From positions 66,019 to 99,013 of the forward strand of contig JAGLUP010000003.1 in the NCBI GenBank assembly GCA_023134715.1: DNA of 32,995 nucleotides. Reading direction: 5' to 3'. The stretch comes from Candidatus Parcubacteria bacterium. GTDB lineage: Bacteria > Patescibacteriota > Minisyncoccia > Minisyncoccales > JAGLUP01. The position numbers and the translations under genes were made by a program. The notes below the pieces were generated by a model. That model searched no databases and was not told the DNA's origin. It saw only the letters and a program-made list of their open reading frames with translations. Of this stretch, positions 1-32,995 are shown piece after piece (within the stretch, counting starts at the first letter, position 1; every line of letters begins with the position of its first letter).

Positions 1-209
1 TAGATAAAAAAAATGGATTTATAATAAAGAATAAATCTATTTCGGTTTTTTCCGATAAAATAAATCAGATTTTAGACAATCCTTTAATCTATAAAAAATT
101 TTCAGTTTCTTCGCAAAAAATAGCTTCTGGTTTTTCTGAAAAAGCCCAAGCTCAAAAATTATTAAAAATATATCAGAAATTAATTTTAAAAAACAACAAA
201 AAAATTTGA
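1..209 (+). CDS. Glycosyltransferase (GT4-like), C-terminal fragment
   Basis: This is an open reading frame entering from the left edge; the first complete codon is at 3 and the TGA stop is at 207-209. The 68 visible residues begin with NGFIIKN and continue through an amphipathic stretch (IADNP-like LDNPLIYKKF, then IYQKLIL near the end). That is the usual ending of GT-B fold family 4 glycosyltransferases, where an NG-hydrophobic-xx-hydrophobic motif closes the nucleotide-sugar domain and two helices follow. The donor, acceptor and N-terminal half cannot be seen. Family assignment rests on pattern only. The stop codon overlaps the -35 box of the next gene's promoter. Confidence 0.6.
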   Translation, partial: DKKNGFIIKNKSISVFSDKINQILDNPLIYKKFSVSSQKIASGFSEKAQAQKLLKIYQKLILKNNKKI

Positions 210-234
210 CAAAACATTTTAAGATAGTTATTCT
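206..234 (+). promoter_or_regulatory. Sigma70-type promoter for the small membrane protein gene
   Basis: A perfect TTGACA (206-211) is followed by a 17-bp spacer and TATTCT (229-234). The -35 box overlaps the stop codon of the upstream glycosyltransferase. Transcription would begin near 241, which excludes the TTG at 206 and the ATG at 239 as starts and favours the ATG at 254. Confidence 0.7.
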
Positions 235-253
235 AAAAATGAAAAATAAATTT

Positions 254-733
254 ATGGAAGAGCAAAATATTAATTTAGAGCCAACTCAAAAAACCTCTCC
301 TTGGATTACAACTATTGTGACAATTTTAGTTACTCTTTTAGCTATTGGAGGGCTGGCTTGGCAGTATAATAAATTAGAAGAAAAAACTAAAAAAACAGAA
401 CAAGAAATTATTGAGCTTAAAGGCACAATAGAACAGCAATCAGCTAAGGATTTATTAGAGAGATTTATGGATACTCGTTTAGAAAAAAATGAAGCCCAGG
501 CGCTTACTTATTTTACAGAAAGAACAATGGAGCAGTATTATCAAGATAAGTTTATTTTAATAGATAATTTTGAGAGTTTCGAGATATTAGAAGCGCAGAA
601 ATTAGAAGAGACAAAATTTAGATTTACAACTAAAATTAAGACAAAAGACGAAATGAATTATTTTGTGGAAGTAATTACTGTTAATAAGATTTTAGACAGT
701 TATTATATAGATTCAATAGAAATGGCAGGTTAA
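254..733 (+). CDS. Membrane-anchored protein with a possible NTF2-like extracytoplasmic domain
   Basis: This is a 159-residue protein from the ATG at 254, chosen because the upstream promoter predicts a transcript start near 241. Residues 1-15 are polar. One hydrophobic segment of about 18 residues (TTIVTILVTLLAIGG) follows, then a charged coiled-coil stretch rich in K and E. The remaining ~95 residues have the alternating pattern of a small alpha+beta domain (LLERFMDTRLEKNEAQALTY..., then FRFTTKIKTKDEMNYFVEVI). This layout resembles anchored NTF2/SnoaL-like or DUF4878-like proteins, but the resemblance is of pattern only. The gene stands alone between its own promoter and a terminator. No function is assigned. 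Confidence 0.7.
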   Translation: MEEQNINLEPTQKTSPWITTIVTILVTLLAIGGLAWQYNKLEEKTKKTEQEIIELKGTIEQQSAKDLLERFMDTRLEKNEAQALTYFTERTMEQYYQDKFILIDNFESFEILEAQKLEETKFRFTTKIKTKDEMNYFVEVITVNKILDSYYIDSIEMAG

Positions 734-759
734 AAAAACATAATTTAAAAAAATTTTTC

Positions 760-790
760 AAAAGGGAATTTATCCCCTTTTGTTTTTGTT
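760..790 (+). terminator. Rho-independent terminator
   Basis: AAAAGGG (760-766) pairs with CCCTTTT (775-781) across an 8-nt loop and is followed by GTTTTTGTTT. It lies 27 nt after the stop of the small membrane protein gene. Confidence 0.75.
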
Positions 791-800
791 TGAAATTTAT

Positions 801-814
801 TATACTGAAAACAT
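801..814 (+). promoter_or_regulatory. -10 element just before the pseudopilin ATG
   Basis: TATACT (801-806) ends 8 nt before the ATG at 815. No convincing -35 box is present at 16-18 bp. If used, the transcript would start at or within a few bases of the ATG, giving a leaderless mRNA. Confidence 0.45.
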
Positions 815-1618
815 ATGAAGAAAGGTTTCACTCTCGTAGAGCTTTTAATTGCTATCGCTATTATTGGCGTGTTGTCCAGTTTGATTGTGGCAAATTTAAA
901 GAACGCCAAAGAACGAGCCGAGCAAAAAAAAGCAATGGGATTTGCTCACACCGTGAGAGTGAGCTTGGGTTCTGATTTGGTTGGCGAGTGGACGTTTAAT
1001 GATGCGACCAATTTAGGAAAAGACACCAGCGGTTATGATAATCACGGAACTAATTACGGCGTTTCGCTGATTAGCGGAATAATCAGAGGAGCTAGTGAAT
1101 TTAAAAGTTCTGAAGGTGATTATCTTGATTGCGGGGGCAATACGAGCTTAAGACCTGGCAGCGAAATTACGGTTGAAGCTTGGTTTAAATTGAGTACAAT
1201 TAGTGGAACAAATACTATTTTATCCAAGGACAATCCGGGTCCAACAAATTATTGGACAGACATAAGAAGCAACGGGACAATAATATATGTTGGCGGGTAT
1301 ACATCTGCTGGCGGCGCCTGTTATCAAGGCACATCGGTTTCAACAATTTCAACAGATACCTGGTATCATCTTGCCTGGACATACAATAGAAAAAAGATAA
1401 TAACCTATTTAAATAGTGATACTATAAGTGATGTGCCAAAGACCTGCGCATTAAACGCAAATGATGCTCCTTTTAGGATTGGGACGAGAAATGGTACTGG
1501 CAATATGTTTAATGGCGCAATTGATGAAGTCCGAATTTATAATCGGGCCTTAACAACAGCCGAAATCCAAAGACATTATACCGAAGGCGCCGCTAAGCAT
1601 GGTATTGTGTTAAAATAA
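815..1618 (+). CDS. Type IV pilin-like protein with C-terminal LamG domain
   Basis: The 267-residue protein starts with a class III signal, MKKG^FTLVELLIAIAIIG. Prepilin peptidase would cut after Gly4, leaving Phe as +1 and the conserved Glu at +5 (residue 9). Residues 5-25 form the hydrophobic assembly helix. From about residue 55 to 255 comes a concanavalin/LamG-like beta-sandwich: GEWTFND near 57, then NHGTN, EGDYLDCGG, ITVEAWFKL, WYHLAWTYN and the closing GAIDEVRIYNRALT. The fold usually binds glycans or matrix. The protein is therefore a surface pseudopilin or pilus adhesin, processed and methylated at the membrane. The HtrA gene follows after 4 nt, so the two are likely co-transcribed. 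Pilus assembly genes are not in this window. Confidence 0.85.
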   Translation: MKKGFTLVELLIAIAIIGVLSSLIVANLKNAKERAEQKKAMGFAHTVRVSLGSDLVGEWTFNDATNLGKDTSGYDNHGTNYGVSLISGIIRGASEFKSSEGDYLDCGGNTSLRPGSEITVEAWFKLSTISGTNTILSKDNPGPTNYWTDIRSNGTIIYVGGYTSAGGACYQGTSVSTISTDTWYHLAWTYNRKKIITYLNSDTISDVPKTCALNANDAPFRIGTRNGTGNMFNGAIDEVRIYNRALTTAEIQRHYTEGAAKHGIVLK

Positions 1619-1622
1619 AATT

Positions 1623-2834
1623 ATGTACGAATTGCCAGAATTTAAAATGTTAAAATTAAAATCACCGAAAATACTGTTTTTTAAAAGCAGTGTTTTTCGG
1701 AAAAAACGAATTTTTACAGGAATAGCTATAATTATAATTTCCTCGTTTTTCGGTTTTTTGGCTGGCGCTGTTTCTGGAAGTTATTTTTATTTATATACCA
1801 GAGATTATTTTTCAGAAGATAAAATTGTTCTGTCTCAGATTATTGAGAAAGAAACAGTTATAGAAAAAGAATATATTCCCCAAACAAGCCAAGAAGAAAA
1901 AATTATTAAAGTGGTAGAAGAAGTTTCTCCTTCTGTGGTTAGTATTACTGTTAGTAAAGAGGTGTTTTTTCAAAAAACCAGGGCTGGAAGCGGAACAGGA
2001 TTTATTATTTCTTCAGACGGTATGATTTTAACTAATAAGCATGTTGTTTTAGACAAAGAAGCCGAGTATACTGTTTTAACCAATGACGGAGAAAGTTTTC
2101 CGGCTAAGGTTTTAGCCAGAGATCCGATTAAGGATTTGGCAATAATTAAAATTGAGAATGGAAATAACTTTGAACCTTTGAAATTAGGAGATTCTAATAA
2201 TTTGCAAATCGGCCAGACAGTTATTGCCATCGGAAACGCTTTAGGCGAATTTCAGAATACTGTTTCCGTAGGCGTGGTGTCTGGCCTTAAAAGAACAGTT
2301 ACTGCTTCTGGAGGAGGTATAACAGAAGTATTGGAAAACCTTATTCAATCTGACGCGGCAATCAATAAGGGAAATTCAGGGGGTCCGCTTTTAAATCTTA
2401 GAGGAGAAGTTATTGGAGTTAATGTCGCAATGTCTCAGGTTGCGGAAAATATTGGTTTTGCTATTCCTATTAATGAAGCTAAAAGAGATATTGAGCAGGT
2501 TAAAACTTTGGGAAAAATTGTTTATCCCTTTTTGGGCGTTCGTTATATTCCAGTTTCTGAGGATTATGGCGTTTTGATTGTTCGAGGCGATGGTCCAAAG
2601 GAGTTAGCTATTACTCCCGGTTCTGCTGCTGATAAAGCTGGATTGAGAGAGGATGATATAATTTTAGAGTTTAATAATGAAAAAATTACATTAGAAAATT
2701 CTTTAGGTAAAATTATTCAAGAATATCAGCCGGGCGACAAAATAGTTTTAAAAATTTTAAGGCCTGCCCGCAATGCAGGCGGGAAAGACAAAGAAAAAAT
2801 TGTTTCTGTTATCTTAGGCGAAAGAAGCGAATAG
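1623..2834 (+). CDS. HtrA/DegP-type membrane-anchored serine protease with PDZ domain
   Basis: This is a 403-residue trypsin-fold protease. A basic cytoplasmic stretch (1-30) and one transmembrane helix (about 31-53) anchor it, with the rest outside. The chymotrypsin-like domain spans about 95-290 and has a complete triad: His140 in TNKHVV, Asp171 in KDLAIIKI and Ser252 in GNSGGPL. One PDZ domain occupies about 298-400 (PGSAADKAGLREDDII). The family degrades or refolds damaged extracytoplasmic proteins. Two palindromic DNA elements lie within the frame, one encoding residues around 15-26 and one encoding PARNAGG (381-387) in a PDZ loop. An alternative start at 1647 (residue 9) would keep the anchor. 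The gene lies 4 nt after the pseudopilin gene. Confidence 0.92.
   Translation: MYELPEFKMLKLKSPKILFFKSSVFRKKRIFTGIAIIIISSFFGFLAGAVSGSYFYLYTRDYFSEDKIVLSQIIEKETVIEKEYIPQTSQEEKIIKVVEEVSPSVVSITVSKEVFFQKTRAGSGTGFIISSDGMILTNKHVVLDKEAEYTVLTNDGESFPAKVLARDPIKDLAIIKIENGNNFEPLKLGDSNNLQIGQTVIAIGNALGEFQNTVSVGVVSGLKRTVTASGGGITEVLENLIQSDAAINKGNSGGPLLNLRGEVIGVNVAMSQVAENIGFAIPINEAKRDIEQVKTLGKIVYPFLGVRYIPVSEDYGVLIVRGDGPKELAITPGSAADKAGLREDDIILEFNNEKITLENSLGKIIQEYQPGDKIVLKILRPARNAGGKDKEKIVSVILGERSE
1665..1700. repeat. Imperfect palindrome inside the htrA-like N terminus
   Basis: CCGAAAATACTG (1665-1676) faces CAGTGTTTTTCGG (1688-1700) around an 11-nt AT-rich centre, with about one mismatch and one bulge. It encodes the cytoplasmic residues just before the transmembrane helix. 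No T-tract follows on the plus strand, so it is not an obvious terminator. Confidence 0.5.
2763..2783. repeat. GC-rich palindromic element in the PDZ coding region
   Basis: The 21-bp block has two interleaved inverted repeats, CCTGC/GCAGG (2763-2767 with 2775-2779) and CCCGC/GCGGG (2767-2771 with 2779-2783). Its GC content stands out from the surrounding AT-rich gene. It encodes residues 381-387 (PARNAGG), where PDZ domains usually have a short beta-turn. Confidence 0.6.
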
Positions 2835-2863
2835 TTGCTATTTTGTTTTAATTGAGATATATT
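2835..2863 (+). promoter_or_regulatory. Promoter of the geranylgeranyl-reductase-like gene
   Basis: TTGCTA (2835-2840), a 17-bp spacer and TATATT (2858-2863) lie directly after the htrA stop. A first purine-rich AGGAGGA (about 2869-2873) lies just downstream, and the Shine-Dalgarno of the gene itself, AGGTGA, is at 2910-2915. Confidence 0.55.
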
Positions 2864-2920
2864 ATATAGGAGGACAAAAAATTGTTCTTTTTAAATTAAA
2901 TAAAACAACAGGTGATTGAA

Positions 2921-4099
2921 ATGATAAATGAAATAAAGGAAAAATATGATATAGTGGTAGTGGGAGCGGGTCCGGCTGGTTCAATGACAGCTAAAACAGC
3001 TGCTAAAAATGGACTAGAAGTTCTTTTGATGGAAAAAAAAATGGTAATTGGCCATCCGGTCCAATGCGCTGAAGCAGTCGGCAAAGGATTGGAGAAATTT
3101 TTAAACATAAAATCTAAATGGGTGGCTCAAAAAATTAAAGGATCTTATATGTATTTCCCAGACGGGACAAGGATTGTAATGCCTCAAGGAAATAAAACAG
3201 GATATGTTTTAGAGAGAAAAATTTTTGATAGAGATTTGGCGATGCAAGCAGCAAGAGCAGGCGCGAAAGTCAGGATTGGAACAAAAGCAGAAGACCTCTT
3301 AATTGAAAACGGATTTGTTAAAGGAGTTAAGGGAATTTCTTTTGGAAAAAAATTTGAAGTTTTCGCTGATATTGTCATTGGAACAGATGGCGTTGGGTCA
3401 AAAGTAGGAAGATGGGCTGGCATCGATACATCAACAGAGATAATGCCCTGCGCTCAATTTTTGCTTGCTGGAATTGAAATTGATTCTGGCTATAGTGAAT
3501 TTTACTTAGGAGAAAAAATCGCTCCAGGCGGTTATGCTTGGGTTTTCCCCAAAGGAGAAGGTGTTGCTAATGTCGGATTAGGCTTTCCTCGTGAAAGAGC
3601 GGAGCAGGGATTGACTGTTTCTGATTATTTAAAAAGATTTATTAGAAAAAAATTTCCAGAAGGACAGATTATAGAAAAAATTCCCGGAGCAGTGCCAGTC
3701 GCGCCTATTAAGAAAATTGTCGAAAATGGATATATGACAGCTGGCGATGCGGCCGGGCAGGTAGATTCTCTTACTGGCGCCGGCATTAGAAATGCGGTGG
3801 AAGCAGGAATTATGGCAGCCGAAGTGGCGGCAAAAGCTATCTCAAAAGGAGATGTTTCCATAAAGATGTTGATGGAATATCAAGAAAGATGGCATAATTC
3901 AAAGACAGGAAGAGATATTATCAAAATGAACAAAGCGAGAAAGATAAGCGCAAAGTCTATCGATAAAGATTTTAATGAACTAGGTCATTCTTTGAAAGGA
4001 GTTAACCTTAGAGGAGTTTCTTCAATTGAATTATTGAAGATATTAATAAGAAAAAATCCAAAGATGCTTTGGAAACTTCGAGGTCTGATTAAATCTTAA
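2921..4099 (+). CDS. Geranylgeranyl reductase family FAD-dependent oxidoreductase
   Basis: The 392-residue flavoprotein starts at the ATG at 2921, which has AGGTGA 5 nt upstream; a GTG 9 nt earlier overlaps that ribosome site and is less likely. The dinucleotide-binding GAGPAG is at residues 15-20, a conserved cysteine lies in HPVQCAEAVG (Cys49), a second FAD motif reads GTDGVGSKVGRW, and the C-terminal FAD contact GDAAG is at 275-279, followed by GAGIRNAVEAG. This is the pattern of the geranylgeranyl/digeranylgeranylglycerophospholipid reductase family, which saturates prenyl chains with reduced flavin. The substrate here is unknown; a quinone or lipid prenyl chain is possible. The gene has its own promoter and a strong terminator, so it is probably monocistronic. 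Confidence 0.85.
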   Translation: MINEIKEKYDIVVVGAGPAGSMTAKTAAKNGLEVLLMEKKMVIGHPVQCAEAVGKGLEKFLNIKSKWVAQKIKGSYMYFPDGTRIVMPQGNKTGYVLERKIFDRDLAMQAARAGAKVRIGTKAEDLLIENGFVKGVKGISFGKKFEVFADIVIGTDGVGSKVGRWAGIDTSTEIMPCAQFLLAGIEIDSGYSEFYLGEKIAPGGYAWVFPKGEGVANVGLGFPRERAEQGLTVSDYLKRFIRKKFPEGQIIEKIPGAVPVAPIKKIVENGYMTAGDAAGQVDSLTGAGIRNAVEAGIMAAEVAAKAISKGDVSIKMLMEYQERWHNSKTGRDIIKMNKARKISAKSIDKDFNELGHSLKGVNLRGVSSIELLKILIRKNPKMLWKLRGLIKS

Positions 4100-4126
4100 G
4101 CGAGTAAAATTTACTCGCTTTTTTTT
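4099..4126 (+). terminator. Strong rho-independent terminator
   Basis: AGCGAGTAAA (4099-4108) pairs perfectly with TTTACTCGCT (4110-4119) around a single A, followed by a run of eight T. The first base of the stem is the last base of the upstream stop codon. Confidence 0.9.
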
Positions 4127-4141
4127 ATTTAAGCGTGGGGG

Positions 4142-4172
4142 TTGACAAATGTTTTTATTCGGGTATTATAAT
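4142..4172 (+). promoter_or_regulatory. Consensus promoter of the candidate non-coding RNA
   Basis: TTGACA (4142-4147) is followed by two overlapping -10 candidates: TATTAT (4164-4169, 16-bp spacer) and TATAAT (4167-4172, 19-bp spacer). Transcription would start near 4176-4179, at the base of the first RNA stem. Confidence 0.75.
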
Positions 4173-4176
4173 AATT

Positions 4177-4389
4177 GAAAAAGGAGGAAAGAGCCACATG
4201 GTGTGGAAAATATCCAGTACCGCGGGGGTGGTTGCCCAAAGATCTCTGACGCAGAACAGCGCGAATGAAGAGGCTGGATCTATCCTTTTCTTGTAGTTTT
4301 CTCCGAATTAAATTTAATTCGAAGAAACTCATTTTCGTTATAGGGGTGAAAATTTTTAAAAGAAAGTTTTTATCCTCTTCTTTTTTTTT
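4177..4389 (+). ncRNA. Candidate structured non-coding RNA, family not recognised
   Basis: The 327-base gap between two protein genes holds an independent ~210-nt transcription unit with its own promoter and terminator. A domain from 4177 to 4290 closes on itself: GAAAAAGGA (4177-4185) pairs with TCCTTTTC (4283-4290). Inside are the hairpin CCACA/TGTGG (4194-4198 with 4202-4206), the stem ATCCAG/CTGGAT (4212-4217 with 4274-4279), and within it CTCT/AGAG and CGC/GCG. A second hairpin is centred on an 18-bp perfect palindrome at 4304-4321. The interior is markedly richer in GC than its surroundings, as expected for structured RNA in an AT-rich genome. I looked for signatures of SRP RNA, RNase P RNA and tmRNA and found none; a 6S-like rod is possible but unproven. 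Confidence 0.6.
4342..4389 (+). terminator. Rho-independent terminator of the candidate RNA
   Basis: AGGGGTGAAAA (4342-4352) pairs with TTTTTATCCTCT (4367-4378) with one bulged T, then nine consecutive T at 4381-4389. It separates the RNA from the clpB promoter. Confidence 0.75.
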
Positions 4390-4392
4390 GGG

Positions 4393-4420
4393 TTGATTTT
4401 CTTTAGATTTATGTTAAAAT
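4393..4420 (+). promoter_or_regulatory. Extended -10 promoter of the clpB-like gene
   Basis: TTGATT (4393-4398), a 16-bp spacer and TAAAAT (4415-4420) preceded by TGT (extended -10). The -10 box ends 6 nt before the ATG at 4427, so the predicted transcript starts at the initiation codon. No CIRCE-type inverted repeat is seen here. Confidence 0.65.
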
Positions 4421-4426
4421 ATTGAA

Positions 4427-7141
4427 ATGATTGGTCATAACTTTACTCGCAAATCACAAGAAGCGATATTAAAAGCTCAGTCAGCTGCTCGAGAAAACGG
4501 TCAACAGCAGATTGACGCTTTGCATCTTCTTTATGCTCTGCTTTCTCAAGAAGAAAGCATTGTTTTGCTTTTATTACAAAAATTAGGCGTAGATATTCAG
4601 GATTTAAAAAAGAAAACAGAGCAGGATATTACTAGAATTCCTGTTATTGCTAGTGGCCAAAGTTTTGGTCAGTTTTATCTTACCCAGGATTTAGCTCGAG
4701 TTTTAGAAAAAGCCAACCAAGAGGCGATGAAAATGGGGGATGAGTTTGTTTCAATAGAACATTTATTTTTATCCTTATTAGATGCTCCGACCAGGGCAAA
4801 AGAAATTTTAAATAGGGCTATGATTTTAGGAAGAGGTGGTGTTTCCACTTTAGAATTTTCCCAATTGGATTATGAAACAGCTTTAAGAATTTTATCCCAA
4901 ATTAGAGGAGGTCAAAAAGTTACTGACCCAGAGCCGGAATCAAAATATCAAGTAATTGAAAAATATGCCCACAACTTGACTCAATTAGCTAAACAGGGAA
5001 AACTTGACCCAGTTATTGGCAGGGAAGATGAAATTCGGCGCTTAATGCAGGTTCTTTCCCGAAGAACAAAAAATAATCCGGTCTTAATCGGCGAAGCAGG
5101 AGTAGGGAAAACGGCTATTGTTGAAGGATTGGCTCAAAAAATTATTAGAAAAGATGTTCCGGAGAGTTTAAAAAATAAGGAGGTTATTTCTCTTGATTTA
5201 GGCGTTTTGGTTGCCGGCACAAAATATAGGGGAGAGTTTGAGGATAGAATTAAAGCGTTTCTTAAAGAAATCAACAGAGCCAAAGGTAATTATATTTTAT
5301 TTATTGACGAACTTCACACATTGGTTGGGGCTGGCGGCGCGGAAGGCGCGATTGATGCTTCCAATCTTTTAAAACCAGCTTTAGCTCGTGGTGAATTGCG
5401 GGCTATCGGAGCCACTACTTTAAAAGAATATCAAAAATATATTGAGAGAGATTCTGCTTTAGAGCGGAGATTTCAGCCAATTTATGTAAAAGAGCCGAGC
5501 GTTGAGGATACAGTGGCAATTTTAAGAGGAATAAAAGAAAAATATGAAGTTCATCATGGCGTAAAAATTAAAGATTCAGCTCTAAAGGCAGCAGCTGATC
5601 TTGCTTTTCGTTATATTTCTGATAGATTTTTGCCTGATAAAGCAGTGGATTTAATGGACGAAGCGGCTTCAGCCCTTCGTTTGGAAATCGAAAGCGAGCC
5701 GACAGAACTTGATAAATGCCGAGAAGAAATTACTAAATTTGCGATTGAAAAAGAGTCCTTGAAAAAAGAAAAAAATTCGGAAGCAAAAAAGCGGTTAAAA
5801 GCATTGGAGAGGATACTGGCTGATTTAAAAGAAAAAATGAAAGAAATTGAAGCAAAATGGAAAATAGAGAAAGAATTAATTTATAAAATTAAAGAATCAA
5901 AAAAAGAGATGGATGATTTGTCTTATCAGATAGAGGATTTTACTAGAAAAGCGGATTTAGAAAAAGTAGCCGAGATAAGATATGGAAAAATTCCCGAGCT
6001 TAAAAAAGAACTTAAGTCAACAGAAAGGAAATTAGCAAGAGTCCAGGAAAAATCCCGCCTTTTGAAAGAAGAGGTTACCGAAGAAGATATAGCACGGGTT
6101 GTTTCCCGTTGGACAGGAATTCCAGTTATGCGTTTAATAGAGGAGGAAGCCAGGAAATTGGAAAAAATGGAAGCTTATTTATCTAAAAGAATAATTGGTC
6201 AAAAACAGGCGATTTCCGCTGTTTCTCGCGCTATTAGGCGGGCAAGAGCCGGAATTTCTGAGGAAAATAAGCCATTGGGTTCTTTTCTATTTTTAGGCCC
6301 TACCGGTGTAGGGAAAACAGAGCTTACGCGGGCGTTGGCTGGATTTTTGTTTAATGATGAAAACGCGATGGTGCGATTGGATATGTCAGAATATATGGAA
6401 CGCCACACTGTTTCAAAGATTATGGGTTCCCCGCCTGGTTATGTTGGATATGAAGAGGGTGGGCAGTTAACAGAAAAAATTCGGCGCAGGCCATACAGCG
6501 TTATTTTGTTAGATGAAATTGAAAAAGCCCATCCAGAAGTCTTTAATATCCTGCTTCAGATTTTTGAAGATGGCCGCTTGACTGACGCCAAAGGAAGAGT
6601 TGTTTCTTTTAAAAATACGATTATTATTATGACTTCTAATATTGGTTCTGACCATATTGTCAAAATGGAGTCATTAGGATTTAAAACTGGAGAAGAGGAA
6701 GCAATTCAGAAAGACAATTTAAAGGAAAAAGTAATCACGGCTTTAAAGCAAGGGTTTCGTCCTGAGTTTTTAAATAGAATTGATGAGATTATTATTTTCA
6801 ATTATCTTAGAAAGCCGGAGATTAAAAAGATTGTTTGTTTGGAATTAACAAAAGTGATTGAGCGGTTGAAACGTAAAAATATTGACATTAAATTTTCTGA
6901 AAAAGCTAAAGAATTTTTAGTTGAGAAGGGTTTTGATGTTAGTTTAGGAGCTCGGCCATTAAAAAGAGTGATACAACAAATGATTCTTGATCCTTTATCT
7001 TTTCAGATTGTTATTTCTGAAATTCAGCAAGGCGAGAAAGTTTTTGTTGACGTAGAAAAAGATAAAATTGTTATTAAAGGGCAGGGCTCTTTGATTATGA
7101 CTAAAAAAGAAAAAAATAGGAATAAGGTTTTAGCGAGATAA
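4427..7141 (+). CDS. clpB: ClpB-type AAA+ disaggregase with ClpC-like LGF loop
   Basis: The protein has 904 residues. The double Clp_N domain is at about 1-145, the first AAA+ module has Walker A GEAGVGKT (222-229) and Walker B ILFIDE, and a ~125-residue coiled-coil M domain (about 425-550) ends in IRYGKIPEL, as in ClpB. The second AAA+ module has Walker A GPTGVGKT (624-631), the pore motif GYVG and a D2-small domain with GARPLKR. ClpB unfolds and reactivates aggregated proteins with DnaK. The length and M domain fit ClpB rather than ClpC (about 810 residues, short M domain). However, residues 750-752 are LGF in an insertion after MTSNIGS, where ClpA/ClpC carry their ClpP-docking tripeptide and ClpB has none. 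A role in either disaggregation or proteolysis must stay open. A pseudo-HtrA gene follows after 5 nt. Confidence 0.9.
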
Positions 7142-7146
7142 TTTTT

Positions 7147-7866
7147 ATGCTGTCAAAATTTGTTTTTAAAATTATAGCGGTTTTTATAATCGGGACAATC
7201 GGCGGGATTTTTGCCGACCAGATTCTCTGGCCTTATTTTATAGAAAGACCTCTTTTTTATGAATATCGCTTAGATCAGTCCCCGATTTATATTAATGAAA
7301 CAAAAGAGATTACGATTCAGGAAAACACTGCTTTAAAAAAGGCGGTAGAAAAGGTAGAAAAATCAGTAATTGGAGTTAAGACACAAACTAAAACAGGAAA
7401 ATTTTTAGAGGGTTCTGGTGTAATTATTTCTTCTGATGGCTTAATGGTTACCCTGGCAGAGCTTGTTCCTTATGGTTCTACCTTTAATTTTTATATAGAC
7501 GGAAAGCAAGTTGTTTGCAAGATTTTAAAAAGGGATTTAGAGCAAAATTTAGCTTTAATAAAGATTGAGCAGGAGAATTTGCCTACCGTTAAATTTGCTG
7601 ACTTGGAAAAGCTGAAATTAGGAGAAAGGGTTTTTCTTGTCGGAGTAATTTTTAGAAAAAAAATCCCGCAGAAAATGGTAAATCAGGGAATTATTAAATA
7701 TTTCAATGAGGATTTACTTCATACGAGTATTTTTGAGAGTAAAGTTGTTCAAGGAAGCCCTTTGTTTGACATTGAAGGCAATGTTTTAGGCATAAACACG
7801 ATTGATTCTCAGGGAAAAGTCATCACCATCTCAATATCTAAAATCAAAACCTTCACCGGTTTTTAA
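7147..7866 (+). CDS. Membrane-anchored HtrA-fold pseudoprotease
   Basis: This 239-residue protein has a transmembrane helix at about 5-25 and a trypsin-like beta-barrel from about 60 to 235. The barrel aligns by eye with the active HtrA protein encoded at 1623-2834: SGVIISSDGLMVTLAELV matches the stretch around that protein's catalytic His, NLALIKI that around its Asp, and VQGSPLFD that around its Ser. All three catalytic positions are replaced: His by Glu105, Asp by Asn134 and Ser by Gln202. There is no PDZ domain. It should therefore bind but not cut. It follows the clpB-like gene after 5 nt and is very probably co-transcribed, suggesting a sensor, inhibitor or scaffold role linked to protein quality control; that role is inference. 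Confidence 0.8.
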   Translation: MLSKFVFKIIAVFIIGTIGGIFADQILWPYFIERPLFYEYRLDQSPIYINETKEITIQENTALKKAVEKVEKSVIGVKTQTKTGKFLEGSGVIISSDGLMVTLAELVPYGSTFNFYIDGKQVVCKILKRDLEQNLALIKIEQENLPTVKFADLEKLKLGERVFLVGVIFRKKIPQKMVNQGIIKYFNEDLLHTSIFESKVVQGSPLFDIEGNVLGINTIDSQGKVITISISKIKTFTGF

Positions 7867-7877
7867 AGAAATTTCAA

Positions 7878-7904
7878 GGAGCTTAGCTCCTGGAGCTAAG
7901 CTCC
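7878..7904. repeat. GGAGCTTAGCTCC palindrome, copy 1
   Basis: GGAGCTTAGCTCC (7878-7890) and its exact reverse complement GGAGCTAAGCTCC (7892-7904) are separated by one T. It lies 11 nt after the pseudo-HtrA stop and 12 nt before the next -35 box. No T-tract follows, so it is not a standard terminator. Confidence 0.9.
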
Positions 7905-7916
7905 CTAGGTCCGTGG

Positions 7917-7944
7917 TTGACAAAATTTATTATCATGATATGCT
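7917..7944 (+). promoter_or_regulatory. Promoter of the unrecognised gene at 8016
   Basis: TTGACA (7917-7922), a 16-bp spacer and TATGCT (7939-7944). The predicted leader of about 65 nt ends with a strong GGGAGGTGAGG ribosome-binding site before the ATG at 8016. Confidence 0.55.
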
Positions 7945-8015
7945 TAGCTGTTCGATGAAAAGAATAAAATTTGTTCTTTGAGAATAAAATATACAAATAT
8001 GGGAGGTGAGGAAAA

Positions 8016-8651
8016 ATGAGTAAAGAAGTAATAAATAACATAAATAAGGCAATTAAAAGAACAGGAAAGGAGCTGAAAGAAGAGACAGACAAAAAATCTC
8101 CTGACCACAAAAGGATTAAGGGGTTAGAAGAATATATGTCAAGTTTGCGAAAAGATAGGGCAAGAGAAGCTGAGATAAAAATTCTTGAAGACAGTGACCA
8201 AAGAAAAGAAAAAAGTGAGGAAAAACCGAGAGCAGTTGTTCGTGAAGTTGATGGTAAGTTGGTACTAGACGATCCTGATGCAGTAGCCGTGATGGAAGCA
8301 GTAGGAAAACACAATTGCCAGAACACATTGGAATTGAACGCTGATCGAGTTGCGCATTTCAAAAATCGTATTTCGGAACGTGAATTAACGGCTTCCAATA
8401 CGGTGATTGTGCTTTTGAATGTTGATGATGTTCATGGCGGTCCAATTGCCGACATCTTAATGCCTGAATACAATTGGAAGGAAATTCGCGATCGTGGAGA
8501 AGTTCCTTTTGCGCGAGGACTTGCTGACCGAGAATTTATTCAAGAAGTACTTAATACTTTCGACCAAGAAGCCGGTAAGAAGTTACAAGATATGTCAAAA
8601 GTGGCTGTTGTGGTCGTAGATCACGGAGTCGCCGAAGTATTTTCGGCATGA
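8016..8651 (+). CDS. Hypothetical protein, unrecognised
   Basis: This is a 211-residue soluble protein with no signal peptide or membrane segment. Residues 1-75 are highly charged and helical (KRTGKELKEETDKK, LRKDRAREAEIKILEDSDQRKEK), probably coiled coil. From about 76 the sequence changes to a globular domain with strands such as TVIVLLNVDD, the motif DVHGGPIADIL near 139-149, and KVAVVVVDHGVAEVF at the C terminus. I do not recognise the family. The gene has its own promoter, one of the strongest Shine-Dalgarno sites in the window and a terminator. The globular half uses more GC-ending codons than its neighbours, and the gene sits between palindrome copies 1 and 2; both are compatible with recent acquisition but do not prove it. 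Confidence 0.75.
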   Translation: MSKEVINNINKAIKRTGKELKEETDKKSPDHKRIKGLEEYMSSLRKDRAREAEIKILEDSDQRKEKSEEKPRAVVREVDGKLVLDDPDAVAVMEAVGKHNCQNTLELNADRVAHFKNRISERELTASNTVIVLLNVDDVHGGPIADILMPEYNWKEIRDRGEVPFARGLADREFIQEVLNTFDQEAGKKLQDMSKVAVVVVDHGVAEVFSA

Positions 8652-8714
8652 ACAGAAGCACAACAAAATAAGTAGCAAGAGTTGGTTATTATTGTGATTA
8701 ATATATAATTAATG

Positions 8715-8743
8715 AGAAGAGTTTTATACTCTTCTATTTTTTT
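8715..8743 (+). terminator. Rho-independent terminator
   Basis: AGAAGAG (8715-8721) pairs with CTCTTCT (8729-8735) around a 7-nt loop, followed by A and seven T. It ends the unit starting at 8016. In the 310-base stretch 8652-8961 I see only this terminator and palindrome copy 2. Confidence 0.85.
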
Positions 8744-8872
8744 ATTTAAAATTCTACTAAATTAGAAAAAGAAAATAAAACTTATTCCTATAGTTTAGTT
8801 ATAGAAAAATTGCAAGCAGGTAGTTCTCCACTGGCAATACTTTCAATAAATTTGTAAAATAAAAGAGAAGGG

Positions 8873-8917
8873 AAAACCCACGGAGCTTAGCTCCAGGAGC
8901 TAAGCTCCGTGGGTTTT
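8873..8917. repeat. Long palindrome, copy 2 (left of RAYT)
   Basis: The 22-nt arms 8873-8894 and 8896-8917 are perfect reverse complements around one A. The inner 13 bases are the GGAGCTTAGCTCC core and the outer part extends it with ACCCAC/GTGGGT. Confidence 0.93.
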
Positions 8918-8961
8918 CATAGGTTGAGCTTTATGGAATTAGTTTAATTTTATATTTTTAT

Positions 8962-9627
8962 ATGAGAAAGATTCAATTTGCTGATAATGAATATTATCAT
9001 ATTTATAATCGAGGCGTGGATAAGCGCGACATTTTTCTTGATGACGAGGATTATTTAAATTTTTTAAAGGATTTGAAAGAATTTAATAATAATTCTTATC
9101 ACGACGAAAGATTAAGAGTTTTGGGTCATTCTTCCAGTTTACGTTTTAAGGAGCTTAATTTCTTTTTGAATGATTTAGAGAGGGTGGTAGATGTAATAGC
9201 TTATTCGTTGAATCCAAATCACTTTCATCTTATATTAAAACAATTAAGAGAGAATGGTATTCCAAATTTTATGCATAAGATTGGGACTGGTTTCACAAAT
9301 AAATTTAATAAAAAATATGATCGTTCTGGCTCGCTTTTCCAAGGCTCTTATAAGGCGATTCATATTGATAACAATAATTATCTTCTTTGGTTAGCGGGTT
9401 ATGTTAATGGAAACATTGAAATTCACAGTAGCGAAAAAGCAGAGTTTTATAAATGGTCAAGCTTTAAGAGCTTTTTAAATCAAGAAACAAGCGAAATTTT
9501 AGGAGATATAGATGTTATTCTTTCTCAATTTGAAGATGCTGAGAGATTCAAAGAATTTATTGAAAGGGTAATCAGCGAAAGCAAGACAAAGAAAGAAATG
9601 GAAAAGTATTTATTAGAAAAGATTTAA
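8962..9627 (+). CDS. REP-associated tyrosine transposase (IS200-like Y1 family)
   Basis: This 221-residue HUH endonuclease of the TnpA-REP (RAYT) type opens with the family signature YYHIYNRGVDKRDIF. The metal-binding HUH motif is NHFHL (His87, His89). LFQGSYKAIHID follows near 125-136, then AGYVNGNIEIH with the likely nucleophile Tyr147, and the closing YKWSSFKSF. Such enzymes cut and rejoin single-stranded DNA at REP hairpins. The single Tyr and the lack of tnpB fit a RAYT rather than a complete IS200/IS605 element. The catalytic residues are intact. The TAA stop (9625-9627) shares its last base with palindrome copy 3, and copy 2 ends 44 nt before the ATG, so the enzyme is embedded in its probable substrate. 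Confidence 0.9.
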   Translation: MRKIQFADNEYYHIYNRGVDKRDIFLDDEDYLNFLKDLKEFNNNSYHDERLRVLGHSSSLRFKELNFFLNDLERVVDVIAYSLNPNHFHLILKQLRENGIPNFMHKIGTGFTNKFNKKYDRSGSLFQGSYKAIHIDNNNYLLWLAGYVNGNIEIHSSEKAEFYKWSSFKSFLNQETSEILGDIDVILSQFEDAERFKEFIERVISESKTKKEMEKYLLEKI

Positions 9628-9669
9628 GACCCACGGAGCTTAGCTCCCGGAGCTAAGCTCCGTGGGTCT
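9627..9669. repeat. Long palindrome, copy 3 (right of RAYT)
   Basis: The 21-nt arms 9627-9647 and 9649-9669 are perfect reverse complements around one C. The core and CCCAC/GTGGG extension equal copy 2; the outermost bases differ. A short duplicate of CCGTGG follows. Confidence 0.93.
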
Positions 9670-9690
9670 CCGTGGATTTAGTCAAGATGG

Positions 9691-9718
9691 CTTCTCCATT
9701 GATTCTTCTCCATTGATT
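9691..9718. repeat. 14-bp tandem duplication
   Basis: CTTCTCCATTGATT occurs twice head to tail (9691-9704 and 9705-9718). Confidence 0.85.
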
Positions 9719-9768
9719 CCCGGTTGATATAAAATTTGACATTAGGTCAAGGAGCTTGTAGAATTAAA

Positions 9769-9788
9769 AAATAGTAAGAAATAGTAAG
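9769..9788. repeat. 10-bp tandem duplication
   Basis: AAATAGTAAG occurs twice head to tail (9769-9778 and 9779-9788). Confidence 0.75.
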
Positions 9789-9791
9789 TTT

Positions 9792-9808
9792 CTGTAGCTA
9801 AGCTACAG
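9792..9808. repeat. Short palindrome related to the RAYT-linked core
   Basis: CTGTAGCT and AGCTACAG (9792-9799 and 9801-9808) flank one A. The inner AGCTAAGCT equals the core of the long palindromes, but the neighbouring base pair is changed, so this may be a degenerate single arm. Confidence 0.6.
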
Positions 9809-9847
9809 GAAAAATAGAATTAGAATTAAAAAGCGTCGGTTTTTTTA

Positions 9848-9873
9848 TTATTGGTTTAATTTATTGGTTTAAT
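9848..9873. repeat. 13-bp tandem duplication before the membrane protein gene
   Basis: TTATTGGTTTAAT occurs twice head to tail (9848-9860 and 9861-9873), ending 9 nt before the ATG at 9883. It may overlap the promoter of that gene. Confidence 0.8.
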
Positions 9874-9882
9874 TTTTTTATT

Positions 9883-10509
9883 ATGAACATTATAAATGAA
9901 ATGAGAAATATGAGCAAAAAGACAAAAATTATTGTTTTAATTGCTATTTTACTTATCCTCGCCGGTGGGATTTTTTTGTGGAATGAAAGGAGAGAAAAAC
10001 AAGGAATGGGGTTTGCGAATTTAGAGAATTATACTGTTAAAGAGACCTCTGAAGGCAAGTTGGTGGAAATAAAGGATATAGGATTAAGTTTTAATATACC
10101 TGAAGGATGGAGGATAGGTATTCCTGATTACGGAACCCAGATATTTTTTTATAGCCCAGACGAGAAAGAAAAAAATAGATTTTTAATAAATGAAGGATGC
10201 AAAATAGATATAGAGGTAGAGCAAAGGAAAGTAGATATAAATAAAATAGAAGAAGAAATAGACTCATATACACTTGGCTATCTTTCAGCAAATAATGAAA
10301 TTATAACAGTGGACAACAGGCAGGCTCTTAAGAGCTCAGAGGAATTGTCAGAAAGTCTTAATTTGTATCATGTTATGGTTTTTGTCCCATATAATAATTT
10401 ATTCTGTGAGGATAAAATTTATTCATTTGGGCTGTTTTCTAATTTGAAAGACAAAGAAAGGTGTTCGCAGGAATTTGATAAATTTTTAGAAACAATATCA
10501 ATTAAATAA
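9883..10509 (+). CDS. Membrane-anchored hypothetical protein
   Basis: The protein has 208 residues from the first ATG; ATGs at 9901 and 9910 would remove 6 or 9 residues and still keep the anchor. A transmembrane helix (about 17-33, IIVLIAILLILAGGIFL) is followed by an extracytoplasmic domain with GLSFNIPEGWRIGIPD near 66-81, a pattern seen in PsbP-like and other small beta-rich secreted domains (hydrophobic-S-hydrophobic-P-xGW). Two cysteines near residues 106 and 167 and another near the end could form disulfides. I cannot name the family with confidence. The gene precedes the giant surface protein gene by 8 nt, so the two form an operon and may act together at the cell surface. Confidence 0.75.
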   Translation: MNIINEMRNMSKKTKIIVLIAILLILAGGIFLWNERREKQGMGFANLENYTVKETSEGKLVEIKDIGLSFNIPEGWRIGIPDYGTQIFFYSPDEKEKNRFLINEGCKIDIEVEQRKVDINKIEEEIDSYTLGYLSANNEIITVDNRQALKSSEELSESLNLYHVMVFVPYNNLFCEDKIYSFGLFSNLKDKERCSQEFDKFLETISIK

Positions 10510-10517
10510 GAGTAAAA

Positions 10518-13500
10518 ATGAATATTTTGAATAAAAAGGTTTTTTTAGTATTTTTACTGTTTTTTTCAGTAAGTTTTTTTGCTTTGCCTCAAAATTGTTT
10601 TGCTGATAGTTCAGAAACATCAGAATATCTTGAACTTTCTGAAAAAGACGCAAAAAATTTAATGAAACCGCTTATTCAGGGCTCAATAGATAGTTGGACA
10701 GCTATAGCAGGATTATCTCAACCAGAAGAAGAAGCGATTTTGAAGATTTTAGAAAATTCTATTAGATATGACCAGATTAAATTTTGGTTAAGCTATATTC
10801 CCGCGCAAACAGCAAAAACAATTGTAAAAGGAGCTATTAAAATTGCTCCTTTAGTGGCAAGTTCTGAAATATCTGTTGTTTTAGATAAAATTGAGAAAAT
10901 GTCTGTTGAACAAGCGGTAAAATATGGAGAAAATTGGCTTTTGCAAAATCAAATAAGAAAAGCAAGCGGTGTTTTAACTGATTCCTATGAAACCTATAGC
11001 AAGACTACACATAAGCCTGTTTTTCAGTTTATTATTATTTATAAGCCAAAAAATAAAGAAATTAGAATAACAATTTATTCGCCAAATAGTGTTGATCCTC
11101 CGCATCCTACAAGAAAATATCAATGGATAGGAAACGGAGGCAAGCCAATAGATCCATTTATAGTAAATATAAGCGGAAAGGCGGAAAAAGAGAAATCCGG
11201 ACAATATAAATGGACGAGAGGGCCAAATATTGATATTTCTTTTCCGGAAGATGTTCCGGATTTAGGCATAAAACCGCTTTCTTTTTGGGAAAAACAGAAG
11301 AAAGGCGTTGAAAACGAGTTGAAAAAGAAAAAAATAGTTTTAACACAGTTTTTAAAGTGGGTGAGCAGTGAAACAAATGTAAATGTAGAAGGTATTTGGG
11401 CTAAAATTAAGGATACTATCTCTAACATTGACTTGTTCGGCGGCGCGGCGTTGGTGGAGACGCCAATATTAAAAGATGAAAAATTAACATTGACTGAAGA
11501 TTTTCCAGAAATTTTTTCAGAAACTGAGTCAAGCGCGTCAGTGGAACCAGAAACAGAGCCTCAACCAGAGGTTGATGCTAAGTTTCAATCTGAGGATAAA
11601 TCAGATGGGGTCGGACATAACATAGGACAGACATTAAGTAAAGATGAGATCGAGGAGGAATTAAAAGGGATTTTAGAGGAAGTTGATAAGATTAGTCAGG
11701 AAGTTAAGGAATTAGTTGGACATATTGAAGAAAAATTGGTTGACGCTGAAGATATGAAGGACAAAGAGGAAGAAGAGACAGTAGAAGAAGACGAGGAAAC
11801 AGAGATAGAGTTGGCAAAATCCACGGTTCTTTGCGATAAAAAATTTGGGAATTCGCCTGTTCAAAACAAGGTTATTATCAATGAGGTAGCTTGGATGGGG
11901 ACAAAAAATTCCTCAAATGACGAGTGGATTGAGTTGAAAAACCTTACTAATAGCACAATCAGCTTAGAAGGATGGCAATTAATTGATAAAAAACAGCAAA
12001 TTAAAATAGTTTTTACCGCAGGAGAAGCTATTCCTGCTGGCGGGTTTTTGTTTTTGGAGAGAACTGACGATGATTCAGTGCCAAATATTGATGCTGACTT
12101 AATTTATACTGGCGCGCTTAGTAATAGCAATGAAGCATTATATCTTTTTAATGAAAATTGCCAACTTCAAGACGAAGTTTTAGCTGATTCTAAGTGGCCG
12201 GCAGGAAACAATAGCGAAAAAAGAACAATGGAAAGAGCCAATAATTTAACTTGGCATAGCTATTGTGGTCCGCATAGAGCTGGTATTTTTGGCACTCCAA
12301 AAGCGGGGAACAGTTTTGCTCCCATGGTTTTTGCTGGCAGCGGAGGCGGAGGCGGTTCCAGCGCTTCTGAACCTGAACCTGAAATTCAATACTGTTCTCA
12401 AGAAAATTTATCTTTAGCGACTTCTTTATTTGTTGTTTTAAATGAAATCGCGTGGATGGGAACAGCAACCTCTTCTAACGACGAGTGGATTGAGCTGAAA
12501 AATGTATCTGACCAAGATGTTTCTTTAGAAGGATGGCAAATTTTAGATAAAGACGAGCAAATTAAAATAGTTTTTAGCGCAGGAGAAGCTATTCCTGCTG
12601 GCGGGTTTTTGCTTTTGGAGCGGACTGATGATGATTCTGTTCCAGATATTACAGCGGATTTAATTTATGTTGGCGGTTTGAATAATCAAGATGAAACCCT
12701 GCGGCTTTTTGACCAAAATTGTAATTTAATAGATGAGATTCAAGCAACTTCAACCTGGTCGGCAGGAGATAATAACGAGAAAAGGACAATGGAGAGAAAG
12801 ATGGGACTACCGGGATGGCTTCCCGGTAGTTGGCAAACGAGTCAAAATCCTGGCGGCACGCCAAGGCAGGAAAATAGCGAGATTTTTGATGGAGATTTTG
12901 TAGAAGAAGAGACAGAGGAAGAACCCGAGCCCCTACCTCTGACTGAAGCTCAAAATGTTGTAATTTCTGAAATTCAGCTTGCAGACAGAGAATTTATTGA
13001 GCTTTATAATCCATTAGATGAGGATATAGATATTTCTAATTGGTATTTTTCTTATTTTTCTTCAACCAGAGATTGGAATGAGCCGTACCGAAATAAAAAT
13101 TTTTCTGAAATATCTACATCTACAGCTACAACTACAATCATTATTTCAGCCAAAAGCTATTTTCTTATTGGTTTACAGGGATATCCAGAACAAGAAGGGA
13201 ATCCAAATAGCGACTGGCAGATTTATGAAACCAGCCAATTAGGCAATCAAACTGGCGCTGTAGGTATATTTTCCTGTAATCCGCAGGACGCAACTTCTTC
13301 AGAAGAGGCAATGGCTTGTAAAATTGACGCTGTTGGCTGGGGAGATGTAATAGTTAAAGAAGCGACAAGCACTGAATCTGCTCCAGAGAACAAAAGTTTA
13401 GCGAGAATAAGAAACAGTCAAGGCAATTATGTTGACAGTAATAATAATTTTCAAGATTTTGAGATCCAAGAGATTGTTTCACCTACGAATTCAAAAGGAG

Positions 13501-14777
13501 AAACAGGAGATGTTGTTTGTCCAGAGCCAATTTCTGATTTAGGGGCAAGTAGGACAAAAAATACTGTTGTTTTAACTTGGTCAGCGCCAAATGACCCTGG
13601 TACTTTGCCAGAAAATTTTGTTTATGAAATTCGTTATCTAAAAAATGAGGAAATTAGCGAGAATAATTGGGATAGCGCGTCATCATCTGCCGCCACAACT
13701 ACTGATTTGACGATAGCTATCTCTGACCTTTATTATAATTCTGTTTATTATTTTGGAGTCAAAACTTTTGACACTAAAAATTGTTCTCTAATTTCCAATG
13801 TTGTTTCTTTGGAGATTCCTCGCATGGGAGGAATATTGCCGGCAACAGGCCAGACAAGCTCATACGATAAGTTTGATGATGGATTTTATTCAGCAGGATG
13901 CAATAATGGTTATACTGGTAATAATGATGGAACTATTACAGATAATTGCACTGGTTTAATTTGGCTCAAACAGGGACAGGAAAAAATGAAATGGAAAGAC
14001 GCAATTGATTTTTGTAATAATTTAGATTTTGCCAGCTCCACTGACTGGCGTTTGCCAAATTATAAGGAATTATATAGTATTGTTGATTTTGGAGCGGAAA
14101 ACGCGCCGGTTATTGATAAAAATTATTTTAATATTGAGCCAGACAAATATTGGACTTCATCTGCTCGAAAAAAAATACTTGGATATGGACATCTTTATTA
14201 CGCTTATGGCATAGATTTTAATACAAGGAAAACTCATAGAGTTATGTTAATGAGAAGCCATGGAGGAGGAGAAGGAGAAGATTCTTTTTATGTTTTGCCG
14301 GTTCGCGGCCCAGATGGTCCAGATGTTCTGCCGATTACTAATTTGCATTCATCTAGCGCATACAGAGGGGGAGATGACGCGAATTTGCAAAAAGGATGCG
14401 ATTCTGAAATTCAAATCAATGAAGATGGGACTAAAACAGATACTTGTACAAATTTAATGTGGCATCATATTCAGCTTGATGGAGCTTATTGTTCTTGGGA
14501 GCAAGCGGTTGAACATGCTGAAAATTCAGATTTTGCCGGTTATACTGACTGGCGTTTGCCTAATATCCAAGAGCTTTTACTTACAGAAGGAATATGTTAT
14601 AGAGGGCTAAGCGGGCCTTGGGCATATTGGTCTTCCACTGCTTATTCTCTTGATAATAATCAGCATTGGTATTTAGATAATTATAATGGAAGAGGAGAGA
14701 CTAACGCAGGCGATCAAAATCATTTTAGTTATCATTGGGATATTCGTCTTTTATTTGTCCGAAACATTGATGATTAG
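10518..14777 (+). CDS. Giant secreted mosaic protein: lamin-tail, FN3 and DUF1566 domains
   Basis: The protein has 1419 residues. The signal peptide is at 1-29 (cut after CFA). A helical N-terminal region of about 300 residues follows, then an acidic, coiled-coil stretch (about 325-435). Two lamin-tail domains start near 452 and 639 (INEVAWMGT, LNEIAWMGT; both with EWIELKN and LEGWQ), with a Gly/Ser linker between them. A third, diverged one starts near 814 (ISEIQLADREFIELYNP), an FN3-like domain lies at about 1002-1100, and two DUF1566 (Lcl_C-like) domains occupy about 1127-1270 and 1292-1419, each with TDWRLPN. These are binding and adhesion modules; no enzyme motif is seen. The first two lamin-tail repeats share a 33-nt identical block, so the duplication is fairly recent. 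A palindrome lies in frame at 12806-12830. Confidence 0.88.
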   Translation: MNILNKKVFLVFLLFFSVSFFALPQNCFADSSETSEYLELSEKDAKNLMKPLIQGSIDSWTAIAGLSQPEEEAILKILENSIRYDQIKFWLSYIPAQTAKTIVKGAIKIAPLVASSEISVVLDKIEKMSVEQAVKYGENWLLQNQIRKASGVLTDSYETYSKTTHKPVFQFIIIYKPKNKEIRITIYSPNSVDPPHPTRKYQWIGNGGKPIDPFIVNISGKAEKEKSGQYKWTRGPNIDISFPEDVPDLGIKPLSFWEKQKKGVENELKKKKIVLTQFLKWVSSETNVNVEGIWAKIKDTISNIDLFGGAALVETPILKDEKLTLTEDFPEIFSETESSASVEPETEPQPEVDAKFQSEDKSDGVGHNIGQTLSKDEIEEELKGILEEVDKISQEVKELVGHIEEKLVDAEDMKDKEEEETVEEDEETEIELAKSTVLCDKKFGNSPVQNKVIINEVAWMGTKNSSNDEWIELKNLTNSTISLEGWQLIDKKQQIKIVFTAGEAIPAGGFLFLERTDDDSVPNIDADLIYTGALSNSNEALYLFNENCQLQDEVLADSKWPAGNNSEKRTMERANNLTWHSYCGPHRAGIFGTPKAGNSFAPMVFAGSGGGGGSSASEPEPEIQYCSQENLSLATSLFVVLNEIAWMGTATSSNDEWIELKNVSDQDVSLEGWQILDKDEQIKIVFSAGEAIPAGGFLLLERTDDDSVPDITADLIYVGGLNNQDETLRLFDQNCNLIDEIQATSTWSAGDNNEKRTMERKMGLPGWLPGSWQTSQNPGGTPRQENSEIFDGDFVEEETEEEPEPLPLTEAQNVVISEIQLADREFIELYNPLDEDIDISNWYFSYFSSTRDWNEPYRNKNFSEISTSTATTTIIISAKSYFLIGLQGYPEQEGNPNSDWQIYETSQLGNQTGAVGIFSCNPQDATSSEEAMACKIDAVGWGDVIVKEATSTESAPENKSLARIRNSQGNYVDSNNNFQDFEIQEIVSPTNSKGETGDVVCPEPISDLGASRTKNTVVLTWSAPNDPGTLPENFVYEIRYLKNEEISENNWDSASSSAATTTDLTIAISDLYYNSVYYFGVKTFDTKNCSLISNVVSLEIPRMGGILPATGQTSSYDKFDDGFYSAGCNNGYTGNNDGTITDNCTGLIWLKQGQEKMKWKDAIDFCNNLDFASSTDWRLPNYKELYSIVDFGAENAPVIDKNYFNIEPDKYWTSSARKKILGYGHLYYAYGIDFNTRKTHRVMLMRSHGGGEGEDSFYVLPVRGPDGPDVLPITNLHSSSAYRGGDDANLQKGCDSEIQINEDGTKTDTCTNLMWHHIQLDGAYCSWEQAVEHAENSDFAGYTDWRLPNIQELLLTEGICYRGLSGPWAYWSSTAYSLDNNQHWYLDNYNGRGETNAGDQNHFSYHWDIRLLFVRNIDD
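12806..12830. repeat. Palindrome inside the lamin-tail protein gene
   Basis: ACTACCGGGA (12806-12815) and TCCCGGTAGT (12821-12830) are perfect reverse complements around TGGCT. It encodes GLPGWLPGSW at the C-terminal edge of the second lamin-tail repeat; the first repeat has no equivalent bases, so this is an insertion relative to its sister domain. Confidence 0.75.
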
Positions 14778-14795
14778 ATAAAATTCTGCTATACT
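14767..14795 (+). promoter_or_regulatory. Promoter inside the end of the giant surface protein gene
   Basis: TTGATG (14767-14772), a 17-bp spacer and TATACT (14790-14795) preceded by TGC (extended -10). The -10 box ends 10 nt before the ATG at 14806, giving a leader of only a few nucleotides. Confidence 0.65.
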
Positions 14796-14805
14796 TGATG
14801 ATATT

Positions 14806-15402
14806 ATGGATAGAGAATATATTATCAAGCTGACTTTGGCTCTTTATCGAGTAACCGAGCTTTTTCCAGAAAAAGAACCCTTGAAAGATAAATTAAGAGA
14901 ACGAGCTTTAAAAATTTTAGGAGATTTAGCTCCTTATTATTTTTCCAGTGATTCTTCAATTTTAGATTCAAGAAAAAGCGAGATAGATAAAACAGCAAAA
15001 GATATTGAGGCATTAGAAGACCTTTTAGAGATAGCCCAATCTCAAAATTGGGTTGATTTTCGTAATTTTTTGGTGCTTAATCAGGAATATGTTAATATAA
15101 GAAAAGGATTAATATACGCGAGTTTAGACGCAAATTCAACAGGAATTATTCAGGAGAAAGATAAGTTGATAGAGAAAAAAAGCAAAGAATTACCCAAAAA
15201 AGCAAAAATTTCTCCTCGCCAGGAAAAAATCTTAGAATTTCTCAAAAAACAGGAAAAAGCTCAAGTTTGGGAGCTGCAAAAATTTTTTCCTGAAAAAACT
15301 AAAAGAACCTTAAGAAGAGATTTAGAAAATTTGTTAAGCCAGGGGCTTATTGAGCGGATAGGCAAGTGGAATGAAACATTTTATAAAATTAAAAGTGTTT
15401 AA
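14806..15402 (+). CDS. DeoR-like winged-helix transcriptional regulator
   Basis: This 198-residue protein has a helical N-terminal part (1-135) without recognisable ligand motifs. A C-terminal winged helix covers about 138-198: ISPRQEKILEFLKKQEKAQV, then TKRTLRRDLENLLSQGLIERIG, where RTLRRDLENL is a typical DeoR-type recognition helix and FYKIK forms the wing. A C-terminal DNA-binding domain with a helical N-terminal region is a recurrent arrangement in CPR genomes, often beside sigma factor genes. It probably regulates transcription of neighbouring surface genes; that is inferred from position, 90 nt upstream of the ECF sigma gene. It has its own promoter and no Shine-Dalgarno. Confidence 0.75.
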   Translation: MDREYIIKLTLALYRVTELFPEKEPLKDKLRERALKILGDLAPYYFSSDSSILDSRKSEIDKTAKDIEALEDLLEIAQSQNWVDFRNFLVLNQEYVNIRKGLIYASLDANSTGIIQEKDKLIEKKSKELPKKAKISPRQEKILEFLKKQEKAQVWELQKFFPEKTKRTLRRDLENLLSQGLIERIGKWNETFYKIKSV

Positions 15403-15446
15403 ATGTTTTATGTCCTATCTATGCTTGTTTTTGTCCTATCTTTCCA

Positions 15447-15489
15447 TTCACTATTCACTATTCACTATCCACTACTCACTACCAACTAT
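15447..15489. repeat. Degenerate TTCACTA minisatellite
   Basis: Three exact TTCACTA units (15447-15467) run into degenerate CACTA-type units up to 15489, ending 2 nt before the sigma factor ATG. Upstream, GTCCTATCT occurs twice (about 15411-15419 and 15433-15441). Copy-number change here would alter the spacing in front of the sigma gene. Confidence 0.8.
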
Positions 15490-15491
15490 CT

Positions 15492-15995
15492 ATGTCCGAC
15501 CATTATTCAATTTTTAACGAGCTTTATGACGATAATGTAGAGAATATCTATCGTTTTATTTATTTGAAAGTAAATTCTGATGATATAGCGAAAGATTTAA
15601 CCTCAGAAACCTTTACTAAAGTATGGAAAAGCTTGAATAATGGTCAAAAGTTTGATAATTCTCGGGCATTTACTTTTCAGGTTGCCCGTAATTTAATAAT
15701 AGATCATTATAGGGGAAAAAATAAAACAACTATTCCTTTATCTGAATGTTCGGAAATGTCCGACCCATCTTCTGATATTGAAAAAAGATTTCAGCTTAGT
15801 TCGGACATTGACGAAATAAAAATTGCTTTGTCTGGACTTAAAGATGAATATAGGGAGGCGATTACTCTTAGGTATGTGGAAGATATGCCTATTTCTGAAG
15901 TTGCCAAGATTTTAGGTAAAAAACAAGGAACAGTCCGGGTAATTTTACATAGAGGATTAAAGGCCCTACGGGAGAGCATAACCCACGGAGCTTAG
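15492..15995 (+). CDS. ECF-family RNA polymerase sigma factor
   Basis: This is a 167-residue sigma70-family group 4 factor. Region 2 covers about 8-75 (IYRFIYLKVNSDDIAKDLTSETFTKVW, then FTFQVARNLIIDHYR). A linker follows, and region 4 covers about 110-163 (LKDEYREAITLRYVEDMPISEVAKILGKKQGTVRVILHRGLKAL), with the usual helix-turn-helix. It directs RNA polymerase to a specific promoter set. The last residues (THGA) and the TAG stop at 15993-15995 are encoded by a 40-bp palindrome, so insertion of that element probably replaced or trimmed the original C terminus. The next gene encodes a membrane protein that is its likely anti-sigma partner. Confidence 0.92.
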   Translation: MSDHYSIFNELYDDNVENIYRFIYLKVNSDDIAKDLTSETFTKVWKSLNNGQKFDNSRAFTFQVARNLIIDHYRGKNKTTIPLSECSEMSDPSSDIEKRFQLSSDIDEIKIALSGLKDEYREAITLRYVEDMPISEVAKILGKKQGTVRVILHRGLKALRESITHGA

Positions 15996-16019
15996 CTCCG
16001 GAGCTAAGCTCCGTGGGTT
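15980..16019. repeat. Long palindrome, copy 5, overlapping the sigma gene stop
   Basis: AACCCACGGAGCTTAGCTCC (15980-15999) is followed directly by its perfect reverse complement (16000-16019), with no spacer base. The TAG inside the left arm (15993-15995) is the stop codon of the sigma factor. It matches copies 2 and 3 in core and extension. Confidence 0.93.
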
Positions 16020-16090
16020 TAAGTGTAACATTTTGCTCGGTTTCTCGTCTTCATATTAAAGGGTAAAGTTTATTTATAAACAATTTATTT

Positions 16091-16855
16091 ATGAACGACG
16101 CCATTCTCATTAAAAAACTCAAAGAATTAAAACAGGTGAAACCCAGCAATGACTGGGTTGTTTTAACAAAAACACAGATTTTAAACCAAGAGCAGTTCCA
16201 AGGAGCTAAGCTCCGGGAGCTAAGCTCCATTGGTTTTTTTATAAAAAGATTGATTTTTCGACAGGGTTTTGCTACTATATCAGCAATTGGAATTTTAGCT
16301 TTAGTCGGTGGTTTTGGTTTTGCTCAGAATTCTATGCCTGGTGATTTTCTTTATCCGGTTAAAAAAATTACAGAAAGAGCCAAAACATATGTTTTTAAAG
16401 AAGCAAGTCCGGAAAGTCAGTTAAAATTGACTGAACAGCGGTTAAAAGAATTAGCTCAAATTACTGAAGAAAATCAAGTTGAAAGCTTATCTTCCGCGCT
16501 TAAAGAGTATGAAACAGCTAAAATAGAGGTAGAAAAACAGGTTTCCATTTTAATTAAAGAAAGTAAGACAGAGAAGGAGAAAATTAAAATAGCGAAAGAA
16601 TTCGCGCCTCAACTTAAAGTAATATATGAGGAAGAAAAACAGGTTTACGCAACATTGCAAATTAAACCAGACGAACAAACAAGCGGAAATACATATAAAA
16701 TAGTTGTTGAGCCGCTTATTAAAGACCTGAACTCTCAAATACTTACCGAAGAACAGCAGGAGATATTAGAACAAGCCCAAGAATTGTTTAAAAATCAGGA
16801 ATATCAGAAAGCGTTAGAAAAAATATTATTATTGAGTTATCCACAAGCAGAATAA
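16091..16855 (+). CDS. Membrane protein with DUF5667-like domain, probable anti-sigma factor
   Basis: This 254-residue protein has a cytoplasmic N-terminal part (1-55) with LKELKQVKPSNDWVVLTKTQIL, the form usual for these sigma-linked proteins, and no zinc-binding CHCC motif. One transmembrane helix spans about 58-78. An exported helical region opens with SMPGDFLYPVKKITERA (81-97) as in DUF5667, then has long charged helices (ESQLKLTEQRLKELAQI) to the end. Proteins of this layout next to an ECF sigma gene are plausible membrane anti-sigma factors that release sigma on envelope signals; function is inferred from position and topology. Residues 37-48 (QGAKLRELSSIG) are encoded by an inserted palindrome that also forms a hairpin before seven T. 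Confidence 0.75.
   Translation: MNDAILIKKLKELKQVKPSNDWVVLTKTQILNQEQFQGAKLRELSSIGFFIKRLIFRQGFATISAIGILALVGGFGFAQNSMPGDFLYPVKKITERAKTYVFKEASPESQLKLTEQRLKELAQITEENQVESLSSALKEYETAKIEVEKQVSILIKESKTEKEKIKIAKEFAPQLKVIYEEEKQVYATLQIKPDEQTSGNTYKIVVEPLIKDLNSQILTEEQQEILEQAQELFKNQEYQKALEKILLLSYPQAE
16198..16240 (+). repeat. Palindrome copy 6 inside the anti-sigma gene, terminator-like
   Basis: Two copies of GGAGCTAAGCTCC (16202-16214 and 16216-16228) flank one G; CCAA (16198-16201) and TTGG (16230-16233) extend the stem with one bulged A. Seven T follow at 16234-16240. It has the form of an intrinsic terminator but lies in frame within a coding sequence. Confidence 0.85.
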
Positions 16856-16861
16856 GACATT

Positions 16862-16890
16862 TTTTGATATAATATAAAGGTTATTATAAT
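16862..16890 (+). promoter_or_regulatory. Candidate promoter of the S-layer-like gene
   Basis: TATAAT at 16885-16890 has TTTTGA 17 bp upstream (16862-16867); a second TATAAT lies at 16868-16873. The leader would be about 146 nt. This may be the target of the neighbouring ECF sigma factor or of the housekeeping factor; the sequence does not decide. Confidence 0.45.
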
Positions 16891-16919
16891 TTTTTAATTT
16901 TAAAATTTGATAGTCGTTA

Positions 16920-16977
16920 GCTCGCTTTTTTAGGATGTAATGCGCAAAATCATGGTTAATATCCTTAAGCCGCGAGC
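16920..16977 (+). promoter_or_regulatory. Structured 5' leader of the S-layer-like mRNA
   Basis: GCTCGC (16920-16925) pairs with GCGAGC (16972-16977), enclosing GGATGT (16933-16938) paired with ATATCC (16959-16964). It lies between the candidate promoter and the ATG at 17043. It is more GC-rich than the flanks. I recognise no known riboswitch class; mRNA stabilisation is a possible role, as long leaders do this for other S-layer genes. Confidence 0.45.
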
Positions 16978-17042
16978 AGGTCGATAATGGCAAAAGAAAT
17001 AAAAAGTTGATTATTATTAATTAAAAATATTGAAATAAAAAA

Positions 17043-20000
17043 ATGAATAAAAAATTTATTGCGATTATAGCTGGTTTAGCTTTAGCCGCAACAGTTGGTT
17101 GTACTTCTGGTGTAAGCGCGTTGACAGCTGATGAGCTTCAGACGCAGATTGATGACTTGTTAGCTAGTTTAGCTGCATTGCAAACGCAGTTAGCTGAACT
17201 TCAGGGCGACACTGGCGACACTGGCGACGTAACTGTTACTGGCTGTACTATTACTAGCTTTGACCGAAATTTGAGCCAAGGAATGACTGGCGATGATGTT
17301 AAATGCATGCAGATTGTGTTAAACACTGCATCTGACACCAAATTAGCTGATTCTGGCGCGGGTTCTCCTGGAAGCGAAACTACTTACTTTGGTCCAATTA
17401 CCAAAGCAGGTGTTATTAAGTTTCAGGAAAAATACGCTGATGAAATTTTAGCTTCTTGGGGATTAACTTCAGGAACTGGTTATGTTGGTTCTACCACTAG
17501 AACTAAATTGAATTCTCTTTTGACTGCAGGTGATACTGGAGACACAGGAGATGACGGAGATGACGGAGACGATGGCGATGACGGCGATACAGGTGATACT
17601 GGAGACACAGGAGAAGCTTCTGGCTTAACAATAGCTTTAGCTTCTGACACCCCTTCTTCAATTAGCATTCCAAGTGGTTCTACTTCACCTGGTAATGCTG
17701 ACTTTACCAAGCTTACTTTAACTACTGGTTCAGAGGGAAGTGTTTCTATTTCCAAGATTTATGTAACCAGAACCGGATTAGCAAGTAATTCTGATGTGGA
17801 AAATATTAAGGTTATTGACGCTGACACAGGTGTTTATACGGGAAGCATTGGCAGTTTAAATACTAATAGTAAAGCGATGATTACCTTTACCCCTAATTTA
17901 GTTATTCCAGCTGGTACAGCCAAGAGTTTCTATGTTAGGGCAGGCATTAACGCTGGAACTGCTGGAGGAAAAACAGCTGCTTTAGGAATTGCTTCGGCTG
18001 ATGATATTGTTTCCAACGCTTCTGCGGTTAATGGCAGTTTCCCTGTAAGTGGAAATTTAATGACCACTGTTAATATTGATATTGGTTCATTGGATGTAGA
18101 AGAAATTTCTACTGTTGATTCCACTCCAGATATTGGAGACACTGATGTTGTTGTGCTTGAATTTAAGGCCTCAGCCGGTTCAGTAGAGCCAGTTACCATT
18201 GAACAAATTACAGTTATGGAAGCTGGAAATTCTTCTTTGTCTGACAGCAACAATATTGAGCTTTACAGCTTAACCAACAGCGCCAGTTTGGGCGAAGTTG
18301 ATAGCTGGAACGCTGAAGGCAAGGCAAGCTGGTCTGATTTAGGGATTGTTATTGCTAAAGGAGAATCCCACAGATTCCAAGTAAGATTAGATGTAGTAGG
18401 CGGTTCTGGTTTAACAATGAATGCTGACTTAATAGATGGAACCGATGTATTAGTTACAGTGGAAGGAAATACTTATGGTTATTACATTACTCCTAATCAT
18501 GCCACTTGGAGCTCTGGTACTGACGACGGTAAAGGAACTGACCAAACTGTTAACGCTGGAAGCTTAACTATTTCCAAATCAACAGCTACACCAGCTACTG
18601 GCAATATTGCGCCAGGCAGTGATATAATTTTGGGTGTGTTTGATTTTGACGCTCGTGGTGAAGAAGTAAAGATTTCAGCTATTACTGTTACCGTTACACC
18701 TAGTGACGCAGGCGGATCTAAGACCTTTAATTATGCTGATATTACTAATGTAAAGATATATGATGAATCTGGAAAGATAGCTGCCGGTCCAAAAGATTGT
18801 GTAGTTACAACTAATGACGCCGCTTTTACCGACACATTTATTGTTCCAGTAGGAGTTCATCAGTATACTGTAAAAGCAAAGATTGGAAGCGACGCTGAGA
18901 CCCTTGATACAGTAGTTGTTGACATTAAGACACCGGTAACATTAGTTACAGCTAAAGGAATGACCACGAATGAGAGTATAACCGCAGATCCAGATTCTGG
19001 CGATGTAGCGGCTAACACTTTAACAGTGGCCGCTGGTTATTTAGTTGTTACTACTTTAACCAGTCCTGTAGCCGCTAATATAGCAGTTGGCGCGCAAGAC
19101 CAGGTCTTTATGACCGCTACTCTAGATGCTACTAATTCTGGAGAAAGTGTTCAGGTTACTGTTATAACCATTCAAGATACTCCAGTTACTGACGGATTTG
19201 CCGACTTAGATAATACTGAAATTTGGGCTGATTTAACTTCAGGCACAAGCGCTCGAGGCGACATCTATGAAACAAAGATAACTAATACTGAACAGCCAGA
19301 CGGAGCTGACGCCACTGTTGACACAGAAGCGTTTACTTTGAGCCAAACAGTTACTGTCCCTGCGGGAACTTATGTAAAAATTGCTTTTGTAGCTGATGTA
19401 GCTACTGGTTCAACCGTTGCCGGCACTGCTAAGCATACTGTTAATATAGCAAGCGGCGTTACCGCAACAGGAGCCGAAACAAGCGTTACTATTACTCCGA
19501 CTTACAGCGGAAGTGGTCAGCAAATGACAATGAAAGAAAAAGGAACTTTAACTGTTTCAGTTGCTTCTGGTTCACCAGTTGCTGATTTATTAATTGGTCA
19601 GGCAACAGGAGTTACTTTGGGTATTTTCAAATTAGCGGAAACAGGCAAGGTTGAGAATTTGGATCTTGACAGTATTACAATTACTGATACTGGAACAGGA
19701 GATGTAGTAGACACATACTATTTTTATCACGGTTCTACTCTAATCGGCCAAGCTCCAGGAGGAACAACAGCAACAGCTCAGATTGCTGACGGCACTGTGA
19801 CTATTCCAAAAGATGATGATATTTTGATTACTGTAAAAGCAGATTTAAAGAAGGTTGACGGTATTGCTATTCAGAGCACAGATACTCTTGTTATGCGCGT
19901 TGAAGTTTCTGGCGATATTGACACTACTGGTTTAGCTTCTGGTGAAGAAGTAGATTCAACTCAGACAGTAAGCGCGGCTACTCATGTGCTTTATGAGTCA

Positions 20001-20492
20001 AGACCTTACTTCTCAGTTAATAGCGCTTCACCTTCAGGAAACTTAATTCCAGGAACTGATACCTTGTTAGCTATCTTTGATATTAGAGCTGATGACGCTG
20101 AAGATGTTACCTTTGAGAACGCTACCGGAACATTGACAGTTTCTATTTCTGCTGTTGTTGCTGATAGTACTGGAGGCAATGAAACATGGACATTGAAAGA
20201 TGAACAAGGCACGCTTCTTAGCAATGGCACAGCGAAAATAGAAAGCGCTACTACTGTAGTATTTACTTTTGACCAGAGCGCTTTAACTGTTACTAAAGGC
20301 GAGACCAAAAAGGTTTACATCCGCACTAATACTACTGAGTTAGAAGATGATGGAGATACTATTCAGTTATATTTAGCGGCTACTGCAGGCCATCTGACTT
20401 GGAGTGTTAATAATGACGCCAAGGCCTATCAGGAAGGTGATAAGATATTTAAAGGCAATATTTACGCTGGCTCGTTGACCAATCCTAAATAG
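17043..20492 (+). CDS. S-layer-like surface protein with peptidoglycan-binding domain
   Basis: The protein has 1149 residues. The signal peptide is at about 1-26 (lipobox-like TVGC at 17-20 or cleavage after VSA). A short coiled coil (28-54), a PG_binding_1-like domain (about 72-160; NLSQGMTGDDVKCMQ, TYFGPITKAGVIKFQ) and a Gly-Asp-rich triplet linker (163-190) follow. Then come about six beta-sandwich repeats starting near 193, 346, 505, 663, 833 and 985, most with the scheme G-x-L-x-V, N-I-x-x-G, V-L-x-x-F, I-T-V. The composition (Thr, Ser, Asp, Ala, Gly; almost no Cys) suits an abundant surface-layer protein tethered to the wall. It follows the sigma/anti-sigma pair and ends at a bidirectional terminator. 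S-layer identity is inference; no crystalline-array motif is visible. Confidence 0.85.
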   Translation: MNKKFIAIIAGLALAATVGCTSGVSALTADELQTQIDDLLASLAALQTQLAELQGDTGDTGDVTVTGCTITSFDRNLSQGMTGDDVKCMQIVLNTASDTKLADSGAGSPGSETTYFGPITKAGVIKFQEKYADEILASWGLTSGTGYVGSTTRTKLNSLLTAGDTGDTGDDGDDGDDGDDGDTGDTGDTGEASGLTIALASDTPSSISIPSGSTSPGNADFTKLTLTTGSEGSVSISKIYVTRTGLASNSDVENIKVIDADTGVYTGSIGSLNTNSKAMITFTPNLVIPAGTAKSFYVRAGINAGTAGGKTAALGIASADDIVSNASAVNGSFPVSGNLMTTVNIDIGSLDVEEISTVDSTPDIGDTDVVVLEFKASAGSVEPVTIEQITVMEAGNSSLSDSNNIELYSLTNSASLGEVDSWNAEGKASWSDLGIVIAKGESHRFQVRLDVVGGSGLTMNADLIDGTDVLVTVEGNTYGYYITPNHATWSSGTDDGKGTDQTVNAGSLTISKSTATPATGNIAPGSDIILGVFDFDARGEEVKISAITVTVTPSDAGGSKTFNYADITNVKIYDESGKIAAGPKDCVVTTNDAAFTDTFIVPVGVHQYTVKAKIGSDAETLDTVVVDIKTPVTLVTAKGMTTNESITADPDSGDVAANTLTVAAGYLVVTTLTSPVAANIAVGAQDQVFMTATLDATNSGESVQVTVITIQDTPVTDGFADLDNTEIWADLTSGTSARGDIYETKITNTEQPDGADATVDTEAFTLSQTVTVPAGTYVKIAFVADVATGSTVAGTAKHTVNIASGVTATGAETSVTITPTYSGSGQQMTMKEKGTLTVSVASGSPVADLLIGQATGVTLGIFKLAETGKVENLDLDSITITDTGTGDVVDTYYFYHGSTLIGQAPGGTTATAQIADGTVTIPKDDDILITVKADLKKVDGIAIQSTDTLVMRVEVSGDIDTTGLASGEEVDSTQTVSAATHVLYESRPYFSVNSASPSGNLIPGTDTLLAIFDIRADDAEDVTFENATGTLTVSISAVVADSTGGNETWTLKDEQGTLLSNGTAKIESATTVVFTFDQSALTVTKGETKKVYIRTNTTELEDDGDTIQLYLAATAGHLTWSVNNDAKAYQEGDKIFKGNIYAGSLTNPK
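17527..17614. repeat. Gly-Asp triplet repeat tract with 25-nt direct repeats
   Basis: A 25-nt segment beginning CAGGTGATACTGG occurs exactly at 17527-17551 and again at 17590-17614. Between them lie further GAY-GAY-GGN triplets. The tract encodes about nine G-D-T/G-D-D triplets. Recombination between the direct repeats could change linker length. Confidence 0.85.
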
Positions 20493-20549
20493 CAGGATTC
20501 TGTTCAGACCCGCGTTTCTTCCTTGTGAGAGATTGAGCGGGATAAAATT

Positions 20550-20579
20550 GAAAACCGTCTCCGTAAAGAGGCGGTTTTC
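20550..20579. terminator. Bidirectional terminator between convergent genes
   Basis: GAAAACCGTCTC (20550-20561) pairs with GAGGCGGTTTTC (20568-20579) around CGTAAA, with one G-U pair. The stem ends in A/T runs on both sides and serves the S-layer-like gene and the O-antigen ligase gene on the opposite strand. Confidence 0.75.
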
Positions 20580-20599
20580 AGTTATTTAAGATTAAAAAA

Positions 20600-22897
20600 T
20601 TATTTTAAAGTTTTCAAAAATTCCTCTACATTTGGTTTGCTTTCCGGCGATAGTTCTATAACTTTTTGAGCTGCTTTGCGGGCGTTTTCATAATCTCCAA
20701 CAGCTTGATAGCAGACAGCCAAAGAAGCCCAGTATTGAAAGTTTTCAGGTTCAAATTTTATTATTTTAGGATAAATTTCAATTAAATCAGGATAGCTCTC
20801 AACTTTAATATAAGCGGAAACAAGTTGAGAAAGGGATTTATAGGACTCAAGAGCATAGCCCTGTTTTTTGGCAATTTTCAGACATTCTTTTCCCTGCTTA
20901 ATTTCTCCTAAATAAATCTGGGAAAGTCCTTTCAGTTGCCAGCATTCCGCAAAGTCAACGCTTATGTCAACGCATTCTCGCGCTTTTTCTTTTGCTTTTT
21001 GATATTCTCCGGTTAAAATATGGGTTTTAATCCAATCTTTAAAAATTTCCTGCCTTTTCGGCGACAAGGAATTGGCTCTTTCAAAATAATAATTTGCTTG
21101 TTGTTTAAGTTCTTTTTTATCAGCAATATCAATCAAATAATTAGTGTAAATACCTAAAAACCACCAATTTCGAGTATAATTTGGTTGAATTTCAGTATTT
21201 TCTTTAAGCGCTTGAATCGCTTTCTCAATTAATTCCTTTTTTTTGTTTTTGTCAGATTCTTTATCAAAACAGCTATTAATAATATCAATATATTCCAGAC
21301 GGACATGGCTGTCTATGATGCTGTGTTGAAGCAAGCTCTTCTCCATTATGGCTAAAGCGTTGGGACAATTTTCCGCTCTTATTTCCCATAAAGCTAATTT
21401 TATTTCCTTATTAATCTGTAATGGTTTTAAGTTATAATTCCAATTAAACCAAATTAGCCCGATAAATAAAACAAAAATTATGAGCATATTCGCCCGTCCA
21501 TAACGCTTCGCGTAATGTTGCGGGTAAACATCATTCGTATCACATTGTATTAGATGCAGAGAATAGGCAATCAATAAAAATGAAATAATATAGCTTGAAT
21601 ATGAATCAAAGCTGAAAAAATTAGCTGTAAGATAAGCCAAAAAAGCTGCCTGAATTCCATGATAAATAATCGTTTTATTCGGGTTTTCTTTTTTTCTTTT
21701 TTGCAGCTGCCAAAACAGAGTTCCAAACAATAGAAGATAAATAATCAGAGCAGGAATTCCGGAGCAGACACTTATTTCAAAGACAAAATTATGAGCTCTG
21801 TCCCACCAGCCAGTGCCTCCATTGATTTCTGTTTTAGTAATATTGGGGATAGATGGGTCGTAATGTTTATCAAATCCAATAGAAAAATTTTCTGGCCCAT
21901 ATCCTAAAATTGGTTTTTCTTCTAATGCTTTTAAGGCAACCTTCCAGCCAGAAGATCTGCTGCTTATACTAGAGAAAGCTGTTTCAATTGAGAGGGGCCG
22001 TGTTATTATATTTTGCAAGATAGGTATTTCTTGTATAAATTGCGGCAATTCTGGCTGTTTATTTAGCCAATAGCTTCCCAAAATTCCTAAAATTAGAATA
22101 AGTCCTACAGAAATTTTTAGAAAGTTGAATTTTTTTTTAAGATGGGAGGCAGGTAAGTAAAAAAAGAAAAAATAAGAGAAACCTACGATTAATCCTAAAT
22201 AAGCGGCGCGAGTAAGCGTAATGGAAATAACATAAAAAAATAATCCCGCGCAAAAAAGATAAAATAAGGATTTTTTGTTCCTTTTTTGGATTGCGAAAGA
22301 AATAGCCAAAAAAATCAGAAGCAAAAGATAGATTGCCAGAAACGAAGGCGCTCCAGTGGTAGAAGAAGGGCGCCAGGAGACAGAGATTAAAATGTCGCTA
22401 AAGAGACCAAGTTGTTGGAAAATAGCAGCCAGAGAAACGAGAAAGCCAATAATAAAGGCAAAATTCCAGATTTTTTGCCAGTCATGCTTTTTTAAAATTA
22501 AAAAAGCCAAAATAGCAAAGAAAATATAAAAAGCAAAATTTAAAAATCCGCCAGCCCGATAGGGTGAACCAAAAAAACTGAAATAAGAATCTTGAGAAAA
22601 GATAGTGGCTAAGAAAAAAGTTCCCAAAAGAGAAACAAGGAGCCAGAAACTAAGGAAAACTTTACTTTTTGGCTGTAATAGATTCTTTACGGTCAAGAGA
22701 AAATTTTCATTATTTTTTTTAAATAGAGCTTGGCAAATAAAAACAAAAAGCATTATGGAAAAAATAATCCGGAACACAATTGTTTTTCCCCAGTCAGGAG
22801 GGGAGAACCAAGGCGGAATATTAAGAAGCGGCAGAGCCAATATCAAGCAAAAACCAATCAAGTAAAACCATCTTAATTTAGAGTTTTTGATTTCCAT
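20600..22897 (-). CDS. O-antigen ligase/polymerase-like membrane protein with TPR tail
   Basis: This 765-residue protein has about eleven transmembrane segments over residues 1-490, with the family's large extracytoplasmic loop at about 300-380: RSSGWKVALKALEEKPILGYGPENF and the HN motif in WWDRAHNFVFEI. That is the Wzy_C/WaaL-type core, which transfers or polymerises undecaprenyl-linked glycans outside the membrane. From about 540 to the end come TPR-type helices (NYYFERANSLSPKRQEIF, YWASLAVCYQAVGDYENARKAAQKVIELSPES). A GC-rich palindrome encodes residues 458-469 in the loop between two transmembrane helices. It lies divergent to the glycan cluster and probably acts on its products, as an O-antigen, capsule or S-layer glycosylation ligase. 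Confidence 0.85.
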   Translation of the reverse strand: MEIKNSKLRWFYLIGFCLILALPLLNIPPWFSPPDWGKTIVFRIIFSIMLFVFICQALFKKNNENFLLTVKNLLQPKSKVFLSFWLLVSLLGTFFLATIFSQDSYFSFFGSPYRAGGFLNFAFYIFFAILAFLILKKHDWQKIWNFAFIIGFLVSLAAIFQQLGLFSDILISVSWRPSSTTGAPSFLAIYLLLLIFLAISFAIQKRNKKSLFYLFCAGLFFYVISITLTRAAYLGLIVGFSYFFFFYLPASHLKKKFNFLKISVGLILILGILGSYWLNKQPELPQFIQEIPILQNIITRPLSIETAFSSISSRSSGWKVALKALEEKPILGYGPENFSIGFDKHYDPSIPNITKTEINGGTGWWDRAHNFVFEISVCSGIPALIIYLLLFGTLFWQLQKRKKENPNKTIIYHGIQAAFLAYLTANFFSFDSYSSYIISFLLIAYSLHLIQCDTNDVYPQHYAKRYGRANMLIIFVLFIGLIWFNWNYNLKPLQINKEIKLALWEIRAENCPNALAIMEKSLLQHSIIDSHVRLEYIDIINSCFDKESDKNKKKELIEKAIQALKENTEIQPNYTRNWWFLGIYTNYLIDIADKKELKQQANYYFERANSLSPKRQEIFKDWIKTHILTGEYQKAKEKARECVDISVDFAECWQLKGLSQIYLGEIKQGKECLKIAKKQGYALESYKSLSQLVSAYIKVESYPDLIEIYPKIIKFEPENFQYWASLAVCYQAVGDYENARKAAQKVIELSPESKPNVEEFLKTLK
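21493..21524. repeat. Imperfect GC-rich palindrome inside the O-antigen ligase gene
   Basis: CCCG-CAT-ACGC (21493-21506, with short interruptions) faces GCGT-ATG-CGGG (21510-21524) around TTC. It encodes about 12 residues (PQHYAKRYGRAN) in an inter-helix loop of an otherwise AT-rich gene. Confidence 0.6.
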
Positions 22898-22949
22898 ACA
22901 ATTTTATAATACAATAAAAACTAATTTAGTTCTATACCACTGGTTCTTA

Positions 22950-22988
22950 TTGACACCTATTGACACTTCTTTTGGATTGGTCTAATAT
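22950..22988 (+). promoter_or_regulatory. Promoter with doubled -35 region before the HTH gene
   Basis: TATTGACAC is repeated with a 10-bp period (about 22948-22956 and 22958-22966), so two TTGACA hexamers occur (22950-22955, 22960-22965). The second is 17 bp from TAATAT (22983-22988). The -10 box ends 6 nt before the ATG at 22995, predicting a leaderless mRNA. The direct repeat, spaced one helical turn, is a candidate operator. Confidence 0.65.
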
Positions 22989-22994
22989 AGAGTA

Positions 22995-23240
22995 ATGAAA
23001 GAAATAAAACCAAATCAAGTTTATACTACACAAGAGGCGCAGGATTTTTTGAAAATAAGCAACAGCACTATTAAACGTCATTTGAAGAGTGGGATTATTC
23101 AAGCGAATAAAGTCGGCGGCAGATACAGGATTTTAGGAGCCGAGCTTTTAAATTTGGTTTCGCCACAAGCGGAAAAAGGCGCGACAATAGTATACCGCGA
23201 TTTAAAAGAAAAAGTCGGACAAACTATTAAAAATTGGTAA
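22995..23240 (+). CDS. Small helix-turn-helix DNA-binding protein (excisionase/MerR-like)
   Basis: This 81-residue protein has the HTH_17/excisionase-type winged helix at about 7-55: VYTTQEAQDFLKISNSTIKR, followed by HLKSGIIQANKVGGRYRILGAEL, where the GGRYRI turn is the wing. The last 25 residues are polar. Such proteins bind DNA as excision or transcription factors. No integrase lies nearby. It sits 16 nt ahead of the nucleotide-sugar dehydrogenase gene in the same direction, so it is more likely a regulator of the glycan operon, perhaps acting on the direct repeat overlapping its own promoter. That role is inference. Confidence 0.8.
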   Translation: MKEIKPNQVYTTQEAQDFLKISNSTIKRHLKSGIIQANKVGGRYRILGAELLNLVSPQAEKGATIVYRDLKEKVGQTIKNW

Positions 23241-23256
23241 TTTTTAATCAAATTTT

Positions 23257-24579
23257 ATGAAATTAGAGGAATTAATTAAAGAGAAGAAAGCAAAAGTATC
23301 AGTAGTTGGATTGGGCTATGTCGGCTTGCCAACTGCAGTAGAAATAGCAAAAGCTGGTTATCAGGTTTTTGGCATTGATATTAAAAAACAAAAAATTGAC
23401 CAGATAAATAAAGGAATTTCTTATATCTCTGATATTTCTTCTGAAAATCTTAAAAAAATAGTAGATTCTGAAAAATTAAAAGCTTTTAATACTTATGAAT
23501 CATTAAAAAAATCTGACATTATTTTAATTTGTATTCCTACACCATTGGATAAAAATAAAATTCCTGACCTTGTTTATGTTAAAGCTGTTGCAGAAAAAAT
23601 TGCTCAAAATTTACGAAAAGAACAGCTTATTATTTTAGAAAGTAGCACTTATCCTGGAACAACAAAAGAAGTTATTTTGCCATTGCTTCGCGAAACAGGA
23701 CTAAAAGAGGGCAAGGATTTCTTTTTAGCTTATTCACCGGAGAGAATAGATCCAGGAAATAAAAAATATAAATTTAAAGACATATCAAGAGTGGCAGGAG
23801 GAACAACCAAAGAATGTGTTAATCTTGCTGTTAAGTTTTATCAAAGCTTTATAAAAGCTCAAATATTTCCGTTAAGTTCTTGTGAAGCAGCTGAAATGAC
23901 TAAAGTTCTTGAAAATACTTTTCGTTTAGTTAATATTTCTATGATTAATGAATTAGCTCTTTTGTGTGATAAAATGAAAATTGATATTTGGGAGGTAATT
24001 GAAGCGGCAAAAACAAAGCCGTATGGCTTTCAAGCATTTTATCCTTCGCCGAAAGTAGGGGGTCATTGCATTCCATTGGACCCTTTTTATCTTTCATGGA
24101 AAGCAAAAGAATATAATTTTTGGGCAAAATTTATTGATTTAGCAGGAGAAATTAATGAGCAAATGCCTCATTTTGTGATGACAAAAATTAATTATGTTTT
24201 GAATAAGCAGGAAAAACCAGTTAGAGGTTCAAAATTTTTGGTTTGGGGGGTGGCTTATAAAAAAGATATTAATGATTATAGAGAATCAGCGGCTTGCAAT
24301 ATAATTTGGGATCTTTTACGAAAAGGCGCCGAAGTTGATTATTTTGATCCTTATGTCAAAAAATTTGAACTTAAAAATCACCGATTTAAAAATGATATTT
24401 TATTAGAATCGATTGAATATTCTCCAAAAATTTTAAAAAATTATGATTGTGTTGTAATCTTAACAGACCATTCTGGCTTTGATTATAATGAGGTTGCTGA
24501 AAATTCAAAATTAATAATTGACACTAGAAATGCTATAAAATCAAGAAATTATAAGAATATTTATCGCTTCGGAGATTAA
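23257..24579 (+). CDS. UDP-N-acetyl-hexosamine 6-dehydrogenase (WbpA/WecC family)
   Basis: The 440-residue enzyme has an N-terminal Rossmann domain VVGLGYVGLPTA (16-27), ICIPTPLD near 90-97, the family linker helix with EMTKVLENTFRLVNI, the catalytic Cys271 in GGHCIPLDP, and the C-terminal UDP-binding domain with WGVAYKKDINDYRESA and YFDPYV. The reaction is a two-step NAD-dependent oxidation of a UDP-N-acetylhexosamine at C6 to the uronic acid. The sequence looks closer to WbpA (UDP-GlcNAc) than to UDP-glucose dehydrogenase, but the epimer specificity cannot be read from motifs. It heads the plus-strand glycan operon, 18 nt before gmd. Confidence 0.88.
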   Translation: MKLEELIKEKKAKVSVVGLGYVGLPTAVEIAKAGYQVFGIDIKKQKIDQINKGISYISDISSENLKKIVDSEKLKAFNTYESLKKSDIILICIPTPLDKNKIPDLVYVKAVAEKIAQNLRKEQLIILESSTYPGTTKEVILPLLRETGLKEGKDFFLAYSPERIDPGNKKYKFKDISRVAGGTTKECVNLAVKFYQSFIKAQIFPLSSCEAAEMTKVLENTFRLVNISMINELALLCDKMKIDIWEVIEAAKTKPYGFQAFYPSPKVGGHCIPLDPFYLSWKAKEYNFWAKFIDLAGEINEQMPHFVMTKINYVLNKQEKPVRGSKFLVWGVAYKKDINDYRESAACNIIWDLLRKGAEVDYFDPYVKKFELKNHRFKNDILLESIEYSPKILKNYDCVVILTDHSGFDYNEVAENSKLIIDTRNAIKSRNYKNIYRFGD

Positions 24580-24597
24580 ATTAAAATTATTTTATTT

Positions 24598-25581
24598 ATG
24601 GATAAACCAAAAAAAGCGTTGATTACAGGAATTACGGGGCAGGACGGTTCTTATTTAGCAGAGCTTCTTTTAGATAAGGGCTATGAAGTTCATGGAATAA
24701 TTCGGCGAGCCAGCACTTTTAATACCGGCAGAATTGACCATTTATATCAAGATCCTCATATTAACGGAGTGAAGATGTTTTTGCATTACGGCGACCTTTC
24801 TGATACAGGAAATATTGAAAAATTAATTAATCAAATCAAGCCGGATGAAATTTATCATTTAGCCGCGCAAAGTCATGTCCGGGTGAGTTTTGATATGCCA
24901 TTATATACTGCTAATGTCGGCGGATTGGGAACATTAAGAATTCTTGAAGCGATTAAAAACTCCGGTTTGCCTATAAAATTTTATCAAGCGTCATCTTCGG
25001 AAATGTTTGGCGCTTCGCCGCCTCCTCAAAATGAAGAAACGCCTTTTCATCCGAGAAGTCCTTACGCTTGCGCTAAAGTTTTTGCTTATAATATTACTCG
25101 GTTATATAGGGAAGCGTATGGAATTTTTGCCTGCAACGGCGTGCTTTTCAATCATGAAAGTCAACGTCGCGGAGAGACCTTTGTTACCCGAAAAATTACT
25201 CGAGGAATTGCCAGAATTAAAGCAGGGCTTGATAAAAAGATTTATTTGGGAAACTTAGACGCTAAAAGGGATTGGGGGCACGCGCCTGAATTTGTTGAGG
25301 CAATGCATTTAATGCTTCAGCAAGAAAAGCCAGATGATTTTGTGATTGCCACAGGAGAGGCGTATTCAGTAAAAGAGTTTTTACAAGAGGCATTCAGATA
25401 TAGCGGCTTAGGCGATTGGCAAAAATATGTAGAAATTGACCCTCGTTATTTTAGGCCGGCTGAAGTAAACGCTTTAATCGGCGACGCTTCAAAAGCAAAA
25501 GAAAAACTTGGCTGGGAATCCAAAACCAAATTTAAAGATTTAGTAAAAATAATGGTTGACGCCGACATAAAAAATATATAA
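24598..25581 (+). CDS. gmd: GDP-mannose 4,6-dehydratase
   Basis: This 327-residue extended SDR begins with the nucleotide-binding [13 protein letters not shown] (near 8-20), then [15 protein letters not shown], the substrate-site [10 protein letters not shown], and the catalytic Tyr156/Lys160 in [24 protein letters not shown], a Gmd signature, completes the active site, and [13 protein letters not shown] lies near the C terminus. It converts GDP-mannose to GDP-4-keto-6-deoxymannose, the precursor of GDP-fucose. Slightly shorter than the common 340-370 residues but without missing motifs. The Gmm-like gene starts 1 nt after its stop, and the next pathway enzyme (fcl) is at 26801. Confidence 0.95.
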
Positions 25582-25582
25582 A

Positions 25583-26038
25583 ATGAGCAAAAATTTTATT
25601 CCTGAAAATTTGTATAAAAAAATTATCCATAATATTCCTTTATGCTGTATAGATATAGTTGTTAAAATGAATAATTCATTTCTTTTAATTAAGAGAACAG
25701 AGGAACCAGTAAAAAATAAATGGTGGTCTCCCGGAGGAAGAGTATTATTTAATGAAAAATTAGAAACAGCGGTAAAAAGAAAGCTTAAAGATGAGCTTAA
25801 TATTAAAAGAATTAAAAATATTGAATTTTTAGGAACGCAAGAAATGAAATTTAAAAAAGGCGATTTTGGCAAGCCAGTTTTCTGCATCAGCAATGTATTT
25901 TTAGTTGAAATAGACAAAAAACAAGCAGATAATATTCAAATTGACAATACATCATCTGAATTTAGATGGTTTAACAGTATTCCAAAAAATATTCATCCAT
26001 ATTTAAAGAAAATTTTAAAAAAATCCCCATCTAAATAG
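25583..26038 (+). CDS. GDP-mannose mannosyl hydrolase-like Nudix protein
   Basis: This 151-residue Nudix-fold protein resembles Gmm/NudD: PLCCIDIVVKMNNSFLLIKRTEEPVKNKWWSPGGRV, then the modified Nudix box GGRVLFNEKLETAVKRKLKDEL (about 52-73). The usual REUXEE is changed to RKLKDE, as in Gmm, which lacks the standard glutamate and attacks the sugar carbon rather than the phosphate. Gmm hydrolyses GDP-mannose or GDP-glucose to GDP plus sugar and often neighbours gmd and fcl, which fits its place 1 nt after gmd. Activity on GDP-sugars is inferred from family and context. Confidence 0.8.
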   Translation: MSKNFIPENLYKKIIHNIPLCCIDIVVKMNNSFLLIKRTEEPVKNKWWSPGGRVLFNEKLETAVKRKLKDELNIKRIKNIEFLGTQEMKFKKGDFGKPVFCISNVFLVEIDKKQADNIQIDNTSSEFRWFNSIPKNIHPYLKKILKKSPSK

Positions 26039-26060
26039 ATGAGGACATAATAGTTTTACT

Positions 26061-26705
26061 TCACTGCAGGATGCCTAATTTAAGGAGTGCCTTATATGCG
26101 CAACAGACAGCGCTTGTTTCAACAAACATTCCAGAATCAAGAACTTTCATAAATTCGTTCAATGGCACTGGCAACATGGTAATTTTTTCTTCTGCCGCAT
26201 GGGTAGTATCGCTTATTTTTTCAAGTTCAGTAGCGAGCCAAAGGTGCGCTTTAAGTCCGTGAGAATTTACTGTTGCTCCCCTATATTTGCCTGTTTCAAT
26301 TATAACATAGCCCAGATATTTCCATTTCCCATTGCCATAGCCGGTTTCTTTTTGATAAAACTCTTTGGTTTTTTCCTGAATCAAGTCAAGCTCTGCTTCC
26401 TCGTCAATTTTACCAATTCCGCCGGGGGGAAGCTCCCAAGATGCTTGGTTCACTCCTGGCTTCCATTGAATCAGTGTTAATACCTGATTATCAGCAGTTA
26501 CTCCGAATGTCACACTCCAGCCAAAATGACGCAATATGTTGTAATAATCCATCATCTCGCCATTTACATTTCTGATTTGCTTAATCACCTTTCCGAAATA
26601 AGGAATTGTCTTCACAATTTCAGTTGACACAACCGGCCATTCCTTCAATCCATCCATTTCCATTATTTCCTTAGCTTTTCTTACTATATCCTTTTCATTT
26701 TCCAT
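26061..26705 (-). CDS. Divergent Nudix-like hydrolase
   Basis: This 214-residue protein has a Nudix-type core at about 75-135: FGVTADNQVLTLIQWKPG, then SWELPPGGIGKID, and a box ending FYQKETGY. The first of the two glutamates expected in REUXEE is Lys, and the spacing between GG and the box is longer than usual, so catalysis is uncertain. The LPPGG form recalls ADP-sugar hydrolases. It runs against the operon, has a strong AGGAGG ribosome site (minus strand, about 26715-26720), and its first 16 bases are duplicated upstream. It uses more GC-ending codons than the adjacent glycan genes, compatible with separate acquisition. The substrate is not assigned. Confidence 0.7.
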   Translation of the reverse strand: MENEKDIVRKAKEIMEMDGLKEWPVVSTEIVKTIPYFGKVIKQIRNVNGEMMDYYNILRHFGWSVTFGVTADNQVLTLIQWKPGVNQASWELPPGGIGKIDEEAELDLIQEKTKEFYQKETGYGNGKWKYLGYVIIETGKYRGATVNSHGLKAHLWLATELEKISDTTHAAEEKITMLPVPLNEFMKVLDSGMFVETSAVCCAYKALLKLGILQ

Positions 26706-26733
26706 TTTTATTTACCTCCTTTTCATTTTCCAT
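26690..26733 (-). repeat. Duplicated start region of the Nudix-like gene
   Basis: On the minus strand ATGGAAAATGAAAAGG occurs at 26733-26718 and again at 26705-26690, 28 bp apart. The second copy is the gene start. The first opens a 12-codon frame that overlaps the true start out of frame, and its bases AGG AGG form the ribosome site of the real gene. Confidence 0.75.
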
Positions 26734-26785
26734 TATTTTATTTTAAATGTGCGAATCAGCACTAAAAACTAACAAAATATATTAA

Positions 26786-27742
<957 letters not shown>

Positions 27743-27743
27743 T

Positions 27744-28472
27744 ATGAAGAAAATCCGTCCTAAAGAAAAAATAATAGCGATAATACCCGCTCGCGGCGGC
27801 TCTAAAGGACTTTCTAGAAAAAATATAAGGATTATTGCAGAAAAACCTTTAATTGCGTGGACAATAGAATCTGCAAAAAAATCAAAATATTTAGATAGGA
27901 TTGTTGTTTCAACAGAAGATAAAGAAATTGCAGAAGTTAGCGAAAAATATGGCGTAGAAGTTATTAAGAGACCAGCAGAATTAGCGAGAGATAATTCTCC
28001 GACATTTGATGCAGTTATGCATGTGATTGATTATTTTCAGAGTAAAGGGGAAGTTTTTGATATTGTAGTAATATTAGAGGCAACATCCCCCTTAAGAGAT
28101 TCAGAAGATATAGATAAATGTATAGAAATATTATATTCAAATGAAAAGGCAAGAGCTATTGTAAGCATTGCAAAATTGGAGAGTTCTCATCCTGAATTTA
28201 ATGTTGTATTGAATAAAGAAAGATTTATAAAAAAAATTAATGGAACCTCAAATTTCAGAACACTGCGGAGACAGGAATTACAAGATATATTCTTTTTTGA
28301 TGGGACCATATATATTTCATATATTGATACGTATAAGCAGAAAAGAACAATTTATCATGAATTAACATTAGGGTATATAGTTCCTAAATATAAGTCATTG
28401 GAAGTGGATGATATATATGATTTTATATCTATTGAAGCATTAATAAAAGCTAAAAAAGAGGGTAAAATATGA
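27744..28472 (+). CDS. neuA: CMP-nonulosonic acid cytidylyltransferase (NeuA-like)
   Basis: This 242-residue enzyme starts at the ATG 1 nt after the fcl stop; an ATG at 27732 overlapping fcl by 11 nt would add four residues. The nucleotide-binding loop IIPARGGSKGLSRKN lies near 11-25, with ILEATSPLRD near 108 and FFFDGTIYI near 188. It activates a sialic-type nonulosonate with CTP, giving the CMP-sugar donor. The FFFDGTIYI variant and overall form are like PtmB/LegF-type and NeuA-type enzymes alike; the accepted sugar cannot be told. It overlaps the aminotransferase gene by 4 nt (ATGA), implying translational coupling. Confidence 0.9.
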   Translation: MKKIRPKEKIIAIIPARGGSKGLSRKNIRIIAEKPLIAWTIESAKKSKYLDRIVVSTEDKEIAEVSEKYGVEVIKRPAELARDNSPTFDAVMHVIDYFQSKGEVFDIVVILEATSPLRDSEDIDKCIEILYSNEKARAIVSIAKLESSHPEFNVVLNKERFIKKINGTSNFRTLRRQELQDIFFFDGTIYISYIDTYKQKRTIYHELTLGYIVPKYKSLEVDDIYDFISIEALIKAKKEGKI

Positions 28473-29782
28473 AAATTAACAAAGGAATCAAATTATGGAA
28501 TAAAGCCAAGAAAATTATTCCAGGAGGAACCCAGTTGCTCTCAAAAAGATCTGAGTTGTTTTTACCAAATCAATGGCCTTCTTATTTTCAAAAAGCAAAG
28601 GGAGTAGAAGTTTGGGATTTAGACGGTAATAAATTTATTGATATGTCTATTATGGGAGTGGGAACCTGTATTTTAGGATATGCTGACGAAGATGTGAATA
28701 GAGCAGTTAAAAAAGTTATAGATGAGAGCTGTATATCTACCTTAAATTCTCCAGAAGAGGTAGAATTAGCAGAATTATTATTAAAACTGCATCCTTGGGC
28801 AAAAATGGCAAGATATGCAAGAACAGGAGGAGAGGCAATAGCAATGGCAATAAGAACAGGACGCGCTTTTACAGGCAGGGACAAGGTCGCTTTTTGCGGT
28901 TATCATGGTTGGAGCGATTGGTATTTATCAGCCAACTTATCTAATAACAAAAACTTAGACGGACAGTTGCTGCCTGGTCTTGAGCCAGCCGGTGTTCCCA
29001 GATGTTTGAAAGGAACAGCAATTCCATTTAATTATAATAAGATTGAAGAACTTAAAAAAGTTACAAAGGAAAATAAAATTGGAGTTATCATAATGGAGCC
29101 GCGGAGAGAGCGTGGACCCGAAAAAGGTTTTTTGGAAGATGTCAGGAAAATTGCCGATAAAACTGGCGCGGTTTTAATTTTTGATGAAGTAACTACTGGC
29201 TGGCGGATGAATCTCGGGGGAATTCATAATCTTTATGGCGTTTTTCCGGATATTGTTATTTACGGCAAGGCGATAAGCAATGGTTTTCCAATGGCAGTGG
29301 TGGTAGGAAAAAAGAAAGTTATGGAGTTTTTTCAAAAAAGTTTTATCAGCAGCACTTACTGGACTGAAAGAATAGGACCTGTAGCAGCTATTACTACTAT
29401 AAAAAAAATAAAAAAGCAAAATGTTCCTTCTCATTTAAATAAAATCGGGAATTTAATAAATGAGGGGTGGAGAAAATTAGCGGAAAAACACGATTTGAAA
29501 ATAAATATAACAGGCATTCCTCCCTTAACAACCTTTATTTTTGATTATAAAAAAAATTCTCAAGCGTTGCATACTTTATTTACTCAAGAAATGCTGGAAA
29601 GAGGATATTTAGCTTCAAAAAGCGTGTATGTTTCTTATAGCCATAATGAAAGACATATAAAAGAATATTTAGAGAACGTAGACAAAGCATTTGAACTAAT
29701 TAAAAATGGCATAGAGAAAGACAATATTCATAATTTACTTAAGGGACCCATTGCTCATACCGGATTTAAACGTTTAACTTAA
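28469..29782 (+). CDS. Class III PLP aminotransferase, GSA-aminomutase-like
   Basis: This 437-residue fold-type I PLP enzyme has IIPGGTQLLSKR near 17-28, VWDLDGNKFIDM, ARTGGEAIAMAIRTGRA (phosphate contact), FCGYHGWSDWY, LIFDEVTTGWR with the pyridine-binding Asp, and the Schiff-base Lys267 in YGKAISNG. It looks like glutamate-1-semialdehyde aminomutases, but its position argues for a sugar substrate: it overlaps neuA by 4 nt, the PtmA-like SDR follows after 19 nt, and neuB/neuC lie downstream. With the SDR it could oxidise a hydroxyl and replace it by an amine on a nonulosonate or its precursor. Heme biosynthesis is less likely, since no other heme gene is here. Substrate uncertain. Confidence 0.85.
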   Translation: MKINKGIKLWNKAKKIIPGGTQLLSKRSELFLPNQWPSYFQKAKGVEVWDLDGNKFIDMSIMGVGTCILGYADEDVNRAVKKVIDESCISTLNSPEEVELAELLLKLHPWAKMARYARTGGEAIAMAIRTGRAFTGRDKVAFCGYHGWSDWYLSANLSNNKNLDGQLLPGLEPAGVPRCLKGTAIPFNYNKIEELKKVTKENKIGVIIMEPRRERGPEKGFLEDVRKIADKTGAVLIFDEVTTGWRMNLGGIHNLYGVFPDIVIYGKAISNGFPMAVVVGKKKVMEFFQKSFISSTYWTERIGPVAAITTIKKIKKQNVPSHLNKIGNLINEGWRKLAEKHDLKINITGIPPLTTFIFDYKKNSQALHTLFTQEMLERGYLASKSVYVSYSHNERHIKEYLENVDKAFELIKNGIEKDNIHNLLKGPIAHTGFKRLT

Positions 29783-29801
29783 AGTTTAATTTTTATAAAA
29801 T

Positions 29802-30581
29802 ATGTTTAATTTTAAAAATAAAACAATTATTATTACTGGCGGCGCAGGATTAATTGGCAGCGCATTTTCAAAAGCATGCTCAAAACATTATGCGAATGTT
29901 GTTATCGTAGATATTGATGAAAAAAAAGGGGATAATTTAGTTAAAGAATTAAAAAAAGAGACCGGAAGTGAAAATATAATATTCCAGAGATGCGATATTA
30001 CAAGCATTAATGATATTCAAGATTTGATAAATATTACATTAAATAAATTCAAAACAATTGATGCGCTTATAAACAATGCATATCCGAGAAACAAAAATTA
30101 TGGCAGGAAATTTGAGGATGTCACTTATGGAGATTTTTGCGAAAATGTGAATATGCACCTTGGAGGATATTTCTTAATAACAAAAGAAATATCAAAAGTT
30201 ATGATTAAACAGAATAATGGAAATATAATTAATATGGCTTCTATTTATGGATTTTCTGCTCCGGATTTTGAGATTTATAAAAAAACAAATATGACAATGC
30301 CTGTAGAATACGCAGCCATAAAAGGAGCCATAATAAATTTAACCAGGTATTTAGCGTCTTATTTAGGAAAGCATAATATTAGAGTGAATGCCATTTCTCC
30401 TGGCGGAGTTTTTAATAATCAGTCCCCAGAATTTGTTAAGAAATATTGTGAAAAAGTTGTTTTGGAAAAAAGAATGGCGAGCACAGATGATTTGACAGGA
30501 GTTTTAGTGTTTTTATTGTCTGATGCTTCAAAATATATTACTGGACAGAATATTATAGTAGACGGAGGATTTACATTATAA
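29802..30581 (+). CDS. ptmA: PtmA-like short-chain dehydrogenase
   Basis: This 259-residue classical SDR has the cofactor loop TGGAGLIGSAF (11-21), Asp-based NAD preference (VIVDID), NNAY near 91, catalytic Ser147 in MASIYG, Tyr170 and Lys174 in VEYAAIKGA, and the end GQNIIVDGGFTL. The stretch NAYPRNKNYGRKF, then DFCENVNMHLGGYFL, and the 23-residue gap between Ser and Tyr are as I recall for PtmA of Campylobacter flagellin glycosylation loci. The reaction catalysed by PtmA-type SDRs is not one I can state with certainty. The gene follows the class III aminotransferase and is presumably its partner in sugar modification. Confidence 0.85.
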   Translation: MFNFKNKTIIITGGAGLIGSAFSKACSKHYANVVIVDIDEKKGDNLVKELKKETGSENIIFQRCDITSINDIQDLINITLNKFKTIDALINNAYPRNKNYGRKFEDVTYGDFCENVNMHLGGYFLITKEISKVMIKQNNGNIINMASIYGFSAPDFEIYKKTNMTMPVEYAAIKGAIINLTRYLASYLGKHNIRVNAISPGGVFNNQSPEFVKKYCEKVVLEKRMASTDDLTGVLVFLLSDASKYITGQNIIVDGGFTL

Positions 30582-30604
30582 AAAAAGACGAGTTTTTTCT
30601 CGCC
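30578..30604 (-). terminator. Minus-strand terminator for the DMT transporter gene
   Basis: On the minus strand GGCGAG and CTCGTC pair around six A (30604-30587) and are followed by a run of T (30586-30578). It overlaps the ptmA stop codon. On the plus strand it lacks a T-tract. Confidence 0.6.
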
Positions 30605-30638
30605 CATAAATTTTTGTTCTTTTTATCTCAGTAAAACT

Positions 30639-31508
30639 TTATCTTAGCAAAACCAGGATTGTTCCGATAATTCCTATTGTAAAACCAAACCACTCTTTTC
30701 TAGAAAGCCCCTTTCTTTCTTTAAAAATAGACCAACCCAGCAGGACTGGAATTATAGTAATAAACAGTCCTCGCAAAGGAAGCACCATGCTGACAGGACC
30801 TCCTAATTGGAAAGTCCAATAGAGAGCGAAAAGGGATCCCAGAATAGCCAAACTTAAAGGAAACACTAATAGGATTGTTTTTCTAGATGCTTGAAGTGGA
30901 TTTTGTTTTTCTAATCTCAGAATTGGCAGGGCGCCCAAGAAAGCTCCTCCATACCATCCCATAAGAAAAGTTCCTTGAGAAACAGTAAAAGAAAACAACT
31001 TCATTAAGAAACCGGCCACTCCGAAAATTAGAATCATCGCTAAGGTAAATAAGAACCACTTTTTATTGAAAATTTCCTTTATTTTTCCATCATTGCCTGT
31101 TGATGACCGGAAAAGCCAAATTGCTGAGAAACAAAGTGCTGCCCCTAAGATTAATTGGATATTCCAGAGATTAATTTCTCCCAAGAATATCATTGCTAAT
31201 CCTATCGCCGTAACTTCCATTAAGGGAAAAAATAAAACGGTTTTACTAAGACTTATATCAAATGCTCGCCACTGACAGTAGTTTCCAAAGGTATTTATAA
31301 ATCCCACTGCTCCTATCAGAATAATCACAGAATTTATATTGCCTTTTTCTGAAAACAGGAAGAACAAGATTGATAGACTAACACAAAATAGATACTGATA
31401 AAATATTCCTATGGCTTTTTTAGGCAGTTTGTCAGTGATTACTTTCGTTAAAACCACGCTAACGGTATTTATGACTACCAATAGCCCCAAAGCTAATTGC
31501 CAATACAT
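30639..31508 (-). CDS. EamA/DMT-superfamily transporter
   Basis: This 289-residue integral membrane protein has about ten transmembrane helices in two EamA-like halves (about 1-130 and 150-289). Helices end in short basic loops, and the closing motif GFTIGIIGTILVLL is usual for the family. The start has GGGGTGAT about 5 nt upstream on the minus strand. The superfamily moves small metabolites or nucleotide sugars. It lies on the opposite strand between ptmA and neuB, so a role in exporting or importing a sugar intermediate of this locus is possible, but its separate transcription also allows an unrelated role. Confidence 0.8.
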   Translation of the reverse strand: MYWQLALGLLVVINTVSVVLTKVITDKLPKKAIGIFYQYLFCVSLSILFFLFSEKGNINSVIILIGAVGFINTFGNYCQWRAFDISLSKTVLFFPLMEVTAIGLAMIFLGEINLWNIQLILGAALCFSAIWLFRSSTGNDGKIKEIFNKKWFLFTLAMILIFGVAGFLMKLFSFTVSQGTFLMGWYGGAFLGALPILRLEKQNPLQASRKTILLVFPLSLAILGSLFALYWTFQLGGPVSMVLPLRGLFITIIPVLLGWSIFKERKGLSRKEWFGFTIGIIGTILVLLR

Positions 31509-31612
31509 TTTTAATCACCCCATATTTGTTTTAAATTTTTAATTTACTGTAATGCAATATAATAACATAAATTAATAAAAAGTCAACAAATTTAATTTAA
31601 TTTTTAAAAATA

Positions 31613-32713
31613 ATGAAAATAAAAATAGAAAATAAATTAATAGGTGAAAAAAAACCCTGTTTTATAATAGCTGAAGCAGGAGTTAATCATAACGGCGATT
31701 TAGGATTGGCTAAGAAATTAGTTGATGCGGCAAAGAATGCCGGAGTTGATGTTGTGAAATTTCAGACATTTAAGTCGGAAAAAATCGTAACACCAGACGC
31801 TAAACAGGCGAAATACCAGTCAGAAAACATCGGCAAGAAAGAATCGCAATACGCGATGTTGAAAAGGTTAGAATTGCCTTATTCTAAGTTCAGAGAATTA
31901 AAGGCATATTGCGATCGAAAAGGAATAATTTTTTTATCAACTCCTCATTCTTGCCAGGAAGATGTTGACCTTGTTGCTGAATTGTGTCCGGCTATAAAAG
32001 TTGGCAGTGGCGACTTGACTAATCTACCGATATTAAAATATATTGCCGGTAAAAAATTGCCAATTATTTTATCAACTGGAATGGCAACATTAGAAGAAGT
32101 GAGAGAAGCAGTTGAGACGATTCTGTCAATCAATGAGAAATTGATTTTGCTTCATTGTACAACAAACTACCCAACACCTCTTAATGAGGTCAATCTGAAA
32201 GCTATGCTGACAATGGCAAAAGAATTTGATTTACCCGTAGGTTATTCTGACCACACAGAGGGTATAAATGTTTCTTTAGCTGCTGTTGCTCTCGGTGCTT
32301 GCGTTATTGAGAAGCATTTTACATTAGACAGAAATCTTCCCGGACCAGACCACAAGGCATCACTTGAGCCCTTAGAATTAAAGAAAATGGTTGATGGTAT
32401 AAGAAATATTGAGAAACGACTAAACCAGAAAGAGAACCTGGATAACATTATTACAGAACTAAATATCCCAGAAGCATTAGGAAGCGGAATTAAAAAACCC
32501 AACCCAAGTGAAATTGAAGTTGCTGAAGTAGCCAGAAAAAGCATTGTTGCCGCTGTAGATATAAAAAAAGGAACAAAAATAGTAGAAGAAATGTTGATTA
32601 TAAAGCGACCTGGAATTGGAATTTTGCCAAAATATTTTAATAAAGTCATTGGCAGAATTGTCAAAAAAGACATAAATCAAGACACATTAATTGAATTTAA
32701 AGATTTAAAATGA
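31613..32713 (+). CDS. neuB: Nonulosonic acid synthase (NeuB/LegI-like)
   Basis: The 366-residue enzyme has a TIM-barrel domain (about 1-285) and a C-terminal SAF (antifreeze-like) domain (about 305-366). Visible motifs are FIIAEAGVNHNGD (18-30), VVKFQTF, STPHS, KVGSGDL, LSTGMA, HCTTNYPTP, GYSDHTEG and EKHFTLDR-PGPDH. It condenses phosphoenolpyruvate with an N-acetylmannosamine-type sugar to make a nine-carbon acid. Neu5Ac and legionaminic acid synthases share these motifs, so the product is uncertain. The TGA stop overlaps the ATG of neuC. The gene follows a 104-nt AT-rich gap with TATAAT at 31558-31563 but no clear -35 box, possibly a separate promoter. Confidence 0.93.
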   Translation: MKIKIENKLIGEKKPCFIIAEAGVNHNGDLGLAKKLVDAAKNAGVDVVKFQTFKSEKIVTPDAKQAKYQSENIGKKESQYAMLKRLELPYSKFRELKAYCDRKGIIFLSTPHSCQEDVDLVAELCPAIKVGSGDLTNLPILKYIAGKKLPIILSTGMATLEEVREAVETILSINEKLILLHCTTNYPTPLNEVNLKAMLTMAKEFDLPVGYSDHTEGINVSLAAVALGACVIEKHFTLDRNLPGPDHKASLEPLELKKMVDGIRNIEKRLNQKENLDNIITELNIPEALGSGIKKPNPSEIEVAEVARKSIVAAVDIKKGTKIVEEMLIIKRPGIGILPKYFNKVIGRIVKKDINQDTLIEFKDLK

Positions 32714-32995
32714 AAAAAATTCTTTACATTTCAGGAACAAGAGCAGATTATGGTTTGATGAGGCGCGCTTTATTAACTATAAATAAGCATCCAAAGTTAG
32801 AAGTAGAAGTAATAGCTGCTGGCATGCATTTAATGCCGGAATTTGGCGAGACAATAAAAGAGATTAGAAAAGATAATCTTAAAATTTATAGAATAGACGC
32901 AGTTTATGAAAATGATAATAGAGAATCAAGCTCTTGTTTTATTGGTGAATTTGTTCAACTTTTTGCCAAAAGAATAAAAAGAATAAGACCTGATA
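32710..32995 (+). CDS. neuC: UDP-GlcNAc 2-epimerase, hydrolysing (NeuC/LegG-like), partial
   Basis: The first 95 residues of a longer protein cut by the right edge. It opens with KKILYISGTRADYGLMRRAL, the NeuC signature in which GTRADYG closes the first strand-loop of the GT-B-like fold, and continues with VEVIAAGMHLMPEFGETIKEI, also typical. NeuC-type enzymes hydrolyse and epimerise UDP-GlcNAc to ManNAc; LegG-type ones use a 2,4-diacetamido-6-deoxy substrate. The ATG overlaps the neuB stop (ATGA), so the two are translationally coupled. The catalytic C-terminal half is outside the window. Confidence 0.9.
   Translation, partial: MKKILYISGTRADYGLMRRALLTINKHPKLEVEVIAAGMHLMPEFGETIKEIRKDNLKIYRIDAVYENDNRESSSCFIGEFVQLFAKRIKRIRPD

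Follow-up and report, generated by a model that had tools for sequence, protein, structure and literature searches.

A class III aminotransferase (AT3) encoded in a genome of Candidatus Parcubacteria is a recurrent accessory enzyme of nonulosonic acid gene clusters, where it occurs together with an oxidoreductase and a cytidylyltransferase. The gene lies in the window (the whole stretch of DNA analysed, 32,995 nucleotides). Judging from gene content and sequence comparison, we propose with moderate confidence that this locus makes a legionaminic-type CMP-nonulosonate, which would be aminated by AT3 and an oxidoreductase before CMP activation, probably at C8.

An earlier note on this DNA had described NeuA, a class III aminotransferase, a PtmA-like SDR, NeuB and NeuC as one cassette, with neuA tightly coupled to the aminotransferase gene, and all five genes were confirmed by profile scores (Table 1). 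The neuA, AT3 and SDR genes are consecutive, which places the oxidoreductase, AT3 and the cytidylyltransferase in one locus, and the coupling holds as well, with a 4-base overlap between the neuA and AT3 reading frames. The single cassette does not hold: because the minus-strand EamA-type gene intervenes, this is not one operon but two groups, neuA-AT3-ptmA and neuB-neuC with the genes that follow. NeuB scored 459 bits with TIGR03569 (cut-off 400); it is the only match in the genome and has SpsE (1vli) as its best solved relative. NeuC scored 436 bits with TIGR03568 (cut-off 236), and its best PDB match is the GDP/UDP-N,N'-diacetylbacillosamine 2-epimerase 5xvs. The best NCBIfam model for NeuA is PseF (140 bits, below the cut-off of 206), and the closest relatives found, at L072, L081, L105 and L096 (41-46%), all adjoin AT3 in neuC-type loci.

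Table 1 Genes of the locus, its flanking DNA and the sugar island. Positions refer to the window unless preceded by L002 or L111.
Feature	Position	Strand	Description
neuA-like CMP-nonulosonate synthetase (cytidylyltransferase)	27732-28472	+	246 aa; CTP_transf_3 PF02348, 94 bits
Class III aminotransferase AT3	28469-29782	+	437 aa; Aminotran_3 PF00202, 143 bits; GSAM-like fold family
PtmA-like SDR (short-chain dehydrogenase)	29802-30581	+	259 aa; NCBIfam PRK09186; catalytic Y-x3-K present
EamA-like transporter, unrelated	30639-31508	-	PF00892, 28.0 bits, slightly below cut-off
neuB/legI-type nonulosonic acid synthase	31613-32713	+	366 aa; NeuB_NnaB TIGR03569
neuC/legG-type hydrolysing 2-epimerase	32710-32995	+	start only in window; NeuC_NnaA TIGR03568
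neuC, full length in flanking DNA	L002:11729-12871		
LbH acetyltransferase	L002:12892-13290		outside window, directly after neuC
CBS-DegT aminotransferase	L002:13283-14758		outside window, after LbH acetyltransferase
PglF-type dehydratase ORF with SMK triad	L111:364-2286		26 kb from AT3, non-adjacent; shared sugar island

The DegT-type aminotransferase and dehydratase of known pathways had seemed to be lacking, an appearance that arose because the window ends at the start of neuC. This genome likely has a complete UDP-route legionaminic-type pathway, given the LbH acetyltransferase and the CBS-domain DegT aminotransferase right after neuC, together with a WbpM/PglF-type dehydratase of the SMK type (STDK...MGATK) in the sugar island. 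Its NeuB-family synthase, hydrolysing NeuC, DegT 4-aminotransferase and N-acetyltransferase are all present. The DegT enzyme did not reach the PseC and LegC cut-offs; it is 46-52% identical to the DegT proteins of L023, L159, L156 and L158, with 46-50% for the Patescibacterial Leg-type operons L158 and L159. The LbH protein is 57-59% identical to those of L159 and L158, and the order neuB-neuC-LbH-DegT-dehydratase recurs in both operons. Extension to the right, which the earlier note had suggested, thus yielded the aminotransferase and the acetyltransferase, but no LegB was found above cut-off in the genome. With these two genes and a dehydratase outside the window, what the note had said would speak against its reading, a complete standard legionaminic pathway just beyond the edge, has in substance been found. 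An SDR at L002:16218-17249 was considered as the missing dehydratase and rejected, with TVH replacing the dehydratase TDE motif and H the catalytic Y.

The UDP route to legionaminic acid is the Legionella-type pathway. With this route and the GDP route of Campylobacter and Plesiomonas (PMC4481668), our locus shares NeuA, NeuB, NeuC, a DegT aminotransferase, an LbH acetyltransferase and a PtmA-like SDR. It differs from both in the extra class III aminotransferase and in the CBS domains on the DegT enzyme; moreover, it has the distant SMK dehydratase instead of a LegB above cut-off, and no PtmF was found among the adjoining genes.

Among Pfam families AT3 matched only PF00202, with no DegT-type match, and its PLP lysine K267 and partner aspartate D239 are invariant in 21 relatives and align with those of GSAM structures. 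A search for AT3 in phages gave no match. The closest solved structures are GSAMs, which could suggest a heme-pathway glutamate-1-semialdehyde aminomutase located here by chance, a role that the earlier note had also considered. However, AT3 scored 217 bits with the HemL model, far below the equivalog cut-off of 527 (and 272 bits with PRK06209, far below 486), and its surroundings are those of sugar biosynthesis. Neither glutamyl-tRNA reductase (GluTR, HemA) nor ALA dehydratase (HemB) was found in the genome (90% complete), though control searches were positive. Since both enzymes are absent, a heme role for AT3 was rejected as extremely improbable.

To survey the family, 570 relatives of AT3 were confirmed in a scan, of which 80 were kept and 77 analysed. 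Nonulosonic acid clusters, from more than a dozen phyla, contained 58 of the 77, with neuB nearby in 46 of these 58; the other 19 lie outside such clusters. In 43 of the 58 nonulosonic loci, AT3 was either fused to a cytidylyltransferase or had one as its immediate same-strand neighbour; 20 of these are fusions in single ORFs of about 675 aa, spread over seven phyla, with no other cytidylyltransferase found at the locus in 15 of the 20. Because these fusions span seven phyla and the 4-base overlap recurs in the Pelagibacteraceae locus L105, the association of neuA with AT3 is not due to chance. An AKR, Gfo/Idh or SDR lay within eight genes of AT3 in 53 of the 58 loci, and an AKR stood one or two genes upstream in 31 of 36. 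In L065 the AKR is fused to the cytidylyltransferase, and an AKR-cytidylyltransferase fusion has been reported for Vibrio B9-25K2 (PMC7371886). Several Patescibacterial NeuB loci (among L161-L177) carry an AKR, an SDR and a cytidylyltransferase without AT3, a point against the reading that we propose; AT3 was present in 2 of 44 unbiased Patescibacterial NeuB loci, too few to judge its association with partners.

In Shewanella, Kdo8N is made by KdnB, an iron alcohol dehydrogenase, and KdnA, a DegT-type aminotransferase, together with KdsB. By analogy with this system, the earlier note had suggested oxidation and then transamination of a sialic-like acid, which remains the best inference insofar as a Kdo8N-like trio recurs, while PtmA as the oxidase is weak. 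The clustering of an oxidoreductase, AT3 and a cytidylyltransferase matches the logic of Kdo8N synthesis, an oxidase, an aminotransferase and a CMP-synthetase acting on a ketodeoxy sugar acid, with unrelated enzymes and a different sugar: the KdnA structure 5k8b matched the DegT protein of our locus and not AT3, which is class III and does not count as a KdnA homologue.

In the route that we propose, a 5,7-diamino-3,5,7,9-tetradeoxy-nonulosonate would come from the PglF-type dehydratase, DegT aminotransferase, LbH acetyltransferase, NeuC, NeuB and NeuA. One of the free hydroxyls of this nonulosonate would be oxidised by a dehydrogenase, for which the neighbouring PtmA-like SDR is a candidate; AT3 would transaminate the resulting ketone to give a third amino group, and NeuA would then load CMP on the aminated sugar. 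In the Leg/Pse skeleton, C4 and C8 carry the only free hydroxyls. We prefer C8 because 8-amino nonulosonates occur naturally: the O-antigen of Flexibacter (Tenacibaculum) maritimus contains a 5,7-diacylamido-8-amino-3,5,7,8,9-pentadeoxy-nonulosonate (PMC3210612), the kind of product predicted here, which makes the "undescribed sugar" of the earlier note too strong. Biosynthetic genes for this sugar were not found in the literature searched.

The partner of AT3 and the stage at which it acts allow other readings. The SDR scored 315.9 bits with PRK09186 (cut-off 255) and 229.6 bits with the PtmA equivalog model NF050062, below its cut-off of 350, so it does not class as a Campylobacter-type PtmA. 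Nonulosonic clusters that lack AT3 can also contain PtmA-like SDRs, as do 16 of 42 such Patescibacterial NeuB loci and the Plesiomonas legionaminic cluster, which has no class III aminotransferase and whose authors assign PtmA to the first, GDP-sugar segment (PMC4481668). For this reason we are unsure of PtmA as the partner oxidase, and AT3 may instead aminate the nonulosonate with another oxidising enzyme, while PtmA, as in Campylobacter-type clusters, contributes to the supply of precursors or to a different step. Gene positions point the same way: SDRs are scattered around AT3, and the AKR lies at -1/-2. We nevertheless regard this as rather unlikely, since here the SDR gene comes straight after AT3 and, among AT3 loci with one kind of oxidoreductase, an SDR was found in 7 of 7 neuC-type loci and an AKR or Gfo in 27 of 30 Pse-type loci (Fisher 1e-5, uncorrected for kinship).

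It is less probable still that AT3 and the oxidoreductase make a substituent, such as an amino-acid-like acyl donor, or modify an early sugar precursor, the cytidylyltransferase link being operon convenience. Class III aminotransferases commonly use small amino acids and amines, and the 19 relatives outside nonulosonic clusters include the nearest one, L109 (68%), as well as its sister L032 (62%); genes near these two encode a DHDPS-type aldolase, a Gfo/SDR and a BNR protein or amidohydrolase, and the substrate of AT3 may therefore differ. Against this, the 20 single-ORF fusions, most of them with no second cytidylyltransferase found, argue for AT3 acting at the stage of CMP activation.

Comparable arrangements appear in published clusters. 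The Aeromonas group I flagellar glycosylation island reads pseB-pseC-AKR-pseF-class III aminotransferase-pseG-pseI, with no function given to the aminotransferase, and the AKR and the aminotransferase are both present in 90 strains and both absent from 6 (PMC7874193). By family description, it resembles our locus in that the aminotransferase adjoins the CMP-nonulosonate synthetase and an oxidoreductase is present, and differs in being pseudaminic-type, with an AKR in place of the SDR. In A. hydrophila AH-1 the flagellin carries a glycan of 403 Da (PMC4691044). Its odd mass, and fragments that differ by one unit from those of Pse5Ac7Ac9Ac, would agree with an odd number of nitrogens, yet it was set aside as support, the authors' top formula being nitrogen-free. 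In the Legionella Sg6/Sg12 clusters a class III aminotransferase adjoins a cytidylyltransferase (PMC3694923). A title cited in PMC3210612 names the sugar of non-1 serogroups as 5-acetamidino-7-acetamido-3,5,7,9-tetradeoxy, a name with no third amine; this case counts against a third amine if the Sg6/Sg12 enzyme belongs to AT3 and the serogroups match.

More tentatively, and somewhat short of probable in our judgement, the trio may be a general, unrecognised module for 8-amino (triamino) nonulosonic acids of both the pseudaminic and the legionaminic series, spread over more than a dozen phyla of bacteria and archaea. The fusion of CMP-synthetase and aminotransferase offers one protein to assay, which makes the question directly testable. 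If this reading is true, it would account for the function-less class III aminotransferase of published clusters such as the Aeromonas group I islands, and a sugar known from a single fish pathogen would be widely distributed. Many flagellar and surface glycans whose annotation is simply pseudaminic or legionaminic acid would then have a third amine, perhaps free and with a positive charge, which would change both the interpretation of mass spectra and the surface charge.

The genes neuA, AT3 (encoding the class III aminotransferase), ptmA-like SDR, neuB and neuC were all intact where the earlier note had placed them, in a genome of 0.76 Mb (12 contigs, 90% complete; window G000:C6:66019-99013) whose closest relatives include Patescibacteria. 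A four-base overlap joins neuA to AT3, and an opposite-strand EamA-like gene splits neuA-AT3-ptmA from neuB-neuC. The closest solved structures are diacetylbacillosamine 2-epimerase for NeuC and SpsE for NeuB, the single NeuB of this genome.

Genes of the nonulosonic (sialic-like acid) locus and its flank; unprefixed positions count along the window, those in L002 and L111 lie outside it
Feature	Position	Length	Remarks
neuA	27732-28472		
AT3, class III aminotransferase	28469-29782		
PtmA-like SDR	29802-30581		
EamA-like transporter	30639-31508		minus strand, between ptmA and neuB
neuB	31613-32713		
neuC	from 32710		complete only with DNA right of window
LbH acetyltransferase	directly after neuC, outside window	132 aa	
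CBS-DegT aminotransferase	L002:13283-14758, just right of window	491 aa	two CBS domains + DegT aminotransferase domain
PglF/WbpM-type protein	L111:364-2286 (contig 122163-124085)	640 aa	STDK...MGATK

To the right of the window, neuC is followed in order by genes for the LbH acetyltransferase, the CBS-DegT protein, a flippase, an epimerase-like SDR and a nucleotidyltransferase. The CBS pair is fused here to a LegC/PseC-like aminotransferase; in such clusters CBS domains usually lie on the nucleotidyltransferase PtmE, not on an aminotransferase. Among relatives' loci, the DegT domain shares 52% identity with L023, 50% with L159, 49% with L156 and 46% with L158, and the LbH protein 59% with L159 and 57% with L158. 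In these Patescibacterial loci a 4,6-dehydratase gene comes after neuB-neuC-LbH-DegT or lies close by, and in L023, L158 and L159 the enzyme is of SMK type (STDK/SSDK...MGxxK, versus YGATK in PseB); Met in place of Tyr marks retaining dehydratases. The PglF/WbpM-type ORF lies ~26 kb right of AT3 within the same sugar island. Extending the locus rightward yielded the DegT aminotransferase and LbH acetyltransferase; no LegB above its cut-off was found in the genome, which has the PglF/WbpM-type protein instead. With DegT, LbH, a candidate SMK-type dehydratase, NeuC and NeuB, a UDP-route legionaminic-type pathway appears, judging by sequence, to have its parts in this genome, and the absence of a standard pathway reported in the earlier note was an edge effect, because the DegT, LbH and dehydratase genes sit outside the window.

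AT3 retains the PLP lysine and aspartate. A heme-pathway aminomutase, which the earlier note had named as the alternative, was ruled out, since neither ALA dehydratase nor glutamyl-tRNA reductase was found in the 90% complete genome (controls positive) and AT3 scored 217 bits for HemL against a cut-off of 527. Scanning genome contigs, we confirmed 570 AT3 relatives, kept the best 80 and analysed 77, which are related by transfer, so that counts are not independent events; 58 of these 77, from ~20 phyla, lie in nonulosonic clusters, the majority pseudaminic-type (pseB, pseC, pseG, neuB) and a few neuC-type like the window. AT3 and a cytidylyltransferase are fused or directly adjacent on the same strand in 43 of the 58. 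Twenty loci encode AT3 and an SpsF-type cytidylyltransferase as a single ORF, 15 of them with no second cytidylyltransferase found in the locus. All fusions are confined to one part of the AT3 tree, so they may represent one event spread by transfer. In another relative, L097, AT3 lies inside a 794-aa ORF whose N-terminal part is apparently amidohydrolase-like.

An aldo-keto reductase (AKR), Gfo/Idh or SDR lies within 8 genes of AT3 in 53 of the 58 nonulosonic loci, where the similarity searches detect SDRs in general, not PtmA alone; 31 of 36 AKRs precede AT3 by one or two genes. Two annotated plasmids follow this pattern: one from Pseudosulfitobacter reads pseB-pseC-AKR-GNAT-hypothetical-fusion-pseG-pseI, and one from the archaeon Halorussus carries Gfo, a cytidylyltransferase-like gene (annotated glycosyltransferase family protein) and AT3. 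Aeromonas group I islands have both AKR and class III aminotransferase in 90 strains and neither in 6 (summed from PMC7874193). Where a single oxidoreductase kind occurs, it is SDR in 7/7 neuC-type loci and AKR or Gfo in 27/30 Pse-type loci, a split that may simply follow from what each type of cluster normally contains. Proteins of ~220 aa adjoin neuA or AT3 near ptmA in three neuC-type clusters (L105:11305-11970, L054:4095-4763, L104:17667-18320); the one tested, from L105, had no Pfam match. PtmA itself may not be the partner of AT3: of 42 Patescibacterial NeuB loci that lack AT3, 16 carry a PtmA-like SDR, and so does the Plesiomonas cluster (PMC4481668). A conserved Patescibacterial NeuB-SDR-AKR set also lacks AT3 (L161, L162, L165, L166, L168, L169, L173, L176, L177); its NeuB is a fused ORF of ~625-640 aa in several loci, and a cytidylyltransferase is usual, with none seen in the L177 stretch. 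This set is possibly a related redox modification of nonulosonate without amination.

Two further observations weaken the case for AT3 as a nonulosonate-aminating enzyme. The AT3 nearest to that of the window (L109) and its sister (L032) lie outside nonulosonic clusters. Both neighbourhoods (L109:1-9752 and L032) hold a DHDPS-type aldolase, Gfo and SDR, joined in L109 by a BNR-repeat protein and in L032 by an amidohydrolase; they look catabolic and may serve to degrade a related amino sugar acid. Legionella Sg6/Sg12 O-antigen clusters include a class III aminotransferase (PMC3694923), whereas the sugar that a title in PMC3210612 reports for non-1 serogroups lacks a third amine. Separately, Aeromonas hydrophila AH-1 bears a flagellin glycan of 403 Da (PMC4691044); its mass is odd and its fragments differ by one unit from those of Pse5Ac7Ac9Ac, so that a three-nitrogen nonulosonate is possible.

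Kdo8N synthesis combines a cytidylyltransferase, an aminotransferase and an oxidoreductase. AT3 loci likewise join cytidylyltransferase to aminotransferase, with the oxidoreductase exchangeable, but KdnA is a DegT enzyme and AT3 a class III aminotransferase, so AT3 is an analogue of KdnA, not a member. Among the relatives of the CBS-DegT protein was 5k8b, the KdnA structure. The Leg/Pse skeleton has free hydroxyls at C4 and C8 only. By analogy, one of these would be oxidised and the resulting carbon then aminated by AT3, C8 being the likelier site over C4 because Flexibacter maritimus is known to carry a nonulosonate with an 8-amino group (PMC3210612). The observation made in the earlier note is confirmed, and its interpretation is partly supported: the trio recurs in nonulosonic clusters, while the missing-pathway premise fails and PtmA is doubtful as partner. 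The window locus belongs to a probable legionaminic-type pathway with an accessory aminotransferase that is widespread in nonulosonic clusters.
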